DNA of 64,000 bases from Curtobacterium sp. Leaf261. Its GTDB lineage: Bacteria; Actinomycetota; Actinomycetes; Actinomycetales; Microbacteriaceae. The notes below the pieces were generated by a model that saw nothing but the letters and a program-made list of their open reading frames with translations, did no database searches and had not been told where the DNA came from. Every line of letters begins with the position of its first letter. The stretch's first letter is position 1. The stretch lies in contig NZ_LMMJ01000010.1 of the NCBI RefSeq assembly GCF_001422205.1, positions 124,001-188,000 on the forward strand. Direction: 5' to 3'. Below are positions 1-64,000 of the stretch, in pieces. A program made the translations under genes and the position numbers.

Positions 1-1
1 G

Positions 2-574
2 TGCGGGTGGCACTGGTTCCGGAAGGTCCTGCCGAAGATGCTCGTGTTCCCGATCGAGGAGCGCGGGGGTGCCGTCGAGGCGCGCACCCTCATCATCCGG
101 GGCGAGCACGACGCCCTCGTGCCGCGCGACTGGCTGCGGAAGCTCGCCAGGGCGTTCCCGTACGCGGTGCTCCGCGAGGTCGTCGACGGGGCGCACTCGG
201 TGATGCACGCGCAGGCCGACGCCGTCGCCGCACTCGCCGTGGCGCATGCCCGCGGCGAGATCACCGACCGTGGGGTGGTCTCCCTGCAGCGCGTCCGGGA
301 CACCTCGACCGCGAAGGACCTCGACCGGCTGACATGGCGGGACGCGGGGCTCGTCGTGAAGTCCCGCTTCCTCGAGGTCCTCGGCATGGCCCGGCGCGAC
401 GACGACGTCCTCGCCGAGGGCAAGTCCGCCCATGCCGCAGCCGTCGCGGACACCCAGGCCCCGGACACCGCGATCGAGGACCTCGCGGACGACGCCGCGG
501 ACTCGTCGGACGTCACCACTCCCGACGACGGCGGACCTGCCGAGGACGCACTCGAGGCTCCCGAGCGCCGCTGA
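2..574 (+). CDS. Alpha/beta hydrolase, C-terminal part (5' truncated by window)
   Basis: Reading frame 2 is open from the first complete codon to a TGA at 572-574; the N-terminus lies outside the window. What remains is the last part of an alpha/beta-hydrolase fold: a strand ending in RGEHDALVPRDW, where the Asp after GEH fits the catalytic acid position, followed about 35 residues later by VVDGAHSVMHAQAD with the probable catalytic His. The nucleophile elbow is not in view, so the substrate cannot be guessed. After the fold comes a tail of about 110 residues: a short charged segment, then an acidic, Ala/Asp/Glu-rich end that looks disordered. The gene is convergent with the FAD reductase downstream, with a long hairpin between them. 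Confidence 0.8.
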   Translation, partial: CGWHWFRKVLPKMLVFPIEERGGAVEARTLIIRGEHDALVPRDWLRKLARAFPYAVLREVVDGAHSVMHAQADAVAALAVAHARGEITDRGVVSLQRVRDTSTAKDLDRLTWRDAGLVVKSRFLEVLGMARRDDDVLAEGKSAHAAAVADTQAPDTAIEDLADDAADSSDVTTPDDGGPAEDALEAPERR

Positions 575-590
575 TCCCGCCGCCCCCGCC

Positions 591-664
591 CCGCAAAACA
601 CGACGTTGGCCGCATCGCACAGAGAAATATCCCTGCGCGAAGCGGCCAACGTGGTGTCCTGCGG
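591..664. terminator. Long hairpin between convergent genes
   Basis: Arms 598-613 and 642-657 pair over 16 bp with one mismatch. The stem is extended outward by CCGCA (591-595) with TGCGG (660-664) and inward by TCGC (615-618) with GCGA (637-640). The loop is A/T-rich for this genome. It lies between the stop codons at 574 and 672, which suggests a bidirectional terminator. There is no U-tract. Confidence 0.6.
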
Positions 665-671
665 AGGGGTG

Positions 672-1883
672 CTACGGCGTGATGCGACCGATGAGCATGT
701 CCGGCGAGAGTGCCGTCGCCTCGGCGAGCACCTTCCGGGCCTCGTCGGTCTTGTCCCAGACGTTCCAGAGCAGCACGCCCCGGACGGTGTCGTCGTCGTC
801 GAGGTAGTAGACGACACCCGTCGTCTGCGGCTCCATCCAGTCCTCGACGGTGCGGAGCGAGGACGTGACCTGGCCGACGGCCTCGTAGCCCATGTCGAAC
901 ACGTCCGAGTAGAACATCGGCGTGTGCTCGTAGACCTCACCGGCGCCGGCGAGGTTCCGGCCCGCCTGACGACCCTGCTCCTTGGCATTGTCGACGTGCT
1001 CCACGCGGCGCCGTCCGAGGATCCGGTCCGGGTAGGAGGCCACGTCCCCCGCGGCGAGGATCGCGTTGTCGTCCGTGACGAGCGTCGCCGAGACGATGAC
1101 GCCGTCGTCGACGGACAGTCCTGCGGCTTCGGCGAGGTCGGTGTTCGGCTCGATCCCGAGTCCGGAGACCACGGCGTCGACGTCGAGCGACGAACCGTCG
1201 TCGAGCGTCAGGTGCACGCCGTCTTCGGTCTCCGAGCCACCGGTCACCCGACGACCGGTCCGGAGCGTCACCCCGGCGTCGACGAACCGCTGCTGGAACG
1301 CCGCAGCGAGGTCTGACGGGAACATGCCCGCACCGACGACCTCGTCCGGGTCGACCAGCGTCACGGCGGCACCGTTCTGCACGAGTCCGGACGCGATCTC
1401 GGTCCCGATGTACCCGCCGCCGACGACCGCGATGTGTGCGTGCCGGTCCGCGAGCGCCCGGGTGCGCCGGTAGTCCTCGGCGCTCCGGTAGTCGATGACC
1501 CGCTCGGACTCCGGCAGGCCGAGGCCCTTCGGATGTCCGCCGGTGGCGATCAGGAGACGCTCGTAGCCGAACTGCTCGGGCTCCCCGTCGTCGCCGGCCG
1601 GGCGGGTGCTGACCGACTTGGCGTCGCGGTCGATCCCGGTCACGACGGTCGTCAGGTGGACCGTCGCCCCGGTCGCGTCCGCGGTGTGCAGGTCGACCTT
1701 CTCGTCCCAGCTGAAGTCCGGGTCGGTCCAGAGCTTCTTGGACAGTGCCGGGCGGGCGTACGGGGCGTCGAGGTCCTCGCTGAGGATGCCGATCGTGCCG
1801 TGCTCGTCCAGCTCCCGGATCCCGCGAGCGGCCGCGTCAGCGACCATCCCGCCGCCGAGGACGAGGTACTTGTAGTCGGTCAT
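672..1883 (-). CDS. FAD-dependent NAD(P)H oxidoreductase (ferredoxin-reductase-like)
   Basis: About 403 residues of a two-dinucleotide-binding-domain flavoprotein. The N-terminal FAD Rossmann motif is GGGMVADAAARGI, the NAD(P) motif is VVGGGYIGTEIA near residue 155, and the late FAD-phosphate segment VDAVVSGLGIEPN and AAGDVA are present, so all the nucleotide-binding elements look intact. Family knowledge points to a rubredoxin/ferredoxin or putidaredoxin reductase-like enzyme, or a monodehydroascorbate-reductase-like protein; the electron acceptor is not evident. ATG at 1883 follows the dps stop codon by 2 nt (TGAgcATG); a GTG at 1889 would overlap dps and is less likely. Co-transcription with dps suggests a role in redox or iron handling, which is inference. 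Confidence 0.88.
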   Translation of the reverse strand: MTDYKYLVLGGGMVADAAARGIRELDEHGTIGILSEDLDAPYARPALSKKLWTDPDFSWDEKVDLHTADATGATVHLTTVVTGIDRDAKSVSTRPAGDDGEPEQFGYERLLIATGGHPKGLGLPESERVIDYRSAEDYRRTRALADRHAHIAVVGGGYIGTEIASGLVQNGAAVTLVDPDEVVGAGMFPSDLAAAFQQRFVDAGVTLRTGRRVTGGSETEDGVHLTLDDGSSLDVDAVVSGLGIEPNTDLAEAAGLSVDDGVIVSATLVTDDNAILAAGDVASYPDRILGRRRVEHVDNAKEQGRQAGRNLAGAGEVYEHTPMFYSDVFDMGYEAVGQVTSSLRTVEDWMEPQTTGVVYYLDDDDTVRGVLLWNVWDKTDEARKVLAEATALSPDMLIGRITP

Positions 1884-1885
1884 GC

Positions 1886-2404
1886 TCACTTGCCCGCGGT
1901 GGCCTCGGCGAAGCTCTCGGCGTTCGAGGAGGTCGTCGCCGCCGACAGCTTCTGCTTCGGGGTGCGGTTCTCGGCACTGACCATCCAGGCGAGCTGCTCG
2001 AGGCGGTCGATGATCGCGTGGAGGATGTCGGCGGTCGCCGGGTCCTCGTCGTCGACCTCGTCGTGCACGGTCCGGATCGTGCCGGCCACCTGGTACAGGC
2101 GGAGCGTGACCATGTCGACGGCGTCGTGCGTGGAGACCTCGCCCTCGGGGAACTCGTCGAGGCTCGACGTCGCGCCGACCGTCTTCGAGCGGCCGTCGGG
2201 CGTCGCGTACAGCGCGCGCATGCGCTCCGCGATGGTGTCGGAGAACTCGCGGGCCTCGTCGACGATCTCGTCGAGCTGCAGGTGCAGGTCGCGGAAGTTG
2301 TGTCCGAGGATGTTCCAGTGCGCCTGCTTGCCCTGGACGTGGAGGTCGATGAGGTCGACGAGGACCCGCTGGAGGTTGCCGGCGAGCTTGTCCGATGCGT
2401 GCAT
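1886..2404 (-). CDS. dps: Dps family DNA-binding ferritin-like protein
   Basis: 172 residues, the normal Dps length. The ferroxidase-site helix is visible as HVQGKQAHWNILGHNF followed by LHLQLDEIVDEAREFSDT and AERMRAL, the classic Dps pattern with His, Asp and Glu ligands shared between subunits. Dps dodecamers oxidise and store iron with peroxide and protect DNA. ATG at 2404 is preceded by AAAGGG about 9 nt upstream (sequence read on the minus strand); an upstream in-frame extension exists but lacks an SD and family similarity. The downstream FAD reductase follows by 2 nt, so the two probably form one operon. Confidence 0.95.
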   Translation of the reverse strand: MHASDKLAGNLQRVLVDLIDLHVQGKQAHWNILGHNFRDLHLQLDEIVDEAREFSDTIAERMRALYATPDGRSKTVGATSSLDEFPEGEVSTHDAVDMVTLRLYQVAGTIRTVHDEVDDEDPATADILHAIIDRLEQLAWMVSAENRTPKQKLSAATTSSNAESFAEATAGK

Positions 2405-2535
2405 GATGGACCCTTTCGTTCGATTGGCCGTCCGGTCATCGGACCGCACGTCGATGCGGGCCCCTGGACGGCACATCCCGGTCTACTCGGGGCGTGGTGG
2501 CGCGCGTTCAGCGCATGCCCGGGGTGACGTCCCCC

Positions 2536-2571
2536 GGTTCCCGCTTCCCGGTTCCCGCTTCCCGGTTCCCG
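2536..2571. repeat. 14-bp tandem repeat GGTTCCCGCTTCCC, about 2.6 copies
   Basis: Copies start at 2536 and 2550, with a partial third at 2564. The repeat lies in the 293-bp gap between dps and the alpha-glucosidase gene and is followed directly by two copies of the dispersed hairpin-family element. Confidence 0.75.
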
Positions 2572-2577
2572 TCTGGC

Positions 2578-2670
2578 GGACCGGAGGCGCGGTGGCGGCC
2601 CGCCCCGTCCCTCCCGTCCGCACCTGACGGACTGGAGGCGCGGTGCCGGCCCGCCCCGTCCCTCCCGTCC
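2578..2670. repeat. Two tandem copies of the GGACKGGAGG intergenic element
   Basis: Units 2578-2619 and 2629-2670 are 42 bp each and nearly identical, starting GGACYGGAGGCGCGGTG and ending CCGTCCCTCCCGTCC. Within each unit the ends are inverted complements, so each can fold as a GC-rich hairpin. They lie just upstream of the alpha-glucosidase promoter. The rest of the gap 2405-2535 holds the dps promoter region. Confidence 0.75.
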
Positions 2671-2697
2671 GGCGCGAGCCTCGCGTAGCGTTGGCCT

Positions 2698-4338
2698 GTG
2701 TCCTCGAACGCCAGCCCCGTGACCCAGCCGATCTCGACCGACCCGGACTGGTGGCGTCAAGCCGTCGTCTACCAGGTCTACCCGCGGAGCTTCGCCGACA
2801 CGGACGGCGACGGACTCGGGGACATCGCGGGGGTGACGAGCCGCATCGGCTACCTGCGGGAACTCGGTGTCGACGCGATCTGGCTGAGCCCGTTCTACCC
2901 GTCCGCCCTCGCCGACGGCGGCTACGACGTCGCCGATCCCCGGGACGTCGACCCGAAGCTCGGATCACTCGAGGACTTCGACGCGCTCGTGGCCGCCGCG
3001 CACGCCGCCGGCATCCGGATCGTCGTCGACATCGTGCCGAACCACACCTCCGACCTGCACGCCTGGTTCCAGGAGGCCGTCGCCGCGCCGATCGGGGATC
3101 CGGCGCGCGACCGCTACGTCATCCGCGACGGCGCCGGTCCGGACGGGTCGGAGCCGCCGTCCGACTGGGTCTCGAACTTCGGCGGCAGCGCGTGGAGCCG
3201 CCTGCCCGACGGACAGTGGTACCTGCACCTCTTCGCGCCGGAGCAGCCCGACCTGAACTGGGAGAACCCGGAGGTCAGGGCCGACTTCGAGCGGACGCTC
3301 CGCTTCTGGTCCGACCGCGGTGTCGACGGCTTCCGCGTGGACGTCGCGCACGGGCTCGCGAAGGACCTCACGGTGCCGTACCGGACCTCGAACCAGCACG
3401 ACCTGCCGCTCGACGGTTCGGACCCGCTCTACGACCGTGACGAGGTGCACGAGATCTTCGCGTCCTGGCGACGCGTGTTCGACGAGTACGACCCGCCGCG
3501 GACTGCCGTCGCCGAGGCGTGGGTCCCCGCGCCACGGCGGGTGCTCTACGCGCGGCCGGACGAACTCGGCCAGGCGTTCAACTTCGACCTGCTCGAGGCC
3601 CCGTTCGACGCGCCGCACTTCCGGGAGACCATCGAGCGGAACCTGGCGCAGGCGGAGCACTCAGGGGCTTCGAGCACCTGGGTCCTCTCGAACCACGACG
3701 TGGTCCGGCACGCGTCGCGCTACGGGCTGCCGAGCGGGACGGACACCGTCGCGTGGCTGCTCTCGGACGGGCAGGAGCCGGCGCTCGACGCCGCCCGGGG
3801 GCTCCGTCGGGCGCGTGCCGCGTCGCTCCTGGTGCTCGCGCTGCCCGGGTCGTCGTACGTCTACCAGGGCGAGGAGCTCGGCCTGTTCGAGGCCGCAGCG
3901 ATCCCGGAAGAGGACCTCCAGGACCCGCAGTGGATCCGGAGCGGGCACACCACGAAGGGCAGGGACGGCTGCCGGGTGCCGATCCCGTGGACGCGTTCTG
4001 GGCCGTCCTTCGGGTTCGGTTCCGTCGCACCGCACCTGCCGCAACCGGCGGACTTCGGGGCGTCGAGCGTCGAGGTGGAGTCCCTCGATGCGGACTCGAC
4101 GCTCGCGATGTACCGTGCGGCGCTCGCGTTCCGGCGGTCGACGCAGTCCGGCGAGACGCTGACGTGGCTCGATGCGCCCGAGGGCGTCGTGGCGTTCGCT
4201 CGGCACGACGGCTGGCGGTCGGTGACGAACTTCGGCACGGGCCCGGTGCCGATGCCCGTGGGCACGGTGGCCGTGGCGTCCGGGCGGGTCGAGTCCGGCG
4301 TCCTGCCGGGGGAGACGACGGTCTGGCTCGTCGACTGA
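2698..4338 (+). CDS. GH13 alpha-glucosidase / oligo-1,6-glucosidase
   Basis: 546 residues of the oligo-1,6-glucosidase branch of glycoside hydrolase family 13. The (beta/alpha)8 barrel motifs are all present: DIVPNH near residue 111, GFRVDVAHG with nucleophile Asp215, VAEAW with acid/base Glu273 and SNHD with Asp333. It should release glucose from the non-reducing end of short alpha-glucans or sucrose-type sugars in the cytoplasm; no signal peptide is seen. The GTG start has no SD, but a -10-like TAGCGT (2685-2690) ends 7 nt before it, so the mRNA is probably leaderless. Exact substrate cannot be told from sequence; a trehalose- or maltose-acting relative is possible. Confidence 0.9.
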   Translation: MSSNASPVTQPISTDPDWWRQAVVYQVYPRSFADTDGDGLGDIAGVTSRIGYLRELGVDAIWLSPFYPSALADGGYDVADPRDVDPKLGSLEDFDALVAAAHAAGIRIVVDIVPNHTSDLHAWFQEAVAAPIGDPARDRYVIRDGAGPDGSEPPSDWVSNFGGSAWSRLPDGQWYLHLFAPEQPDLNWENPEVRADFERTLRFWSDRGVDGFRVDVAHGLAKDLTVPYRTSNQHDLPLDGSDPLYDRDEVHEIFASWRRVFDEYDPPRTAVAEAWVPAPRRVLYARPDELGQAFNFDLLEAPFDAPHFRETIERNLAQAEHSGASSTWVLSNHDVVRHASRYGLPSGTDTVAWLLSDGQEPALDAARGLRRARAASLLVLALPGSSYVYQGEELGLFEAAAIPEEDLQDPQWIRSGHTTKGRDGCRVPIPWTRSGPSFGFGSVAPHLPQPADFGASSVEVESLDADSTLAMYRAALAFRRSTQSGETLTWLDAPEGVVAFARHDGWRSVTNFGTGPVPMPVGTVAVASGRVESGVLPGETTVWLVD

Positions 4339-4384
4339 CGGTGGTCCGGCGGCTCGTCGGCTGACGGTGGTCCGGCGCCTCGTC
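4335..4384 (+). repeat. Tandem duplication across the stop codon of the GH13 gene
   Basis: A 24-bp unit beginning CTGACGGTGGTCCGGCG occurs at 4335-4358 and 4361-4384 with one mismatch. The true stop codon lies in the first copy, so the second is a duplicated gene end. Confidence 0.7.
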
Positions 4385-4462
4385 CTGCACAGACTGGAGG
4401 GACGCATCACCGCTCCACAGGTCGGCTGACGGCGTCCTCGTGGCTGGCCGGGAATCCCGACC

Positions 4463-6442
4463 ATGGTCCGCATGCACACCACATCGAACCGAATCCACAC
4501 GACCGATCCAGCCCGTCCCGATGCGCCGCCGGGCGCCGGACCTCGGGCCGGGCGCCACGCCCGCCGCGGGGTCGCCGTCGTCGGGGTCGCCGTCGCGGTG
4601 GCCGCCGCGATCGGCGTCGGACCCGCGACCGGGGCAGGGGCGGGGGAGCTCGCGTTCCCGTTCCACACCGACTTCGACACCCCGGCCGGCGGCACGTTGT
4701 CCGGCGATGCCGTCACGGACGGGGGATGGCTCCGCCTGACGTCGGCCGACCAGAGCCAGGCCGGATCCTGGCTGACCGACGACGTCTTCCCGTCGGACCT
4801 CGGGCTCGAGATCGAGTTCCACGCGGCGACCCACGGCGGTTCCGGCGCGGACGGCTTCCTGATATCCCTGTCCGACGGTTCCGTGGCTCCCGGCGTCGGG
4901 CGGCCAGGAGCCTCGCTCGGGTACAACTGCTACGACGACACCGGGGCGTACGGCACGTGCGACGTGCCGGGCATGCCCGGGGCGTTCGTCGGCCTGGGGT
5001 TCGACGAGTTCGGCAACTTCGCCCGTGAGATCAACGGCTCCGGAGACGGCCGCAAGCGCATCCCGGAGCAGATCGTGGTCCGGGGCTCGGGCGACGGGCT
5101 GCTCGGGTACCGGTTCCTGCAGCGCGCGTCGGCTCCCGGCGGGCACCTCGACACGGGTTCGCGGGCCGGTGAGCGCACCATCAGGGTGACGCTCGAGCCC
5201 GGCGCCGACGGCACGCTCGGCATGACGGTCCGGTCGGACGAGGGTCCGGGGACGCGGATGCGGACGGTCCTCGACGACGTCGAGCTCGACGGGCCCGGCC
5301 AGGCCGCACTCCCGCCCACGCTCCGGCTCGGGTTCGCCGCGTCGACCGGGTCGTCGACCAACTTCCACGAGATCGACGACCTGACGGTGTCGATCCCGAC
5401 GAACCTCGCGATCACGCAGGACCTGCAGGAGCAGGTCGTCGCGGGCACCCGGGTCACGTACACGGCGACCGCGACGAACAAGGGACGGAACGACAGCGAC
5501 GGCAGCGCGGTCCGGATCGTCGTCCCGCCGGAGCTCGAGGACGTCTCCTGGACCTGCTCCGCGTCGACCGGTGCAGCGTGCGGAGCCGCGGACGGCACCG
5601 GGAACGAGATCGAGACGACGGCGGACCTCGACCCGGGGGCCACGACGACCTACACGATCCAGGGGGACCTCCGGGCGGACGCGACGGGCCAGATCGCGAG
5701 CACCGGGACCGTGGCGCCACCCGCGACGAGGGCGGACACCGACGAGGCGGACAACACCTCGACGGTCCGCGCGACGATCACGGCGGGCACGGCGCTCGGC
5801 ACATGGAAGGCCGTCGAGACCGCGGACGGGGAGTCCACCGTCGCACCGGGGGACAGCGTCGGGTACGTGGTCACGGCCGTCAACCACGGTCCCTCGACCG
5901 CGACGCACGTCGGCGCGACGGATGCGTTGCCCGGGCAGCTCACGTTCCTCGACTCCGTCGACGACTGCACGGCCGTGGGGCAGCTCGTGACGTGCCGCTC
6001 CGACGTGGCGCTCGCACCGGACGGCGAGCACGCGTTCCGGTTCCGCGCGACCCTGTCGTCCGACTACACCGGTGACGGCTCCGACGTCGTGAACATCGCC
6101 GTGGCCACGTCACCGGACGATCCGGACGGCGGCGACCCGTCCGACCCGGTCTCGCTGGTGGTCGTCGATCCGGCCGGGCCGTCGCCGTCGCCCACACCGA
6201 CGTCATCACCGACACCGCGTCCGGGCCAGACCGCACCCGCCTCGGGGAGCGGGGGTGCGGTCGGGCCGGCAGGCGCCGATCGACCGACACGTGCAACGGG
6301 CTCCCTCGCCTTCACCGGCGCGGCGGGCACGAGCATGCTCGTCGCGCTGGCGGTCGTGGTCACGGCCTCGGGTGTGCTGCTCACCATCGTGCGCCGGCGT
6401 CGACGGACCGCCGCGGTGACCGAGGCCGACACGGTGCGCTGA
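4463..6442 (+). CDS. Sortase-anchored surface protein: L-type lectin domain plus two DUF11 domains
   Basis: 659 residues. A long basic N-region leads into a signal-peptide core (about residues 36-58). Next is a legume-lectin-like beta-sandwich with the hallmark segments GWLRLT, GSGADGFLISL, GASLGYN and GFDEFGNFA. From about residue 313 come two DUF11-type Ig-like repeats (the second begins near LGTWKAVETADGES), then a Pro/Ser/Thr linker. The C-terminus is a cell-wall sorting signal: LAFTG at residues 615-619, a hydrophobic helix and RRRRR. LAXTG is the motif used by actinobacterial class E sortases. An exported carbohydrate-binding adhesin is the simplest reading. No sortase gene is in the window. 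ATG 4463 or ATG 4472 could be the start. Confidence 0.85.
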   Translation: MVRMHTTSNRIHTTDPARPDAPPGAGPRAGRHARRGVAVVGVAVAVAAAIGVGPATGAGAGELAFPFHTDFDTPAGGTLSGDAVTDGGWLRLTSADQSQAGSWLTDDVFPSDLGLEIEFHAATHGGSGADGFLISLSDGSVAPGVGRPGASLGYNCYDDTGAYGTCDVPGMPGAFVGLGFDEFGNFAREINGSGDGRKRIPEQIVVRGSGDGLLGYRFLQRASAPGGHLDTGSRAGERTIRVTLEPGADGTLGMTVRSDEGPGTRMRTVLDDVELDGPGQAALPPTLRLGFAASTGSSTNFHEIDDLTVSIPTNLAITQDLQEQVVAGTRVTYTATATNKGRNDSDGSAVRIVVPPELEDVSWTCSASTGAACGAADGTGNEIETTADLDPGATTTYTIQGDLRADATGQIASTGTVAPPATRADTDEADNTSTVRATITAGTALGTWKAVETADGESTVAPGDSVGYVVTAVNHGPSTATHVGATDALPGQLTFLDSVDDCTAVGQLVTCRSDVALAPDGEHAFRFRATLSSDYTGDGSDVVNIAVATSPDDPDGGDPSDPVSLVVVDPAGPSPSPTPTSSPTPRPGQTAPASGSGGAVGPAGADRPTRATGSLAFTGAAGTSMLVALAVVVTASGVLLTIVRRRRRTAAVTEADTVR

Positions 6443-6591
6443 CCGGCCGACCGACCGACCGCGTGAACGGGTGGCCGACCGGGCCGGGTCCGATGACCGG
6501 GACCGGTCGGCCGCGGCGGCCTTCGGGGTCGGGGTCCGGGGCACCCGGGCGGGTGTCGGGACCACGTGCGTCGGGCCTGCGGTGTCCGGCC

Positions 6592-6645
6592 CGAGGTGGC
6601 CGACCCGGCGTGCCCGACCCGAGGTGCCCGACCCGAGGTGTCGGG
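6592..6645. repeat. 14-bp tandem repeat CGAGGTGCCCGACC, about 4 copies
   Basis: Units begin at 6592, 6606, 6620 and 6634, the last partial. The array lies directly upstream of the -10-like TACGGT (6655-6660) of the next gene, so copy number could alter its promoter; that consequence is inference. Confidence 0.75.
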
Positions 6646-6666
6646 GGCCGCGGGTACGGTCGGAGC

Positions 6667-7023
6667 ATGCGAGACGAAGAACTCGCCGCGGCCTCGGCCC
6701 GGCACGCCGAGCGGGCACGAGTGGCCGGCGGAGAACTCCGCGGGGTGACGGTGCCCGAGCAGTCCCGCGACGATCGACTCGCCCGCGCACGTGCCGCCGA
6801 ATCCGCCCGGACCCGCCGTGCGGGGGACGAGGTCCTGACGCGCAGCACCGGTCGGGCGGCTCGCTCCATCGGCGAGGTCGACAGCCAGGCGCGGCACGCC
6901 TGGGCACAGCTCGGGAACGTCGACGTGGATACGGATGCACGCCTCACCCTCGCCGCTGCGATCCACGCATCGCGCGCCGCGACCATGGCGCGACACCGCC
7001 GGAGTGCCACCGGCGAACGGTGA
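6667..7023 (+). CDS. Hypothetical protein, 118 residues
   Basis: A small, highly charged, alanine- and arginine-rich, probably helical cytoplasmic protein with no signal peptide or membrane segment and no family that I recognise. ATG 6667 is favoured because a -10-like TACGGT ends 6 nt before it and there is no SD, the same leaderless arrangement as many neighbours. Coding support is codon-position bias (strong G/C at third positions) and a stop followed closely by the promoter of the next gene. Confidence 0.65.
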   Translation: MRDEELAAASARHAERARVAGGELRGVTVPEQSRDDRLARARAAESARTRRAGDEVLTRSTGRAARSIGEVDSQARHAWAQLGNVDVDTDARLTLAAAIHASRAATMARHRRSATGER

Positions 7024-7117
7024 GCATCCTCAGGCGGACCGCTGCCCCGGCGGGCGTCCGGCTCGTGCCACCGCGGTACCATTGACCGTTCGATCGCACC
7101 TGTTCGGAAGGGGTTCC

Positions 7118-7759
7118 GTGTCCGACACCGTGGACGACGTCGCGCCGCGTGCCCGGTACTGGCCGGTCCCGATCCTCCGGGCCGTCCCCGCCGCGGTCAT
7201 CGCGATGGTGATCACGTTCTCGTCGAACCACTCCACGACCTACGGACTCGTCCTCTTCGGTGTCTTCGCCGTGGTCGAGGGCCTCGTCCTCGGGCTCGGC
7301 AGTCTCCGTCGGCTCGACGACCCGTCTTCCCGTCGGCTGGCGGTGCTGCAGGCCGTCGTGACGATCGTCGCCGGTGTGCTGGCCTTCGGTCTCGCGGACG
7401 TCGGACTCCCCGCGTTCCTCGCCATCGTCACCGTGTTCGCGGTGATCACCGGTGTCATCGAGCTCGTCCAGGGCGTCCGCGCACGTCGATCGTCGCCGTT
7501 CGCCCGAGACTGGATCACGGTCGGTGGCCTGACGGTCGTGCTGGCGATCGCGTTCCTCGTCACACCGCCGAACTACTCGAAGGACCTCGGCGGCGTCGAA
7601 CACGTCACGGGCACGCTCGACTCGTCGATCATCCTCGTCGGGCTCCTCGGGGCCTACCTCGCACTCACGGCGGTCTTCCACCTGATCGCCGGTCTCTCGC
7701 ACAAGTGGGGAACGACCGCGCCCACGCCGGTCTCCCCGGACGGAGCACCACACGCATGA
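7118..7759 (+). CDS. Six-TM membrane protein, HdeD/DUF308-like
   Basis: 213 residues with six predicted membrane helices (about residues 20-35, 42-62, 74-93, 97-118, 132-149 and 170-191) arranged as repeated helical hairpins, as in HdeD-type DUF308 proteins, which are associated with acid or envelope stress. That family link is tentative. The GTG start at 7118 has GGAAGGGG about 7 nt upstream. The stop overlaps the next start (ATGA), so the two small membrane-protein genes are translationally coupled. Confidence 0.75.
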   Translation: MSDTVDDVAPRARYWPVPILRAVPAAVIAMVITFSSNHSTTYGLVLFGVFAVVEGLVLGLGSLRRLDDPSSRRLAVLQAVVTIVAGVLAFGLADVGLPAFLAIVTVFAVITGVIELVQGVRARRSSPFARDWITVGGLTVVLAIAFLVTPPNYSKDLGGVEHVTGTLDSSIILVGLLGAYLALTAVFHLIAGLSHKWGTTAPTPVSPDGAPHA

Positions 7760-8010
7760 CCACCCCCAGCCGCCGCGATCGCCTCCGTCCCGTCGAACTG
7801 CTCGCGATCTCCGCGATCGTCGCCGTGTTCGTCGGGCTCGTCGTGCTCATGGCGACGCGCGAGGTGGAACTCGCGGGGATCTTCCTCTGCGTCGCGTTCA
7901 TCGTGGTCGTCGTGGTGCTCGCGATGCTGCAGCTCGCCTCGACGAGCGACCAGGACGACAACGACATGCTCGGCGGCAACAAGCAGGGTGACGGCGACGA
8001 CTTCCACTGA
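7756..8010 (+). CDS. Small two-TM membrane protein
   Basis: 84 residues: a basic N-terminus (RRDRLRP), two hydrophobic helices (about 15-34 and 40-59) separated by a short charged turn, and an acidic Asp-rich cytoplasmic tail. Not a family I can name. It starts inside the stop codon of the preceding gene (ATGA at 7756-7759), and its 3' end overlaps the GTG start of the MFS exporter by 23 bp, so the three genes look like one transcription unit. Confidence 0.7.
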   Translation: MTTPSRRDRLRPVELLAISAIVAVFVGLVVLMATREVELAGIFLCVAFIVVVVVLAMLQLASTSDQDDNDMLGGNKQGDGDDFH

Positions 8011-9577
8011 CACGGACAGCGCCGCCGGCGGCGCTGCTGACGAGCACGATGCATCCCGCGCTGACGTCGCGCCCGACGCGCGGTCGCACGGGCACCGTGC
8101 GACGCGTCCTCGGTCCGGGCGCCCAGGGGTGCACTCGGCCGGTGATCCTGATCTCCCGGCGCGGTTCCGGCACCGGTACCTGATCCTCGCGGTCTGTTGT
8201 CTGAGCCTGTTCATCGTGTCCCTCGACGCCACGGTCGTGAACGTGGCCCTGCCGTCGATCGGGCGCGAGCTGCACAGCACCATCGCGGGGCTGCAGTGGA
8301 CGATCGACGCGTACACCCTCGTGCTCGCGAGCCTCCTCATGCTCTCCGGGTCGACGGCGGACCGGATCGGCCGCCGCCGGACGTTCCAGCTCGGACTCGC
8401 GCTCTTCACCCTCGGGTCACTGCTCTGCTCGATCGCGCCGAGCGTCGGGTGGCTCGTCGTGTTCCGCATGGTGCAGGCGGTCGGCGGATCGATGATGAAC
8501 CCCGTCGCGATGTCGATCATCACGGCCACGTTCGACGACGCCCGAGAGCGTGCTCGCGCGGTCGGGGTGTGGGGCGCGGTCGTCGGTGTGTCGATGGGAC
8601 TCGGACCGCTCGTCGGCGGCGCGCTGACGGACAGCGTCGGCTGGCGGGCGATCTTCTGGATCAACATCCCGATCGGCATCGCGGCGATCGTCCTGACGTT
8701 CTGCTTCGTGCCGGAGTCACGGTCGTCACGGCCCAAGCGGTTCGACCCCGTGGGCCAAGCGCTCGTGATCGTCCTCCTGGCCACGCTCGTCGGGGGACTC
8801 ATCGAGGGACCGAGGCTCGGCTGGGCCGCTCCGGCGACGCTCGGGCTCTTCATCGCCGCCGCCGTCTCGTTGTACGGGCTCGTCCGCGTCGAGGGTCGGC
8901 GGCGAGAACCCTTGATCGACGTCCGGTTCTTCCGGAGCATCCCCTTCTCCGCGGCCGTCGTCGCAGCGATCGGTGCATTCGGCGCGAACGGGGCGTTCCT
9001 GTTCCTGAACGCCCTGTACCTGCAGGAGGTGCGGGGGATGTCGCCGTTCGAGGCCGGTCTCTGGACCCTCCCGGCCGCGGTCGCGACGATGGTGACGTCC
9101 CCGATCTCCGGTCGCCTCGTCGGTTCCTTCGGCACGCGCATCCCCCTGGTCCTCGCGGGGATCGGGATCGGAGCCGGTGGACTCGTGCTCACGACGATCA
9201 CCGCCACGACCCCGATGTGGGTCCTCGTGGTGGCGTTCGTCCTCTTCGGGTTCGGGTTCGGGATGGTGAACGCCCCGATCACGAACACCGCCGTGTCCGG
9301 CATGCCGCGGGCGCAGTCCGGGTCGGCGGCGGCGGTCGCCTCGACGAGCCGGCAGACCGGGGTGTCGCTCGGCGTGGCGCTCGCGGGGACGGTCACCGGC
9401 GCGAGTGCGGTCGCCACGGTGGGGGCCGACTTCGCGGTCGCCACCCATGCGATGTGGTGGATCGTCGTGGGGATCGCGGCGAGCATCCTGGCGATCGGGT
9501 TTGTGTCGAACTCGGCCGCGGCGAAGCGCTCGGTCGAGGCGATCGCGCCGCTGCTCGAGGAGCCGACCCCGGCCTGA
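7988..9577 (+). CDS. MFS multidrug exporter, DHA2 (EmrB/QacA) family
   Basis: 529 residues with about 14 membrane helices. The first helix carries SLDATVVNVALPSIG, the DHA2 signature with a membrane-embedded Asp, then ADRIGRRR in loop 2-3 (motif A) and VGVSMGLGPLVGGALTD in helix 5 (antiporter motif C). Such proteins export cationic dyes, antibiotics or other amphiphiles using the proton gradient; the actual substrate is unknown. The N-terminal extension of about 60 residues is hydrophilic and low in conserved features. An internal start nearer the first helix (for example GTG around 8129) is possible. No TetR or MarR regulator is adjacent. Confidence 0.9.
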   Translation: MTATTSTDTDSAAGGAADEHDASRADVAPDARSHGHRATRPRSGRPGVHSAGDPDLPARFRHRYLILAVCCLSLFIVSLDATVVNVALPSIGRELHSTIAGLQWTIDAYTLVLASLLMLSGSTADRIGRRRTFQLGLALFTLGSLLCSIAPSVGWLVVFRMVQAVGGSMMNPVAMSIITATFDDARERARAVGVWGAVVGVSMGLGPLVGGALTDSVGWRAIFWINIPIGIAAIVLTFCFVPESRSSRPKRFDPVGQALVIVLLATLVGGLIEGPRLGWAAPATLGLFIAAAVSLYGLVRVEGRRREPLIDVRFFRSIPFSAAVVAAIGAFGANGAFLFLNALYLQEVRGMSPFEAGLWTLPAAVATMVTSPISGRLVGSFGTRIPLVLAGIGIGAGGLVLTTITATTPMWVLVVAFVLFGFGFGMVNAPITNTAVSGMPRAQSGSAAAVASTSRQTGVSLGVALAGTVTGASAVATVGADFAVATHAMWWIVVGIAASILAIGFVSNSAAAKRSVEAIAPLLEEPTPA

Positions 9578-9659
9578 CCGGACGTGCGTGGCGGGGCCGG
9601 TGCGTGCCTCCAGTCCGGACGCCGTCCGCGCCATACTGGGTCCGAGGAACAGGAGACCG

Positions 9660-10373
9660 ATGGCCGAGCGCAGACGTCCCCGCGGACCACGGGCCGCGGC
9701 GGTCGCGGTCGTCGCGGCCGTGATGGTGGTGGGTGGTGCGCTCGCGCTCCGGGGACTCGACGGCTCCGACACGCCGAGCGCGACGACGATGGACGCTGCG
9801 AGCGGATCGTCGTCGACGGCGGCGTCGGCACAGCCGTCTCGGCAGCCGACGGCCGATCCACCCACAGCCGGTTCCGATGCAGCTTCGGATAACCCCGACG
9901 ACGACCCCGACGACGCCACCGACACGGCAGGACATCGGGGTACGGCCGTGTTCGCACCGAGCGGCGCCGATCTGCCCGGAGCGACGACCCTTGCTCGCTG
10001 CGGATCTGACCGTCGGTCCGCGGTGGCGCGGTACGACACGGCGGCGCTCGGCGCGGTGACCCTGCAGTGCGGTGACAGCGGTCAGGGGTACCAGCACATC
10101 GAGATGCGGCACGAGCGCGACTGGGACGACGAACTCGCGAGCACCCGGACCGAGCGCGACTGGGACGACCTCATGCTGACCGCGGTGCGGATCGCACTCA
10201 CCGAACCCGGGTCGGGACTGCCTGCCGACGCCGGTGACGGCAAGGTCTGCTACTCCGCACCGATCCGCTTCGCCGATGGAGGCACACCGCGCGATCCCTT
10301 CGTCAAGGTCATCGTCTCGGCGACGACGGACCGGGTCATCACGGCCTACCCGACGTCGCGCGAGGACTGCTGA
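9660..10373 (+). CDS. Membrane-anchored protein with C-terminal HIEMRH/AYPT domain (possible RNase-like fold)
   Basis: 237 residues. Residues 1-30 form a basic-hydrophobic signal anchor, about 31-95 a Ser/Thr/Asp/Pro-rich linker, then a compact domain that carries the order HIEMRH, RDWDD (twice, 15 residues apart), KVCYSAP and VITAYPTS with a terminal Cys. A His pair early and a late strand ending in TAYP is reminiscent of the RNase-like (BECR) folds found in polymorphic toxin C-termini. That is pattern memory, not a demonstrated match, and no immunity-type gene is adjacent. ATG 9660 has AGGAGA 4-9 nt upstream. It may equally be an uncharacterised exported protein. Confidence 0.7.
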   Translation: MAERRRPRGPRAAAVAVVAAVMVVGGALALRGLDGSDTPSATTMDAASGSSSTAASAQPSRQPTADPPTAGSDAASDNPDDDPDDATDTAGHRGTAVFAPSGADLPGATTLARCGSDRRSAVARYDTAALGAVTLQCGDSGQGYQHIEMRHERDWDDELASTRTERDWDDLMLTAVRIALTEPGSGLPADAGDGKVCYSAPIRFADGGTPRDPFVKVIVSATTDRVITAYPTSREDC

Positions 10374-10493
10374 GCAGGCGAGGGACGACCGCGGCCGATC
10401 AGCCGTCGGTCCCTTCCGCGCGGGTGCGGTCCGGGGGTATCCTCGCGGCAATCGGCGACCATCCGGCGGCCGCGCGCAGACAGGGGCGATCCC

Positions 10494-10850
10494 GTGCAGT
10501 TCTTGGTGTCCGTCATCGACGACGGGCAGGCGGCAGCGGCAGCCACGACCGCCTCAGCGACCGACGCGGAGGCGGCTGCGATCGACGCGTTCAACGACCG
10601 ACTCCGGGCCGGAGGGCACTGGGTGTTCGCAGCGGGGGTGTCAGACCCGGACGAGGCGTTCGTCGTCGACGCACGAGGTGCCGCGCACGGTTCCGCCGTC
10701 ACGCGGACGGCAGGGCCGTTCGTCCGGACCCCCGAGCACGTCGCCGGCTTCTGGATCCTGGACGCAGTCGACGTCGACACCGTGTCCGCCCTCGTCGAGG
10801 ACGCGTCCGCCGCGTGCAACCGGAAGCTCGAGGTACGGTCGCTCCTCTGA
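10494..10850 (+). CDS. YCII-related domain protein
   Basis: 118 residues, close to a single ferredoxin-like YCII domain: MQFLVSVID opening strand, central RAGGHWVFAAGV and the late GFWILDAVDVDTVSALVEDAS strand-helix. YCII relatives include chlorohydroxyquinol-type dehydrohalogenases and proteins of unknown role, often encoded beside ECF sigma factors; neither is adjacent here. GTG 10494 is chosen because CAGGGGCG lies a short distance upstream and a TATCCT -10-like motif starts near 10438. Confidence 0.75.
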   Translation: MQFLVSVIDDGQAAAAATTASATDAEAAAIDAFNDRLRAGGHWVFAAGVSDPDEAFVVDARGAAHGSAVTRTAGPFVRTPEHVAGFWILDAVDVDTVSALVEDASAACNRKLEVRSLL

Positions 10851-10851
10851 T

Positions 10852-10946
10852 CCGACGGCAAGGTCCGACACATTCGTGCGACGGCGTGGTCGGACGAATC
10901 CGTCCGACGGCATGGTCCGACGGGGTGGTCCGACGGCGCCAGAAGC
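10852..10946. repeat. Imperfect GGTCCGACGG-type repeats
   Basis: Between the YCII gene and the AraC-type regulator the words TCCGACGG and GGTCCGAC recur at least five times, and ATTCGT (10872) faces ACGAAT (about 10904) as an inverted pair. Regulatory binding or simple slippage could both explain it. Confidence 0.5.
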
Positions 10947-10990
10947 GTCGACAGGCCCTGACATCGTCCTCGATCTGCCATGATCTCCGC

Positions 10991-11986
10991 GTGGAGCAAG
11001 GAGCACGGAACGGATTTCGTCGGACACGCATGTCGAGCGACGACGGCGTCGACTACCGGGCGATCTTCGAGGAGGAGTACGCCGGGACCGACCTGACGGC
11101 GTCGGCCTTCGCTGAATCGACCACCACGTTCGAGTACACGATCGCCGGCGACGACGACGTCTCCCTGCGCACGATGCGCTCGGGCGGTGGTCGTCGTGGC
11201 GGGGTCATCGGACCGCTGGCCGACCACGTGGTGTTCTGGCTCAGCGAGGGTCGGGTCGACCTGCACTTCGAGGACCACGTCCGCACCGTGCTGCCCGGTG
11301 TCCCGACCATCGTCTCCGCCGGTGTCGCCCGCCGGTTCGACTCCCACGAGACGCGGTACAACGGCGTGCACGTCAACGACGAGTTCATCCGGGCGGTCGC
11401 GAAGGACCTCGGGATGCGCGTTCCGAGCGGGCCGATCCTGTTCGAGCAGCAGGACGACCAGGTCGTCGCGCTCGCGCCCCTCCGGACGCTGATCCGGACG
11501 ATCGGGCCGCAGCTGGTCGACCCGGCGACATCGGCGGAGGAGCGTGCCGTGCTGAACCGTCGCGTCGCCACCGTCGTGCTCGACACGTTCCCGATCCGGG
11601 CGGTGGCCGCCGGAGGCGGAGGCGACGTGGTGACCGGTCCCGGCGGGCGTTCCGGAGCCGCCGACCGGTTGAGTGCGGCGCTCGCCTTCGTGCAGCACCA
11701 CGCCGGCGACCGGGTGGTGCTCGCCGACATCGCGGACGCCGCCGGGCTCAGCGTCCGCGGGCTGCAGTTGCTGTTCCGGCGGACGCTCGAGACGACGCCG
11801 ATGAACCACCTCGCCGACGTCCGGTTCGAGCGTGTCCGTCGTGAGCTCCTGGACGGGACACCGGGGACCATGCGCGTCACGACGATCGCCCGACGCTGGC
11901 AGTTCGGGAATCTCGGCCGGTTCTCCGGGTCGTACCGCGAACGGTTCGGCGAGCTGCCGATGGAGACACTCCGTCGTTCTCAGTGA
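10991..11986 (+). CDS. AraC family transcriptional regulator
   Basis: About 331 residues. The N-terminal part resembles the cupin-like sensing domain of AraC/AraC_binding_2 regulators. The C-terminal 110 residues hold the two-HTH AraC domain: VVLADIADAAGLSVRGLQLLFRRTLETTPMNHL and later TTIARRWQFGNLGRFSGSYRERFGELP, the second being the typical AraC signature. GTG 10991 is preferred because a -10-like CATGAT ends 6 nt before it; the ATG at 11030 has neither an SD nor a -10. No operon partner is evident: the genes around it read in the same direction but are separated by 140 and 299 bp. Confidence 0.88.
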   Translation: MEQGARNGFRRTRMSSDDGVDYRAIFEEEYAGTDLTASAFAESTTTFEYTIAGDDDVSLRTMRSGGGRRGGVIGPLADHVVFWLSEGRVDLHFEDHVRTVLPGVPTIVSAGVARRFDSHETRYNGVHVNDEFIRAVAKDLGMRVPSGPILFEQQDDQVVALAPLRTLIRTIGPQLVDPATSAEERAVLNRRVATVVLDTFPIRAVAAGGGGDVVTGPGGRSGAADRLSAALAFVQHHAGDRVVLADIADAAGLSVRGLQLLFRRTLETTPMNHLADVRFERVRRELLDGTPGTMRVTTIARRWQFGNLGRFSGSYRERFGELPMETLRRSQ

Positions 11987-12174
11987 CGCCTGCCGACGTG
12001 CGCCGATGCGTCCCGGACGTGCCCCCGACGTGCCCCACGAGGTGTCGAAGACGTGCCGCGGACGTGCCCATCGACGTACCCCTCGCACGGGGGTAGTCGC
12101 GGCCGCATCGCGCAGGAACCGGTCCGACGCTGCCGCAGTTGTACCCCGATGTGTCCTCATCCTCGAAGTTGCCT

Positions 12175-12201
12175 GGGAACGGTGAGGGCCGTGTGACGAT
12201 T
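12175..12201 (+). promoter_or_regulatory. Possible ECF-sigma-type promoter of the Asp23 cluster
   Basis: GGGAAC (12175-12180), 16 nt, then CGATT (12197-12201) resembles the GGAAC/CGTT promoters used by actinobacterial SigE/SigH-type factors. It would give a leader of about 80 nt ahead of ATG 12286. The rest of the gap 11987-12174 holds imperfect GACGTGCC repeats and a TACCCC-N7-GGGGTA inverted repeat (12077-12095). Confidence 0.4.
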
Positions 12202-12285
12202 CTCGGTCCATGCCCGTCTTCTCCGTGAACCCGCTCGGAGACGCAGTCGGGTCACTGCAGACACACCTCGAACCAAGGAGAGATC

Positions 12286-12741
12286 ATGGCTGAGAACACC
12301 ACCCCCACCACCCCGAAGAGCGTCGTGCCCGGCTCCGCCGCATCGACCAGCCAGTCCGGCTCCGGCAAGACCGTCATCGACGACACCGTCGTCGCCAAGG
12401 TCGCCGGCATCGCGGCGCGCGAGGTCAGCGGCGTCTACGCACTCGGTGGCGGTGCAGCCCGCGCGATCGGTGCGATCCGTTCCGCGATCGGCAACGAGGA
12501 CCACGGCCAGGGCGTCAAGGTCGAGGTCGGCGAGCGCCAGGTCGCCGCCGACGTCACGATCGTCGCCGAGTACCCCGTGTCGCTCCAGGACGTCGCCGAG
12601 GGCGTGCGCAAGTCGGTCGGCAACGCGATCCAGCACATCATCGGCATGGAGATCGCCGAGATCAACGTCACCATCCAGGACGTCCACATCCCGGGTGACG
12701 ACGACAACGACGACGACAAGAAGGAGTCGCGAGTCGCATGA
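12286..12741 (+). CDS. Asp23/Gls24 family envelope stress protein
   Basis: 151 residues. After a Ser/Thr/Pro-rich start, the Asp23 domain runs from IDDTVVAKVAGIAAREVSGVYALGG through VEVGERQVAADVTIVAEYPVSLQDVAEGVRKSVGNAI to INVTIQDVHI, matching the family throughout. The tail is acidic then basic (DDDNDDDKKESR). In Staphylococcus, Asp23 is a cytoplasmic, membrane-associated protein tethered by AmaP and linked to cell-envelope stress. The start has a strong AAGGAG 6 nt upstream. It heads an eight-gene co-directional cluster. Confidence 0.92.
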   Translation: MAENTTPTTPKSVVPGSAASTSQSGSGKTVIDDTVVAKVAGIAAREVSGVYALGGGAARAIGAIRSAIGNEDHGQGVKVEVGERQVAADVTIVAEYPVSLQDVAEGVRKSVGNAIQHIIGMEIAEINVTIQDVHIPGDDDNDDDKKESRVA

Positions 12742-12929
12742 GCACCCCCCTCATCGGCGCCCTGATCGGCGCCATCCTCGCCGTCGTCGCCCTCCAGTTC
12801 GGTTTCTGGGGCTTCGTGCTCGTCATCGTGTTCGGTGCGATCGGTGCCCTCGTGGCAGCGCTCGCCACGGGCCGCATCGACTTCGCTGCCCTCCGGGACG
12901 TCCTGACCGGTCGCCGGAGCTCCCGGTGA
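12738..12929 (+). CDS. Small two-TM protein of the Asp23 cluster (DUF2273-like)
   Basis: 63 residues: MSTPLIGALIGAILAVVALQFG, then WGFVLVIVFGAIGALVAALATG, and a short basic tail. Size, two adjacent helices and position directly after Asp23 match the small DUF2273-type membrane proteins found in Asp23 loci. It overlaps asp23 by ATGA (12738-12741) and the next gene by GTGA, so translation is coupled in both directions. Confidence 0.8.
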   Translation: MSTPLIGALIGAILAVVALQFGFWGFVLVIVFGAIGALVAALATGRIDFAALRDVLTGRRSSR

Positions 12930-13240
12930 CCGGGGGCCCGGCCATCCCGGGACACGTCGAGATCAGCACGCGCGCGCTGACGTCGTGCGCCCGGGCCGTC
13001 ACGGCCGAGCGGCTCGGCGTTCCCGCGGGTCGTGTCCGGGTCTCGCTCGACGACCACGAGGGCGGGATCGCCCTCGACATCGCAAGCCCGATCGGCGACT
13101 CCTCCGGGATCGTCGACGGGGCCAGGGACGGCGCCGTCGCCATCCGTGAGCGGCTCTCGTCGCTCATCGGACGTCGTGTCGGGGCCGCCAGGATCGAGCT
13201 CACCGGCATCGTCCGGACCTCGACCAACCGCACTCGCTGA
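12926..13240 (+). CDS. Small Asp23-like protein
   Basis: 104 residues starting GTG 12926 inside the previous stop codon (GTGA). The sequence keeps the Asp23-like order HVEISTRALTSCARAVTAERLGVP, VRVSLDDHEGGIALDIASPIG and the helix GARDGAVAIRERLSSLIGRRVGAARIELTGIV, but is shorter than Asp23 and lacks its tails. It is best described as a divergent Asp23-family or Asp23-associated protein. The downstream gene follows by 14 bp with a strong SD. Confidence 0.75.
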   Translation: MTGGPAIPGHVEISTRALTSCARAVTAERLGVPAGRVRVSLDDHEGGIALDIASPIGDSSGIVDGARDGAVAIRERLSSLIGRRVGAARIELTGIVRTSTNRTR

Positions 13241-13254
13241 AGGAGGCGAACCGC

Positions 13255-13830
13255 ATGAGCAACACATCTCTCGAGCGCCGCCTCCGGCGTCGCTCCGTCC
13301 ACCGGAGCCGTTCCACGGCCGTGTCGATCGCGCTGGTCGTGCTCGTCCTGGTCGCAGCATGGATCGGACTGGAGGCAGTGCTCGCCGCCATGGGCACCGC
13401 ACCACTCCTCGTGGCACCGCAGGACGCGGTCAACGCCGCGCTCCGCCCGGACGCCGCCGGCACCACCATCGCGGTGGCCTCGGCCGTCGTCCTGCTGGTC
13501 CTCGGTGTCTGGCTGATCGTCTTGGCACTCAAGCCCGGACGGCAGCACCGCCGCTCCGTGCCGAACGACCGTGCCGTGGTCGTCGTCGACGATCACATCG
13601 TGGCTTCCACCGCGGTGTCCGCAGCGTCGCTCGCGGCCGGTATCTCGCCGGACCAGGTCGATGCGTGGTCCAAGGGTCGTCGCATCGGCGTCCGGATCGT
13701 CCCGACCTCGGGCTTCCCCGTCGACGAGCACGTCGTCAAGGCGGCCATCGAGGACCGCCTGAAGTCCCTCGACAGCGGACTCGCGCATCGTGTGTCCGTC
13801 GACATCGCCTCGAAGGGGGTGCTCGCATGA
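13255..13830 (+). CDS. DUF6286-type membrane protein of the Asp23 cluster
   Basis: 191 residues. A basic N-terminus (RRLRRRSVHRSR) precedes a helix at about 21-47, a periplasm-facing loop and a second helix at about 75-92, followed by a cytoplasmic alpha/beta domain (VVVVDDHIVASTAVSAASLAAGISPDQVDAW to HRVSVDIASKGV). This layout is that of the DUF6286 proteins found in actinobacterial Asp23 clusters. AAGGAGG is placed ideally before the ATG. Overlaps the next gene by ATGA. Confidence 0.8.
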   Translation: MSNTSLERRLRRRSVHRSRSTAVSIALVVLVLVAAWIGLEAVLAAMGTAPLLVAPQDAVNAALRPDAAGTTIAVASAVVLLVLGVWLIVLALKPGRQHRRSVPNDRAVVVVDDHIVASTAVSAASLAAGISPDQVDAWSKGRRIGVRIVPTSGFPVDEHVVKAAIEDRLKSLDSGLAHRVSVDIASKGVLA

Positions 13831-14390
13831 CCAGCAGCAACCGCACCATGAACCGGATCGTGCTGTTCATCCTCGGTCTCGTCGCGATCGTCGCTGCCCT
13901 CGTCGGCGGTGCCGGGGTGCTGCCGCCCGTCCGCGACGCACTGTCGCAGTACGTGACCCTGCCGAAGAGCGTGACCCTCGACACGACGACCCTCTGGATC
14001 GTCGCCGTCGTGTGCGTCGTCGTGATCGTCCTGTCGATCATCTGGATCGTCACGCGAGGCCGCGGTGGCACGTCCATCGCACTCCGTGAGGAGAAGGGCG
14101 ACGACCAGGTCACCGTCAACGTCGGTCTGGTCCGCGACGTCATCGAGCACGAGCTCGACGAGGTCCGCGACGTGGTCGGCACCCGTGTCGATCTCTACCG
14201 GGTCCGCAAGCAGCGCGCCGCCCGCGTCCGGATCTCGGTCCGCCGCGGTGGCGACGCCGCGACGGTGCTCGATGCGGTCGACCGTGCACTCGCAACGCTC
14301 GACCGCGTCCTCGGCCGGCAGGTCCCGACCCTCGTCCACCTGACCGGTGGCACGAAGTCGGTCCTCGCCAAGAAGGTCCGCGTCCAGTAG
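13827..14390 (+). CDS. amaP: AmaP-like Asp23 membrane anchor
   Basis: 187 residues: two membrane helices (about 10-28 and 53-74) bracket an extracytoplasmic loop, then a cytoplasmic domain VTVNVGLVRDVIEHELDEVRDVVGTRVDLYRVRKQRAARVRISVRRGGDAATVLDAVDRALATLDRVLG. The layout matches alkaline-shock-response membrane anchor proteins (AmaP), which hold Asp23 at the membrane; homology is inferred from architecture and position. Starts in the preceding stop codon (ATGA). Confidence 0.78.
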   Translation: MTSSNRTMNRIVLFILGLVAIVAALVGGAGVLPPVRDALSQYVTLPKSVTLDTTTLWIVAVVCVVVIVLSIIWIVTRGRGGTSIALREEKGDDQVTVNVGLVRDVIEHELDEVRDVVGTRVDLYRVRKQRAARVRISVRRGGDAATVLDAVDRALATLDRVLGRQVPTLVHLTGGTKSVLAKKVRVQ

Positions 14391-14458
14391 GTCGCGGTAC
14401 CACCGGCACAGCTCCGTATCGCGAACACCACCTCACCAGCACTGAAAGGAAGTCCGAC

Positions 14459-14632
14459 ATGGGCCTCGACGACAAGATCAAGAACGCTGCACAGGACCTC
14501 GCCGGCAAGGCGAAGGAAGCCGTCGGCAACGCCACGAACGACGACAGCAAGGTCGCGGACGGCAAGAAGGACCAGGCCGCCGCGAGCGCGAAGAAGACCG
14601 GCGAGGACGTCAAGGACGTCTTCAAGAACTGA
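14459..14632 (+). CDS. CsbD family stress protein
   Basis: 57 residues starting MGLDDKIKNAAQDLAGKAKEA, with the CsbD pattern of charged, Lys/Asp/Ala-rich, poorly hydrophobic sequence and KDQAAASAKKTGEDVKDVFKN at the end. CsbD proteins are general-stress (SigB-type) proteins of unknown mechanism. The SD AAAGGAAG sits about 8 nt before the ATG. A strong hairpin terminator follows the stop codon, so a shorter transcript ending here is likely, with read-through needed for the next two genes unless they have their own promoter. Confidence 0.88.
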   Translation: MGLDDKIKNAAQDLAGKAKEAVGNATNDDSKVADGKKDQAAASAKKTGEDVKDVFKN

Positions 14633-14649
14633 TCGACTCCGCAGCACCC

Positions 14650-14687
14650 CGGCGCCCCGCTCCGCATGAACGCGGAGCGGGGCGCCG
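14650..14687 (+). terminator. Intrinsic-type terminator after the CsbD gene
   Basis: CGGCGCCCCGCTCCGC (14650-14665) and its exact complement (14672-14687) form a 16-bp stem with the 6-nt loop ATGAAC, followed by TTCCTCG. It lies inside the Asp23 cluster. Confidence 0.8.
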
Positions 14688-14744
14688 TTCCTCGTCCGCC
14701 ACCCACCACCGCTTCGTCACCCATCACCGCAAGGAGGTCGTCTG

Positions 14745-15938
14745 ATGACCGACCAACACCACACCGTCACCCCGGTCGCACTGCCGACCGCGCTCACCGA
14801 ACCACTGCCGGACGACGCCACGCTGGCGACCCGGCTCGCACGCACCGCAGCGGAGACGGCCTCCGCCGTCCACGGTGTCCACGGCCTCGGCGGGATCGCC
14901 GCCCGCGCTGCCGACCGTCTCCGTGAGCGTCTCGGCCAGAACGCCGGTGCCCCGGGTGTCCGGGTCGACATCACGGACGAGCGCACCGAGGTCACGGTGG
15001 CGATCGTCGTCGAGTACCCGGAGGTCGTGACGCGCGTCGCCGACGCGGTCCGCACCCAGGTCGAGCACGCGGTCACGCAGCTCTCGGACGCCCCGATCTC
15101 CGTCGACGTCCGCGTCATCGACGTGCACGGTCCGTTCGACCGGGACACCGAACCCGCCGACCTCATCGACTCGGCAGCCGACGCGGTCCAGGGGGCCGCG
15201 GCCGCCACGAAGGACGCAGCCGTCCGCGCGACCGACGCGACGAAGGACGCTGCCGTCCGCGCGTCGGACGCGACGAAGGACGCCGCGGTCCGCGCTGCCG
15301 AGGCCACGAAGGACGCAGCGGTCCGCACGGCCGACGTGACGAAGGACGTCGCGGGTGCCGCGAGGGACGCCAGTGTCACCGCTGCGGACGCCACGAAGGA
15401 CGCTGCCGTCCGGGCTGCCGACGCCACGAAGGACGCTGCGGTCGCCGCGGCGGAGACGACCAGGGCCGCCGCGGACACCGCGCGCGACTCGGCCGTGGCC
15501 GTGAAGGACGCCGCTGTCGAGGCCGGTGATGCCGCCGCAGACGCAACCGCGTCCGCCGCGGACTCAACGGCCGAGGCTGCCGGACGCGCCGTCGACGCCG
15601 GCCGGACCGTCGTCGAGGACGCCCGGGACGCCTCCAGGACGGCTGCCGACGACGTCGCCGACGCGACGCGCGCTGCTGCCGACGACGTCGCCGACGCGAC
15701 GCGCGCTGCTGCTGCCGACGTCGCCGACGCGACGCGCGCTCCTGCCGACGACCTCGCCGACGCCACGCGCGCTCCTGCCGACGACGTCCCCGCCGCGATG
15801 CCTGCCGCCGACACCGCGGCAGATGCCTCGGCCGCGACCGCGGCCCGTGACGCCGCCGACCGAGTCGCCGACGCCGCGGACTCCGCAGCGGACGCGATCG
15901 CCGCGGAGTCGGAGGATCGTCGGACGGATCCCGCGTGA
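14745..15938 (+). CDS. Asp23 domain fused to LEA-like 11-residue repeats
   Basis: 397 residues. Residues about 33-125 are an Asp23/Gls24 domain (HGVHGLGGIAARAADRLRER, VDITDERTEVTVAIVVEYPEV, ISVDVRVIDVHG). From residue 154 the chain becomes an 11-residue repeat, ATKDAAVRAAD, with seven clear copies, one degenerate copy and one broken 7-residue unit. A second block of five 11-mers, ADDVADATRAA, starts at residue 300. The 11-residue periodicity and Ala/Lys/Asp/Glu composition match group 3 LEA and plasma-apolipoprotein-like amphipathic helices, which can lie on membranes or protect during desiccation. AAGGAGGT is a near-perfect SD. The final GTGA overlaps the next gene. Confidence 0.88.
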   Translation: MTDQHHTVTPVALPTALTEPLPDDATLATRLARTAAETASAVHGVHGLGGIAARAADRLRERLGQNAGAPGVRVDITDERTEVTVAIVVEYPEVVTRVADAVRTQVEHAVTQLSDAPISVDVRVIDVHGPFDRDTEPADLIDSAADAVQGAAAATKDAAVRATDATKDAAVRASDATKDAAVRAAEATKDAAVRTADVTKDVAGAARDASVTAADATKDAAVRAADATKDAAVAAAETTRAAADTARDSAVAVKDAAVEAGDAAADATASAADSTAEAAGRAVDAGRTVVEDARDASRTAADDVADATRAAADDVADATRAAAADVADATRAPADDLADATRAPADDVPAAMPAADTAADASAATAARDAADRVADAADSAADAIAAESEDRRTDPA

Positions 15939-16348
15939 GCGGCTGGTCACGCCGCCGGGCGCTCGCCCGGCGGCCCCGTGCCCGCGGCGTGTGGTTCGCG
16001 ACCGGGACCGGGCTCGTCGTCGCCGTCGTGCTGTTCCTCGTCGCCTTCCTGCCGCTCGTCGGTCTCCTCGCGGGGATCACTGCGGGCACCGCCGGACTCG
16101 TCCCGTTCCCGGCCGGCAGCGTCATCGCCGTCACGGTGCTCGGCGGGGTCATCGTCCTCGCGCTGCTCGTGCTCGCGGTCACCCGGCGGCATGCGACACC
16201 CGCGTGGCTCGCGTCGGCCCTGGCGATGATCGTCACCGTCGGGGTCGTCGTCTTCCCGGTGGTCGCCGTCGCGATCGGCTCGGCTGACCGTGCCGCGGAC
16301 TTCTGGCCGACGGTCGCGGACATCTGGCAGCGGATCACCGGAGGCTGA
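15935..16348 (+). CDS. Membrane protein at the end of the Asp23 cluster
   Basis: 137 residues with four probable helices (about 22-42, 45-62, 63-83 and 91-113) after a strongly basic start (RRRALARRPRARG). No family that I can name. GTG 15935 overlaps the stop of the Asp23-LEA gene, so it is translationally coupled to it, which suggests a membrane partner for that protein. The next gene lies on the opposite strand and converges. Confidence 0.7.
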   Translation: MSGWSRRRALARRPRARGVWFATGTGLVVAVVLFLVAFLPLVGLLAGITAGTAGLVPFPAGSVIAVTVLGGVIVLALLVLAVTRRHATPAWLASALAMIVTVGVVVFPVVAVAIGSADRAADFWPTVADIWQRITGG

Positions 16349-16399
16349 CCGAGGACAGGTCCCCGCGCAGGTGTCGCCGGCGTGCGGGTCTCGTCGCGG

Positions 16400-16855
16400 C
16401 TACGAGTCGGCGAACACCACGCGCATCGGCAGGCGCTTCGCGATCTCGCCGTCGACGCGGATCACCCACGAGTACCCGCCGACGTGGTCGAGCACGAGGT
16501 CGTTCACGGTGAACGTCACCGGGTGGGTCTGGGTGTCCCCGGGTCGGAGGAGCGGCGGCCGCTGCGCCACGAAGCGGTGGCCGATCTCCCCGATGACGTT
16601 CCCCGGCTCGACCCCGGGGCCCTGCCGGACGAGCGGGACGAGTGCGCCGTCCTCGGTCTCCAGGTGCACGTTGATGTCGTGTTCGGCGTCCGTGTCGTTC
16701 CACCCGGTGTGCACGAGCAGGCCGAGCGCGACCCGGGACTGGACGGCCGGGAGTGCCCGGACCGCGACCATGTCCCACCCCGCTCCCAGCACGTAGAGCT
16801 TGCCGCCGACGGCCTCGGCCGAGTCGGCGAGGAACGCGGTCACCTCGACGGTCAT
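16400..16855 (-). CDS. DUF6941-like protein
   Basis: 151 residues, no signal peptide. The opening VEVTAFLADSAEAVGGKLYVLGAGWD is the characteristic start of the DUF6941 family, followed by a beta-rich body (RVALGLLVHTGWNDTDAEHDINVHLE, THPVTFTVNDLVLDHVGGYSWVIRVDGE). Function is unknown. Its ATG overlaps the stop of the CDF exporter gene upstream (minus-strand ATGA), so the two are co-translated. Confidence 0.8.
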   Translation of the reverse strand: MTVEVTAFLADSAEAVGGKLYVLGAGWDMVAVRALPAVQSRVALGLLVHTGWNDTDAEHDINVHLETEDGALVPLVRQGPGVEPGNVIGEIGHRFVAQRPPLLRPGDTQTHPVTFTVNDLVLDHVGGYSWVIRVDGEIAKRLPMRVVFADS

Positions 16856-17766
16856 GCGTGCACGTCGTGCTCGTGGCGACGATGTGTCTCCGGCTCGAGC
16901 TGGAACGTCGAGTGCTCGACCGGGACGTCGAAGTGCTCCGCGACGCACTGCTGCAGCTCGTCGAGGATCGCCGGGGCGTGCGCACTCGTGAAGCAGTGGT
17001 CGTCGATGACGACGTGCGCCGTGAGCGTCGGGGAGCCGGTCGCCACGAGCGAGGCGTGCAGGTCGTGGACGGCCCGCACGTGGTCGAGGCGGAGGATGTG
17101 CGCCCGGACGGCGTCGAGGTCGAGCCCGCGCGGGGTGGACTCGAGCAGCACGTCGGCGGTCTCCCGGAGCAGGCGCAGTGCCCGCGGCAGGATGAGCGCG
17201 CCGATCAGGATCGCGGCGACGGAGTCCGCGCGCGCCCAGCCCGTGGTGGCGATCACGACGGCGGCAGCGATGACCGCGACGGAGCCGAGTGAGTCGTTCA
17301 GCACCTCGAGCCGAGCGGCGCGCGACGTGAACGACTCGCCCTCGGCGCGGGTGAGCACGACGAAGGCGACGAGGTTGCCGACGAGCCCGACGATGCCGAA
17401 CACCAGGAGCGGTGTGGACGCCAGGTCCTCGGGCACGACGAGCCGCTGGACCGCCGCGATGATGACGTAGACCCCGACCGCGAGCAGGATCGCTGCCTGC
17501 GCCGTGGCACCGAGGACCTCGGCCCGCTGGTAGCCCCAGGTCCGCCGTGACGTCGGGGACCGTCGAGCGAGCCGGACGGCGGTGAGCCCGATCGCGAGTC
17601 CGCCGGTGTCGACCACCATGTGTCCGGCGTCGACGAGCAGCGCGAGCGACCCGGTCACCACGGCGCCGACGACCTCCGCGAGCAGGATGCCCGCCGAGAT
17701 GCAGAACGCGATGAGGAGCGCTCGACCGGTGGTCGAGGTGGCTCCGTGCGCGTGGTCGTGGCCCAT
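16852..17766 (-). CDS. Cation diffusion facilitator family metal exporter
   Basis: 304 residues. Six membrane helices, with the metal-site motif LLVDAGHMVVD (HxxxD) in helix 2 and EVLNDSLGSVAVI with an Asp in helix 5, then a cytoplasmic ferredoxin-like domain (LDLDAVRAHILRLDHVRAVHDLHASLVATG) and His-rich ends (MGHDHAHG and HRRHEHDVHA). CDF proteins export Zn, Fe, Mn, Co or Ni in exchange for protons. The iron box in the upstream 68 bp, shared with a siderophore gene, makes iron or manganese worth considering. A -10-like TACGAT ends 6 nt before the ATG, so the transcript is probably leaderless. Confidence 0.9.
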   Translation of the reverse strand: MGHDHAHGATSTTGRALLIAFCISAGILLAEVVGAVVTGSLALLVDAGHMVVDTGGLAIGLTAVRLARRSPTSRRTWGYQRAEVLGATAQAAILLAVGVYVIIAAVQRLVVPEDLASTPLLVFGIVGLVGNLVAFVVLTRAEGESFTSRAARLEVLNDSLGSVAVIAAAVVIATTGWARADSVAAILIGALILPRALRLLRETADVLLESTPRGLDLDAVRAHILRLDHVRAVHDLHASLVATGSPTLTAHVVIDDHCFTSAHAPAILDELQQCVAEHFDVPVEHSTFQLEPETHRRHEHDVHA

Positions 17767-17813
17767 GCTGCAATCGTAGGCATCCTGGCTGCGGGGTGGC
17801 GGCGGGAATGTTG

Positions 17814-17832
17814 TGAGGGTAGCCTTACCTCA
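17814..17832. promoter_or_regulatory. DtxR/IdeR-type iron box
   Basis: TGAGGGTAGCCTTACCTCA matches the DtxR-family operator TTAGGTTAGCCTAACCTAA at 14 of 19 positions and is itself palindromic. It contains the -10-like TAGCCT (17820-17825) and ends 2 nt before the ATG of the siderophore-interacting protein, so occupancy would block that promoter. The CDF gene diverges from the other side. Confidence 0.8.
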
Positions 17833-17834
17833 CC

Positions 17835-18758
17835 ATGACCTCCGAGACCCCCGTCGCCGTCCGGCCGTTCGCCATCCAGCGCGTCCGGGTCGCCCGCGTG
17901 GCGACGATCTCGCCGACCTACCGACGGATCACCTTCACCGGACCGGACGTGCGGCACTGCGCCGACAACCGCCACGACCAGCGGATCAAGCTCATCCTGC
18001 CGACGTCCGACGGGTCCCTCGACGCCATGCCCACCGGCGGGGACTGGTACGCGGCGTGGCGGGAGCTCGACGACGCCGTCCGCCCCGTGATCCGCACCTA
18101 CACGATCCGCGAGGTCCGGGCCGACCGCCACGAGTTCGACGTCGACGTCGCCCTGCACGGGCGCATCGGACCGGCGTCCTCGTGGGCGCTGGACGCGCAG
18201 CCCGGCGACGAGATCGTGGCGTGCGTCCCCGACGCGCGTGCCGACACCCCGGCAGGCGGTGTCGACTGGCACGCGCCGTCCCGGGTGGACCGGGTGCTGC
18301 TCGCCGGTGACGAGACCGCTCTCCCCGCGATCGCCGGCATCCTCGAGCGGCTCCCCGCGGACGCCGTCGGCACCGCGATCGTCGAGGTCCCCGACCACGC
18401 CGACGGTGCGGCCATCGGCCAGCACCCCGACGGCGTGCAGGTCGTCGTCCTGGCGCGCGGGGGCGGTGACGTCGGCACCCTGCTCGTCCCCGCCGTGCAG
18501 CGTGCAGCCGGTGCGGCGGTGGACGCCGCGGCCGCGGTGAGCGCCGCGCTCGACGACATCGACGTCGACCACGACCTGCTCTGGGAGGTCCCCGAGGCCT
18601 CGGAGCGCACCGAGCGCGTCCCGCTCTACGCCTGGCTCGCCGGGGAGGCCGGGGTCATCAAGACGATCCGCCGTCACCTCGTCGGGACCCTCGGTGTGGA
18701 CCGCAGGGCCGTCGCGTTCATGGGGTACTGGCGCGCCGGGCGGGCCGAGGGCAGCTGA
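17835..18758 (+). CDS. Siderophore-interacting protein (ferric-siderophore reductase)
   Basis: 307 residues of the ViuB/SIP family. N-terminal FAD-binding barrel: VRVARVATISPTYRRITFTGPDV, then HDQRIKLILP and RTYTIREV, where RxYT contacts FAD. C-terminal NAD(P)-binding part: WALDAQPGDEIVAC, LLAGDETALPAIAGIL and the ending RRHLVGTLGVDRRAVAFMGYWRAGRAEG, with the conserved GYW. Family members reduce ferric siderophores in the cytosol to release iron. Regulation by iron is supported by the operator that ends 2 nt before the ATG. Confidence 0.95.
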   Translation: MTSETPVAVRPFAIQRVRVARVATISPTYRRITFTGPDVRHCADNRHDQRIKLILPTSDGSLDAMPTGGDWYAAWRELDDAVRPVIRTYTIREVRADRHEFDVDVALHGRIGPASSWALDAQPGDEIVACVPDARADTPAGGVDWHAPSRVDRVLLAGDETALPAIAGILERLPADAVGTAIVEVPDHADGAAIGQHPDGVQVVVLARGGGDVGTLLVPAVQRAAGAAVDAAAAVSAALDDIDVDHDLLWEVPEASERTERVPLYAWLAGEAGVIKTIRRHLVGTLGVDRRAVAFMGYWRAGRAEGS

Positions 18759-18792
18759 CCGCACGTGCGGAGCCGGACGGTGTCGACCGCGT

Positions 18793-18939
18793 GTGGTCCT
18801 GACGGAACGATTCGATGACGAAGCCGACGTGCAGCGCGTGTCGTTGACGCTCACCGCACCGCTCGTCGGCACCATCTACCGGTACGAGGGATCGTTCACC
18901 CATGCGATCCTCCCGGACGACGACGAGGGGACGCCGTGA
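18793..18939 (+). pseudogene. Short C-terminal fragment, DUF4166-like
   Basis: From GTG 18793 the frame encodes 48 residues, VVLTERFDDEADVQRVSLTL then TAPLVGTIYRYEGSFTH, ending in the overlap TGA/GTG of the SDR gene. The pattern (FDD, hydrophobic strand, GTIYRYEGSF) recalls the last strands of DUF4166 proteins, which often sit beside this type of SDR, but about three quarters of such a protein would be missing; only 34 bp separate it from the siderophore gene. It is either a remnant of a deleted gene or a real coupled leader peptide. The family link is from memory. Confidence 0.45.
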
Positions 18940-19946
18940 CCGACGACCAGCACCAGCCCGACGACCAGCACCAGCGGGTCGTGATCGCCGGGGCGTCCGG
19001 GTTCATCGGCCAGCACCTCGTCCGGGCGTTCCGCGCAGCGGGCGCCGACGTCCGCACCGTCGGTCGGACCGGCGACGCCGTGTGGGGCAACACGCTCCGC
19101 ATCACCGAGCTCGTGGACGGCGCCGACCTCGTCGTGAACATGGCCGGCAAGAGCGTCAACTGCCGGTACACCGCGAGGAACCGCGCCGAGATCCTGCGCT
19201 CCCGCGTCGACACCACCCGCGAGCTCGCCGAGGCCATCCGGTCCGCGGAGCACCCGCCACCGCTCTGGGTCAACTCCTCCACCGCGACGATCTACCGGCA
19301 CGCCGAGGACCACGCGCAGACGGAGTCGACGGGCGAGCTCGGCGAGGGGTTCTCGGTGTCGATCGCCCGCGCATGGGAGGAGGCGTTCTTCGACGGCGAC
19401 CTCCCCGGTACGCGTCGGGTGGCCCTCCGGATGGCGATCGTGTTCGGCGACGGCAGTGCGCTCGTGCCGCTCATCCGCCTCGCGCGCGCCGGTCTCGGTG
19501 GCCCGCAGCTCGACGGCCCGTGGTTCTCGACCGCAGCCAGGCGTCGTGCGGGGACCTTCCACCAGGACCGGCACACGCGCGGGCGACAGCGGTTCAGCTG
19601 GGTGCACCTCGCGGACGTCCTCGGCGCGATCGAGTTCATCCGCGACGACCCGTCGATCGACGGCGTGGTGAACGTCTCGTCACCGAACCCGTCGGACAAC
19701 CGGACGATGATGCGGACGCTCCGCGAGGCCGTCGGCCAGCGCTTCGGGCTGCCGACGTGGCGGTGGATGCTCGAGGTGGGGTCGGCCGTGATCCGCACCG
19801 AGTCCGAGCTCGTCCTGAAGAGCCGCTGGGTGGTGCCGGAGCGCCTCGTCGAGGCCGGCTACGAGTTCCGGTACCCGAAGCTCCGCGGCGCGCTCGCCGC
19901 GGTCATCGCGGAGCAGCGCCAGCACCAGCACCAGCGCCAGCACTGA
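18936..19946 (+). CDS. NAD(P)-dependent epimerase-like SDR (TIGR01777/YfcH type)
   Basis: 336 residues of an atypical extended SDR. Rossmann motif VVIAGASGFIGQHL, then LVVNMAGKSVNCRYTARNRAEILRSRVDTTREL and WVNSSTATIYRH, which is the family-specific replacement of the usual YxxxK segment, and FSWVHLADVLGAIEFI. The C-terminal DUF1731-like part (GLPTWRWMLEVGSAVIRTESELVLKSRWVVPERLVEAGYEF) confirms the subfamily. Function is unknown beyond NAD(P) binding. Both ends are low complexity: DDQHQPDDQHQ at the N-terminus and a Gln/His-rich tail. The tail overlaps the convergent exporter gene by 44 bp. Confidence 0.88.
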   Translation: MTDDQHQPDDQHQRVVIAGASGFIGQHLVRAFRAAGADVRTVGRTGDAVWGNTLRITELVDGADLVVNMAGKSVNCRYTARNRAEILRSRVDTTRELAEAIRSAEHPPPLWVNSSTATIYRHAEDHAQTESTGELGEGFSVSIARAWEEAFFDGDLPGTRRVALRMAIVFGDGSALVPLIRLARAGLGGPQLDGPWFSTAARRRAGTFHQDRHTRGRQRFSWVHLADVLGAIEFIRDDPSIDGVVNVSSPNPSDNRTMMRTLREAVGQRFGLPTWRWMLEVGSAVIRTESELVLKSRWVVPERLVEAGYEFRYPKLRGALAAVIAEQRQHQHQRQH

Positions 19947-20862
19947 GCGCGGGCCCTGGCTCGGACTGGAGGCCCGGCTCGGCCCCGGCGGGCCGCGCAC
20001 GTCGCGTGAGGCTCGCCACGAGCACCCCGCCGACCACGACGACCCCGGCGACCACCTCGACGGCGTCGGGGACCTCACCGAACGCCAGCCACGACGCCAG
20101 CACCCCGACGACCGGCACGAGCATGGAGAACGGCGCGACGATGCTCGAGGGGTACCGCGAGAGCAGGTTCGTCCAGATGCCGTACCCGACGAGGGACGCG
20201 AGCACGACGATGTAGAGCAGCCCGAGGTCCGCGGGGAGCGCCGACGCCGTGAACGCGGTCCCGAGTGCGGTGCCGATCCGTGCCGGCCCCTCGAACACGA
20301 ACGAGGCGACGAACATCGGGATCGGTGGCACGATCGACCACCAGAGCGTCAGGTGGAACGGGTTCGGTGCCTGCGCCCTCCTCGTCGCCACGTTCCCGAG
20401 GGCCCAGCCGAGTGCGCCGCAGAGGGTCAGCACGACGGGGAGCAGCGCCGCCGCCTGCGACCGGTGGACGGCGATCGCGGCGAGGCCGAGCACGGCGATC
20501 GCGATGCCGATGCCCTGTCGTCGGGTGACCCGCTCGCGGAGCCACACCCCGGCGATGAGCACGGTGAACGGGGCGCTCGCCTGCAGCACCAGCGAGGCGA
20601 GCCCGGACGGCATCCCGGCGACGATCCCCAGGTAGAGGAACCCGAACTGCAGGATCCCGAGCCCGACGCCGACGAGCACGAGCCGGTGGAACGGGATCCT
20701 CGGACGCGGCACGAGGAGCACGGTCGGGATCGCGAGGAGCGAGAACCGGACCGCGGCCAGGAGGAACGGCGGGAAGTGGTCGAGTGCGAGCGCCGTCGCC
20801 GGGAAGTTGAGGCCCCAGACCACGGCGACGACGACGGCGAGGAGACGATCGCGGACGGCCAT
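19903..20862 (-). CDS. EamA/DMT family exporter
   Basis: 319 residues with ten membrane helices in two five-helix EamA repeats: MAVRDRLLAVVVAVVWGLNFPATALAL opens the first and TLCGALGWALGNVATRRA begins the second, each with the family GxxxG and Trp/Pro features. DMT proteins export amino acids or metabolites; the substrate is unknown. The C-terminal 30 residues are Gly/Ala-rich (GAGAGAGAAPR) and are encoded antisense to the Gln/His tail of the SDR gene. A -10-like CATGCT ends 6 nt before ATG 20862, indicating a leaderless start, and the gene diverges from a LysR regulator 71 bp away. Confidence 0.9.
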   Translation of the reverse strand: MAVRDRLLAVVVAVVWGLNFPATALALDHFPPFLLAAVRFSLLAIPTVLLVPRPRIPFHRLVLVGVGLGILQFGFLYLGIVAGMPSGLASLVLQASAPFTVLIAGVWLRERVTRRQGIGIAIAVLGLAAIAVHRSQAAALLPVVLTLCGALGWALGNVATRRAQAPNPFHLTLWWSIVPPIPMFVASFVFEGPARIGTALGTAFTASALPADLGLLYIVVLASLVGYGIWTNLLSRYPSSIVAPFSMLVPVVGVLASWLAFGEVPDAVEVVAGVVVVGGVLVASLTRRARPAGAEPGLQSEPGPALSAGAGAGAGAAPR

Positions 20863-20933
20863 GGTCCGAGCATGCTGCGTCCGACGTGTCAGGACCAGCG
20901 AATGTTCGTGAACCGTCCTTGTAGGGTGCCTTC
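20863..20933. promoter_or_regulatory. Divergent leaderless promoters with LysR-type palindrome
   Basis: The 71-bp space between the exporter and lysR starts holds CATGCT (read on minus, 6 nt from ATG 20862) and TAGGGT (20922-20927, 6 nt from ATG 20934). GTTCGTGAAC (20904-20913) is an inverted repeat placed where the regulator could control both promoters. Confidence 0.6.
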
Positions 20934-21851
20934 ATGCACACGGCCTTCGACGTCCAGCTGCTCCCTGTGCTCCGCGAGCTCGCCGACCGGGGGAGCGTCA
21001 CCGCGGTCGCCGTCGCCACGCACCGGACCCCGAGCGCTGTCTCCCAGCAGTTGCAGACCCTCCAGCGACAGGTCGGCGTCGTCCTGGTCGAGCGGGTCGG
21101 CCGCGGCGTGCGGCTCACCGACGCAGGGCACGCACTCGCCAGGACCGCCGTCGGGGTGGCGACCGCGATCGCTGAGGCGGAGGCGGCGTGGGATGCCTAC
21201 CGGGCAGGGGTGACCGGCACGGTCGGTCTCGCCCTGTTCCCCTCGGCGGCGGAGCTGCTCCTGCCCGGGCTCCTGACACGGATGCGGGAGCACCCGGGGA
21301 TCCGCGTCGAGCTCGCCGACCAGGACGTCTCCGAGGCGTCGTTCGCACCCCTGGCGGCCGACCATGACGTCGTCATCGGGCACCGCTCCGACGGCGTCCC
21401 ACCCGCGGACCGCGCCGCGCTCACGACGGTGCCGTTGCTCCGGGAGCCGCTCGACGTCGCCGTGCCGCCGGACCACCCGCTCGCGGGGCGGGAGCGCGTC
21501 GGCGTCGAGGAGGTGATCGGCGACACCTGGCTCGGCGTGCCCGTGGACTACCCGATCGACCGGACGCTCACCGCGATGGCTGCCCGTGCCGACATTGCCC
21601 CGACCGTGGCGTTCCGGTCGATCCACCTCGCCGTGCTCGAGAACCTCGTGGCCGCCGGGCACGGGATCGCACTGCTGCCGCGGTACACCTCGCGGACCCG
21701 GGCCGTCGGGCGGTTCCACCTCGCGGTCCTGGCGGACGTCCGCGCCGGTCGGCACATCGAGGCGCTGGTGCGTCCGGACCGTGCGGCCCGGCCCGCGGTG
21801 CGCACCGTGCTCGACGCACTGGTGGCCGAGGCGCGGTCCGTGACCGCCTGA
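20934..21851 (+). CDS. LysR family transcriptional regulator
   Basis: 305 residues. N-terminal winged HTH: VQLLPVLRELADRGSVTAVAVATHRTPSAVSQQLQTLQRQVGVVLVERVGRGVRLTDAGHAL, with the LysR spacing throughout. The effector domain follows (TGTVGLALFPSAAELLLPGLLTRMREHPGIRVELAD, PLLREPLDVAVPPDHPLAGRE). Divergent placement beside the EamA exporter makes that exporter the likely target, with the exported metabolite as possible co-inducer. The start is leaderless (TAGGGT, 6 nt). A strong hairpin of the dispersed family follows the stop codon. Confidence 0.92.
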   Translation: MHTAFDVQLLPVLRELADRGSVTAVAVATHRTPSAVSQQLQTLQRQVGVVLVERVGRGVRLTDAGHALARTAVGVATAIAEAEAAWDAYRAGVTGTVGLALFPSAAELLLPGLLTRMREHPGIRVELADQDVSEASFAPLAADHDVVIGHRSDGVPPADRAALTTVPLLREPLDVAVPPDHPLAGRERVGVEEVIGDTWLGVPVDYPIDRTLTAMAARADIAPTVAFRSIHLAVLENLVAAGHGIALLPRYTSRTRAVGRFHLAVLADVRAGRHIEALVRPDRAARPAVRTVLDALVAEARSVTA

Positions 21852-21852
21852 C

Positions 21853-21894
21853 GGACGGGAGGGACGGTGCCGGCCCGCACCGTCCCTCCAGTCC
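21853..21894. terminator. Dispersed-family hairpin after lysR
   Basis: Left arm 21853-21870 and right arm 21877-21894 pair over 18 bp with one mismatch and a 6-nt loop. The left arm begins GGACGGGAGGGACGG, the core shared with similar elements at 25120, 37038 and elsewhere. Confidence 0.8.
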
Positions 21895-21944
21895 GGCGCG
21901 TGCTCCTGAACACGCGCGCGCTCCCGAACACGCGCGTCCACCGG

Positions 21945-21966
21945 GAACACCCGGCTCCGGGTGTTC
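21945..21966 (-). terminator. Hairpin after purB
   Basis: GAACACCCGG (21945-21954) and CCGGGTGTTC (21957-21966) form a 10-bp perfect stem. On the minus strand this lies about 65 nt past the purB stop. GAACACGCGCG repeats surround it (from 21908 and 21926). Confidence 0.55.
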
Positions 21967-22031
21967 TCACCGGACCCCCGTGTTCAGAACACCGTCCGTC
22001 GCGCCGACGTCGGCGCCGGAACCAGTGGCGC

Positions 22032-23417
22032 CTACGCGTCGAGCTGGCTGACCAGCTCGTCCGCGAGACCCGTGTAGGTGCCGGGCGTCAGGTTCGTCAG
22101 GCGCGCCTTCGCACCGTCGGAGATGTCGAGCCCGTTCACGAACGACACGAGCTCGGCACGACCGACACGCCTGCCGCGGGTGAGCTCCTTGAGCAGGGCG
22201 TAGGGGTCCTCGATGTCGGACTGTCCGGCGGTGACCTCGGCCCGGATCACCGTCTGGATCGCTTCGGCGAGCACCTCCCAGTTGCCGTCGAGGTCCTCGG
22301 CGAGCCTGGTCTCGTTCACCAGGACCTCACCGAGCCCGCGGCGCAGGTTGTCGAGCGCCAGGAGTGAGTGGCCGAACGCGACGCCGATGTTGCGCTGCGT
22401 GGTCGAGTCCGTCAGGTCCCGCTGGAGCCGGCTCGTCACGAGGGTCTCGGACAGGGTCGAGAACAGCGCGGTCGAGATCTCGAGGTTCGCCTCGGCGTTC
22501 TCGAAGCGGATGGGGTTGATCTTGTGCGGCATGGTGGAGGACCCGGTGGCGCCGGCCTGCGGGATCTGCGTGAAGTACCCCATCGAGATGTACGTCCAGA
22601 TGTCCGTCGCGAGGTTGTGCAGGATGCGGTTCGCGTGCCGGACCCGGTCGTAGAGCTCGGCCTGCCAGTCGTGCGACTCGATCTGCGTCGTCAGCGGGTT
22701 CCAGGTGAGCCCGAGGGACTCGACGAACTCCCGCGAGAGCGTCGGCCAGTCGGCTTCGGGATCGGCCGCGAGGTGTGCGGAGAACGTGCCGGTCGCGCCG
22801 GAGAACTTGCCGAGGTACTCGCTGTCCTCGATCTGCGCGAGGACCCGCTCGAGGCGGTAGACGACCACCGCGAGCTCCTTGCCGAGCGTGGTCGGGGTCG
22901 CCGGCTGCCCGTGCGTGTGGGACAGCATCGGGACGGCTCGGAGCGCGACGGCCTGCTCGCCGAGCTGGTCGATCACGGCGCGGAACGCGGGCAGCCAGAC
23001 GTCGGCGACGGTGTCCCTGACCGTGATCGCGTACGAGAGGTTGTTGATGTCCTCGCTCGTGGCCGCGAAGTGCGTCAGCTCGGCGATGCTGTCGAGGCCG
23101 AGCTCGGTGAGCCGCGCCCGGACGTAGTACTCGACCGCCTTGACGTCGTGGCGGGTGGTGGCCTCGAGGCGGGCGAGCTCGTCGATCGCCGGCTGGCCGA
23201 AGTCCTCGACCACGGCGCGGAGCGCGGCCTTCTGGTCGATCGAGAGCGGCGACGTGGTGAACATCGCGTGATCGGTCAGGAAGACCAGCCACTCGACCTC
23301 CACCCGGACGCGGGCGCGGTTCAGGCCCGCTTCGGAGAGGTGCTCTCCCACCCTGTGCACGATCGGGAAGTACCGCCCGTCGAGCGGGCTGATCGGCTGC
23401 GGGGGAAGAGGTGTCAT
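22032..23417 (-). CDS. purB: Adenylosuccinate lyase
   Basis: 461 residues. The fumarase/aspartase superfamily signature is complete: GSSTMPHKINPIRFENAE, the mobile loop that carries the catalytic Ser. Other conserved parts are ISPLDGRYF at the N-terminus, TRHDVKAVEYYVR and MLSHTHGQPATPTTLGKE, which holds the catalytic His. The length and the ISPLDGRY start match the E. coli-type PurB rather than the shorter B. subtilis type. The enzyme acts twice in purine synthesis, releasing fumarate from SAICAR and adenylosuccinate. ATG 23417 overlaps the stop of the phosphatase gene, so the two are coupled. Confidence 0.97.
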   Translation of the reverse strand: MTPLPPQPISPLDGRYFPIVHRVGEHLSEAGLNRARVRVEVEWLVFLTDHAMFTTSPLSIDQKAALRAVVEDFGQPAIDELARLEATTRHDVKAVEYYVRARLTELGLDSIAELTHFAATSEDINNLSYAITVRDTVADVWLPAFRAVIDQLGEQAVALRAVPMLSHTHGQPATPTTLGKELAVVVYRLERVLAQIEDSEYLGKFSGATGTFSAHLAADPEADWPTLSREFVESLGLTWNPLTTQIESHDWQAELYDRVRHANRILHNLATDIWTYISMGYFTQIPQAGATGSSTMPHKINPIRFENAEANLEISTALFSTLSETLVTSRLQRDLTDSTTQRNIGVAFGHSLLALDNLRRGLGEVLVNETRLAEDLDGNWEVLAEAIQTVIRAEVTAGQSDIEDPYALLKELTRGRRVGRAELVSFVNGLDISDGAKARLTNLTPGTYTGLADELVSQLDA

Positions 23418-23935
23418 GAGGCTCCCTGACGGACTGCCGGTTCGATCTGGTGGAAGAGGGCCTCCGACGCCCGCTCGATGGTCGCGAGGACCCGGTCGAA
23501 CTCCCGCCGGTCCGCGTAGTACGGATCGGGGACGTCGGCGTGTTCTGGCCAGGCGGCGTCGTACCGCAGCATGAGCGTCACCTTGGCGGCATCGTCCATC
23601 GTCGGTGCCCATGAGCGCAGTGCGCGTTCGTGGGACCGATCGAGTGCGACCACCAGGTCGAAGTCCGGGAACCGGTCCGGATCGAACTGACGGGCGCGAT
23701 GCCTGCTCCCATCGTATCCGCGCGCGGCGAGGGCGGCGATCGTCCGCTCGTCGGCCGGTTCGCCGACGTGCCAGTCGCCCGTGCCGCCGGACTCGATGTG
23801 GAAGCGGGAGGCGACCCCGGCGTCCTCGACGACCTTGCGGAAGACGATCTCGGCCATCGGGGAGCGGCAGATGTTGCCGCTGCAGACGAACGAGATACGG
23901 AACAGCGACGGCGGGGCGTCGGCGTCCAGGGGCAT
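23414..23935 (-). CDS. Low-molecular-weight protein-tyrosine phosphatase
   Basis: 173 residues. The P-loop VCSGNICRSP gives the nucleophile Cys18 and Arg24 in the C-X5-R motif, and VPDPYY near residue 137 supplies the general-acid Asp. The fold is cytoplasmic. In other bacteria such enzymes dephosphorylate capsule kinases, arginine-phosphate or, when secreted, host proteins; no kinase is adjacent. ATG 23935 has a -10-like CATGAT 6 nt upstream on the minus strand, so the mRNA is probably leaderless and also carries purB. An in-frame extension exists upstream but has no family similarity. Confidence 0.92.
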   Translation of the reverse strand: MPLDADAPPSLFRISFVCSGNICRSPMAEIVFRKVVEDAGVASRFHIESGGTGDWHVGEPADERTIAALAARGYDGSRHRARQFDPDRFPDFDLVVALDRSHERALRSWAPTMDDAAKVTLMLRYDAAWPEHADVPDPYYADRREFDRVLATIERASEALFHQIEPAVRQGAS

Positions 23936-24010
23936 CTGCACATCATGACGCACGACCGCTCTGCGCGCGAGACCTGACTCTTGCTCAGCGTCATCGGCGG
24001 GCCTCGCCCT

Positions 24011-24024
24011 CATGTCGTGACATG
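24011..24024. promoter_or_regulatory. Palindrome CATGTCGTGACATG upstream of the dehydrogenase gene
   Basis: CATGTC-GT-GACATG is an inverted repeat with 6-bp arms, 8 bp before a -35-like TTGACT (24032-24037). It fits an operator for an unknown regulator. The rest of 23936-24087 shows nothing else. Confidence 0.45.
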
Positions 24025-24087
24025 GATGTGCTTGACTTGCTGGCGACGAGCGGCTCGACCCCCGCCCGCAGACGAAGGAGTCACACG

Positions 24088-25104
24088 ATGCCACATCGTT
24101 TCGCCCTGCTCGGGGCCGGGTTCATCGGTTCCGTCCACGCCGCGAACCTCGCCGCGCACCCCGGCATCGACTTCCGGTTCGTCTACGACATCGACGCCGC
24201 CAGGGCCGAGGCGCTCGCGAGCAGGCACGGTGCGCAGGCCACGACGGACCTCGCCGAGGCGTTCGACCCGGCCGAGATCGACGCGGTCTACATCGCCTCG
24301 TCGACGGACACGCACGCCGAGCACCTCCGCCGGGCCGCCGACGCCGGGATCGCGGTGCTCTGCGAGAAGCCGATCGACCTCGACCTCGCGGCCGCCGTCA
24401 GCACCGTCGAGCACGTCGAGGCCTCGGGGATCACGGCGATGGTCGACTTCAACCGCCGCTTCGACCGCGACCACGCGGCGCTCCGCGAGGTGGTCGCGTC
24501 AGGGGGCGTCGGTGACGTCGAGCTCCTGCAGCTGACGAACCGCGGGCCGAGCGTGCCGCCGCTGTCCTACATCGCGGTGTCGGGCGGGCAGATGCGTGAC
24601 CAGACCGTGCACTTCTTCGACCTCGCGTGCTGGATCGCCACCGCGGGTGCGGGGGACACCACGCCCGTCGAGGTGTTCGCGGCCGGCTCCGCGCTCGCCG
24701 AACCGCGGCTCGTCGAGCACGGGGACGTCGACACCTCGGTCGTGACGATGCGGCTCGCGAACGGCGCCCTCGTCCAGATCGACAGCGTGCGGCGGACCGG
24801 GTACGGCTACGACGAGCGGATCGAGGCGATGGGGTCGACCGGCCTCGTGGAGTCCCGTCGGCAGCAGTCCGCGAACGTCGTGCGCTACGGCGCGGAGGGA
24901 CTGGTGGGGAGCCCGTTCCACGCGGGGTGGTTCGAGCGTGTGCAGCCGACGTACGCGGCAGCGCTCGGGCACTTCGTCGGTGCGCTCGACGGCGAGCACC
25001 CGGTGGGGCCGAGCCTCCGCGACGGCCTGCGGGCGCAGGCGATCGCCGAGGCCGCGACGGAGTCGCTCCGGACGAACCGCCCGCAGCCGGTCACGCTCCC
25101 CTGA
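24088..25104 (+). CDS. Gfo/Idh/MocA family oxidoreductase, inositol 2-dehydrogenase-like
   Basis: 338 residues. N-terminal Rossmann fold: FALLGAGFIGSVHAANLAAHPG, then VLCEKPIDLDL, where Glu93-Lys94-Pro95 is the family EKP motif and the Lys takes part in catalysis. The C-terminal alpha/beta domain has GGQMRDQTVHFFDLACW, with the His usually involved in proton transfer, and MVDFNRRFDRDH. The overall pattern is closest to myo-inositol 2-dehydrogenases, which oxidise inositol to scyllo-inosose with NAD, but no other iol gene is near, so another sugar or polyol is possible. SD AAGGAG lies 9 nt before ATG 24088. Confidence 0.88.
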   Translation: MPHRFALLGAGFIGSVHAANLAAHPGIDFRFVYDIDAARAEALASRHGAQATTDLAEAFDPAEIDAVYIASSTDTHAEHLRRAADAGIAVLCEKPIDLDLAAAVSTVEHVEASGITAMVDFNRRFDRDHAALREVVASGGVGDVELLQLTNRGPSVPPLSYIAVSGGQMRDQTVHFFDLACWIATAGAGDTTPVEVFAAGSALAEPRLVEHGDVDTSVVTMRLANGALVQIDSVRRTGYGYDERIEAMGSTGLVESRRQQSANVVRYGAEGLVGSPFHAGWFERVQPTYAAALGHFVGALDGEHPVGPSLRDGLRAQAIAEAATESLRTNRPQPVTLP

Positions 25105-25119
25105 CGGACGCAAGTAGGT

Positions 25120-25167
25120 GACGGACTGGAGGGACGGTGCCAGCTGGCACCGTCCCTCCCGTCCGTC
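25120..25167. terminator. Dispersed-family palindromic hairpin
   Basis: Arms 25120-25143 and 25144-25167 are complementary over 24 bp with one mismatch and no spacer (centre AGCT), starting GACGGACTGGAGGGACGG. It lies between convergent genes ending at 25104 and 25187 and is the most complete copy of the family with 37038-37085. Confidence 0.85.
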
Positions 25168-25186
25168 ATGTGGTCCGCTGGTGCGG

Positions 25187-25585
25187 CTACGCGCGCCCGC
25201 GGCCGGTGACCGGGCGCAGCACGAGGCCGATGAGCCAGGCGAACACCGCGAGCACGAGCGCACCGACGATGGCCCAGCCGAAGCTGTCGACCCGGAGCCC
25301 GAAGCCCATCAGGTCGGAGATGCCGTCGACGATCAGCAGGAGTACCGCGTTCACGACGAACGAGATCAGCCCGAGGGTCAGGATGTAGATCGGGAACGCC
25401 ACGATCCGGATGAGCGTGCCGATGACGCCGTTCACGAGGCCGAAGACGAAGGCCACGAGCAGGTACGTGAGGACGGTCTGGACGACACCGTGGTCCCCGA
25501 AGGCGACGACCTCGACACCGCTGACGATGAGGGTCGTGAGCCACAGGGCGACGGCGTTGATGACGAGCCGGACGAAGAAGCGCAT
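25187..25585 (-). CDS. Phage holin family IV-type small membrane protein
   Basis: 132 residues with four membrane helices (about 4-25, 33-54, 62-90 and 102-126). The sequence FVRLVINAVALWLTTLIVSGV, FGLVNGVIGTLIRIVAFPIYILTLGLISFVVNAVLLLI is characteristic of the actinobacterial 4-TM holin-superfamily IV (PF04020) proteins, which are chromosomal, widespread and of unknown role; no lysis genes are near. It diverges from hisC with only 32 bp between starts; a -10-like CAGAAT (25592-25597, minus strand) ends 6 nt before the ATG. Confidence 0.9.
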   Translation of the reverse strand: MRFFVRLVINAVALWLTTLIVSGVEVVAFGDHGVVQTVLTYLLVAFVFGLVNGVIGTLIRIVAFPIYILTLGLISFVVNAVLLLIVDGISDLMGFGLRVDSFGWAIVGALVLAVFAWLIGLVLRPVTGRGRA

Positions 25586-25617
25586 GGCATCATTCTGCCC
25601 GTCGGTAGGCTGAGAGC
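25586..25617. promoter_or_regulatory. 32-bp divergent leaderless promoter pair
   Basis: CAGAAT on the minus strand (25597-25592) ends 6 nt from ATG 25585, and TAGGCT on the plus strand (25606-25611) ends 6 nt from GTG 25618. Each promoter's -35 region must therefore lie over the other promoter or inside the opposing gene. Confidence 0.7.
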
Positions 25618-26688
25618 GTGACCAGTCCCGTCCGTCTCCGTCCCGAGATCGCCGCGCTCCCCGCCTACCGACAGGGTCGGCAGGCCGCCGCCGACGCGTT
25701 CAAGCTCTCGAGCAACGAGAACCCCTTCGACCCGCTGCCCGGGGTCGTCGAGCGCGTGCAGGCCGAGACGGCGTACAACCGCTACCCGGACGCATCGGCC
25801 ACCGCGCTCCGCGTCGCGCTCGCGGCCCGGTTCGGCCTCACCGTCGACGAGGTGCACGTCGCCCCCGGGAGCGTCTCGATCCTCCACGAGCTCGCGAAGG
25901 CAACCTCGGCCCCCGGCGACGAGATCGTCTACGCGTGGCGGTCGTTCGAGGCCTACCCGGGGCTCGTCACGGTGGCCGGCGCGACGAGCGTGCAGGTGCC
26001 GAACCGTCCGGACGGCGGGCACGACCTCGACGCCCTCGCCGCCGCCGTCACCGACCGCACCCGCATGGTGATCGTCTGCTCCCCGAACAACCCGACGGGG
26101 CCGATCGTCACCGAGCACGAGTTCCTCGGCTTCATGGCCGCCGTGCCGAGCGACCTGCTCGTCGTCCTCGACGAGGCCTACGCGGAGTTCGTCACCGATC
26201 CCGACGCCGTCCGCGGTCCCGGCCTCCTCGAGCGGTTCCCGAACCTCGTCGTCCTCCGCACCTTCTCGAAGGCGTACGGACTCGCCGGCCTCCGCGTCGG
26301 GTACGCGCTCGGACCGGCATACGTCCTCGACGCCGTCCGGTCGACCGCCATCCCGCTCTCGGTGACCGCGCAGGCGCAGACCGCCGCGATCGCGAGCCTC
26401 GAGCACGAGACCGAGCTGCTGGAGCGGGTCGCGAGCATCGTCGCGCTCCGCGACCGGGTGCGGACCGCGCTCGTCGAGCAGGGTTGGGACGTGCCGGCGG
26501 CCCAGGGCAACTTCGTGTGGCTGCCGACCGGAGAGCACACGGCGCACGCAGCCGAGGCGTTCGCCGCCGCCGGTGTCATCGTCCGCGCGTTCGACCCGGA
26601 GGGCATCCGGATCTCGATCGGCGAGCCCGAGGCTGTGGACAGGCTCCTCCGCACCGCCGCCGACCTTGTGCGTGCCCTCACACAGTAG
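25618..26688 (+). CDS. hisC: Histidinol-phosphate / aromatic amino acid aminotransferase (HisC/Pat family)
   Basis: 356 residues of a fold-type I PLP enzyme. Conserved segments: [15 protein letters not shown] and [10 protein letters not shown] at the start, [25 protein letters not shown] and the Schiff-base lysine in [19 protein letters not shown]. The WRSFEAYP stretch resembles mycobacterial Pat, which transaminates aromatic amino acids, so this could be Pat rather than the biosynthetic HisC. Association with the 2-oxoacid dehydrogenase genes 30 bp downstream favours amino-acid catabolism or balancing. Leaderless GTG start (TAGGCT, 6 nt). Confidence 0.9.
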
Positions 26689-26717
26689 GTCCGGTGGGGG
26701 CGGCTAGGTTGGTCGGC

Positions 26718-27884
26718 ATGCCATTCAGCGCCGCGGAGACAGCGACGACCCCGATCCGCCTCCTCGATGCCGACGGACGGTTCGTCGAGGACGACGCCAA
26801 CGCCGAGTTCGCCGCCGTCGCGCGTGCCCTCTCCGACGACCAGCTGCTCGCCCTGCACCGCGACATGGTGGTGACGCGGCGCTTCGACCACGCGGCATCG
26901 AACCTGCAGCGGCAGGGGCAGCTCGGCCTCTGGGCGCCGAGCCACGGGCAGGAGGCCGCGCAGGTCGGCTCCGCGCATGCCCTCCGGGAGCAGGACCACG
27001 TCTTCCCGTCGTACCGCGAGCACGCCGTCGCCCTGACCCGCGGCGTCGAGCCACTCGAGATCCTCCAGGTGTTCCGCGGCAACAAGCACGGCGGCTGGGA
27101 CCCGGACGAGCGCGGCAACACGCACATCTACACGCTCGTCATCGGGTCCCAGGCGCTGCACGCCACCGGGTACGCCATGGGCCAGAAGCTCGACGGCGTG
27201 GTCGGGACCGGCGACCCGGCCGTCGACGCGTGCTCGATCGTCTACTACGGCGATGGCGCGACGAGCCAGGGCGACGTCAACGAGGCCTACGTGTTCGCGG
27301 CGAGCAACCAGGCCCCCGTCGTGTTCTTCCTGCAGAACAACCACTGGGCGATCTCGGTGCCGGTCACCGTGCAGTCCAGGACCCCGCTGTTCGAGCGCGC
27401 ACGGGGCTTCGGCATCCCGAGCATCCACGTCGACGGCAACGACGTCCTGGCGTCCTACGCGGTGTCCCTCGCCGCGACGGAGGCCGCCCGGAGCGGTGGC
27501 GGGCCCCGGTTCATCGAGGCCGACACCTACCGCATCGGCGCGCACACGAGCTCCGACGACCCCACGAAGTACCGCGGCGAGGACGAGCTGGCGGGCTGGG
27601 TGGCCCGCGACCCGATCGCCCGCTCGGAGAAGTACCTGCGCTCCCGCGGCGTCGACGAGTCGTGGCTGACCGCGATCGACCAGGAGGCCGAGGACGTCGC
27701 GGCCGACGCACGTCGTGGCATCACCGGGCTCGTCGGCCCGGACGCCGAGGCGATGTTCGACCACGTGTACCGCGAGCCGCACCCGCTCATCGACGAACAG
27801 CGCGCCTGGATCCGTGCGTACGAGGAGTCCTACGGGGACTCGTCGGCAGCGGACGGCACCGCAGCGAAGGGATCGACCCGATGA
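26718..27884 (+). CDS. 2-oxoacid dehydrogenase E1 subunit alpha (branched-chain/pyruvate type)
   Basis: 388 residues. The thiamine-diphosphate motif is [31 protein letters not shown], and [17 protein letters not shown] is the phosphorylation-loop equivalent. The pattern follows the alpha subunit of the alpha2beta2 branched-chain 2-oxoacid or pyruvate dehydrogenases. It decarboxylates the oxoacid and passes the acyl group to E2. A -10-like TAGGTT (26705-26710) ends 7 nt before ATG 26718, so it can be transcribed separately from hisC. Its stop overlaps the E1beta start (ATGA). No E3 gene lies in the cluster. Confidence 0.92.
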
Positions 27885-29008
27885 CCGACACGACAGCCGC
27901 CGACACGACAGCCGCCGACACGACAGCCGCCGACACTGCGGTGTCCGACACGACGGTGTCCGACACCGAGCAGCTCTTCGACTACACGCTGCGCGCGCAC
28001 GCGGGCGCCGGGTCCCTGCCGGACGGCGAGCCGGTGCAGACCCTGGCGATGGCGAAGGCGCTGAACGCGGGTCTTGCGCGAGCGATGCAGGACGACCCGA
28101 AGGTCCTGCTCATGGGCGAGGACATCGGCACGCTCGGTGGGGTCTTCCGGATCACCGAGGGCCTGCAGGCGCGCTTCGGCGCCGACCGCGTGATGGACAC
28201 CCCGCTCGCGGAGGCCGGGATCATCGGCACGGCGATCGGGCTCGCACTCCGCGGGTACCGGCCGGTCGTCGAGATCCAGTTCGACGGCTTCGTCTGGCCG
28301 GGGTTCGACCAGATCACCTCGCAGCTCGCCAAGATGGCGAACCGCCTGCCGGCGCACATGTCGCTGCCGGTCGTCGTGCGGATCCCGTACGGCGGGCACA
28401 TCGGGGCGATCGAGCACCACCAGGAGAGCCCGGAGGCGTACTTCGCGCACACCCCCGGTCTGCGGGTGGTGAGCCCGAGCACGCCGAACGACGCGTACTG
28501 GATGATGCAGGACGCGATCCGCTCGGACGACCCGGTGATCTTCTTCGAGCCGAAGAGCCGGTACTGGCCGAAGGGCGAGGTCGACCTCGTCGACGGTCGG
28601 GTCCCGCTGCACACGACCAGGGTCGCCCGGCCCGGCACCGACGTCACGGTCATCGGCCACGGCGCGATGGTCGCGACGCTCCTCGACGCTGCCGTCCTGG
28701 CGGCGAACGAGGGCACGAGCCTCGAGGTCCTCGACCTCCGTTCCCTGTCCCCGATCGACTGGGAGCCGATCCTGGCCTCGGCCCGGAAGACGGGCAGGGT
28801 CGTCATCGCGCAGGAGGCCTCACAGTTCGTGAGCCTCGGCAGCGAGATCGCGGCGACGATCGCCGAGAAGACCTTCTTCACGCTCCAGGCGCCGCCGCTC
28901 CGGGTGTCCGGGTTCGACATCCCGTTCCCGGTCTCGAAGCTCGAGCACCTCCACCTGCCGGATGCCGATCGCGTCCTCGAGGCCGTCGACCGCGCACTCG
29001 CCTACTGA
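27881..29008 (+). CDS. 2-oxoacid dehydrogenase E1 subunit beta
   Basis: 375 residues. The transketolase central domain begins at [32 protein letters not shown] and includes [35 protein letters not shown]; the C-terminal domain starts near [16 protein letters not shown]. It pairs with E1alpha. The first 40 or so residues are unusual: ADTTA repeats from three tandem 15-bp units (27887-27931), then Asp/Ser/Thr-rich sequence. SD AAGGGA lies inside the end of E1alpha. The gene is followed after a 10-bp-stem hairpin by E2. Confidence 0.92.
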
Positions 29009-29016
29009 CACCAGCG

Positions 29017-29041
29017 CCCGGACGGCACGCGGCCGTCCGGG
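29017..29041 (+). terminator. Intercistronic hairpin between E1beta and E2
   Basis: CCCGGACGGC (29017-29026) and GCCGTCCGGG (29032-29041) pair perfectly over 10 bp with a 5-nt loop. It could attenuate transcription or stabilise the upstream mRNA 3' end; E2 starts 54 nt later. Confidence 0.5.
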
Positions 29042-29094
29042 ACACGACCGCACGACCGGGACTCCGAGTCGGAGCACGAGACGCAAGGAACACG

Positions 29095-30558
29095 ATGTCC
29101 GTCGCAGAATTCCCCCTCCCCGACGTGGGAGAGGGCCTCACCGAGGCCGAGATCGTCCAGTGGCGTGTCGCGCTCGGGGACGTGATCGAGATCGACCAGG
29201 TGATCGTCGAGATCGAGACCGCCAAGTCGCTGGTCGAGCTGCCGTCGCCGTTCGCCGGAACGGTCACGCACCTCCTGGTCGAGGAGGGGGCGACCGTCGA
29301 GGTCGGCGTGCCGATCATCCGTGTGGACTCCTCCGCGGACGCGCCACAGGACCGCCCGGGAGGCACGGTGCAGGACGCGTCCCCGGCTCCCGTCGCGCAG
29401 GTGGTCGCGCCCGCCACCCCGGCGGTCGCCCCCGCAGCATCCGTCGACGCTCCGGCCCGCGACACCTCCGCCCCCGGCACCGCCGCAGTCGAGACCCCGG
29501 CGGCCGAGACCCCGGCGCCCGAGACCTCCGGCGCGAACCTGGTCGGCTACGGATCCCCGACCGGCGCCACGTCGCGTCGCAAGCCCGGTGCCCGCCGGGC
29601 CGCGGCCGCCGCGCTCGAGGCGAGCCGTGCCTCCAGTCGGGCCGATGCCGAGCAGTCCGTCCAGCGCCGCCCGTCGAGCGTGCCGGCCGCCTCCGCGCTC
29701 CCGGTCGTGGCGAAGCCGCCGATCCGGAAGCTCGCGAAGGACCTCGACGTCGACCTTGCGTCGGTGCAGGCGACCGGTCTTGCGGGCGAGGTCACCCGTG
29801 ACGACGTCATCCGGCACGCCACGCAGGCGAGCCTGTTCCGGAACATCGAGACGCCGGAGTGGGCCACCGACCGCGAGGAGCGCATCCCCGTCAAGGGCGT
29901 GCGCAAGGCCATCGCGACGGCCATGACCACGAGCGCGTTCACCGCGCCGCACGTCAGCCTGTTCGTCGACGTCGACGCCACCCGCACGATGGAGTTCGTC
30001 GCCAGGCTGAAGACCTCCGCGACGTTCGCCGGCGTCAAGGTCTCACCGCTCCTCGTGATGGCGAAGGCGATCATCTGGGCCGTCCGACGGAACCCCACCG
30101 TGAACTCGACGTGGACCGACCGCGAGATCCTCGTGCACCACTACGTGAACCTCGGGATCGCCGCCGCGACACCCAGGGGCCTCATCGTGCCGAACGTCAA
30201 GAACGCGCAGGACATGTCGCTGTTCGAGCTCGCGCAGGCCCTCGAGCAGCTCACGCTCACGGCGCGCGACGGCAAGACCACGCCGGAGGACATGGCGCAG
30301 GGCACCGTGACGATCACGAACATCGGGGTGTTCGGCATGGACACCGGGACGCCGATCCTCAACCCGGGCGAGGTCGGCATCGTGGCGATGGGCACCATCA
30401 AGCCGAAGCCGTGGGTCGTCGACGGGGACGTCCGCTCGCGGATGGTCACCACCATCGGGGCGAGCTTCGACCACCGCGTCGTGGACGGCGACGTCGCGAG
30501 CCGCTTCGTGGCGGACGTGGCCTCGGTGATGGAGGAGCCGGCGCTGCTCCTCGACTGA
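29095..30558 (+). CDS. 2-oxoacid dehydrogenase E2, dihydrolipoamide acyltransferase
   Basis: 487 residues. One lipoyl domain with the lipoylated Lys44 in [15 protein letters not shown], a long Ala/Pro/Thr-rich linker (about 80-190), a peripheral-subunit-binding domain ([34 protein letters not shown]) and the CAT-like catalytic core ending with [12 protein letters not shown], where His460 and Asp464 are catalytic. A single lipoyl domain is usual for branched-chain E2. Together with the two E1 genes it forms the core of a bkd- or pdh-type complex; E3 must come from elsewhere. AAGGAA precedes ATG 29095. Confidence 0.93.
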
Positions 30559-30590
30559 CTGTGCACAGGTGGGGCGTGCGGGGATCGTTG

Positions 30591-30605
30591 TGGTCCAAAC
30601 GACCA
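30591..30605. promoter_or_regulatory. Inverted repeat TGGTC-N5-GACCA at the toxin-antitoxin promoter
   Basis: TGGTCCAAACGACCA sits just upstream of the -10-like TACGAT (30611-30616), which ends 6 nt before the antitoxin ATG. Placement fits an autoregulatory operator bound by the antitoxin or complex. Confidence 0.6.
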
Positions 30606-30622
30606 TTCGGTACGATCGGGTC

Positions 30623-30892
30623 ATGTCGACAGTTCTGGCCGTCTCAGAAGCAAAGCGTCAGCTCGGCGCGATCATCGATCGGGCACACCTCGCGCACGAC
30701 CCCGTCTACCTGACACGGCGCGGGCACCCGGTGGTCGCGATCGTGGACGCGATCGAGTTCGACCGGCTGCTGCGGTTGGCCGAGGACGCCGAGGATGCGA
30801 TCGCCGCGATCGCAGCGCGTCGGGAGATGGCGGAGACCGAACAGACCCCCGTGCCGTGGGATGACGTGAAGGCCGAACTGGGTCTCGTGTGA
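30623..30892 (+). CDS. Phd/YefM family antitoxin
   Basis: 89 residues. The N-terminal DNA-binding fold has the Phd pattern SEAKRQLGAIIDRAHLAHDPVYLTRRGHPVVAIVDAIEFDRL, and the acidic helical C-terminus is the part that normally wraps the toxin. The leaderless start, the inverted repeat upstream and the GTG/TGA overlap with a RelE-type toxin make a complete type II module. No other mobile-element marker lies nearby. Confidence 0.9.
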   Translation: MSTVLAVSEAKRQLGAIIDRAHLAHDPVYLTRRGHPVVAIVDAIEFDRLLRLAEDAEDAIAAIAARREMAETEQTPVPWDDVKAELGLV

Positions 30893-31146
30893 CCTACGAG
30901 GTCGAGATCGCTCCGGTCGCCCTCCGCCAGATCCGCAAGCTCGACGCTGTCGCGCGGCGGCGGGTGCAGGCGGCGGTCGAGCTCCTCGCCGACGAACCTC
31001 GACCGCCAGCCGCGACCATGCTCGTGAACAGCGGGGGAGCGTGGCGTGTCAGGGTCGGGGACTACCGGGTGGTCTACGAGGTGGAGGACGACCGCTTGCT
31101 CGTGCTCGTGCTCGCCGCAGGACACCGGAGGGCTGTCTACCGCTGA
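30889..31146 (+). CDS. RelE/ParE family toxin
   Basis: 85 residues. The RelE-like fold is recognised from YEVEIAPVALRQIRKLDAVARRRVQAAVELLADEPRPP, GAWRVRVGDYRVVYEVEDDRLLVLVLAAGHRRAVYR; the basic WRVRVGDYRVVYEV strand and the end HRRAVYR are typical of RelE mRNA interferases. It should cleave mRNA at the ribosome A-site when freed from antitoxin; the ParE alternative (gyrase) is less likely given this ending. It overlaps the antitoxin by 4 bp. Confidence 0.9.
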   Translation: MTYEVEIAPVALRQIRKLDAVARRRVQAAVELLADEPRPPAATMLVNSGGAWRVRVGDYRVVYEVEDDRLLVLVLAAGHRRAVYR

Positions 31147-31186
31147 CGTCCAGCGCTCCGGAACACCTGCTCGCCGCGGCCTCGGA

Positions 31187-31606
31187 TCAGCGGTCGTCGT
31201 CCTCGCGGCGGTCGCGCTCGGCGTCCGCGAGGGTGCCATCGGCCAGCTCGCCCGTGGCCAGTCGCTGCTGCCAGACGATGCTCGCCGCCGCCCCGCTCAG
31301 GACGGCTTCGGGCTCGCGTCCCTGCGCATGTGCGAGCGCCGAACCGAGGCCGGCCGTGATGCTGCCGCCCATCGCTCCCAGGGTCTCGAAGACCTCTTCC
31401 TGGCGCTCCGTGAGCGGCTCGTCGACGAGCGTGTCGACCGTGTCCTTCAGGTTCGCCTCACTCGCCTCGACCATGGCGAGGTCCCCGGAGGACATCGCCG
31501 TCGCCTCGGCGATCACGGCGAGTCCGAGGCGCGCGGCCTCCTCCTGGACACGCTGCAGGCGTTCCTGTTCCGGTTCGTCCGGCTGGCCCTGCTCCTGATC
31601 CGACAT
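31187..31606 (-). CDS. Hypothetical protein, 139 residues
   Basis: An acidic, probably helical cytoplasmic protein (starts SDQEQGQPDEPEQERLQ; later EEVFETLGAMGGSITAGLGSALAHAQGREPE). I do not recognise the family. Start ATG 31606 is supported by a -10-like TACCGT ending 7 nt before it on the minus strand; a GTG at 31615 would overlap this promoter. It converges with the toxin gene and diverges from glgX. Confidence 0.6.
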   Translation of the reverse strand: MSDQEQGQPDEPEQERLQRVQEEAARLGLAVIAEATAMSSGDLAMVEASEANLKDTVDTLVDEPLTERQEEVFETLGAMGGSITAGLGSALAHAQGREPEAVLSGAAASIVWQQRLATGELADGTLADAERDRREDDDR

Positions 31607-31744
31607 GGGGTGCACGGTACCCCGCCCGTCCCGCAGCTTCCGAGGGGCCGATCAGGTCGCGACGGACCATGCGGGGTGCGTTCGGGGTACGTGCGGTCGC
31701 GCGAGACTGAGCACCGCCGTCGCGTTCCCGGTTGAATCGAGGAC

Positions 31745-33766
31745 ATGACGACCTCCTCGCGACACCCGCTCGGTGTCACGCTCGTGGACGGTGGCGCCAA
31801 CGTCGCCGTCTTCTCCTCCACCGCCGACCGTGTCGAGTTCTGCCGGTTCGACGACGACGGCACCGAACACCGCACCGAACTGACCGACCGCACGGGGTAC
31901 ACGTTCCACGGCATCGTGCCGGACGTCGCCGTCGGCACCCGGTACGGGCTCCGCGTACACGGCGCGTGGGATCCCGCGGCCGGACTCCGGCACAACGGCG
32001 CGAAGCTGCTGCTCGACCCGTACGCGACCGAGATCGACGGCGGGTACGACTGGGGTCAGGCTGTGTTCGGACACGACGTGGACGACCCGGACACCATCGA
32101 CGAGACCGACTCCGCGGCCGCGATGCCGAAGTGCGTCGTGTCCGATCGCTCCTTCGACTGGGGCGACGACACCGCTCCCGGCACGCTGCTGTCCGACACC
32201 GTCGTCTACGAGACCCACGTCAAGGGCTTCACGAAGCAGCACCCCGACGTTCCCGAGGACGTCCGCGGCACCTACCTGGGGCTCGCGCACCCGGCGGCGA
32301 TCGAGCACCTGACGGACCTCGGCATCACCGCGGTCGAGCTCCTCCCGACCCAGCAGTTCGTGCAGGACTCCACCCTGGAGGACAAGGGGCTCCGGAACTA
32401 CTGGGGGTACAACTCCATCGGCTTCCTGGCCCCGCACAACGAGTACGCGAGCGTGCCCGGCGCACAGGTCCGAGAGTTCAAGGAGATGGTGAAGGCGCTC
32501 CACGCGGCAGGCCTCGAGGTGTGGATGGACGTCGTCTACAACCACACCGCCGAGGGCAACCACATGGGCCCGACGCTGTCCTTCAAGGGCATCGACAACG
32601 CCACCTACTACCGCCTGGTGGAGGGCGACGAGGCGAACTACTTCGACACGACGGGCACCGGCAACAGCCTCAACGTGTCGCACCCGGCGGCGCTCGCGCT
32701 CATCATGGACTCGCTCCGGTACTGGGTCGAGGAGATGCACGTCGACGGCTTCCGGTTCGACCTGGCGACCACGCTCACGCGGCAGGACGGCGAGGCCGAG
32801 AAGCACTCCGCGTTCCTCGACATCATCCACCAGGACCCGGTGCTCCGGAACGTCAAGATGATCGCGGAGCCGTGGGACACCGCCGGGTACCAGGTCGGTG
32901 GCTTCCCCGCGGACTGGTCGGAGTGGAACGGCAAGTTCCGCGACGACGTCCGGTCGTTCTGGGGCGCGGAGCAGGGCACGCTCGGCGCGTTCGTCCAGCG
33001 CGTGCTCGGCAGCCCCGACGTCTACGAGGGGTCGCGTCGGTCCCCGATGTGCAGCATCGACTTCATCACCGCGCACGACGGGTTCACCCTGGCGGACCTG
33101 ACGTCGTACGCCGAGAAGCACAACGAGGCCAACGGCGAGGACAACAACGACGGCGAGAGCGACAACAAGTCGTTCAACGGCGGCATCGAGGGCCCGACCG
33201 ACGACGGTGCCGTGAACGAGTACCGGGACCGGCAGCGCCGGAACCTCCTCGGCACCCTGCTGCTGTCCGCCGGCGTGCCGATGATCCTCGGTGGCGACGA
33301 GATCGCTCGCACGCAGGGTGGCAACAACAACGCCTACTGCCAGGACGACGAGATCTCCTGGTTCGACTGGGCGGCCGCCGACCAGGACCTCCTCGAGTTC
33401 ACGCGCAGGGCGATCGCGTTCCGGCGCGAGCACACCGCGCTCACCCCGGAGTGGTTCCGGACCGCACCGGCCGACGGCGCGACCGAGACCGTCCAGGTGC
33501 TCCGTGCCGACGCGCGTCCGTTCGAGGACGCGGACTGGGCCGACGGGGGGAACCTCGCCGTGACGCTCGTCGTGAGCGACGGGGACGACACCGTCGCGAT
33601 CCTGGTCAACGCCTCGCAGACGACCGTCGAGTTCAGCCTGCCCGGTCGCCCCGGTGCCGGAGAGCACGCGTGGCGCCTCGGGCTGTCGAGCGACCCCGGG
33701 CAGCAGGTCGACGGTTCCGGCGAGACCCTGCTCGTGCGCGACGCGTCGTTCACCGTCCTGGTCTGA
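31745..33766 (+). CDS. glgX: Glycogen debranching enzyme, GlgX/TreX type
   Basis: 673 residues. N-terminal carbohydrate-binding beta-sandwich (about 1-120: HPLGVTLVDGGANVAVFSSTADRVEFCRFD), then a GH13 isoamylase barrel with VWMDVVYNHTAEGN, DGFRFDLATTL (nucleophile Asp), IAEPWD (acid/base Glu) and FITAHDGFTLADL, and a C-terminal beta domain. GlgX removes alpha-1,6-linked maltotetraose stubs from phosphorylase-trimmed glycogen. A TTGAAT hexamer ends 7 nt before ATG 31745; GAGGA also lies close. Downstream is a GntR gene read in the same direction but with its own operator-rich promoter. Confidence 0.95.
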   Translation: MTTSSRHPLGVTLVDGGANVAVFSSTADRVEFCRFDDDGTEHRTELTDRTGYTFHGIVPDVAVGTRYGLRVHGAWDPAAGLRHNGAKLLLDPYATEIDGGYDWGQAVFGHDVDDPDTIDETDSAAAMPKCVVSDRSFDWGDDTAPGTLLSDTVVYETHVKGFTKQHPDVPEDVRGTYLGLAHPAAIEHLTDLGITAVELLPTQQFVQDSTLEDKGLRNYWGYNSIGFLAPHNEYASVPGAQVREFKEMVKALHAAGLEVWMDVVYNHTAEGNHMGPTLSFKGIDNATYYRLVEGDEANYFDTTGTGNSLNVSHPAALALIMDSLRYWVEEMHVDGFRFDLATTLTRQDGEAEKHSAFLDIIHQDPVLRNVKMIAEPWDTAGYQVGGFPADWSEWNGKFRDDVRSFWGAEQGTLGAFVQRVLGSPDVYEGSRRSPMCSIDFITAHDGFTLADLTSYAEKHNEANGEDNNDGESDNKSFNGGIEGPTDDGAVNEYRDRQRRNLLGTLLLSAGVPMILGGDEIARTQGGNNNAYCQDDEISWFDWAAADQDLLEFTRRAIAFRREHTALTPEWFRTAPADGATETVQVLRADARPFEDADWADGGNLAVTLVVSDGDDTVAILVNASQTTVEFSLPGRPGAGEHAWRLGLSSDPGQQVDGSGETLLVRDASFTVLV

Positions 33767-33803
33767 GCACCGGGCCAGGGCCCTCCCTGCATCGGTGCCG
33801 CTA

Positions 33804-33853
33804 CTGTTGGTGTCAACTGGTCATGTCCGCACAGGACCAGTTGACATCAACAG
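33804..33853. promoter_or_regulatory. Large inverted repeat at the gntR promoter
   Basis: CTGTTGGTGTCAACTGGTC (33804-33822) faces its complement at 33835-33853 with one mismatch in 19 and a 12-nt spacer. Each arm carries the ACTGGTC half-site also present at 35639. A -10-like TACTGT (33802-33807) is embedded in the left edge. Likely autoregulation site of the GntR protein. Confidence 0.75.
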
Positions 33854-33878
33854 TGCGATGACCGAGGAGCGGTACCCG

Positions 33879-34625
33879 ATGGCGGAACGCATCACCGAGG
33901 GAGCGGTGCCGAAGCACGAGCAACTGCGGCGGATCCTCCTCGAACTCGCCACCGGGCACATGCAGCCGGGTGCGGCGATCCCGTCCGAGCGCCAGCTCAT
34001 CGCCGAGTACGGCGTGAGCCGCATCACGGTCCGCGAGGCGCTCGGCCAGCTCGTCAACGAGGGCTACCTCACCAGGGTCCGCGGCAAGGGGACCTTCGTG
34101 GCGCACCGACCGGTCCAGTCGACGCTGCACCTCGCGAGCTTCACCGAGGAGATGCGCGCACTCGGCCACGTGCCGACGACGGTCGTGCTGGTCCGCGAGG
34201 AGGCTGTGCCACCGACCGACACCGTTGCCGCGCTGCACGTCGACGAGGGGGCGACGGCGTTCCACGTCAAGCGGCTCCGGCTCGCGGACGGCGTCCCGGT
34301 CTCCATCGACGACGCCTGGTTCGTGCGCGACCTGATGCCGGGGCTCCTCGACCACGACCTCAGTCGGTCGATCTACTCGCTCGTGGCCGATCGCTACGAC
34401 ACCCCGATCGACCGTGCGCAGCAGACCGTCGCGGCAGACCCGGCGTCGGACGACGTCGCGACGCTCCTGGGGACACGGACGGGCTCGCCGGTCCTGGTGT
34501 TCGACCGGGTCTCGTTCTCGGGCGACCGTGCGGTCGAGCACACCCGGAGCTGGTACCGGAGTGATCGGTACCGCGTGCAGATGGAGGTGCGTGCGTCGGA
34601 GCCGCGTGCCGTCGGTCGGACCTGA
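33879..34625 (+). CDS. GntR family regulator, HutC/DasR-NagR subfamily
   Basis: 248 residues. The winged HTH PKHEQLRRILLELATGHMQPGAAIPSERQLIAEYGVSRITVREALGQLVNEGYLTRVRGKGTFV is GntR; the C-terminal UTRA domain starts TLHLASFTEEMRALGHVPTTVVL and ends TRSWYRSDRYRVQME, which places it in the HutC subfamily that senses (amino-)sugar phosphates. The TGGTC half-sites at its own promoter and between the divergent PTS genes match the core of DasR-type sites, so control of that PTS is likely. ATG 33879 has GAGGAG 9 nt upstream; ATG 33858 is the alternative. Confidence 0.88.
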   Translation: MAERITEGAVPKHEQLRRILLELATGHMQPGAAIPSERQLIAEYGVSRITVREALGQLVNEGYLTRVRGKGTFVAHRPVQSTLHLASFTEEMRALGHVPTTVVLVREEAVPPTDTVAALHVDEGATAFHVKRLRLADGVPVSIDDAWFVRDLMPGLLDHDLSRSIYSLVADRYDTPIDRAQQTVAADPASDDVATLLGTRTGSPVLVFDRVSFSGDRAVEHTRSWYRSDRYRVQMEVRASEPRAVGRT

Positions 34626-34630
34626 CCCGC

Positions 34631-34677
34631 GCCTCCCGTCCGGTGGGCTGCCGCAGCCCGCGCGCCGGACGGGAGGC
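34631..34677. terminator. Dispersed-family hairpin after gntR
   Basis: GCCTCCCGTCCGG (34631-34643) pairs with CCGGACGGGAGGC (34665-34677) over 13 bp; an inner GGGCTGC/GCAGCCC pair tightens the loop. Confidence 0.7.
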
Positions 34678-34747
34678 ACGGCCGCAGTCCGCCCCGCCGC
34701 CCACGGGACACCGCCTCCCGCACCCGGGACGCCGCCCCCGCGCGCAG

Positions 34748-34809
34748 GACACCGCCTCCCGCACACCGCACCGCGTTGCAGCGCGGTGTCTCGTGCGGAG
34801 GGCGGTGTC
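34748..34809 (-). terminator. Composite inverted repeat after the IIA gene
   Basis: Outer arms GACACCGCCTCCCGCAC (34748-34764) and 34793-34809 are near-complementary, and CACCGCG (34769-34775) pairs with CGCGGTG (34782-34788). A further copy of the outer arm lies at 34707-34723. Lies 15 nt past the IIA stop on the minus strand. Confidence 0.6.
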
Positions 34810-34823
34810 TCGTGCCAGCGCCG

Positions 34824-35276
34824 CTACGCGGTGAAGAGCACGTCCCCGGCGGCGACCGTCGAGCCGACGGTGGTCTGGGGGACGGAGTCGGGTGCGGACC
34901 CGAGCACGACGACGGGGCAGACGGGGGAGTAGCCCGCGGCGATGATCGTGTCGGGCTCGAACCGGACGATCGGCGCGCCGGCCTCGACGGTGTCGCCCTC
35001 GGCGGCGAGGAGGGTGAACCCCGAGCCGCTCATCTTGACGGTGTCGATGCCGACGTGCACCAGGACGTCCGTGCCGGCCGTGCCCTGGAGCGCGAACGCG
35101 TGCGGGTGCAGCTTGACGATGGTGCCGGCCACGGGGGCGACGGCCGTCACGGCGGCGTGCGCGTCGGATGGGTCGACGGCGACCCCGGCTCCGACGAGCT
35201 GCCCGGCGAAGACCGGGTCGGGTACGTCCGCGAGTGCGACGACCGGTCCGGCGAACGGTGTCAGGACGTCCGTCAT
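34824..35276 (-). CDS. crr: PTS glucose-family IIA component
   Basis: 150 residues. The glucose-family EIIA fold is clear: FAGPVVALADVPDPVFAGQLVGAGVAVDP, then GTIVKLHPHAFAL with His59 and VLVHVGIDTVKMSGSGF with the phospho-accepting His74. It receives phosphate from HPr and passes it to the separate IIB protein. ATG 35276 overlaps the IIB stop (ATGA on the minus strand). Confidence 0.95.
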   Translation of the reverse strand: MTDVLTPFAGPVVALADVPDPVFAGQLVGAGVAVDPSDAHAAVTAVAPVAGTIVKLHPHAFALQGTAGTDVLVHVGIDTVKMSGSGFTLLAAEGDTVEAGAPIVRFEPDTIIAAGYSPVCPVVVLGSAPDSVPQTTVGSTVAAGDVLFTA

Positions 35277-35515
35277 GCGTCGTCGTCCATCAGGTCCTCG
35301 ATCTCCTGCGCCAGGTTGTCGGCCTCCGGGCCCACGATGACCTGGACGCCGGTGCCGATCGCGACGACCGCGATCGCCCCGGCCTTCTTGAGCGCTGCCT
35401 GATCGACGAGCGAGGGGTCCGAGACCTCGGTCCGGAGGCGCGTGATGCAGCCCTCGACCTCCTCGATGTTGTCGACTCCGCCGAGTCCGGCGATGATGTC
35501 CTCTGCCTTCGACAT
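35273..35515 (-). CDS. PTS glucose/N-acetylglucosamine-family IIB component
   Basis: 80 residues, a free-standing IIB domain. The phospho-cysteine is Cys23 in IEEVEGCITRLRTEV, the diagnostic EIIB(Glc) motif, followed by GAIAVVAIGTGVQVIVGPEADNLAQEIEDL. Strong GAGGAA precedes ATG 35515. It diverges from the IIC gene 243 bp away; the split IIA/IIB/IIC arrangement resembles the Streptomyces GlcNAc system (NagE2-NagF-Crr). Confidence 0.93.
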   Translation of the reverse strand: MSKAEDIIAGLGGVDNIEEVEGCITRLRTEVSDPSLVDQAALKKAGAIAVVAIGTGVQVIVGPEADNLAQEIEDLMDDDA

Positions 35516-35540
35516 GGTTCCTCCTGGTTGATGCGACTGG

Positions 35541-35600
35541 TGTGTCCGGTGCGTCTCGTCCGACCGGTGGCCGGTGCAGTGTCCGGTGCGGTGTCCGGCG
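35541..35600. repeat. GTGTCCGGTGCG-type repeats between the divergent PTS genes
   Basis: The word GTGTCCGG(T/C)GCG or close variants occurs four times in 60 bp next to the IIB gene, in addition to the operator-like motifs further right. They may be degenerate regulator sites. Confidence 0.5.
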
Positions 35601-35638
35601 CAGGTTTGACATGCGTGTCCGGTCTGTGGAGACTACCG

Positions 35639-35682
35639 ACTGGTCATGACCGGACAGTACCGCTGTTCTCTGGACAGTACCG
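35639..35682. promoter_or_regulatory. DasR-like operator and 20-bp-spaced direct repeats at the PTS promoters
   Basis: ACTGGTCATGACCGG (35639-35653) is a palindrome with core TGGTC-NN-GACC, the core of DasR-type sites. GGACAGTACCG is repeated at 35652-35662 and 35672-35682, exactly two helical turns apart. Together they can place the divergent IIB and IIC genes under one regulator. Confidence 0.7.
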
Positions 35683-35758
35683 ATCAGGACCCGTGGCTCC
35701 AAGCCTGCACCCATGCTCCCCGGAGCGACGACTCCACCCAATGACGAGAGGACTCCCG

Positions 35759-37018
35759 ATGAGCGCCACGACCGCCACGGACGTCACGGCCAAGCCCCAG
35801 AAGAAGCCGAGCCGCTTCTTCGCCAACGCGCAGCGACTCGGGCGGAGCCTGCTCCTGCCGATCGCCGTCATGCCGGCCGCGGGGATCCTCAACCGCATCG
35901 GTCAGCCGGACCTGCTCGGCGCGATCCCCGGTTTCGAGACCGGTGCCGGTGTGATCGGTGCCGCCGGTGGCGCGATCTTCACGTGGCTGCCCCTGCTCTT
36001 CGCGGTCGGCATCGCGATCGGCTGGGCGAAGAAGTCCGACGGCACGACGGCGCTCGCCGCGGTCGTCGGGTACATGGTCATGTACCAGGTGTTCGCGATC
36101 ATGTCCCCGATCGTGCTCGCCGGGGTCAAGGACGCGAACGGCGACCAGGCGACCATCAACTTCGGCGTCCTGGGCGGCATCGTGATGGGTCTCGTCGCGG
36201 CGACGCTCTGGCAGCGGTTCCACCGGACGAAGATGCCCGACTTCCTCGGGTTCTTCTCCGGGCGCCGTCTGGTCCCGATCCTCACGGCCGTCGCCGGACT
36301 GGTCATCGCGGTGCTGATGTCCTTCGTGTACCGCTACTTCGACATCGCCCTGACATGGGCGGGTGAGCAGGTCGCGGCCCAGCCCGTGATCGGTGGCGGG
36401 ATCTTCGGCACCGCGAACCGTCTCCTCATCCCGATCGGTCTGCACCAGCTCCTGAACTTCTTCCCGTGGTTCCAGCTCGGCAGCTTCAACGGACCGAACG
36501 GCGTGGTGTCCGGCGACATCGCCCGCTTCCTCGCCGGCGACCCGACGGCCGGCACCTTCATGACGGGCTTCTTCCCGATCATGATGTTCGCGCTCCCCGC
36601 CGGTGCCCTCGCGATCTGGCGCCACGCGAAGCCGAAGAACCGCAAGGTCGTCGGCTCGATCATGATCTCGGCGGCGCTCACCTCGTTCGTGACCGGCATC
36701 ACCGAGCCCCTCGAGTACTCGTTCATGTTCGTCGCGTGGCCCCTCTACGTCGTGCACGCGGTGCTCACCGGGACGGCCCTCGCGCTCGTGAACGCGCTCG
36801 GCATCCACGACGGCTTCTCGTTCTCCGCGGGTGCGATCGACTACATCCTCAACTTCGGCAAGGCGAAGGGGGCGATCTGGCTCATCCCGATCGGCCTCGC
36901 CTACGCGGCGATCTACTACTTCCTGTTCTCGTTCGTGATCAAGAAGTGGAACCTCAAGACCCCCGGGCGCGAGGACGACGACGCGGCGGAGTCGGTGGAG
37001 GCAGCGACCAAGGCGTAG
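35759..37018 (+). CDS. PTS glucose/N-acetylglucosamine-family IIC permease
   Basis: 419 residues, a IIC domain alone with about ten membrane segments. Conserved parts: RFFANAQRLGRSLLLPIAVMPAAGILNRIG, the amphipathic middle FLGFFSGRRLVPIL, GLHQLLNFFPWF and the sugar-site motif GITEPLEYSFMFVAWPLY. The pattern is nearer NagE-type than PtsG-type permeases, which agrees with the HutC-type regulator next door, but glucose or another hexosamine cannot be excluded. ATG 35759 has GAGAGGA 6-12 nt upstream. A hairpin of the dispersed family follows. Confidence 0.92.
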   Translation: MSATTATDVTAKPQKKPSRFFANAQRLGRSLLLPIAVMPAAGILNRIGQPDLLGAIPGFETGAGVIGAAGGAIFTWLPLLFAVGIAIGWAKKSDGTTALAAVVGYMVMYQVFAIMSPIVLAGVKDANGDQATINFGVLGGIVMGLVAATLWQRFHRTKMPDFLGFFSGRRLVPILTAVAGLVIAVLMSFVYRYFDIALTWAGEQVAAQPVIGGGIFGTANRLLIPIGLHQLLNFFPWFQLGSFNGPNGVVSGDIARFLAGDPTAGTFMTGFFPIMMFALPAGALAIWRHAKPKNRKVVGSIMISAALTSFVTGITEPLEYSFMFVAWPLYVVHAVLTGTALALVNALGIHDGFSFSAGAIDYILNFGKAKGAIWLIPIGLAYAAIYYFLFSFVIKKWNLKTPGREDDDAAESVEAATKA

Positions 37019-37037
37019 GTCGCGGACGCGACCACCT

Positions 37038-37085
37038 GACGGACGGGAGGCGCGGTGCCAGCTGGCACCGCGCCTCCCGCCCGTC
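37038..37085. terminator. Dispersed-family palindromic hairpin
   Basis: Arms 37038-37061 and 37062-37085 pair over 24 bp with one mismatch and no loop spacer, beginning GACGGACGGGAGGCGCGG. It separates the convergent IIC and SufR-like genes and is nearly superimposable on the copy at 25120. Confidence 0.85.
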
Positions 37086-37098
37086 TGTCCGTCGGCGA

Positions 37099-37761
37099 TC
37101 AGGCGACCGGGTCGTCGGCGTCCGTCGTCGGCGTGAACCGGAGCCGACACACGCCCGGCGTGACGTGCGGGTGGACGGCGAGCGTGGCGTGCGGGCCGTC
37201 CGCCTGGGACAGGACCCGTTCGAGCACGGACAGGTGCGCGGCGCAGAGGTCGTCCCCGACCTCGGCCCACGTGGCCGTGATGGGGCACTGCACGGTCAGC
37301 CCCGCGCCGTCCTCGGCGACGCTGTCCTCGGCGACGCTGTCCTCGGCGACCGGTTCGAATCCGTGCCGGTCGAGGTGGTCGAGCACCAGGGCCCGCTGGG
37401 CGAACCCCGCGACGTCCGGGTCGCCGCCGTCCCGTCGCTCGGCCGCGCGGGCGATGTCGAGCGCCGAACGGACACCGGACGGTCCGAGCACGTCGGGCGC
37501 ATGCGCGGTCCCCATGCCGTACAGGACGCGCGGGCGGCCGCGGAGTCCGCGGTGCTCGACGACCGCGACGACGAAGCGCTCGGCCACCAGGCGGTCGAGA
37601 TGCTGCCGCGCGGAGTTGCGGTGTACACCGAGGTGGTCCGCGACGGACTGCCCGGTCGCCGGGCCGTGCGCGACCAGGTAGGCGAGGATCTCGCCGCGGC
37701 GTCGGGAGAACACGCCGCGTCGACGTCGGTCCAGGGTCGAGGGGTCTTTCTGACGGGGCAT
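37099..37761 (-). CDS. SufR-like HTH regulator with putative Fe-S cysteines
   Basis: 220 residues. N-terminal winged HTH of the DeoR/ArsR-like type: RRRGEILAYLVAHGPATGQSVADHLGVHRNSARQHLDRLVAERFV. The C-terminal part has three cysteines in VQCPITATWAEVGDDLCAAHL and PGVCRLRF, the spacing of the [Fe-S]-binding site in SufR-type repressors. Next to a divergent flavohaemoglobin gene, a nitric-oxide-sensing role through the cluster is an attractive inference. An in-frame 15-bp tandem repeat (37309-37350) gives AEDSVAEDSVAED, just before the first Cys. TATTCT ends 6 nt before the ATG: leaderless. Confidence 0.82.
   Translation of the reverse strand: MPRQKDPSTLDRRRRGVFSRRRGEILAYLVAHGPATGQSVADHLGVHRNSARQHLDRLVAERFVVAVVEHRGLRGRPRVLYGMGTAHAPDVLGPSGVRSALDIARAAERRDGGDPDVAGFAQRALVLDHLDRHGFEPVAEDSVAEDSVAEDGAGLTVQCPITATWAEVGDDLCAAHLSVLERVLSQADGPHATLAVHPHVTPGVCRLRFTPTTDADDPVA
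37309..37350. repeat. 15-bp in-frame tandem repeat in the SufR-like gene
   Basis: GTCCTCGGCGACGCT occurs at 37309 and 37324, with 12 of 15 bp again at 37339. It encodes the acidic repeat before the cysteine cluster and could vary in copy number without breaking the frame. Confidence 0.7.
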
Positions 37762-37800
37762 CGATCCAGAATACCGCGGTGAAACACCTAATCTCAGCAC
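37762..37800. promoter_or_regulatory. 39-bp divergent leaderless promoter with GGTG-AAA-CACC operator candidate
   Basis: TATTCT on the minus strand (37773-37768) ends 6 nt from ATG 37761, and TAATCT (37789-37794) ends 6 nt from ATG 37801. Between them lie CCGCGG and the inverted repeat GGTGAAACACC (37778-37788), where one bound regulator would cover both -10 elements. Confidence 0.75.
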
Positions 37801-38973
37801 ATGGTCAACCACGGTTCCTACCCCCTGCACCTGCTGTCCGCGTCCGCGCGAGCGGTCGTCGAGGCCACCGCTCCCGTCGTCGCTGCCCGGATGCCGACGA
37901 TCACCCCGGACTTCTACCGGAGGCTGTTCGACGCGCACCCCGAGCTGCTCGACGGGATGTTCAACCGGTCGACCCAGGCATCCGGTCGGCAGTCGTCGGC
38001 GCTCGCCGGCAGCGTCGTCACGTTCGCGGTCGCGCTGCTCGACGGTCACCACCCGGTCGACCTCGTCAACCGGATCGCCGGCCGTCACGCGTCGCTCGGC
38101 GTCACCGAGCCGATGTACGCGATCGTGTACGAGCACCTCTTCGCGGCGATCGCGGCAGACCTCGGTGACGCTGCGACCGACACCGTGGTCGCCGCCTGGA
38201 CCGAGGTGTACTGGCTCTTCGCGAACCTCCTGACGGCCCGCGAGCGAACGCTGTACGGGCAGCAGGCGAACTCCGCGCACTGGACGCCGTGGCGGATCGC
38301 CGCGACGACACCGCGCTCGTCCACGGTCCGCGAGTTCACCTTCGACCCCGCGGACGACACGCCGATCACGGCGGCGTCGGCCGGGCAGTACGTCGGTGTC
38401 CGGGTGACGATGCCCGACGGCGTGCGACAGGTGCGCCAGTACTCGCTCCTCGGACCGGGGACTGGCCGCCGCGTGGCGGTCAAGCTCGACGAGGGCGGCG
38501 AGGTCTCCCCGGTCCTGCACGCGCTCGAGCCCGGCGCGCTCGTCGACCTGTCGAACCCGTACGGCGACCTCACGCTCGACGACCGCAGCACGCCGCTCGT
38601 GCTCGCGACCGCGGGCATCGGATGCACGCCGGCACTCAGCTTCCTGGAGCAGCTCGCCGCCAGGGAGAGCGAGCGCGAGGTGCTGGTGCTGCACGCGGAG
38701 CGCTCGCGTGCGGAGTGGGCCTTCTCGACCGCGATCGCCGGGCTCGTCGACCGCCTGCCGAACGCGTCCCTGGAGACCTGGTTCGACGACGAGCCGCCGC
38801 GCTCGCGGATGGACCTGTCGTCGGTCGCACTGCCGCGGGACGCCGACCTGCTGCTCTGCGGCCCGGTGGGGTTCATGCAGGCGATCCGGCACCAGGCCGT
38901 GGCGACGGGGATCCCGGACGAGCGGATCCGGTACGAGGTGTTCGGGCCGGACTCGTGGCTCAAGTCGAGCTGA
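37801..38973 (+). CDS. hmp: Flavohaemoglobin (nitric oxide dioxygenase)
   Basis: 390 residues in three parts. Globin domain (1-about 140) with MPTITPDFYRRLF distal region and proximal His in IAGRHASLGV; FAD-binding barrel with VRQYSLLG (RxYS motif); NAD-binding domain with LATAGIGCTPALSFLE and LLCGPVGFMQAIRHQ, ending YEVFGPDSWL, as in Hmp. It converts NO and O2 to nitrate using NADH. Overall order and length fit Hmp closely. The divergent SufR-like gene is the probable regulator. Confidence 0.95.
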   Translation: MVNHGSYPLHLLSASARAVVEATAPVVAARMPTITPDFYRRLFDAHPELLDGMFNRSTQASGRQSSALAGSVVTFAVALLDGHHPVDLVNRIAGRHASLGVTEPMYAIVYEHLFAAIAADLGDAATDTVVAAWTEVYWLFANLLTARERTLYGQQANSAHWTPWRIAATTPRSSTVREFTFDPADDTPITAASAGQYVGVRVTMPDGVRQVRQYSLLGPGTGRRVAVKLDEGGEVSPVLHALEPGALVDLSNPYGDLTLDDRSTPLVLATAGIGCTPALSFLEQLAARESEREVLVLHAERSRAEWAFSTAIAGLVDRLPNASLETWFDDEPPRSRMDLSSVALPRDADLLLCGPVGFMQAIRHQAVATGIPDERIRYEVFGPDSWLKSS

Positions 38974-38997
38974 ACCGCGATGGACTCCGATCCGGTT

Positions 38998-39027
38998 TTG
39001 ACAATCATTATCAACAAGCGCTAGCGT
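38998..39027 (+). promoter_or_regulatory. znuA promoter with Zur-type box
   Basis: TTGACAATCATTATCAA (38998-39014) is a near-palindrome of the Zur/Fur class (consensus type TGATAATGATTATCA). Its first six bases are also a perfect -35 TTGACA, 18 bp from the -10-like TAGCGT (39022-39027), which ends 7 nt before the znuA ATG. Bound Zur would therefore cover the -35. Confidence 0.85.
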
Positions 39028-39034
39028 CGAGGAC

Positions 39035-39979
39035 ATGCGAACCCGTTCCCTCCTCGCCGTGCCGCTCATCGTGGGCGCGGCAGCCATGGCCCTCTCCGGC
39101 TGCTCCACCTCGTCGGCCACGGGCGGCTCCGGTTCCGGTTCGAGTGACGGGGGCGGGGGCGGGGGCGGCGCGATCCGGGTCGTCGCGTCCACGAACGTCT
39201 ACGGCGGCATCGTCAAGACCATCGGCGGCGCCCATGTCGACGTCACGAGCATCCTCGACGACCCGTCCCAGGACCCGCACTCGTTCGAGGCGGACGCCCG
39301 CACCCAGCTCGCCGTCTCGAAGGCGGACATCGTCATCGAGAACGGCGGCGGGTACGACCCCTACATCGACACCCTCATGAAGTCGACGGGCTCCGACGCC
39401 GACCTGGTGAACGTCGTCAAGCTGTCGGGGCTGCAGAAGGCCGGCGACGACGAGTTCAACGAGCACGTGTTCTACAGCTACCCGACGATGACCCAGTTCG
39501 TGGCGCGCATCCAGGCCGAGCTCACGCAGCGGGACACCGCCGACGGTGCGACGTTCGCGACGAACGCGACGAAGCTCACGGCACAGCTGCAGAAGCTCGA
39601 GTCGTCGACGTCCTCGCTCGCCGAGCAGTACAAGGGCGACCGGGTGTCGTACACCGAGCCCGTGCCCGGCTACCTGTTCGACGCGATCGGACTCGACAAC
39701 GTGACTCCGGAGGCGTTCTCCGAGGCCATCGAGGAGGGGGACGACGTTCCCCCGGCCGCGCTCAACCAGACGCTGAACCTGTTCTCGGGCAGTGACCCGG
39801 TCACGCTGCTGGCGTACAACGACCAGACGTCGAGCCCGGAGACCGAGAAGGTCCAGCGTGCCGCGGAGTCCGCCGGGGTGCCGGTGGTCGGTGTCACGGA
39901 GACCCTCCCGAAGGGGGAGGATTACATCTCGTGGCAGCAGAAGAACATCGCGCGCATCTCGGCGGCGCTCGCCAAGTGA
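39035..39979 (+). CDS. znuA: Metal (zinc/manganese) ABC transporter substrate-binding lipoprotein
   Basis: 314 residues of the ZnuA/TroA cluster. Signal peptide with lipobox LSGC at about 22-25, a Gly/Ser linker, then IRVVASTNVYGGIVKTIGG, the metal-site regions DDPSQDPHSFE and NEHVFYSYPTM (His ligands) and the C-terminal lobe with TEPVPGYLFDAIGLDN and YNDQTSSPETEKVQRAAESAGVPVVGVTE. The Zur-type box and the downstream fur-family gene make zinc the most likely ligand; manganese is possible. Leaderless start. Confidence 0.93.
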   Translation: MRTRSLLAVPLIVGAAAMALSGCSTSSATGGSGSGSSDGGGGGGGAIRVVASTNVYGGIVKTIGGAHVDVTSILDDPSQDPHSFEADARTQLAVSKADIVIENGGGYDPYIDTLMKSTGSDADLVNVVKLSGLQKAGDDEFNEHVFYSYPTMTQFVARIQAELTQRDTADGATFATNATKLTAQLQKLESSTSSLAEQYKGDRVSYTEPVPGYLFDAIGLDNVTPEAFSEAIEEGDDVPPAALNQTLNLFSGSDPVTLLAYNDQTSSPETEKVQRAAESAGVPVVGVTETLPKGEDYISWQQKNIARISAALAK

Positions 39980-40821
39980 CCGACGCCGTGCTCGAGCTCC
40001 GCGACGCGGGTCTGGCCTACGGCGCGCGGGAGCTCTGGCGCGGGCTCGACCTCGACGTCGCCCCGGGGGAGTTCGTCGCCGTCCTCGGGCCGAACGGCGC
40101 CGGCAAGACGAGCCTCCTGCGGACGGTCCTCGGGCAGCAGCAGCTGACGAGCGGCACCATGTCGTTCCTCGGCGAGCCCGTCGCCCGCGGTCACCGGCGC
40201 ATCGGGTACATCCCGCAGCAGCGCCTCATGGAGTCCGGCACACCGATGCGCACCCGCGACATGATCGCCCTCGGCGTCACCGGCCACCGCTGGGGCATCC
40301 GGCGCGAGCGACCCGCGGAGCGCACCCGGATCGACGAGCTCGTCGCCCAGGTCGGGGCCGCCGCGTTCGCCGACGCCCCGGTCGCGGAACTCTCCGGTGG
40401 CGAGCAGCAGCGTGCCCGCGTCGGCCAGGCGATCGCGTCCGACCCGGCGCTGCTCCTCTGCGACGAACCGCTCATCTCGCTCGATCTCCGACACCAGCGC
40501 GAGGTCACCGGACTCATCGACCGGCAGCGACGGGAACGGCACGCCGCCGTGCTGTTCGTCACCCACGACGTCAACCCGATCCTCGACGTCGTCGACCGCG
40601 TCCTCTACATCGCCGGCGGTCGTTTCCGGATCGGCTCCCCGGACGAGGTGCTCCGGGCGGACGTGCTCTCCGACCTCTACGGGACCCCGGTCGACGTCGT
40701 CCGGACGATGGGCCGCATCGTGATCGTCGGCTCGGCCGACGCACACGACCACGCCGACCACCACCACCACGACGTCGACCCGCACGGGTCCGGGCGGCAC
40801 GACGAGGGGCTGGTGCGCTGA
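39976..40821 (+). CDS. znuC: Metal ABC transporter ATP-binding protein
   Basis: 281 residues. Walker A LGPNGAGKTSLL, signature LSGGEQQRARVGQA, Walker B LLLCDEPLISLD and the switch His in VTHDVN are intact. The last 30 residues form a His/Asp-rich tail (HDHADHHHHDVDPHG), which could buffer or sense the transported metal. GTG 39976 overlaps the znuA stop, and its stop overlaps the permease ATG by 1 bp. Confidence 0.93.
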   Translation: MTDAVLELRDAGLAYGARELWRGLDLDVAPGEFVAVLGPNGAGKTSLLRTVLGQQQLTSGTMSFLGEPVARGHRRIGYIPQQRLMESGTPMRTRDMIALGVTGHRWGIRRERPAERTRIDELVAQVGAAAFADAPVAELSGGEQQRARVGQAIASDPALLLCDEPLISLDLRHQREVTGLIDRQRRERHAAVLFVTHDVNPILDVVDRVLYIAGGRFRIGSPDEVLRADVLSDLYGTPVDVVRTMGRIVIVGSADAHDHADHHHHDVDPHGSGRHDEGLVR

Positions 40822-41738
40822 TGGACCCGCAGCACCTGCTGTCCACCGTGTTCTCGTTCCAGGACTTCCCCGAGCTCGTCGCGCTCGTCAAGAACTCGAT
40901 CATCGCGGGCGCCGTGCTCGGGATCGTCGGCGGACTGATCGGCCCGTTCGTGATCACCCGGAACATGCCCTTCGCGGTGCACGGGATCAGCGAGCTCTCG
41001 TTCGCCGGGGCATCGGCAGCACTGCTGCTCGGCGTGAACGTCGTGACCGGGTCGCTCGTCGGCTCGCTCCTCGCCGCGCTGCTCATCGGCGTGCTCGGGT
41101 CGAGGGCCCGCGAGCGGAACTCGATCATCGCCGTCCTCATGCCGTTCGGCCTCGGGCTCGGCATCCTGTGTCTCGCGCTGTACCGCGGGCGGGCCGCGAA
41201 CAAGTTCGGGCTGCTGACCGGTCAGATCGTCTCGGTCGACAACCCGCAGCTCGGGTTCCTCCTGGTCGTCTCCGCGATCGTCGTCGTGACGCTCGTCGTC
41301 GTCTGGCGTCCGCTCATGTTCGCGAGTGTCGACCCCGACGTCGCGGCGGCCGCGGGCATCCCGGTGCGGACCCTCGCGATCGTGTTCATGCTCGTCCTCG
41401 GGCTCGCGACCGCCGTGTCCGTGCAGATCGTCGGGGCGCTCCTCGTCCTGTCGCTGCTCGTCACCCCGGCGGCTGCGGCACTGCGGCTCACGGTGAACCC
41501 CGTGCTCGTCCCGGTGCTGTCGATGGCGTTCGCGGTGACGAGCGTGGTCGGCGGGATCCTGCTCGCACTCGGCGGCGGGCTCCCGATCAGCCCGTACGTC
41601 ACGACGATCTCGTTCCTCATCTGGGTGGTGTGCCGCATCGTGGGCTCCCGCCGTGAGGCACGGGGTCGCACCCGCACCGCCCACCGTCCGGACCGAGCGG
41701 ACCACCGGTCGGAGAACCTCGAGGAGGTCGGCGCATGA
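40821..41738 (+). CDS. znuB: Metal ABC transporter permease
   Basis: 305 residues with about eight or nine membrane helices of the ABC-3 family. Characteristic parts: IIAGAVLGIVGGLIGPFVITRNMPFAVHGISELSFAGASAALLLG, with the coupling region, and VQIVGALLVLSLLVTPAAAALRLT. The C-terminus is a hydrophilic, Arg/His-rich cytoplasmic tail. It dimerises to form the pore for ZnuAC. Its stop overlaps the fur-family gene (ATGA). Confidence 0.93.
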   Translation: MDPQHLLSTVFSFQDFPELVALVKNSIIAGAVLGIVGGLIGPFVITRNMPFAVHGISELSFAGASAALLLGVNVVTGSLVGSLLAALLIGVLGSRARERNSIIAVLMPFGLGLGILCLALYRGRAANKFGLLTGQIVSVDNPQLGFLLVVSAIVVVTLVVVWRPLMFASVDPDVAAAAGIPVRTLAIVFMLVLGLATAVSVQIVGALLVLSLLVTPAAAALRLTVNPVLVPVLSMAFAVTSVVGGILLALGGGLPISPYVTTISFLIWVVCRIVGSRREARGRTRTAHRPDRADHRSENLEEVGA

Positions 41739-42217
41739 ACGCCGTCGCAGCCGCCGGAGCGGGAGCAGCCGCCGGAGCAGGCAAGAAGCGCAACACCTGG
41801 CAGCGTGAGGCCGTCCGCGAGGCGCTCGGCTCCACCGAGGGCTTCGTCAGCGCGCAGGCCCTCCACGCGCATCTGCGGGACGAGGGGTCGTCGATCGGTC
41901 TCGCGACGGTCTACCGCGCCCTGTCCGACCTGGCGTCCGACGGGTCCGCGGACTCCCTCCAGCAGGACGGCGAGTCGCTCTGGCGCGCCTGCACCCCCGG
42001 CACGCACCACCACCACCTCATCTGCCGCATCTGCGGGACCACCGTCGAGATCGAGGCGGACGAGGTCGAGGAGTGGGCGCACCGCGTGGCGGCCGAGCAC
42101 GGGTTCACCCGGGCAAACCACGTCGTCGACGTCTTCGGCGAGTGCGCGGCCTGCTCGGCGCGCGCTGCGGCGGGTGCGCTGGACGAGGACCCGGACCGGA
42201 CGAGTGGGCACATCTGA
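41735..42217 (+). CDS. zur: Fur family regulator, probable Zur
   Basis: 160 residues. A low-complexity Ala/Gly start precedes the winged HTH (TWQREAVREALGSTEGFVSAQALHAHLRDEGSSIGLATVYRALSDL). The dimerisation domain has HHHHLICRICG with Cys97 and Cys100 and GECAAC with Cys137 and Cys140, the structural Zn(Cys)4 site of Fur/Zur proteins. Co-translation with znuACB and the Zur-type box in front of znuA make an autoregulated zinc-uptake operon the best reading; Mur or Nur roles are less likely. Confidence 0.9.
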   Translation: MNAVAAAGAGAAAGAGKKRNTWQREAVREALGSTEGFVSAQALHAHLRDEGSSIGLATVYRALSDLASDGSADSLQQDGESLWRACTPGTHHHHLICRICGTTVEIEADEVEEWAHRVAAEHGFTRANHVVDVFGECAACSARAAAGALDEDPDRTSGHI

Positions 42218-42231
42218 GACCCATCGGGTGT

Positions 42232-42257
42232 CCAGGGGTCGCAGATGCGACCCCTGG
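42232..42257. terminator. Hairpin after the znu-zur operon
   Basis: CCAGGGGTCGCA (42232-42243) and its exact complement (42246-42257) form a 12-bp stem with a 2-nt loop. A second hairpin of the dispersed family follows 7 nt later. Confidence 0.7.
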
Positions 42258-42264
42258 GCGACCG

Positions 42265-42310
42265 CCGGACGGGAGGCACGATGCCAGGCCGACCCGTGCC
42301 TCCCGTCCGG
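42265..42310. terminator. Dispersed-family hairpin downstream of zur
   Basis: CCGGACGGGAGGCACG (42265-42280) pairs exactly with 42295-42310; the loop is 14 nt. With the preceding hairpin it makes a tandem terminator. Confidence 0.75.
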
Positions 42311-42402
42311 AATGCGCTCGTGTCCGGTGCATCGCGGGGTGCGCGCGTAGCGTCCGGTCGGTCGGCTGCGTCCAGCGGCCCCGACCACGTGAGGACCACC
42401 CC

Positions 42403-42972
42403 GTGCGCACGCCACCCATCAAGCCCGCCGACCTGACCGAAGCGAACCGCGACCTCGACGCCGCGCTCCGCGAGCTCATCGGACAGTCGTTGCGGGGCTT
42501 CACATCGGAGGACGAGGACGGTGCCCTCATCGGCCCGTTCGCTCCGATGCTGCACTTCCCGGAGCTCCACGAGCCGATCCTCCAGTGGATGCGCGTGCTC
42601 GTCGGGAAGGCCACCCTGCCCGGATCGGTCCGCGAGGTCGCGATCCTGACCATCGGCGCACGACTCGGCGCCCGCTACGAGCTGTACGCGCACAGTCGAG
42701 TCGCAGGCGACAAGGGGCTCGCACCGGAGGCGGTCGCGGCGCTCGTGGCAGGGCAGCGCCCGACGACCCTGTCGGCCGAGGAGGTCGTTGCGCATGACCT
42801 CGCGGCGGTCCTCCACGCAGGCGGAGCCGTCCCGGGAGCCCTCTACCGAGCCGCACTCGAGGCGTTCGGACGCGACGGCACCGCGGAGCTCGTCCACCTC
42901 GTCGGGCAGTACGCCGTCGTGTCGATGCTCCTCAACGCCTACGACGTGCCGGTGCCAGCAGACGCAGACTGA
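42403..42972 (+). CDS. Carboxymuconolactone decarboxylase family protein
   Basis: 189 residues, all-alpha. The CMD fold is seen in HFPELHEPILQWMRVLVGKATLPGSVREVAILTIGARLGARYELYAHSRVAGDKGLAPEAVAAL. The usual AhpD CxxC is absent, since the corresponding segment reads YELYAHSRVA, so a peroxidase role is unlikely and a decarboxylase-like or unknown activity remains. GTG 42403 has GAGGA about 8 nt upstream. It is not coupled to the znu operon because two hairpins intervene. Confidence 0.85.
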   Translation: MRTPPIKPADLTEANRDLDAALRELIGQSLRGFTSEDEDGALIGPFAPMLHFPELHEPILQWMRVLVGKATLPGSVREVAILTIGARLGARYELYAHSRVAGDKGLAPEAVAALVAGQRPTTLSAEEVVAHDLAAVLHAGGAVPGALYRAALEAFGRDGTAELVHLVGQYAVVSMLLNAYDVPVPADAD

Positions 42973-43012
42973 CCCTCGCCATCCGCGACGCACCGGGGGT
43001 AGCCTGCCCGCC

Positions 43013-43777
43013 ATGCACGTGATCATGGTCCCGGGGATGTGGCTCGACGCGAGTGCGTGGGACGCGGTCGCGCCGATCGTCCGGCAGGCCGGGCACGACG
43101 TCGAGACGCTCAGCCTGCCTGGGCAGGGCTCGCGCACCGCCGACCGCACCGGCATCGGCTTCGACGACTGGGTCCAGGCCGTGGTCGACCGGATCGATGC
43201 GGCGTTCGAGGCAGGGGCAGGGTCCGAGGCGGGGGCGGCGTCCGAGGCAGGGGCGGGGTCAGCGCAGATCGCCCTCGTGGGGCACTCCGCCGCAGGGACC
43301 GTCGTGTCCGTCGCGGCCGATCGCCGGGCGTCGAGGATCGGTGCCGTCGTCCACGTGGACAGCGCACCGTTCCCCGAGGGTGACCACACCAACGACGAGT
43401 TCCCGGTCGTGGACGGCGAGATCCCGTGGCCGGACCGCTCGGGGTTCGGCGACGCGATGCTCCGGGACATGACCGACGAGCTGTGGGCGACGATGTCCGC
43501 GCGTGCGGTTCCCGTTCCCGGGGGCACCGCCGTGCAGTCGTTCCGGTTCACGGATCCAGCACGGCACGCGATACCCACGACGGTCATCGCGAGTGAGATG
43601 TCCCCCGACGAGCTGTCCGAGGGGATCCGCTCGGGCGCCGGGTGGGCCTCCGAGCTCGCGGCGACCGAGGACCTGCGCATCGTCGGGCTCGACACGGGTC
43701 ACTGGGCGATGTTCACGCGCCCGGAGGAGCTCGCCGCGCTGATCGTGGATGCGCTGGCGCCGCGTCCGCTGGTCTGA
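43013..43777 (+). CDS. Alpha/beta hydrolase
   Basis: 254 residues. [22 protein letters not shown] opens the fold with the oxyanion-hole HG-like region, [11 protein letters not shown] is the nucleophile elbow with the catalytic Ser, and the late [16 protein letters not shown] supplies the catalytic His. Between helix and elbow lies an insertion of three EAGAGS-type repeats (about residues 65-82). The family suggests an esterase such as those related to salicylate or methyl-ester hydrolases; the substrate is unknown. Leaderless start: TAGCCT (43000-43005) ends 7 nt before ATG 43013. Confidence 0.88.
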
Positions 43778-43808
43778 GCACCCGCGTCCGCCCGCCGGAG
43801 CGCCGCGC

Positions 43809-43875
43809 CCGCTTGCCCGAGCACCCGAGTCCGCTTGCCCGAGCACCCGCGCCCGCTTGCCTGAGCACCCCGGGT
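43809..43875. repeat. 22-bp tandem repeat, three copies
   Basis: Units CCGCTTGCCCGAGCACCCGA plus two bases start at 43809, 43831 and 43853 in the gap between the hydrolase stop and the ribosomal-protein promoter. A degenerate partial copy precedes them from about 43775. Confidence 0.8.
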
Positions 43876-43879
43876 CGCG

Positions 43880-44088
43880 TACGCTTGACCCTTGGTCCGT
43901 CACGCCTGCGTGACGGAGCAGTTTGTTCAGCCCCCTCGCCGTCGCAACCGCCGCGGCCAGTCGGGCGGCACGCACACCCCCTCGCCAGCATTCCGGCCCC
44001 TCGGGACCGGACCACGGCGCGTGCGTGCCAGGCAAGTGACCTTGGGTGTGGCCGATCGGCCGCACGGTACTCAAATCAGGAGGACACA
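43880..44088 (+). promoter_or_regulatory. Promoter and about 195-nt leader of the rpmB operon
   Basis: TACGCT (43880-43885) is a plausible -10. The predicted RNA starts near 43892 and begins almost at once with the hairpin TCCGTCACGC/GCGTGACGGA (43896-43905 and 43908-43917), followed by CAGTTTGTTC. The leader ends with AGGAGG (44078-44083) before the L28 start. No Zur-type box is visible. Confidence 0.5.
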
Positions 44089-44325
44089 ATGGCAGCAGTC
44101 TGCCAGGTGACCGGCGCCGTTCCCGGCTTCGGACACGCGATCTCACACTCGCACCGCCGGACGAAGCGTCGCTTCGACCCGAACGTGCAGAAGAAGACCT
44201 ACTTCGTTCCGTCGCTGCGCCGCAAGGTGACGCTGACGCTGAGCGCGAAGGGCATCAAGGTCATCGACGCACGCGGCATCGAGTCCGTCGTCAAGGACCT
44301 CCTCGCACGTGGGGAGAAGATCTGA
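44089..44325 (+). CDS. rpmB: 50S ribosomal protein L28
   Basis: 78 residues: [67 protein letters not shown] is L28 throughout. It lacks the paired CxxC zinc ligands of the zinc-binding form, so this is the C-minus type. SD AGGAGG is well placed. The stop overlaps the L33 start (TGATG). Confidence 0.97.
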
Positions 44326-44495
44326 TGGCGAAGCGCGGCCAGGACGTCCGTCCGATCATCAAGCTCCGTTCCACTGCGGGCACCGGGTTCACCTACGTGA
44401 CCAAGAAGAACCGTCGGAACAACCCCGACCGTCTCGTGCTGAAGAAGTACGACCCGGTCATCCGCAAGCACGTCGATTTCCGCGAGGAGCGCTAA
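44325..44495 (+). CDS. rpmG: 50S ribosomal protein L33
   Basis: 56 residues, [20 protein letters not shown] then [20 protein letters not shown], ending KHVDFREER. No cysteines, so the C-minus form that does not need zinc. Lies between L28 and S14 in a three-gene operon with 1-bp overlap upstream and 2 nt spacing to rpsN. Confidence 0.97.
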
Positions 44496-44497
44496 GC

Positions 44498-44803
44498 ATG
44501 GCCAAGAAGAGCATGATCGCCAAGAACAACCAGCGAGCCGTGATCGTCGAGCGCTACGCCGAGCGACGCCTCCAGCTCAAGAAGGCCCTCATCGACCCGA
44601 ACGGGACCGACGAGAGCCGCGAGGCAGCACGCCTCGGCCTGCAGAAGCTCCCGCGCAACGCGTCGCCGGTCCGCCTCCGCAACCGCGACAGCATCGACGG
44701 GCGCCCCCGCGGGATCCTCACGGAGTACGGCGTCAGCCGTGTCCGTTTCCGCGACATGGCCCACCGTGGTGAGCTCCCCGGCATCACGAAGAGCTCCTGG
44801 TAA
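44498..44803 (+). CDS. rpsN: 30S ribosomal protein S14
   Basis: 101 residues, the long C-minus S14 ([65 protein letters not shown]) without the CxxC pairs of the 61-residue zinc form. GAGGAG within the rpmG end serves as SD. A strong hairpin terminator follows 19 nt after the stop codon. Confidence 0.97.
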
Positions 44804-44821
44804 GCCCTCAGGCCCCAGCGT

Positions 44822-44860
44822 CCGAACGCCCCTCGATCTCTTCGATCGGGGGGCGTTCGG
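44822..44860 (+). terminator. Terminator of the rpmB-rpmG-rpsN operon
   Basis: Arms 44822-44838 and 44844-44860 pair over 17 bp with one G-T-type mismatch and loop TCTTC; CATTCTG follows. Confidence 0.85.
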
Positions 44861-45075
44861 CATTCTGCGTCCGTCAGCACGGAAAATGCGGGTCACATTC
44901 GCCCCATGAGCCACACAGACCCCTGAGAAGGGCGGAAATCCGGGCGAGTTGGTGAGTTGCGACGTGTCTGGCTGATAGGTTGCCAGAGGTTCCACGGGCC
45001 CTCGGCCTGGTGGTCTGTACCGATCGTGTGCGACTCGCATCCGGTCATTACCGCAGAGAAGTCCGAGGAGGACTA

Positions 45076-45363
45076 ATGGCTGACAAGTCACTGAACCGTA
45101 CCGAGCTCGTTGCCGCTGTCGCGGCGGAGTCGGGCCAGAGCCAGGCCGCCGTGAACGGCGTCGTCGACGCGCTCTTCACCGTCGTCTCGAAGTCCGTCAG
45201 CGACGGCACGAAGGTCACGATCCCCGGGTGGATCGCCTTCGAGAAGACGCACCGCGCCGCGCGCACGGGCCGCAACCCGCAGACGGGTGCCGCGCTCGAG
45301 ATCGCCGCGAGCGACAGCGTCAAGGTGAGCGCCGGCTCGAAGCTCAAGGCTGCCGTCAAGTAG
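45076..45363 (+). CDS. HU family DNA-binding protein
   Basis: 95 residues. The HU fold is plain: LNRTELVAAVAAESGQSQAAVNGVVDALFTVVSKSVSDGTKVTIPGWIAFEKTHRAARTGRNPQTGAALEIAASDSVKVSAGSKLKAAVK, with the Arg/Pro DNA-bending arm (RNPQTG). No Lys-rich C-terminal extension of the mycobacterial type. GAGGAGGA lies 5-12 nt before ATG. A TAGGTT -10-like element at 44976-44981 would give a leader of about 88 nt; a compact terminator follows. Confidence 0.96.
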   Translation: MADKSLNRTELVAAVAAESGQSQAAVNGVVDALFTVVSKSVSDGTKVTIPGWIAFEKTHRAARTGRNPQTGAALEIAASDSVKVSAGSKLKAAVK

Positions 45364-45380
45364 GACAGCACCACTGCGTG

Positions 45381-45410
45381 AGAAGGGGACGGCTTCGGCC
45401 GTCCCCTTCT
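45381..45410 (+). terminator. Terminator after the HU gene
   Basis: AGAAGGGGACGGC (45381-45393) and its exact complement (45398-45410) form a 13-bp stem closed by a TTCG tetraloop. Confidence 0.88.
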
Positions 45411-45547
45411 TCGTGCGCCGGGGTGCGCCCGTCTCTCGGGCTCCGTGGGCGCGTGGCCGGGACGCGTCGGACGGGAGGCGCGGTGCACCATCCACAGGCA
45501 GCGCACGTCCGGCAAGTGCCGGGCTGGTGCGGCCGTAGGCTTGTCCG

Positions 45548-47455
45548 GTGACTCGAATCGTGCGCATCGCCGGCCCTGCCGTGCTGCTCCTCGCCGCGTT
45601 CGTGTCCGTGCTCGTCGCCCTGGTCGTCGGGGGTGCAGCGGCCGCACCCCTCGTCTCGGACCCCGGTGCCGTCGTCCGGTTCGGGCTGCCGATCGCCCGC
45701 ACGGTGGTCGACCTCAGCGCCGCTGCGACGATCGGTGGCCTCGCGCTGGCGGTGGTGGGGTTGTCCCGGACGGCTCCGGAGTGGAACCGTGCGCTCGACG
45801 TCACCGCCGCGGCCGCCATGGTCTGGACGCTCGCAGCCGCCGTGACGACGTTCTTCACGTTCCTCAGCGTCGCGAACGTGTCGGTCACGGTGGACCCGCA
45901 GTTCGGCCAGACGCTCAGCGTGTTCCTCACCGGCACCGACCTCGGCCTCGCCTGGATCGTCACCGTGCTCGTCGCCGCGGCGGTCAGCGTCATGTGCTTC
46001 GCCGTCCGTTCGCGGGGCATGGTCGCCGTGGTCGCAGGTGTCGCGATGATCGGACTCGTCCCGATGGCGCAGCAGGGGCACGCGGCCGGCACCGCGAGCC
46101 ACGACGCCGCCGTCACCGCGCTCGGACTGCACCTCGTCGGGGCGGCGCTCTGGGTCGGGGGACTCCTGCTCGTCGTCCTCGTGCGCGACGTCGTGTCGAA
46201 CGACCGGATCGCACTGGTCGTCGGACGCTACTCGAGCATCGCGCTCGGCTGCTTCGTGCTCGTCGCGGTCTCCGGGTACGCGTCAGCGGCGATCCGGGTC
46301 GGCTCGTGGGGCGACCTCCTCACGCCGTACGGGGCGCTCGTCCTCGTCAAGGTCGGCGCGATCCTCGCGATCGGCGCGCTCGGGGTGCTCCAGCGCCGTC
46401 GGACGATCGCGGCGCTCGCGGCCGATCCCACACGTCGCGGTCCGTTCTGGCTCCTCGTCGTCGTGGAGCTCGCGGTCATGGGGGTCGCGTCGGGATTCGC
46501 GGCCGCGCTCGCACGGACCCCGACCCCCGTCGACCAGGTCGCCCTCAGCAAGACCACGAACCCGACCCCGGCCGAGCTCCTGACGGACGACACCCTGCCA
46601 CGCGCGCCCGGCGCCTGGGGATGGCTGACCGGGTGGAACATCGACCTGTTCTGGCTCCTCGCCGTGCTGCTCATGGCCTGCACCTACGCGGCCGGGATCG
46701 TGCGGCTCCGGCGTCGTGGCGAGCCGTGGCCCATACGTCGGACCTTGGCTGCGGCGCTGTGCCTGCTCGCCCTCGTCGTCGCGACGAGCGGGTGGCTGCA
46801 CCTCTACGACCGGTACCTCGTCTCCACGAACGTGGCCGCGCACGTGCTGCTCGGACTCGTCGTCCCGCTCCTCGCAGCGGCATCGGCCCCGGTGGTGCTC
46901 ATCCGTGCCGCCGTGCACCCGCGGGACGACGGCAGCACGGGAATCCGTGAGTGGACGGGCATCCTGGTCGACAACGCCGCCGTCCGGTACCTCGCGCAGC
47001 CGTTCCCGGCCGTGGTGCTCCTCGGCGGCATCTGGTGGGCGTTCTACGGCACCCAGGCACTCCGGTGGTCGACGAGCGACGGCACCGGACGGACGATCGT
47101 CGACGCGGTGTTCCTGATCGTCGGACTCGTGGCGGCTCCGGGGCTCCTCACCCCGATCGCCGCCGGAGCCCGCCGTGCGACGCGAGCCGCAGCGCTCGTG
47201 CGCATCGGCGGTGCGGTCGTCGTCGGCGCGTCCCTCGCGGCGCTCGGGATCGCGTTCCGCGGACCGCTCGGACTCGTCGACGCCTCGTGGTTCGGCGCGA
47301 TGGGTCGGACCTGGGGCGTGCCGCCGCTCACCGACCAGGCGCGCGGCGGCCTGGTGTTCATCGTCGCCGGCGCCGCGTTCGTGGTCGTCGTGGTGGCAGC
47401 GTCCATCGCCGCGCTCCGGCGCAAGACCCCGGCCCCGACGGATGGAGCGCGCTGA
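45548..47455 (+). CDS. CopD-CtaG fusion membrane protein
   Basis: 635 residues with about 15 membrane helices. The first half resembles CopD copper-resistance permeases (LHLVGAALWVGGLLLVVLVRD, SGYASAAIRVGSWGDLLTPYG). The second half, from about residue 360, resembles the caa3-type oxidase assembly factor CtaG (TSGWLHLYDRYLVSTNVAAHVLLGLVVPLLAAASAPVVL, PAVVLLGGIWWAFYGTQAL). The fusion is common in Actinobacteria and links copper uptake to cytochrome oxidase metallation. Leaderless GTG 45548 (TAGGCT 45536-45541, 6 nt). Overlaps the helicase start by 1 bp. Confidence 0.88.
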   Translation: MTRIVRIAGPAVLLLAAFVSVLVALVVGGAAAAPLVSDPGAVVRFGLPIARTVVDLSAAATIGGLALAVVGLSRTAPEWNRALDVTAAAAMVWTLAAAVTTFFTFLSVANVSVTVDPQFGQTLSVFLTGTDLGLAWIVTVLVAAAVSVMCFAVRSRGMVAVVAGVAMIGLVPMAQQGHAAGTASHDAAVTALGLHLVGAALWVGGLLLVVLVRDVVSNDRIALVVGRYSSIALGCFVLVAVSGYASAAIRVGSWGDLLTPYGALVLVKVGAILAIGALGVLQRRRTIAALAADPTRRGPFWLLVVVELAVMGVASGFAAALARTPTPVDQVALSKTTNPTPAELLTDDTLPRAPGAWGWLTGWNIDLFWLLAVLLMACTYAAGIVRLRRRGEPWPIRRTLAAALCLLALVVATSGWLHLYDRYLVSTNVAAHVLLGLVVPLLAAASAPVVLIRAAVHPRDDGSTGIREWTGILVDNAAVRYLAQPFPAVVLLGGIWWAFYGTQALRWSTSDGTGRTIVDAVFLIVGLVAAPGLLTPIAAGARRATRAAALVRIGGAVVVGASLAALGIAFRGPLGLVDASWFGAMGRTWGVPPLTDQARGGLVFIVAGAAFVVVVVAASIAALRRKTPAPTDGAR

Positions 47456-48765
47456 TGGCCCTGGAACTGACGGCGGAGCAGCGGTCCGTGTTCGACCACA
47501 TCGAGTCGACCCGCGACCACGTGTTCATCACGGGCCGCGCCGGTACGGGCAAGTCGACGCTCCTCCACCACCTGTCCTGGAACACCGCCAAGCAGGTCGT
47601 CATCTGCGCCCCGACCGGAGTGGCGGCCCTGAACGTCGGCGGCCAGACGATCCACTCGCTGTTCCGTCTGCCGATCGGGCTCATCGCCGACTCGACGATC
47701 GACCAGAACCCGGTGACCCGGAAGCTGCTCAACACGATCGACACCCTCGTCATCGACGAGATCTCCATGGTGAACGCCGACCTCCTCGATGCGATGGACC
47801 GGTCCCTCCGCAAGGCCAGGCAGCGGAAGACCGAGCCGTTCGGTGGCGTGCAGGTCGTGATGTTCGGTGATCCGTACCAGCTGCCGCCGGTGCCCGGGGA
47901 CGTCGACGAGCGGGCGTACTTCACCGACCACTACCGCTCCATGTGGTTCTTCGACGCCAAGGTCTGGCTCGAGGCGCCGCTCAAGATCATCGAGTTGGCG
48001 AAGATCCACCGGCAGCACGACGAGGCGTTCGCGTCGATGCTCACGGCCGTCCGGCACGGGCGGGTCACCGCCGACATCGCGAACGTCCTCAACACCGCCG
48101 GGGCGCGGACCCCTCCGGACGGGGTGATCACGCTCGCGACGCGGAACGACACGGTCTCCCGTATCAACAAGACGGCGCTCGACCGGCTACCGGGCAAGGT
48201 CAAGACGGCCAAGGCGGAGCTGTCCGGCGACTTCGGCGGGCGGAACTTCCCGGCGGACGAGGCGCTCGAGCTGAAGCCGGGCGCGCACGTGATGTTCCTC
48301 CGCAACGACTCGGACCAGCGGTGGGTGAACGGCACCATCGGTGTCGTCACGAAGATCCGCGACACCGTGTGGGTGGAGGTCGACGACGAGGAGTTCGAGG
48401 TCGGCCCGAGTGTCTGGGAGAAGATCAAGTACTCGTACTCGGCGTCCACCAAGGAGCTCCGGAAGGACACCGTCGGTGAGTTCCAGCAGTTCCCCCTGCG
48501 TCTCGCCTGGGCCGTCACGATCCACAAGTCGCAGGGCAAGACCTACGACCGGGCGGTCGTCGACCTGGGCACCCGGGTGTTCAGCGCCGGCCAGGCCTAC
48601 GTCGCGCTGAGCCGGATCACGGCGCTCGACGGACTGTACCTCACGCGGGACCTCCAGCCGCGGGACATCATCGTCGACAACGACGTCCGCCGCTTCATGT
48701 CCGAGGCGCCGCGCGTCGTGGCGACGGAGCTCCCGGCGCACGCCACCCCGACGCCGGACGCGTGA
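47455..48765 (+). CDS. Pif1-like SF1B helicase / AAA ATPase
   Basis: 436 residues. Motifs in order: Q-like LTAEQRSVFDHI, Walker A ITGRAGTGKSTLL, Ia CAPTGVAALNVGG, II VIDEISMV, III FGDPYQLPPV, V/VI AVTIHKSQGKTYDRAVVD and AYVALSRITALDGLYL. This is the Pif1/RecD2 SF1B pattern, so 5'-3' DNA unwinding is expected. It is a compact version without extra nuclease or N-terminal domain, between CopD-CtaG (1-bp overlap) and a strong terminator. Its partner process is not evident. Confidence 0.9.
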   Translation: MALELTAEQRSVFDHIESTRDHVFITGRAGTGKSTLLHHLSWNTAKQVVICAPTGVAALNVGGQTIHSLFRLPIGLIADSTIDQNPVTRKLLNTIDTLVIDEISMVNADLLDAMDRSLRKARQRKTEPFGGVQVVMFGDPYQLPPVPGDVDERAYFTDHYRSMWFFDAKVWLEAPLKIIELAKIHRQHDEAFASMLTAVRHGRVTADIANVLNTAGARTPPDGVITLATRNDTVSRINKTALDRLPGKVKTAKAELSGDFGGRNFPADEALELKPGAHVMFLRNDSDQRWVNGTIGVVTKIRDTVWVEVDDEEFEVGPSVWEKIKYSYSASTKELRKDTVGEFQQFPLRLAWAVTIHKSQGKTYDRAVVDLGTRVFSAGQAYVALSRITALDGLYLTRDLQPRDIIVDNDVRRFMSEAPRVVATELPAHATPTPDA

Positions 48766-48811
48766 CGCCGGACGCGTGAGTCCCGGCGCCCGGATCTCGG
48801 CGCACAGCGCG

Positions 48812-48868
48812 TGAAAAGTGCCCATCTGTCGGGTGGTCTTGATCCACTCGACAGATGGGCACTTCTCA
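48812..48868. terminator. Long perfect hairpin between convergent genes
   Basis: Arms 48812-48831 and 48849-48868 pair over 20 bp with one mismatch, and GTGG (48833-48836)/CCAC (48844-48847) extend the stem, leaving a 7-nt loop. The arm AAGTGCCCATCTGTCG is A/T-richer than the surroundings. It fits a bidirectional terminator. Confidence 0.8.
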
Positions 48869-48894
48869 GAACGCCGGTGGGCGCTCCTCGTTCG

Positions 48895-49344
48895 TCAGGC
48901 CGTCTGCGACGCCCGGAGCGCCCGGAGGTTCTGCTTGTCGGCGCCGAGCGCGGTGAGGACGAGGATCACACCGACGACCACGTGGAAGACGTTGTCGGTC
49001 GTGTTCGCGGCGAAGATGTTCGCGCTCGTGTTCATCAGCACGAAGCCGTAGACGCCGAGGACCAGACTGAGGATGCCGACGACCAGGTTCGTGCGGCGGG
49101 CCGCCGCGACGGTCGCGAGCGCGTTGATGAACAACAGGGCCGCGAACAGGGTCCAGACGGCGCAGATCGCCGGGTTCACCAGGAAGGCGTTCCAGAGGTA
49201 CCCACCGGTCGACCCGAAGAAGCGGTGACCGCTCTCGTGCGTGAAGAAGAACCCGAGCACGCCCCAGATGGCGAACATCGTGCCGGCGGTCGCAGCGAGC
49301 CCGCGGTTCGGGGACGAGCTCAGGCCCGGCTCGGTGATGGCCAT
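48895..49344 (-). CDS. DUF4383 domain membrane protein
   Basis: 149 residues, four helices (about 18-37, 51-72, 83-102 and 112-137). FTHESGHRFFGSTGGYLWNAFLVNPA and the end NVFHVVVGVILVLTALGADKQNLRALRASQ match actinobacterial DUF4383 proteins of unknown role. AGAGGAGA precedes ATG 49344. The same frame stays open for another 100 codons upstream, including a hydrophobic stretch, but that part has no SD and lies across the divergent PAP2 promoter, so it was not included. Confidence 0.88.
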   Translation of the reverse strand: MAITEPGLSSSPNRGLAATAGTMFAIWGVLGFFFTHESGHRFFGSTGGYLWNAFLVNPAICAVWTLFAALLFINALATVAAARRTNLVVGILSLVLGVYGFVLMNTSANIFAANTTDNVFHVVVGVILVLTALGADKQNLRALRASQTA

Positions 49345-49621
49345 TTCGGTCTCCTCTTGGTTCGGCGTGTCCGCCCACTGGATGAACCGGGCGGCGGCGG
49401 AGGGCTTCTCGCGCGCAGGAGCAGCAGCGACCTTCCCAGCCTCCGACCGGCGTGCAAACGGTATCGTGTCCCGCCCCGACGTACCGAATCCGCTCGCACC
49501 GGATCCTGCCGCACCGGGTCCGCCTCCCACGGACCCGCCTCCGCCCGATCCGCGACCGCGAAGTGCCGCCACGAAGCGCACCAGCGCTCCGATGACGACC
49601 GCCCCGACCAGGAGGGCTCCC
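49345..49621. other. 277-bp divergent intergenic region
   Basis: Between DUF4383 and PAP2 genes. It holds Gly/Pro-like G/C repeats (for example CCGCCTCCG at 49525-49550) and an A/T-richer patch GCAAACGGTATCGTG near 49455. No clear operator or RNA gene. Confidence 0.5.
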
Positions 49622-50512
49622 GTGACCAGCACACCCCGTCGCACGCCCGATGGAGCGCGACGCTGGCGATGGATCGGACTCGCTGCCGTGGGTTTCGTGA
49701 TCGTGCCTCTCGTCTATGCGGCTGCGGTGCTCACGCCCACCGGGCAGCGGCTCGAGGACGCTGCGCTCAGCGGTGTGCGTGACACCGATCTGTTCGGGTC
49801 GGACGCCGCGCTCGGCGTCATCTCCGTCCCGGTGGTCCTGTTGCTCGTCGTCGTGATCGTCGCCGTCGGGTTCGCACGGCGGCGCCTCGGCGTCGGACTC
49901 GGGGCCGGGATCGTGGTGCTCGCGTCGGCGGGAACATCGACCCTCGTCAAGGATATCGCCGCGCGGCCCGAGATCGCCGGGTCGACGACACCGAATTCCT
50001 TCCCGTCTGGCCACGCCACCATCGCCCTCGCCGCACTGTTCGCGGTGCTCATGGTCACGCCACGACGATTCCGGTCCGCGGTGATCCTCGTCGGTGCCGC
50101 TTACGTCGTGCTCGTCGCGAACCAGACGGTGGTCTACGGGTGGCACCGTGTGAGCGACATCGTCGGCGCCTGCGGCGTCGCGCTGTTCTGGCTCGGGATC
50201 GTCCGGGCGTTCGGGACGCGCGTCGACCGGGGCGAGCGTGGCGACCGGGACGGTGCTCGCGGCCCTCGCAGACTCGTCACGGCCGTGATGCTCGTCGGCA
50301 TCGGGGTCGGCGTCGTGGTCGGCGCCGCGGCGGTGCTGCTCACGGTGTCGGGCGGTGCCGACGACGCGCGCGGTGCACTCCTCGTCGCGGGTCGGATGGT
50401 CGCCTCGACGAGCGTGCTCGTCACCCTGCTCGCCGTGTGGCTCGCCGACGGGCTGCACCATGCGGCGCCGACGCCGCGCGTTCCGGCGACGGGAACGACC
50501 CGCGTCGGCTGA
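49622..50512 (+). CDS. PAP2 superfamily phosphatase
   Basis: 296 residues. The type 2 phosphatidic-acid phosphatase motifs are seen as KDIAARP (Lys110-Pro116), PSGH (128-131) and GWHRVSD (His175, Asp179); the spacing inside the first motif is two residues shorter than usual. Five to six membrane helices place the active site outside. A further two helices at the C-terminus (about 217-240 and 258-283) extend beyond the core. It could dephosphorylate undecaprenyl pyrophosphate or lipid phosphates. GTG 49622 has AGGAGGG 6-12 nt upstream. Confidence 0.85.
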   Translation: MTSTPRRTPDGARRWRWIGLAAVGFVIVPLVYAAAVLTPTGQRLEDAALSGVRDTDLFGSDAALGVISVPVVLLLVVVIVAVGFARRRLGVGLGAGIVVLASAGTSTLVKDIAARPEIAGSTTPNSFPSGHATIALAALFAVLMVTPRRFRSAVILVGAAYVVLVANQTVVYGWHRVSDIVGACGVALFWLGIVRAFGTRVDRGERGDRDGARGPRRLVTAVMLVGIGVGVVVGAAAVLLTVSGGADDARGALLVAGRMVASTSVLVTLLAVWLADGLHHAAPTPRVPATGTTRVG

Positions 50513-50564
50513 TCCGCCCCGTCGTGACCGGAGGCGCACACCACCCGAGCGCGACCGCACGGCG

Positions 50565-50693
50565 GCGCATGCTGCCGGACTGGAGGCCCGTCCCACCGTC
50601 ACCGGTCGACGCGCGTCCGCCGCGCATGCTGCCGGACTGGAGGCCCGTCCCACCGTCACCGGTCGACGCGCGTCCGCCGCGCCTCCAGTCCGG
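50565..50693. repeat. 57-bp direct repeat with GGACTGGAGG cores and inverted closing arm
   Basis: The unit beginning GCGCATGCTGCCGGACTGG is present at 50565-50621 and again at 50622-50678, nearly identical. GCCTCCAGTCCGG (50681-50693) is the complement of CCGGACTGGAGGC in each unit (50575-50587 and 50632-50644), so two alternative hairpins are possible. The gap 50513-50819 shows nothing else except a TAGGGA (50809) ahead of the next gene. Confidence 0.8.
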
Positions 50694-50819
50694 TGCCCGC
50701 CCGCCCGGCCTGCGCGCCGGGCGTTGCTAGGGTGGTCGGGTCGGCGGGGTCAGGCCTGACGGCAGCAGGACGACACGGGGTGCAGGACCCCGTCGGTGGC
50801 AGGCGTCGTAGGGACACGC

Positions 50820-53800
50820 ATGCACGCTCGGAGCAGGACGACGGGTCGGCGTCGTCGAGCCGCACTCCGCCCTGCCCTCACGGTGCTGCTGACGATGTTC
50901 GTCGGCGTCGCGGTCGCGGTCGCGGTGCCCACGGCGGCCGAGGCGACCACCCAGACGACGACGGCCGCCGGGTACCCGGGGACGTCGGTGCAGGTGCAGG
51001 TCCGCAACGACCGACCCGGGCCGGCGAACACGCCCTGGACCTTCACGGCGCCACCCGGCACGACGATCACGGCCGCGGTCGGGAACGAGGGCGGCGGGCT
51101 CGGAGCCTTCTCCTGCAGGCCGACCGGCGGCGGCACCGGCGCGACGTGCGGACCCTCCGCGGGCGGCGGCTGGGGGATCGGCAACGTCGTCACCGTGACG
51201 CTCGCGATCGACGCCGGTGCTCCCTCGGGGCGGACGTCCGGGACCACGTCGATCCCGGGCGGCGAGTCCGGCACCTACGGACTGACGATCCTGCCGAACG
51301 CCGTCCCGGACCTGCTCGGCTGCGCGGTGCCCGGCGGCGCGCTCACCGACGCCGTGAGCACGCCGGTGTCCGGCGCGGCACAGGTCGGCGTGTACACCCC
51401 GATCGCGAACGGCACCGCGTTCAGGACGAACACGGACGCGTCGGGCTTCCCCGCCGTGTCGGGTGTGTTCTCTGCCGTCACCGGGGGGCCGCAGTACAGC
51501 TCGTTCGGTGTCGACGACTTCGGCGGGACGACCGTCTACCGCGGCGAACTCGGGACGGGCTACCAGGGGGTCGCGGTCGGCAACGACTCGACGCTGACCA
51601 TCACGCTGCCGTACGCCCAGCGCGTGCAGTTCGGGCTCGGCGGGGTCGACGACCCGTCCGTCGTCGACGTCTCCGGCACCGGGCCGCTCGGGACCGTCCT
51701 CCCGACCGCCGCCGTCGGGAGCACGGCACCGGGGTCGTTGACGGCGTCCTCGACCGGGACGGCCACCAGGATCGTCGGGGGGAACGCCACCGCCGCGCGG
51801 GACTCGATCGCGGAGCGCGCCGTCGACCTCGGCTTCACGACACCCGTGACCTCGATCACGATCCGGGCCTTCGCGAGCGGAGCCGGGTCCGACGCGGGGT
51901 TCATCGTCACGCCCCCGATCGGATGCCAGCAGGGCACGGTCGACGCGACGGCCGGGGTGCCGACGATCACGGGCTCGGACGGCACCGCCGGCACGACGAC
52001 GTACGACGTCCCCCTCAGCGAGACGGTCGCGAACACCTCCGGTGCCGACGACATGCAGTTCTTCCCGACCGTGCGGTCGGACCTCGCGACGCAGGTCCAG
52101 GCGCTCGGTGGGACCCTCGACGCGGTGACCCAGACGACCGCGACCGACCCTGCCTGTGCGGTCGACCCGGGCGCGGTGTCGTCCGGCCGCCTCGTCGCGG
52201 CACCGTCGAGCGTCGCACCGCTGGCCCCCGGGACGTCGTGCACCCTCGACGCCACCGCCTCGGTGACCCTGCCGCAGTCGCAGGACGTCCGGACACTCGT
52301 CACGACGTCGACCCTGGCGAGTTCGACGAACGACCGCGCGTCCCGGGTGAAGGCGACGGCGACGACGGCGATCACCTTCCCCGGCGCGACCGTGGGCATC
52401 GCGATCGCGCAGTCCGGGCCGGACTCGGCAGCGCCCGGCGCGACGATCGGGCACCGGGTCGTCGTCACGGACACCGGAACGGGTGCTGCGCGGGACGTCC
52501 GTACCTCGACCACGCTGCCCGACGGACTCACGGTCGCCGAGTTGCCGAGCGAGTGCACGCAGGACGGCCCGGGAGTGGCGTGCAGCATCGGGGTGCTCGC
52601 TCCGGGAGCCTCCGCGACGCTCGACTTCCGGCTGACTGTCGGTGACTCGCTGCCCGACGGGACGGCGTTGCCGTTCCTCGTCGGGGTGGCGACGAGCGAC
52701 CTCCCCGGCCTCGCCACCGACTCGGCGTCCATCCGGGTGGTCGTCCCACCGGCGCCGCCGGGAGACGGGGGCTCGGGCGGCGGCGGAACCGGTGGCGGTG
52801 GCACTGGTGGCGGTGGCGGAACCGGTGGTGGCGGCTCGGGCGGCGGTGGCGGCGACGCAGGAAGCGGTGCCGGGGGTGGCAGCGGGAGCGGCGGGCCAGG
52901 CAGCGGCGGAACGTCCAGCGCGGGCAGCGGAACGGCACCCGGCGCGCCACGGCCGGGAACCCAGCAGCCCGCACCGAGCCCGGGATCCACGCCGGGTGCG
53001 TCCGACGACGGCGGGAGCACGGGTGACGGCACCGGTGGCACGGGTGGGGACGGCGCCGCAGGCTCCGGCGGGAACGGCACCGGTGGCGCGGGTGGGAACG
53101 GCACCGGTGGCGCGGGTGGGAACGGCACCGGTGATGGCTCGGGTGGTCCGATCGGCATGGACCTCCGCTTCGCGCAGAACGCCATGGCACCGGGCACCGT
53201 CGCCGCGATGCGCGGCACGCTCGGTCCGAACGCCAGCGGGCGCACCACGACGATCGAGTTCGCCGGCCGGGTCACGCTCGGCATGGTCTACCGGACGGTC
53301 ATGGTGACCGTCGGCACGACCGACGTCGACTGTCAGATCGCCACGACGACGTTCTCGTGTGCGATCCCGCTCCGGACGGGGCAGTCCGCCGACGTCGAGG
53401 TCCGTCTGTTCGCGGACGCGGTGAACGCCCCCGCCATCGCCCGTCAGCAGCTCTCCGTGACCGCGGACCGAGCGGCGCAGTCGAACGCGATGACCTCCAC
53501 CATCGCCGTCGGCTCGGGGTCGACCGACACCGAGCAGTTCGCCGCGGCGATCACCACGTTCGACTTCACCACGTTCCCCGGTGCGTTCATCCCGCTCCTG
53601 TCGATGCTCCTCCTCGCCCTGGCGGCGGCCGTCGTCGAGACAGGTCGACGCCGATCGGCAGCAGCAGCGGCCACGCCGGCGCCAGGCTCGGGACCTGCGC
53701 CGGCGCCGGGCCCGGGACCCGCGGGACCCACACCAGCGGCAGCTGCGGCACCGGCGCCAGGAGTCCCAGGCGCTGGGTCGCCACCACCCGCTGTGACACC

Positions 53801-53858
53801 CATCGACGCATCCCCCTCGCAGAATCCGCCACCAGATCCATCCGGGAGCACATCATGA
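50820..53858 (+). CDS. Large secreted protein with DUF11-like and Gly-rich segments, C-terminal TM
   Basis: 1012 residues. Signal peptide (RRRRAALRPALTVLLTMFVGVAVAVAVPTAAEA), beta-rich N-terminal half with no family I can name, a DUF11-like module (VGIAIAQSGPDSAAPGATIGHRVVVTDTGTGAARDVRTSTTLP, through about residue 635), a Gly-rich linker with GGNGTGGA repeats (about 640-770), a further beta domain and a single membrane helix (about 921-940) followed by an Ala/Pro-rich cytoplasmic tail. There is no sorting motif. It is co-translated with a DUF4436 gene (ATGA), which suggests a membrane complex. TAGGGA ends 5 nt before ATG 50820. Confidence 0.78.
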   Translation: MHARSRTTGRRRRAALRPALTVLLTMFVGVAVAVAVPTAAEATTQTTTAAGYPGTSVQVQVRNDRPGPANTPWTFTAPPGTTITAAVGNEGGGLGAFSCRPTGGGTGATCGPSAGGGWGIGNVVTVTLAIDAGAPSGRTSGTTSIPGGESGTYGLTILPNAVPDLLGCAVPGGALTDAVSTPVSGAAQVGVYTPIANGTAFRTNTDASGFPAVSGVFSAVTGGPQYSSFGVDDFGGTTVYRGELGTGYQGVAVGNDSTLTITLPYAQRVQFGLGGVDDPSVVDVSGTGPLGTVLPTAAVGSTAPGSLTASSTGTATRIVGGNATAARDSIAERAVDLGFTTPVTSITIRAFASGAGSDAGFIVTPPIGCQQGTVDATAGVPTITGSDGTAGTTTYDVPLSETVANTSGADDMQFFPTVRSDLATQVQALGGTLDAVTQTTATDPACAVDPGAVSSGRLVAAPSSVAPLAPGTSCTLDATASVTLPQSQDVRTLVTTSTLASSTNDRASRVKATATTAITFPGATVGIAIAQSGPDSAAPGATIGHRVVVTDTGTGAARDVRTSTTLPDGLTVAELPSECTQDGPGVACSIGVLAPGASATLDFRLTVGDSLPDGTALPFLVGVATSDLPGLATDSASIRVVVPPAPPGDGGSGGGGTGGGGTGGGGGTGGGGSGGGGGDAGSGAGGGSGSGGPGSGGTSSAGSGTAPGAPRPGTQQPAPSPGSTPGASDDGGSTGDGTGGTGGDGAAGSGGNGTGGAGGNGTGGAGGNGTGDGSGGPIGMDLRFAQNAMAPGTVAAMRGTLGPNASGRTTTIEFAGRVTLGMVYRTVMVTVGTTDVDCQIATTTFSCAIPLRTGQSADVEVRLFADAVNAPAIARQQLSVTADRAAQSNAMTSTIAVGSGSTDTEQFAAAITTFDFTTFPGAFIPLLSMLLLALAAAVVETGRRRSAAAAATPAPGSGPAPAPGPGPAGPTPAAAAAPAPGVPGAGSPPPAVTPIDASPSQNPPPDPSGSTS

Positions 53859-54808
53859 CCAGCACGCAGGAGTCCCAGGAGGAGCGGGCGAAGACCCAGC
53901 GCGCACGGAAGCGCAACCCGGCACCGATCGTCCTCCTCGTCGCGGTCGTGCTGCTCGCGGTCTACTACGTGGTGATCGGGGTCTCCGGGGCGCTCCGGAC
54001 CTCGACCGCGGTCCCGGTGACGGGTCCGAACGCCCAGACCGGCAACTCGATGACGCTCCGGATGAGCGTGCAGGACATCGACCTGACGAACCGGGTCCTC
54101 CAGGCGAACGTGCTGCCGATCCCGCACGGCAACCTGGTCGGCGACAAGGCCGGCGAGATCTCGAAGCCGCTGCGCATCGAGGTCTCGAGCGGTGGCGTGA
54201 CGACCTCCGTGGTGACCTTCCCCGGGCAGTCGGTGGTCGATCCCACGTCCCTGACGCTCACCCTCGATCGCGGCGACACCTCGTACCCGTTCGACCAGCC
54301 GTTCGCGAACTTCCAGATGAGTGTGCAGAACGACAAGACCGGCGCCTCGGTGCCGTTCGAACTGGATCTGTCGAACTCCGCGCGGCCGTGGGTGCTCGAT
54401 GCGACCCGAGGTTCTGCGGAGACGCAGAACAGCCGCACTCTCGTGCCGATCACCGTCGACGGTCACCGCGACGTCCTGAGCGTCGTCATCGTGTCCTTCT
54501 ACGTGCTGGCGATCCTCTTCACGACGCTCATGGCCGTGGTGACGATCGGGAGCGCGATCCTCCGCCGCAAGCTGGAGTTCTCGAACGTGATCTGGCTCTC
54601 AGCGACGCTGCTGTCGTTCCCGGCGCTCCGGTCGGCGATGCCGGGAGCGCCTCCGATCGGGACGACGCTCGACTTCGTGTTCCTGTTCCCGTGTCTCGTC
54701 CTCGTGGCGATCATGTTCGTCTGGACGGGTGCGTACATGCTCTGGCGGGAGAGCTCCGTGTTCCGGAGGTCGAGCTTCGACGACGACGGTCCGTCCGCCG
54801 CGGCGTAG
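53855..54808 (+). CDS. DUF4436 membrane protein
   Basis: 317 residues. One helix near the N-terminus (about 26-43) leads to an extracytoplasmic domain with MSVQDIDLTNRVLQANVLPIPHGNL and SYPFDQPFANFQM, then three C-terminal helices (about 213-236, 247-265 region and 277-298). The pattern is that of DUF4436, known from Mycobacterium and relatives but of unknown function. ATG 53855 overlaps the preceding stop (ATGA), so it works with the large secreted protein. Confidence 0.85.
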   Translation: MTSTQESQEERAKTQRARKRNPAPIVLLVAVVLLAVYYVVIGVSGALRTSTAVPVTGPNAQTGNSMTLRMSVQDIDLTNRVLQANVLPIPHGNLVGDKAGEISKPLRIEVSSGGVTTSVVTFPGQSVVDPTSLTLTLDRGDTSYPFDQPFANFQMSVQNDKTGASVPFELDLSNSARPWVLDATRGSAETQNSRTLVPITVDGHRDVLSVVIVSFYVLAILFTTLMAVVTIGSAILRRKLEFSNVIWLSATLLSFPALRSAMPGAPPIGTTLDFVFLFPCLVLVAIMFVWTGAYMLWRESSVFRRSSFDDDGPSAAA

Positions 54809-55084
54809 CGGACGGACTGGAGGCACGGCGAGGGCCCGCCCCGTCGGCCGCGGTCGCGACGATGTCCGGCGCCGCCGCCGTGCCTCGGGTGTGGCGGCCG
54901 ACGGCTTGTGCAACACGCCCAGAATGACGACGGACTTCGGCATGTGGAGTGTCAGGTATATGTTTCTGGTACTCAGCAGCGGAGCTGTGCCTGCCAACCG
55001 TGCCGTCAGTCAGGGCAAGTGCGCCGACCGCAGCCCCGGTCTGGCCCATCATCGAGTCCTGCCGCCAGTGAGAACGGAGACGAG
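54809..55084. other. 276-bp intergenic region with half-element and A/T-rich patch
   Basis: GACGGACTGGAGGCACGG (54811-54828) is one arm of the dispersed hairpin family; only a short partner (GCCGTGCCT near 54878) exists. From about 54920 to 54990 the composition drops, with GGTATATGTTT, a likely promoter region for the next gene. Confidence 0.5.
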
Positions 55085-55483
55085 ATGGCGACTGTAACGA
55101 AACTCGGCTACGCGCCGCGCACCCGGGCGGGCCTCATGATCAGCTGCACCGGATTCGCTGTCCTCGCAGCCTCGACCAGCGTCCGCGTGGTCGCGGACGT
55201 CATCACCCCGGTGATGGGGGTCGGATTCGTGCTGGCGGTCCTGTTCATCGTGTACCTGCCGCGAACCATCCGCCCCGGCCGCACCTGGCTTCGCGCAGAA
55301 CTCCCCCACGCACTGACGACACTCGCGTTCGTCGGCGCTGCTGTCGTCGCCCTCACCGCGGTGGCTGTCGGTGCACTCACGAACACCACACTGTGGGGGT
55401 GTGCCGCGACCGCTGTGATCGTTTCCGGAATGCTCCTCGTGGTGCTCGTCGCGCCGGATCGCAACCGGATCGCCTCCCGCTGA
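55085..55483 (+). CDS. Small four-TM membrane protein
   Basis: 132 residues, four helices (about 15-36, 38-57, 73-95 and 101-122) and a basic C-terminus. Not a family I recognise. ATG 55085 has GGAGACGAG directly upstream. Upstream A/T-rich sequence and a downstream strong terminator mark it as a separate transcription unit. Confidence 0.65.
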   Translation: MATVTKLGYAPRTRAGLMISCTGFAVLAASTSVRVVADVITPVMGVGFVLAVLFIVYLPRTIRPGRTWLRAELPHALTTLAFVGAAVVALTAVAVGALTNTTLWGCAATAVIVSGMLLVVLVAPDRNRIASR

Positions 55484-55491
55484 CCATCGGT

Positions 55492-55523
55492 CGAGCCCCC
55501 GCCGGAGGTGCGGCGGGGGCTCG
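55492..55523. terminator. Bidirectional terminator
   Basis: CGAGCCCCCGCCG (55492-55504) and its exact complement (55511-55523) form a 13-bp stem with a 6-nt loop, 8 nt after the stop of one gene and 8 nt before the stop of the convergent TauE gene. Confidence 0.88.
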
Positions 55524-55530
55524 ATTCGCG

Positions 55531-56253
55531 TCACACGAGCGCGAGCAGCATGCCGACCGCGCCGACGACGAGCACGCCGTCGATGAGCAGCCCGAACGCA
55601 CGCGGGTGCAGGCGTCGGACGATCGACTTCGCGGCCACGGACCCGATCAGCAGGGCGCTCCCGATGACCAGTCCCCGGAGGAGCACGTCGCCCGGGAGCG
55701 CACCAGCGGCCTCGAACGCACTGAGCTTGCTGAGGTAGAGCACGACCGAGCTCGCCGCCTCCGACCCGAGGAACGCCCCGCCCGAGAGCCCGTACCCGGT
55801 GAAGACGGGGACACTGAGCGGCCCGGTCGACAGCACCAGCCCGGTGAGGAACCCGACCACCGCCCCGGCCGCGGCCATCTGCCAGAGCCGGATGTGCATC
55901 CGACGCCGTGCGACGACCCTGCGGGCCGGGATCAAGACGAGGAAGAACGCCGCGAGGCAGACGTCGACGATGCCCGGCGGGATGCTCAGGAGGGTGTGCG
56001 CCCCGAGCGCCGCGGCCGGGATGCCCGGGAGCGAGTAAGCGAGCACCGGACGCCACCGGATGTCCCGCCACCACGCGATCACCCGACCGACGTTGCCCAT
56101 CACCGCCGCGATCCCCATGATCGGCACCGCGGCACGCGGACCGTACAGCACGACGAGCACGGGCAGGAGGATCAGCGAGGACCCGGTCCCGACCACGCCG
56201 CCGAGGACACCGGCGGCGATGGCGAGGGCGGACAGCAGGGCGAGTGTGAGCAC
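55531..56253 (-). CDS. TauE/SafE family anion exporter
   Basis: 240 residues with seven or eight helices in two TauE repeats: AIAAGVLGGVVGTGSSLILLPVLVVL, a hallmark first repeat, and VVGFLTGLVLSTGPLSVPVFTGYG in the second. Such proteins export sulfite, sulfoacetate or other organic sulfur anions; no sulfur genes are near. GTG 56253 has GGAGG 6 nt upstream. Confidence 0.88.
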   Translation of the reverse strand: MLTLALLSALAIAAGVLGGVVGTGSSLILLPVLVVLYGPRAAVPIMGIAAVMGNVGRVIAWWRDIRWRPVLAYSLPGIPAAALGAHTLLSIPPGIVDVCLAAFFLVLIPARRVVARRRMHIRLWQMAAAGAVVGFLTGLVLSTGPLSVPVFTGYGLSGGAFLGSEAASSVVLYLSKLSAFEAAGALPGDVLLRGLVIGSALLIGSVAAKSIVRRLHPRAFGLLIDGVLVVGAVGMLLALV

Positions 56254-56407
56254 GACGGACCTCCTGACCGTCGACGTCCGCGACGATCGGGATCCTCCAG
56301 GCTTTTGTCCGTTGAGATGACCGGGTCTCGTTCGGCGGACCCGGTGGCGTCGCTCGGACCAGTCGTGCCGCGCGGCACCGGAACCCTAGACGCTGTCGCC
56401 GATCACG

Positions 56408-57073
56408 CTAGCACCGGCCCGGTGGGTGGCCAGGATCGGCGTGCGGGGCAGTGAACCCGACCAGCGCGGCCTCGACGCGATTCCGGACGCCGAGCCGTTC
56501 GAAGAGCGCGGACACATAGCCCTTCACGGTGCCCTCCGTGAGGGACAGCTCTGCGGCGATCTCCGCGTTCGTCCGTCCGGTCGCGACGAGGTCGAGCAGC
56601 ACGCGCTCCCGGGGTGTGAGCGTCGACGTCCGATCGAGCGTGGGAGATGCCGACCCGGAACGGCCGACCCGTGCGCCGAGCCGGGCCGCGACGTGGGCGG
56701 AGAGGGTGACCCCACCGGTCGCGGCCGCCCGGACGGCGCTGATGATCTCCGTCGGCGGCGACGTCTTCAGGAGGAACCCCTGCACGCCGATCGAGAAGGC
56801 ATCGTCGACGTTCGCGTCCTCACCGAAGGTCGTCAGCATCACCAGCGCGAGCTCCGGACGCTTCTCCCGGAGGCGCCGTGCGACGGTCAGTCCGTCGTGA
56901 CCTGGCATCCGGATGTCGAGCAGCACGACGTCCGGATCCTCGTCCTCGGTGGCGCGGATGGCCGCGACCCCGTCCCCGACCGCCAGGACGACGTCGATGC
57001 TCCCTGCCGTGAGGATGGTCGAGACGCTCTCCCGTACTGCGGCGTCGTCATCCGCGACGACGACCCGGATCAC
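56408..57073 (-). CDS. NarL/LuxR family response regulator
   Basis: About 221 residues. Receiver domain: VVVADDDAAVRESV acidic pocket, VVLLDIRMPGHDGL with phospho-Asp at about residue 53, VMLTTFG and the Lys in GFLLKTSPP. The LuxR-type HTH is LTPRERVLLDLVATGRTNAEIAAELSLTEGTVKGYVSALFERLGVRNRVEAAL. GTG 57073 overlaps the kinase stop (GTGA); GTG 57079 is also possible. It should act on the adjacent ABC genes and others. Confidence 0.93.
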   Translation of the reverse strand: MIRVVVADDDAAVRESVSTILTAGSIDVVLAVGDGVAAIRATEDEDPDVVLLDIRMPGHDGLTVARRLREKRPELALVMLTTFGEDANVDDAFSIGVQGFLLKTSPPTEIISAVRAAATGGVTLSAHVAARLGARVGRSGSASPTLDRTSTLTPRERVLLDLVATGRTNAEIAAELSLTEGTVKGYVSALFERLGVRNRVEAALVGFTAPHADPGHPPGRC

Positions 57074-58212
57074 GTCCACGGGTGCGCCCGCAGGTCGTCG
57101 AGCCGCACGATGCGACCGTCAGCCGTGCACACTTCGAACGTCGCCATCGCGAGTGGGACATTGCCGTCGGTGTACTGCGCACATCGCCAGTCGCCGGGGT
57201 GCGGTGCGGTTGCGAGCAGCCGCGTCCGCGCCTCGTCAGCCGGGAGGCCCGTGGCGACCGAGCGGATCGGCTCCCCGACGCGCAGTGCACCGAACGTCGC
57301 CGGGTCGAGGACCGCCCCGTGGGCTGCAACGGCGTAGAAGGCGGCGATCGCGATCGCCGCACCGCTGCCGCCCGCGAGCACCTCCCGAATGAGACGTGTG
57401 CCGGGACGCGTCGGCCTCGCCTGGCTGGGACCCGAGGGCTCGCGCGGGAGCGTCGCACGGACGATGAAGTCGTCGCCCGTGTCGACGTCGAACACCCCGC
57501 CGAGCGACTCGACCCGGCGACGGAGCGTCATCAGCCCTGATCCACGCGCACCCTGCGTCGCCGGGGTCCGGGGGTTGGTCACGACGACCTCGGTCCCGGA
57601 CCATGCGCCCACCCGGACGTCGAGCTGTACCGGCGTGCCGGATGCGTGTCGTGCCGCGTTCGTCAGTGTTTCGACGCAGACGGCGGCGACCACGGCGGCG
57701 ACGCCGGGGTCGAGGCGGTCGACGGCAACCACGATCCGGGCATCGAGGTCCATGCCGGCCCGTCGCATCGACCCGACCGCGCGGTCCAGGCGTTCGGACG
57801 GCGTCGCATCGTCGCCGTGAAGGACGTCGAGGACATCGTGGAGCCGCTCGACTGCGTTCGCGGCCTCGACACGGACGAGCGCGGCAGCATCGCTCGTTTC
57901 GGCGTCGGCGACGACCTCGAGAGCGCTCGCGCGCAGTGCGACCACAGCGAGCTGATGACCGAGCGCATCGTGCATTTCCTCGGCGATCCGCGCTCGTTCC
58001 CGCGCGGCGGCGGTCGCGAGTGCTGCCGCGCGATGTCGAGCGCCGAGCACCCGGTAGCGGATGCCGACGGCGATGACGGCTGCGAGGAGGACCAGCACGA
58101 GCTGGGCGAGCACGACGAGGATCGCGGAGCCCGTCGCAGCCACGAACCCCACCATCAGCACGTCGAGGACCACCGCGATGCCCGCCGCGACGACGACACG
58201 CGGACTGGTCAC
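57070..58212 (-). CDS. NarL-type sensor histidine kinase with extra C-terminal domain
   Basis: 380 residues. Two N-terminal helices (about 7-25 and 29-51), a HisKA_3 dimerisation helix with the phospho-His81 in IAEEMHDALGHQLAV, then HATPase motifs (VETLTNAARHASG N-box, GARGSGLMTLRRRVESLGG G-box). After the kinase core comes an unusual tail: a hydrophobic helix at about 282-302 and about 75 residues beyond it with two Cys (DWRCAQYTDGN, FEVCTADG), possibly an extracytoplasmic sensor placed after the kinase. Confidence 0.9.
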   Translation of the reverse strand: MTSPRVVVAAGIAVVLDVLMVGFVAATGSAILVVLAQLVLVLLAAVIAVGIRYRVLGARHRAAALATAAARERARIAEEMHDALGHQLAVVALRASALEVVADAETSDAAALVRVEAANAVERLHDVLDVLHGDDATPSERLDRAVGSMRRAGMDLDARIVVAVDRLDPGVAAVVAAVCVETLTNAARHASGTPVQLDVRVGAWSGTEVVVTNPRTPATQGARGSGLMTLRRRVESLGGVFDVDTGDDFIVRATLPREPSGPSQARPTRPGTRLIREVLAGGSGAAIAIAAFYAVAAHGAVLDPATFGALRVGEPIRSVATGLPADEARTRLLATAPHPGDWRCAQYTDGNVPLAMATFEVCTADGRIVRLDDLRAHPWT

Positions 58213-58243
58213 TGGGTCTTCCTCTCCGGCGTCGCGATGGCCG

Positions 58244-58993
58244 TCATGCGTCCCGTCGGGCGACGACGGCCGTGCCGGCGGCGACGCTCAGGAGCGCCCA
58301 CACCAGGAGGACGCACATCCCGACCCACGAAGGATAGGCTGATCCGTCGCCCTGCAGAAACGCTGCGAGACCACCAGCGGGAGTCCAGGGCCTCGTGCCG
58401 TCCGGGAGCGCGAGACCGGCGACGAGGAGGACCGTCGCCGCCGTGAGGGTCCCGACGGATCGGCGGAGCACGAACCCGAGACCGACGACGAGGATCCCGG
58501 CGAGTGCTCCCGCCGCTGCGCACCGCCCTGCGAGCCAGAACAGGTCCGTGACAGCGGGTGCTGCTCCGAGGCCGATCGCAGCAGCTCCGTCAGCAGCGAC
58601 CCCGGCGAGGAAGCCCGCACCCGTTCCGAGCACCGCTGCCACGACGGACTTCGCAACCACGACCTGCCGCCGTCGGGGCCGTGCGAGGAACGTCGCGGTG
58701 GCGGTGCCTCCCTGGTACTCACTCGTCACCGTGAGCATCGCGGCCGCGGCGAGCACGAGCAGCGCGATCTGCACGGCCGTCGACGCCGGTCCGGTCGGTT
58801 CGGCCGTCACCGCGACCCCGGCCGCCTCCGCGGCGCGGGCGCTGTCGTTGCCGAGCGTGAACGCGACGACGGCTGCGACCGGGACGACTGCGGCCAGGCA
58901 CAGCACAGGACTCCGGAGGCTCCACGCCTTGCCCCACTCGGCGGAGACCGCGCGTGCCCCGGATGCCGCGCGTGCTCCGGACACTGTGCTCAC
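58244..58993 (-). CDS. ABC-2 type transporter permease
   Basis: 249 residues with about six helices, starting from a cytoplasmic N-terminus (EWGKAWSLRSPVLCLAAVVPVAAVVAFTLG), with VTSEYQGGTATATFLARPRRRQVVVAKSVVAAVLG, the loop typical of ABC-2 permeases. Its 5' end overlaps the ATPase stop by 4 bp. Together with the ATPase and the two-component genes downstream it resembles bacitracin/antimicrobial-peptide response modules, although the permease is of ABC-2 rather than BceB type. Confidence 0.86.
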   Translation of the reverse strand: MSTVSGARAASGARAVSAEWGKAWSLRSPVLCLAAVVPVAAVVAFTLGNDSARAAEAAGVAVTAEPTGPASTAVQIALLVLAAAAMLTVTSEYQGGTATATFLARPRRRQVVVAKSVVAAVLGTGAGFLAGVAADGAAAIGLGAAPAVTDLFWLAGRCAAAGALAGILVVGLGFVLRRSVGTLTAATVLLVAGLALPDGTRPWTPAGGLAAFLQGDGSAYPSWVGMCVLLVWALLSVAAGTAVVARRDA

Positions 58994-59922
58994 CGGTCCA
59001 TCACCCCTCGATCACCGGACGTGAAGTCGACAGCATCGTGGACGAACGCCGTGTACGCCTCCTCGAGACTGCGTCGGAGCGCCGTCAGCTCATGGACGCG
59101 GATCGCGAGGTCGAAGGCGAGGTCGCCGACCAGTGCCGCGCTGACGTCGGCGATGGTGAGTTCGGAGGGACCGGTCCGCGCGACGTCCGAAGCCGTCGAG
59201 CGGCCAGCCAGCTGTTCTGCCAGGCTGTCGGTGTCCTCGACGCTCCCGAGGCGGACGCGAACCGTGGCACCGCCGTCGATCAGCGACGAGATGGTGCCCT
59301 CGTGGAGGAGCGCACCCCTCCCGAGGACGACGACTCGGTCGGCGACGAGCTCCAGCTCGGCGAGCAGGTGACTCGACAGGAGGATCGTGCGCCCCTCGGC
59401 TGCCAGACGACGCAGCAGGGTGCGGATCCACCGCACCCCGTCGGTGTCGAGTCCGTTCACCGGCTCGTCGAGGACCAGCACCTCCGGATCCCCGAGCAAC
59501 GCGGCCGCCACCCCGAGCCGCTGCGACATCCCGAGCGAGAACCCGCCCGCGCGCCTGCCACCCACTGTTTCGAGCCCGACGAGTTCGAGCACCTCGTCGA
59601 CCCGGGTGACCGGGATGCCCGAGTACCTGGCGAGGCCGCGCAGGTGTTCGCGAGCGCGGCGACCCGGGTGCGCGGAGTGTGCGTCGAGGTTCGCGCCGAC
59701 GACCCGCATGGGGGAGCAGAGCTCGCGGTACGGGACGCCACCGATCGTCGCCACGCCTGACGTCGGACGGTCGAGGCCGAGCAACACCCGCATGGCCGTC
59801 GACTTGCCGGAACCGTTCGGGCCGAGCAGACCCGTCACGGTGCCCTGCGGCACCGACACGGTCAGGTCGTCGACGGCGGGATGTGAGCCGTACCGCTTGG
59901 TCACGTGGTCGAACTGGATCAT
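58990..59922 (-). CDS. ABC transporter ATP-binding protein
   Basis: 310 residues. Walker A GLLGPNGSGKSTAM, signature FSLGMSQRLGVAAAL (a common SLGM variant of the drug-export class), Walker B VLVLDEPVNGLD and switch His in LLSSHLL. The C-terminal extension of about 85 residues resembles CcmA-type drug exporter ATPases. A -10-like CAGCAT ends 6 nt before ATG 59922 on the minus strand, so this gene heads the operon ATPase-permease-kinase-regulator. Confidence 0.92.
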   Translation of the reverse strand: MIQFDHVTKRYGSHPAVDDLTVSVPQGTVTGLLGPNGSGKSTAMRVLLGLDRPTSGVATIGGVPYRELCSPMRVVGANLDAHSAHPGRRAREHLRGLARYSGIPVTRVDEVLELVGLETVGGRRAGGFSLGMSQRLGVAAALLGDPEVLVLDEPVNGLDTDGVRWIRTLLRRLAAEGRTILLSSHLLAELELVADRVVVLGRGALLHEGTISSLIDGGATVRVRLGSVEDTDSLAEQLAGRSTASDVARTGPSELTIADVSAALVGDLAFDLAIRVHELTALRRSLEEAYTAFVHDAVDFTSGDRGVMDR

Positions 59923-59996
59923 GATCCGATGCTGGTCGGGGCAGGAGGTGCGCACCACCCACGAAAGTGAGCAGATCGCCCCGACCGGGGTGCCCG

Positions 59997-60212
59997 TCAG
60001 CGCGTGGGGCAGTGCAGGGTCGACGACGCGTACTGCCCGGTCGGGCGGTCGACGCGGTGCTCGGACAGCGGCGCACCGCAGATCGGACACGGCCGATCGT
60101 GGCTCCGGTCGTCTGGTTCCTCGGGATGGCCGGCACCGATCTGGGACGGTCCCATCTTCTTGATGAGCGTCGTGTTCCATCGCGCGTACCAGGAGGCGAA
60201 GCGCCGGGCCAT
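59997..60212 (-). CDS. Small zinc-ribbon-like protein, 71 residues
   Basis: The sequence has a basic Trp-rich start (ARRFASWYARWNTTLIKKMG) and a C-terminal CPICGAPLSEHRVDRPTG then LHCP, where two close Cys plus a later His/Cys could bind zinc. I cannot name the family. GAGGAG stands 6-11 nt before ATG 60212 (minus strand), and TTCGTGCACGAA lies at the probable promoter, the same palindrome found at the OhrR-like gene. Confidence 0.72.
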   Translation of the reverse strand: MARRFASWYARWNTTLIKKMGPSQIGAGHPEEPDDRSHDRPCPICGAPLSEHRVDRPTGQYASSTLHCPTR

Positions 60213-60231
60213 GTCGATCTCCTCGATTTCA

Positions 60232-60243
60232 TTCGTGCACGAA
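60232..60243. promoter_or_regulatory. Palindrome TTCGTGCACGAA upstream of the zinc-ribbon gene
   Basis: A perfect 12-bp palindrome, 20 bp before the ATG on the minus strand and just downstream of a TACACT -10-like motif. The near-identical site at 60728-60739 makes it a candidate OhrR-like operator. Confidence 0.6.
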
Positions 60244-60269
60244 CCATCAGTGTACGACCTGTTCGATGA

Positions 60270-60716
60270 TCAGTCGAGGGGCTCCGCCACCGCCATGAGC
60301 GCGGTGAGGTCGTCCTTGAGCGACTCGAGCCGTGCGAGCGGCCACCCGAGCTGTGCGGCGACCGCGACCGGCACCGCTCCTGCACGCTCGCGGAGTGCGC
60401 GTCCAGCGGTCGTCAGGGCGACGTCGAGCTGTCGCTCGTCGACGGTGCTCCGTGTCCGGCGGAGGTAGCCTGCGCCCTCGAGCCGCTTGAGGAGCGGGCT
60501 GAGTGTGGCGGATTCGAGGTGCAGTTCCATGGCGATCTCGCGGACGGACCTGGGGTCTCGCTCCCAGAGCGCGAGCATGACGAGGTACTGCGGATGTGTC
60601 AGCCCCATCGGGTCGAGCAGCGGCTTGTACAGCCCGATGACGGCACGGCTGGTCGCCGCGAGCGCGAAGCAGAGCTGGCGATCGAGGGCGAGCGGGTCGC
60701 TGGTGGGGTCGGTCAC
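60270..60716 (-). CDS. MarR family regulator, OhrR-like peroxide sensor
   Basis: 148 residues. The opening LDRQLCFALAATSRAVIGLYKPLLDPMGLTHPQYLVMLALWE is the OhrR pattern, with the reactive Cys16 in LCFAL. The winged HTH is SVREIAMELHLESATLSPLLKRLEGAGYLRRTRSTVDERQL. OhrR represses genes for organic-hydroperoxide defence and lets go when that Cys is oxidised. No ohr gene is in the window, so its partner may be elsewhere or may be the zinc-ribbon gene. TACCAT ends 7 nt before GTG 60716: leaderless. Confidence 0.9.
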   Translation of the reverse strand: MTDPTSDPLALDRQLCFALAATSRAVIGLYKPLLDPMGLTHPQYLVMLALWERDPRSVREIAMELHLESATLSPLLKRLEGAGYLRRTRSTVDERQLDVALTTAGRALRERAGAVPVAVAAQLGWPLARLESLKDDLTALMAVAEPLD

Positions 60717-60727
60717 CCCGTCGATGG

Positions 60728-60739
60728 TACGTGCACGAA
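60728..60739. promoter_or_regulatory. Operator candidate TACGTGCACGAA at the OhrR-like promoter
   Basis: Matches the palindrome at 60232 in 11 of 12 positions and overlaps the -10 TACCAT (60729-60724, minus strand), a position suited to autorepression. Two AACGAGATCGCGCGCG-like repeats lie just beyond (60739, 60769). Confidence 0.6.
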
Positions 60740-60801
60740 CGAGATCGCGCGCGAACGGGTCGCACACGGACGAGGTCGCGCGCGGGTGGGCGGTTGCGGC
60801 G

Positions 60802-60816
60802 TACCCTCAGGGGGTA
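60802..60816 (+). promoter_or_regulatory. CsoR operator 1
   Basis: TACCCTCAGGGGGTA has TACCC/GGGTA arms of a copper-sensing CsoR site and overlaps the start of the -10 TATAAG (60815-60820) of the csoR-copZ-copA promoter. Confidence 0.75.
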
Positions 60817-60836
60817 TAAGTTGCTCATCGAGCAGA

Positions 60837-60851
60837 TACCCCAGTGGGGTA
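60837..60851 (+). promoter_or_regulatory. CsoR operator 2
   Basis: TACCCCAGTGGGGTA is a perfect 6-3-6 palindrome, 35 bp downstream of operator 1 and 15 bp before the csoR ATG. Both sites have 15-bp length, typical of CsoR half-turn spacing. Confidence 0.8.
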
Positions 60852-60865
60852 CCGGAGGGGGCGTG

Positions 60866-61192
60866 ATGGACGAGCAGGACGACCACGGCGCGCAGGGCAC
60901 GCACACGGGCCACGTCGGCTACGTCGAGAACAAGGACGCGATCCTCAAGCGGCTGAACCGCGCGGAGGGGCAGGTGCGCGGCATCGCCCGGATGGTCGAG
61001 AACGAGACCTACTGCATCGACATCCTCACGCAGGTGTCGGCCGCCACGAAGGCCCTCGAGACCGTCGCCCTGGCACTCCTGCAGGACCATCTCGCGCACT
61101 GCGTCGCCGAGGCCACGGCCGAGGGCGGCGACGTCGCCCAGGCCAAGCTCCGCGAAGCCAGCGACGCGATCGCCCGCCTCGTGCGCTCCTGA
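60866..61192 (+). CDS. csoR: Copper-sensing repressor CsoR
   Basis: 108 residues, all-helical. The copper triad is Cys50 (ETYCIDIL), His75 and Cys79 (HLAHC), with C-X24-H-X3-C spacing, and KDAILKRLNRAEGQVRGIARM is the family's DNA-contact helix. Copper(I) binding releases the repressor from its operators, two of which lie directly upstream. ATG 60866 is preferred over the GTG 3 nt earlier because of the GGAGGGG SD. A 30-bp gap leads to copZ. Confidence 0.95.
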   Translation: MDEQDDHGAQGTHTGHVGYVENKDAILKRLNRAEGQVRGIARMVENETYCIDILTQVSAATKALETVALALLQDHLAHCVAEATAEGGDVAQAKLREASDAIARLVRS

Positions 61193-61222
61193 CCCCCAGA
61201 ACCCACCGCGAAAGGCATCCCC

Positions 61223-61444
61223 ATGAGCACCGACACCACCCTCCTCGTCACCGGCATGACCTGTGAGCACTGCGTGATGAGCGTCACCGAGGAGCTCTCC
61301 GACGTCGCCGGCGTGGATGCCGTGGCGGTCGACCTCGTCGACGGCGGCACCTCCACTGTGACCGTCTCCGCGTCGACCCCGCTCGACGACGACGCCCTCC
61401 GCGCCGCCATCGAGGAAGCGGGATACACGCCGGTCGCCCGATGA
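61223..61444 (+). CDS. copZ: CopZ-like copper chaperone
   Basis: 73 residues, one heavy-metal-associated (HMA) domain with the Cu site MTCEHC, fold order [36 protein letters not shown]. It carries Cu(I) to the P-type ATPase. GAAAGG precedes ATG; the stop overlaps copA's ATG (ATGA). Confidence 0.95.
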
Positions 61445-63726
61445 CGGCGGTCGGACAGGGCGCACCCGGCAACCAGGACCGAGCGGGTCGGCACGATGTC
61501 GAGCTCGACCTCACCGGGATGACCTGCGCGTCGTGCGCGAACCGCATCGAGCGGAAGCTCAACAGGATGGACGGAGTCACCGCGTCGGTCAACTACGCCA
61601 CCGAGAAGGCTCGCGTCGAGGCCCCGGAGCACACCGACGTCGCAGCGCTCATCGCGACCGTCGAGGCGGCCGGGTACGGTGCGAGCGTCCCGGCACCACC
61701 GGCACCCCGCGGCAGCGAGGACTCCGCCGCCGGCGCTGCCGCAGCACCCGATCCACTCCGTCGACGCCTCGTCCTCACGACCCTCCTCACGGTGCCCGTC
61801 GTCGCGCTCTCGATGATCCCCGCGCTGCAGTTCCCGAACTGGCAGTGGCTCGCCCTGGCGCTCGCGGCCCCGGTGGCCGTCTGGGGCGCCTGGCCGTTCC
61901 ACCGCGCCGCGTGGACGAACGCCCGCCACGGTGCCGCGACCATGGACACCCTGATCAGCGTCGGTGTGATCGCGGCCTTCGGCTGGTCGCTGTACGCCCT
62001 GTTCTTCGGCGCCGCGGGCGACCGCGGCATGCACATGACCTTCGCCCTGACCGTCGGACAGGGTGCCACCGGACACGATGCGGCCGGCGAGCTCTACCTC
62101 GAGGTCGCCACCGCCGTCACGGTGTTCATCCTCGCCGGGCGGTTCATCGAGGCCCGCGCGAAGGACAGCTCCGGCGCCGCCCTCCGCGCACTGCTCGAGC
62201 TCACGCCGACCGACGCGACCGTCCTGCGCGACGGGACGGAGCGTCGAGAACCGGTGTCGGGCCTCCAGTCCGGTGACGTCGTCGTGGTCCGTCCCGGCGA
62301 GGCGATCCCGTCCGACGGCGTCGTCCGGCAGGGCACCTCCGCCGTCGACCTCTCCATGCTCACCGGCGAGTCGATCCCGGTCGAGGTCGCGGTCGGCGAC
62401 CGCGTCGTCGGCGCGACCATCAACGTCGGCGGTCGACTCGTCGTCGAGGTCACCGGTGTCGGCGCCGACACCGAGCTCGCACGCATGGCGCGGCTGGTCG
62501 AGGACGCGCAGACCGGCAAGGCCGACGTCCAGCGTCTCGCGGACCGGGTGTCGGCGGTGTTCGTGCCGGTCGTCATCGGCCTCGCGGTCGTCGCACTCGT
62601 CGGCTGGCTCCTCGTCGGCGGTTCGGTCGAGCAGGCGTTCGGTGCGGCCGTCGCGACGCTCATCATCGCGTGCCCGTGCGCCCTCGGCCTCGCGACACCG
62701 ACCGCGCTCCTCGTCGGCACGGGCCGCGGTTCGCAGCTCGGCATCCTCATCCGCGGACCGCAGGTACTCGAGCGCACTCGGACGGTCGACACCGTCGTGC
62801 TCGACAAGACCGGCACCGTGACCACCGGCGTGATGAGCGTCCGTGCGGTGGTCGTTGCCGACGGCGTCGACCGTGCCGAACTCCTCGCGGTCGTCGCCGC
62901 CGCCGAACACGGCTCCGAGCACCCGATCGCCCGCGCGATCGTCGCCGCAGCGCATGCCCCCGTCATGCCGGCTGATGCGTTCGCCGCGCACGCCGGCGTC
63001 GGCGTCACGGCAGTCGTCGACGGCCGAGCCGTCCAGGTCGGGCGCCTGACCTGGCTGGTCGACGAGTGGGCGGTCACCGTCCCCGACGGACTGGAGGCAC
63101 GGATCACCGAGTCCGAGGCCTCCGGTTCGACCGCGGTCGCGGTCGCCTGGGATGGATCCGTCCGCGGCGTGGTGAGCGTCGGCGACACCGTCAAGGACGG
63201 TGCGGCCGCCGCGATCCGCGCGTTCCGGTCCCTCGGGCTCGCGCCGGTGCTCCTGACGGGTGACAACGCCGGCGCCGCGCACCGGGTCGCCGACGAGGTC
63301 GGGATCGACCGCGTGGTCGCCGGTGTCACGCCGCGCGGCAAGCTCGACACCGTCCGCGCGCTGCAGGCCGAGGGGCACGTCGTCGCGATGGTCGGGGACG
63401 GCGTCAACGACGCGGCTGCGCTCGCCGCGGCCGACCTCGGCATCGCGATGGGCGGGGGGACCGACGCAGCGATCGCGGCGAGCGACCTGACGGTGGTGTC
63501 CGGGGACCTCCGGGTCGTCGCGGATGCCATCCGACTGGCGCGTGCGACCCTCGGGACGATCCGCGGCAACCTGTTCTGGGCCTTCGCCTACAACGTCGCC
63601 GCGCTGCCGATCGCGATGCTCGGGTTGCTCAACCCGCTCTTCGCCGGTGCTGCGATGGCCTTGTCGAGCGTGTTCGTCGTCACGAACAGCCTGCGCCTCC
63701 GCCGGTTCCGCGGCCGGGTGGCGTGA
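61441..63726 (+). CDS. copA: Copper-exporting P1B-type ATPase
   Basis: 761 residues. One N-terminal HMA domain (MTCASC, residues 27-32), eight membrane helices, actuator motif LTGES, CPC in helix 6 at Cys411-Pro412-Cys413, the phosphorylated Asp455 in DKTGT, the SEHPIA His in the nucleotide domain and [10 protein letters not shown]. The order fits a P1B-1 Cu(I) ATPase. It exports Cu(I). Two in-frame words (GGACTGGAGGCACGG near 63088 and its complement near 62260) happen to match the dispersed intergenic core. Confidence 0.97.
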
Positions 63727-63803
63727 TCCCGCTCGGTTCCGGACACCGGGGGCGTCCAGCATGGACAATGGTCACCACAGCCGATCACAGCGAGGAACGC
63801 ACC

Positions 63804-64000
63804 ATGGACCCGAACACCGACGAGCCGGCCGCCGGGCTGACCGACGTGGAGTCCGCTCCGACCCCGCGACTGACCGAGGCCGAGTTCCTGGCGACGCCCG
63901 CGCTCCTGACGGGCGATGCCCCCGACCTCATCGAGGCACTCGAGGCCGGCGCGACCCGTCGTGGGCTCGACGTCGCCGTCCTGCCGAGCGACACCGACGG
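63804..64000 (+). CDS. Hypothetical protein, 3' end beyond window
   Basis: ATG 63804 opens a frame that runs uninterrupted to the window end (65 residues seen). The sequence starts acidic (MDPNTDEPAAGLTDVESAPTPRLTEAEFLATPALLTG) and continues DLIEALEAGATRRGLDVAVLPSD; no family is recognisable so far. GCGAGGAAC stands before the start. The gap 63727-63803 shows nothing else. Confidence 0.6.
   Translation, partial: MDPNTDEPAAGLTDVESAPTPRLTEAEFLATPALLTGDAPDLIEALEAGATRRGLDVAVLPSDTD

What the first reader, a model, noticed from the sequence alone, without database searches (positions are those of the whole stretch)
14745..15938. Asp23 domain fused to a LEA/apolipoprotein-like 11-residue repeat tail
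Residues 154-252 and 300-355 are two distinct 11-residue repeat blocks (ATKDAAVRAAD, ADDVADATRAA) directly after an Asp23 domain. I do not know a described Asp23-LEA fusion. Such helices can lie on membranes or protect proteins in drying, so it may join envelope-stress sensing to desiccation tolerance.
Basis: partly seen in the sequence, partly recalled or inferred. Interest (0 to 1): 0.7.

Follow-up and report, generated by a model that had tools for sequence, protein, structure and literature searches.

The report
Stress protein with long 11-residue repeats
A plant-associated bacterium (Curtobacterium) and its relatives carry a cell-envelope stress protein with a long, probably helical tail of 11-residue repeats that resembles drought-protection and fat-carrying proteins, most likely by convergence; what the tail does is untested.

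Summary
ORF 14745-15938 (+) is an Asp23-domain protein (Pfam E 4.9e-12) with a ~250-residue Ala/Asp-rich tail of 11-residue repeats (lag-11 identity 0.515 versus 0.227 shuffled). A syntenic second Asp23 gene with such a tail occurs in Curtobacterium, Frigoribacterium, Clavibacter, Rathayibacter and Amnibacterium. Tail letters diverge, but helical periodicity stays at 97.5-100.5 degrees in 53 of 53 tails examined, and codon changes suggest purifying selection. LEA_4 and apolipoprotein membership is not met; reversed tails still match Apolipoprotein, shuffled ones do not, so the likeness is mainly pattern. AlphaFold gives a confident Asp23 domain plus four long helices of modest confidence. Best reading: an Asp23 anchor holding a conditional helical shield near the membrane during drying or envelope stress. 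In Curtobacterium aetherium two Asp23 and several CsbD genes rise on drying (PMC12029717); whether a tailed one is among them was not stated in what I read. Acidity and low computed lipid affinity argue against a constitutively membrane-lying helix. New variant of a known kind.

The parts
14745..15938 (+). Asp23-hendecad protein (397 aa), whole ORF
14844..15125 (+). Asp23 domain (residues 34-127); predicted alpha/beta domain, pLDDT mostly 87-97 (about 70 at residues 51-70), resembling the MamM C-terminal domain
15153..15500 (+). tail, first repeat block (residues 137-252; clean units from 154), predicted helices 137-199 and 203-268
15633..15797 (+). tail, second repeat block (residues about 297-351); predicted helix 275-341 covers most of it
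15807..15923 (+). last predicted helix of the tail (residues 355-393)
12286..12741 (+). canonical short Asp23 protein (first gene of the syntenic set)
   Evidence: Pfam E 8.7e-26; found upstream in 57 of 64 related loci
12738..12929 (+). DUF2273-like small protein
   Evidence: Pfam 25.7 bits versus cut-off 25.4; synteny
12926..13240 (+). small conserved ORF, family unknown (start assumed; weak AmaP-like match E 0.15)
13255..13830 (+). DUF6286 protein
   Evidence: 35.2 bits versus cut-off 35; synteny
13827..14390 (+). AmaP-like putative membrane anchor (below the AmaP cut-off)
   Evidence: NF033218 E 1.3e-10, 41.3 of 55 bits; synteny
14459..14632 (+). CsbD-like stress protein
   Evidence: Pfam E 3.9e-15
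14650..14687 (+). strong hairpin between csbD and the Asp23-hendecad gene
   Evidence: z -3.64
15935..16348 (+). hydrophobic, putative membrane protein (by eye) whose called start overlaps the stop of the Asp23-hendecad gene
   Evidence: directly downstream in 55 of 64 related loci

Best explanation
It is the second Asp23-family protein of a Microbacteriaceae envelope-stress gene set. The Asp23 domain (shown by profile) most likely docks the protein on the inner face of the membrane through the neighbouring AmaP-like and small membrane proteins, as Asp23 does in Staphylococcus (inferred from the family). The tail (repeat pattern shown; helix predicted) is an 11/3-periodic, Ala-rich, acidic helix former. 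I infer that it is loose or marginally packed in a wet cell and becomes long helices or a helical bundle when water is lost or the envelope is strained, coating and spacing the membrane surface and nearby proteins. So it would work like a tethered LEA or exchangeable-apolipoprotein segment without evidence of descent from either.
For: Asp23 domain: (32 of 32 members scanned). Gene set with AmaP-like, DUF2273, DUF6286 genes. Tail kept in most orthologues: 54 of 64 loci have a tail of 141 residues or more (L066 and L074 contain N gaps, L070 is cut by its contig end). Periodicity 97.5-100.5 degrees in 53 of 53 tails, z over shuffles 2.7 to 14.1. Median pN/pS 0.40 in the tail versus 0.21 in the Asp23 part, 77 pairs. 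28 of 67 tail gaps of at least 8 residues are multiples of 11 (pairs not independent). Long helices in both AlphaFold models. Drying induces Asp23 and CsbD genes in Curtobacterium aetherium (PMC12029717 section 3.8.2). S. aureus Asp23 sits on the inner membrane via AmaP (PMC6954212, passages).
Against: No experiment on this protein. The RNA-seq text read does not say whether a tailed Asp23 is induced. The AmaP-like protein is below the AmaP cut-off. Ten of 64 loci have tails under 100 residues, several of them Curtobacterium, and 12 of 66 genomes of the genus lack a match better than E 1e-30, so the tail is dispensable somewhere. Five of 54 long tails show weak lag-11 identity (z below 4: L096, L097, L117, L118, L125). 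AlphaFold tail pLDDT about 60-73, pTM 0.40, and the other four models score 65.8-67.7 against 73.9 for the best.
Confidence: 0.45

Rival explanations
1. The tail is a folded, straight (untwisted) helical bundle or spacer arm built from hendecads, a structural scaffold or oligomerisation element for Asp23 filaments rather than a stress-conditional shield.
For: AlphaFold draws helices 137-199, 203-268, 275-341, 355-393 and helices 140-195, 200-253, 255-327, 332-379 in L091; the best structural neighbour of the tail is a designed three-helix bundle, 4tql, Z 13.0, rmsd 3.3, 213 aligned. The 7-residue register slip near 209-215 lies near the predicted break at 200-202.
Against: pTM 0.40; Z about 13 is within what the tool's note gives for helical bundles as a merely common arrangement. 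Tail lengths vary from 4 to about 350 residues among orthologues (N-gapped ones left out), which a fixed bundle would not easily tolerate. The uncharged face in block 1 is almost only Ala and Thr.
Confidence: 0.28
2. The tail lies constitutively on the membrane as a lipid-binding amphipathic helix of the synuclein or apolipoprotein type.
For: 11/3 periodicity; weak phmmer matches of the window protein to synuclein chains (best E 0.05); 20 of 32 members match Apolipoprotein and 9 ApoLp-III at E up to 0.1. 8 of 16 relatives scored have some 18-mers above the recalled lower lipid-binding threshold and 2 of 16 above the upper one.
Against: Net charge -24 in the window tail and negative in 53 of 53 tails; the lipid-binding discriminant (formula and thresholds recalled, HeliQuest type) has a maximum of 0.59 in the window, no 18-mer above 0.68, and at most 7.9% of 18-mers above it in any of the 16 relatives; Val of block 1 falls among charged positions on the wheel; Apolipoprotein matches survive sequence reversal.
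Confidence: 0.12
3. The tail is a slipped-repeat expansion with little function.
For: 33-nt tandem arrays; copy number varies; tail-poor orthologues exist.
Against: pN/pS well below 1 in the tail; helical phase kept in 53 of 53 tails of 130-257 residues analysed, across genera whose repeat letters differ.
Confidence: 0.1
4. The tail binds ice, like type I fish antifreeze proteins, using Thr spaced by 11 residues.
For: In block 1 Thr is invariant at one position in 7 of 7 units with Ala beside it on the wheel, and Thr-Thr spacings of 11 and 22 are the commonest in the tail; a designed twist-constrained ice-binding protein, 8ek4, is among the structural matches, Z 10.4, rmsd 2.1. The antifreeze motif itself is recalled.
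Against: No regular Thr row is seen in the Clavibacter, Rathayibacter and Frigoribacterium tails (by eye); no signal peptide was seen by eye, so the protein is probably cytoplasmic; 8ek4 is one of many helical matches.
Confidence: 0.05

Closest known systems
Asp23/Gls24 family (Pfam PF03780; S. aureus Asp23, B. subtilis YqhY and YloU)
   Same: Asp23 domain over the curated cut-off; gene set with AmaP-like and DUF2273-like neighbours
   Different: C-terminal hendecad tail of about 250 residues; 29 of 29 best-scoring Asp23 loci of a class-wide draw (9 from the same family, 20 from others) end 0 to 11 residues after the match to the short Asp23
LEA_4 / group 3 LEA proteins
   Same: 11-residue, Ala-rich, charged repeats with helix propensity; stress setting
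   Different: No profile membership; net acidic; fused to an Asp23 domain
Apolipoprotein A1/A4/E and ApoLp-III; synuclein
   Same: 11/3 periodicity; sub-threshold profile matches in relatives
   Different: Apolipoprotein matches survive reversal of the sequence; net acidic; bacterial
YtxH-like and CsbD-like general stress proteins
   Same: 8 of 32 members hit YtxH at E up to 0.1; three relatives' tails reach 22.9-32.7 of 37.5 bits and this match drops on reversal (16.2-21.2 bits), so it is the likeness least explained by pattern alone; csbD is the neighbour gene
   Different: Below cut-off; the window protein hits neither family at E<1

Membership tests
Asp23 family (PF03780) | Asp23 profile over its curated cut-off | tested here: met
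   46.7 bits versus 28, residues 34-127; 32 of 32 members match
Asp23 family (PF03780) | Operon with membrane anchor AmaP and small membrane protein | tested here: inconclusive
   AmaP-like 41.3 of 55 bits, E 1.3e-10; DUF2273 25.7 versus 25.4; gene order conserved
Asp23 family (PF03780) | Localisation at the inner membrane and envelope-stress phenotype | not testable with these tools
   needs microscopy and a deletion mutant
LEA_4 (PF02987) | LEA_4 profile over cut-off 51.1 bits | tested here: not met
   no hit for the window protein at E<1; own-genome search finds one other place only, 15.5 bits; 1 of 32 members at E 0.025
LEA_4 (PF02987) | Repeating 11-residue motif | tested here: met
   lag-11 z 12.8; 11/3 periodicity in 53 of 53 tails
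LEA_4 (PF02987) | Disorder in water and helix on drying | not testable with these tools
   CD or FTIR needed; AlphaFold helices at pLDDT about 70 do not decide it
Apolipoprotein A1/A4/E (PF01442) | Profile over cut-off 90 bits | tested here: not met
   window tail no hit; of five relatives' tails four hit, best 31.8 bits, L114 none; best of 32 whole members E 8.4e-8; three reversed tails 20.2, 27.2 and 32.0 bits
Apolipoprotein A1/A4/E (PF01442) | Lipid binding | not testable with these tools
   only a recalled sequence index was computed, against binding for the window tail
YtxH-like (PF12732) | Profile over cut-off 37.5 bits | tested here: not met
   window protein no hit; best of five relatives' tails 32.7 bits

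The most novel reading that the evidence does not exclude
Microbacteriaceae have turned one Asp23 copy into a membrane-tethered desiccation shield: Asp23 filaments under the membrane display a dense brush of acidic hendecad tails that collapse into helices as water leaves, holding membrane and wall-synthesis machinery in place. Repeat number would tune the thickness of the layer to habitat dryness.
Probability: 0.25. Interest if true: 0.72.

Novelty: new variant of a known kind. Interest (0 to 1): 0.45.

Why it matters
S. aureus Asp23 is among the most abundant proteins of its cell (PMC5437119, passage) and its molecular function is described as unclear (PMC6954212, passage). A natural version that carries a long, evolvable, drought-protein-like tail gives a concrete handle: cut the tail, keep the domain, and ask what each part does. 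It would also be a case of LEA-like or apolipoprotein-like repeats, probably arisen by convergence, attached to a membrane-associated scaffold, in a genus with members that resist drying.

Tried and rejected
Homology of the tail to LEA or apolipoproteins: not supported. Reversing three tails (of the five run forward) keeps the Apolipoprotein match: L107 31.8 forward, 20.2 reversed; L113 28.9 and 27.2; L091 29.7 and 32.0 bits; three shuffled tails gave no hit of any family. Reversed tails also hit Synuclein (21.7 of 23.3 bits, one tail), LEA_4 (19.6 of 51.1, one) and Phasin_2 (one). Against a purely pattern-based reading: L107 loses a third of its Apolipoprotein score, the YtxH match falls in three of three (32.7 to 17.7, 30.0 to 16.2, 22.9 to 21.2) and the ApoLp-III hit of L091 (20.5) is gone. 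So distant kinship to YtxH-like tails is not excluded.

Plasmid carriage: tblastn of the first 150 residues against the plasmid collection found no match. Sigma-70 promoter or intrinsic terminator in 11980-16500: none found, not informative for an actinobacterium.

Solved Asp23 structure: a profile of 16 Asp23 domains against PDB sequences found nothing better than E 0.063. Foldseek found no PDB match at E <= 0.001; the best are MamM C-terminal domains at 3e-3. I read this as a shared small alpha/beta fold, not kinship.

Dropped rows: lag-11 z values of L066 and L074 (23.0 and 15.2) are inflated by N gaps; these two and the ten loci with tails under 100 residues were left out. One search left out 14 named loci (short, gapped, cut or with an uncertain start) and any coding sequence with N.

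Literature: ten answered searches (one search found no paper; searches list only part of their hits) showed no description of an Asp23 protein with 11-residue repeats. I saw listings only, except for six papers opened: passages (PMC6954212, PMC8317367, PMC5437119, PMC8096337), abstract and outline (PMC11350273), passages, outline and sections 3.8.2 and 4.2 (PMC12029717). The library lacks most subscription journals.

Full report
What is there. The ORF at 14745-15938 (+) encodes 397 residues. Pfam gives a single family at E<1, Asp23, at residues 34-127, E 4.9e-12, 46.7 bits over a cut-off of 28. The tail (from residue 151) is 41.5% Ala and 17.7% Asp with an 11-residue repeat: lag-11 identity 0.515 against 0.227 in shuffles (z 12.8; lags 22 and 33 also stand out). 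DNA repeats step by 33 nt with one 21-nt slip. Between units of block 1, differences concentrate in third codon positions (30, 34, 84 at positions 1, 2, 3 over 231 codon comparisons); block 2 units do not show this (14, 16, 16 over 110).

Surroundings. Seven neighbours lie on the same strand: short Asp23 (12286), DUF2273-like, a small ORF, DUF6286, an AmaP-like protein, CsbD-like, and downstream a hydrophobic protein whose called start overlaps the stop codon. The AmaP-like protein is under the NCBIfam cut-off (41.3 of 55 bits), so its anchor role is an inference. Relatives named by record titles are Curtobacterium (36 of 64 loci) and other Microbacteriaceae. The window's own assembly is unnamed; its genus is inferred, since proteins read from the same-genus set (for example L008) reappear in named Curtobacterium records (L068).

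Relatives. 66 of 66 genomes of the genus have some match, and 54 of 66 one better than E 1e-30. Named loci: Curtobacterium 36, unnamed Microbacteriaceae 2, Frigoribacterium 10, Rathayibacter 6, Clavibacter 5, Plantibacter 2, Agreia, Labedella and Amnibacterium 1 each. The short Asp23 gene was found upstream in 57 of 64 and the hydrophobic protein directly downstream in 55 of 64; five of the seven upstream misses begin near a contig edge, and five of the nine downstream misses are the Clavibacter loci. CsbD was detected upstream in the Curtobacterium loci that reach far enough and in Labedella, not in Frigoribacterium, Clavibacter, Rathayibacter, Plantibacter, Agreia or Amnibacterium (a 57-residue query may miss distant copies). 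Asp23 domains of any kind occur in 115 of 299 genomes drawn from the family. In those 299, an exact degenerate DNA pattern for DVHGPFD, the signature of this gene, occurs in 29 genomes of 11 of 85 genera; of the 30 places, 29 read as this gene (the window's own included), one (L160) is spurious, and 23 of the 29 have tails of more than 100 residues, one of them with an N gap. In a class-wide draw of 394 genomes, 64 have a match at E 1e-10; the 29 best-scoring loci that I read besides the window's own, 9 from the same family and 20 from others, are ordinary Asp23 proteins ending 0-11 residues after the match. Lower-ranked matches were not read.

Tail evolution. 54 of 64 loci have tails of 141 residues or more; ten are shorter than 100. 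The repeat letters differ by genus while helical periodicity is constant: 53 of 53 tails examined (window plus 52; 12 loci dropped, two for N gaps and ten for short tails) peak at 97.5-100.5 degrees per residue, near the 98.2 of three turns per 11 residues and away from the 102.9 of heptads; z over shuffles 2.7 to 14.1. Many of these sequences are closely related, so they are not independent. Lag-11 identity is weak (z below 4) in five long tails. In 77 close pairs the tail has median pN/pS 0.40 against 0.21 for the Asp23 part, which suggests a constrained protein segment. Of 67 tail gaps of at least 8 residues, 28 are multiples of 11 where about 6 would be expected by length alone; pairs share ancestry, so this is descriptive.

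What the tail is not. LEA_4: no hit in the window protein, none at this place in the genome, one weak member of 32. Apolipoprotein: 20 of 32 members match at E up to 0.1, yet four of five tails tested reach at most 31.8 of 90 required bits, the fifth and the window's own tail none. Reversed tails still match Apolipoprotein (20.2, 27.2, 32.0 bits against 31.8, 28.9, 29.7 forward) while three shuffled ones match nothing. So this likeness is mainly helical pattern, most simply convergence. The weak synuclein matches fit the same reading. YtxH is the exception: sub-threshold forward (22.9-32.7 of 37.5 bits) and lower on reversal (16.2-21.2), so distant kinship with YtxH-like stress proteins stays open.

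Structure. AlphaFold2 on the window protein with 31 relatives gives pLDDT mostly 87-97 in the Asp23 domain (about 70 at residues 51-70) and about 58-73 per ten residues in four long helices, pTM 0.40; L091 gives the same plan. The domain resembles the MamM C-terminal domain (Z up to 10.9, rmsd 2.0; Foldseek E 3e-3), the tail a designed three-helix bundle (Z 13.0, rmsd 3.3). Helix packing is unproven.

Mechanism. Shown: domain, repeats, periodicity, conservation, codon pattern, gene order. Predicted: helix. Inferred: membrane docking (S. aureus Asp23 binds the inner membrane through AmaP and forms filaments in vitro; PMC6954212, passages), conditional folding, protection on drying. Supporting context: in Curtobacterium aetherium one Asp23 gene is up at all four drying points and another at or below 50% water, with two CsbD genes (a third in the driest sample) (PMC12029717 section 3.8.2); section 4.2 does not mention Asp23. 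What I read does not say which Asp23 genes these are. Against membrane lying: net charge negative in 53 of 53 tails and no 18-residue stretch of the window tail above the recalled lipid-binding threshold; 8 of 16 relatives do have a few such stretches (0.4 to 7.9% of windows). In Bacillus the family member YqhY is linked to lipid synthesis (PMC5437119, passages), so a role other than envelope stress is open. A bacterial LEA_4 protein with eleven 11-residue repeats was found disordered by NMR although helices were predicted (PMC8096337, passages), a warning against reading AlphaFold helices literally.

Verdict. The names LEA and apolipoprotein should be used only for how it may work. New variant of the Asp23 family; interest moderate because function rests on inference.

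Noticed in passing
window 14650-14687, and 16 Curtobacterium loci such as L068:5901-5979: A strong hairpin lies between csbD and the Asp23-hendecad gene in 17 of 17 intergenic regions folded (window plus 16 chosen loci); stem letters differ between species while a stem is kept (z -2.8 to -3.9 in the six tested). No T run follows in the window, so it may be an mRNA processing or stability element or an attenuator.
   Followed up: partly
window 14844-15125: The predicted Asp23 domain resembles the cytosolic C-terminal domain of cation diffusion facilitators (MamM, MamB), Z up to 10.9; possibly a hint about the Asp23 fold in general.
   Followed up: partly
L072, L079, L098, L099, L101, L104: Curtobacterium loci (L101: unnamed Microbacteriaceae) with tails of only 4 to 92 residues. 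In L079 the downstream membrane gene was also not detected.
   Followed up: partly
L105-L108, L110, L112-L118, L121, L122, L126-L129: In the Clavibacter and Rathayibacter loci and several Frigoribacterium loci the tail ends in a Val/Asp-rich, strand-like segment not seen in the Curtobacterium tails (by eye).
   Followed up: no
L066, L074, L141: Assemblies have N gaps inside the repeat tail, so tail lengths from some genomes may be unreliable.
   Followed up: no
own genome G000:C8:63825-64007 and C7:549074-549262: Two further weak Asp23 profile matches (28.0 and 22.6 bits), not identified.
   Followed up: no
window 50565-50682 and 2533-2671: Other tandem arrays in the window: a 57-nt unit repeated about twice at 100% identity, and 14- and 51-nt repeats.
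   Followed up: no
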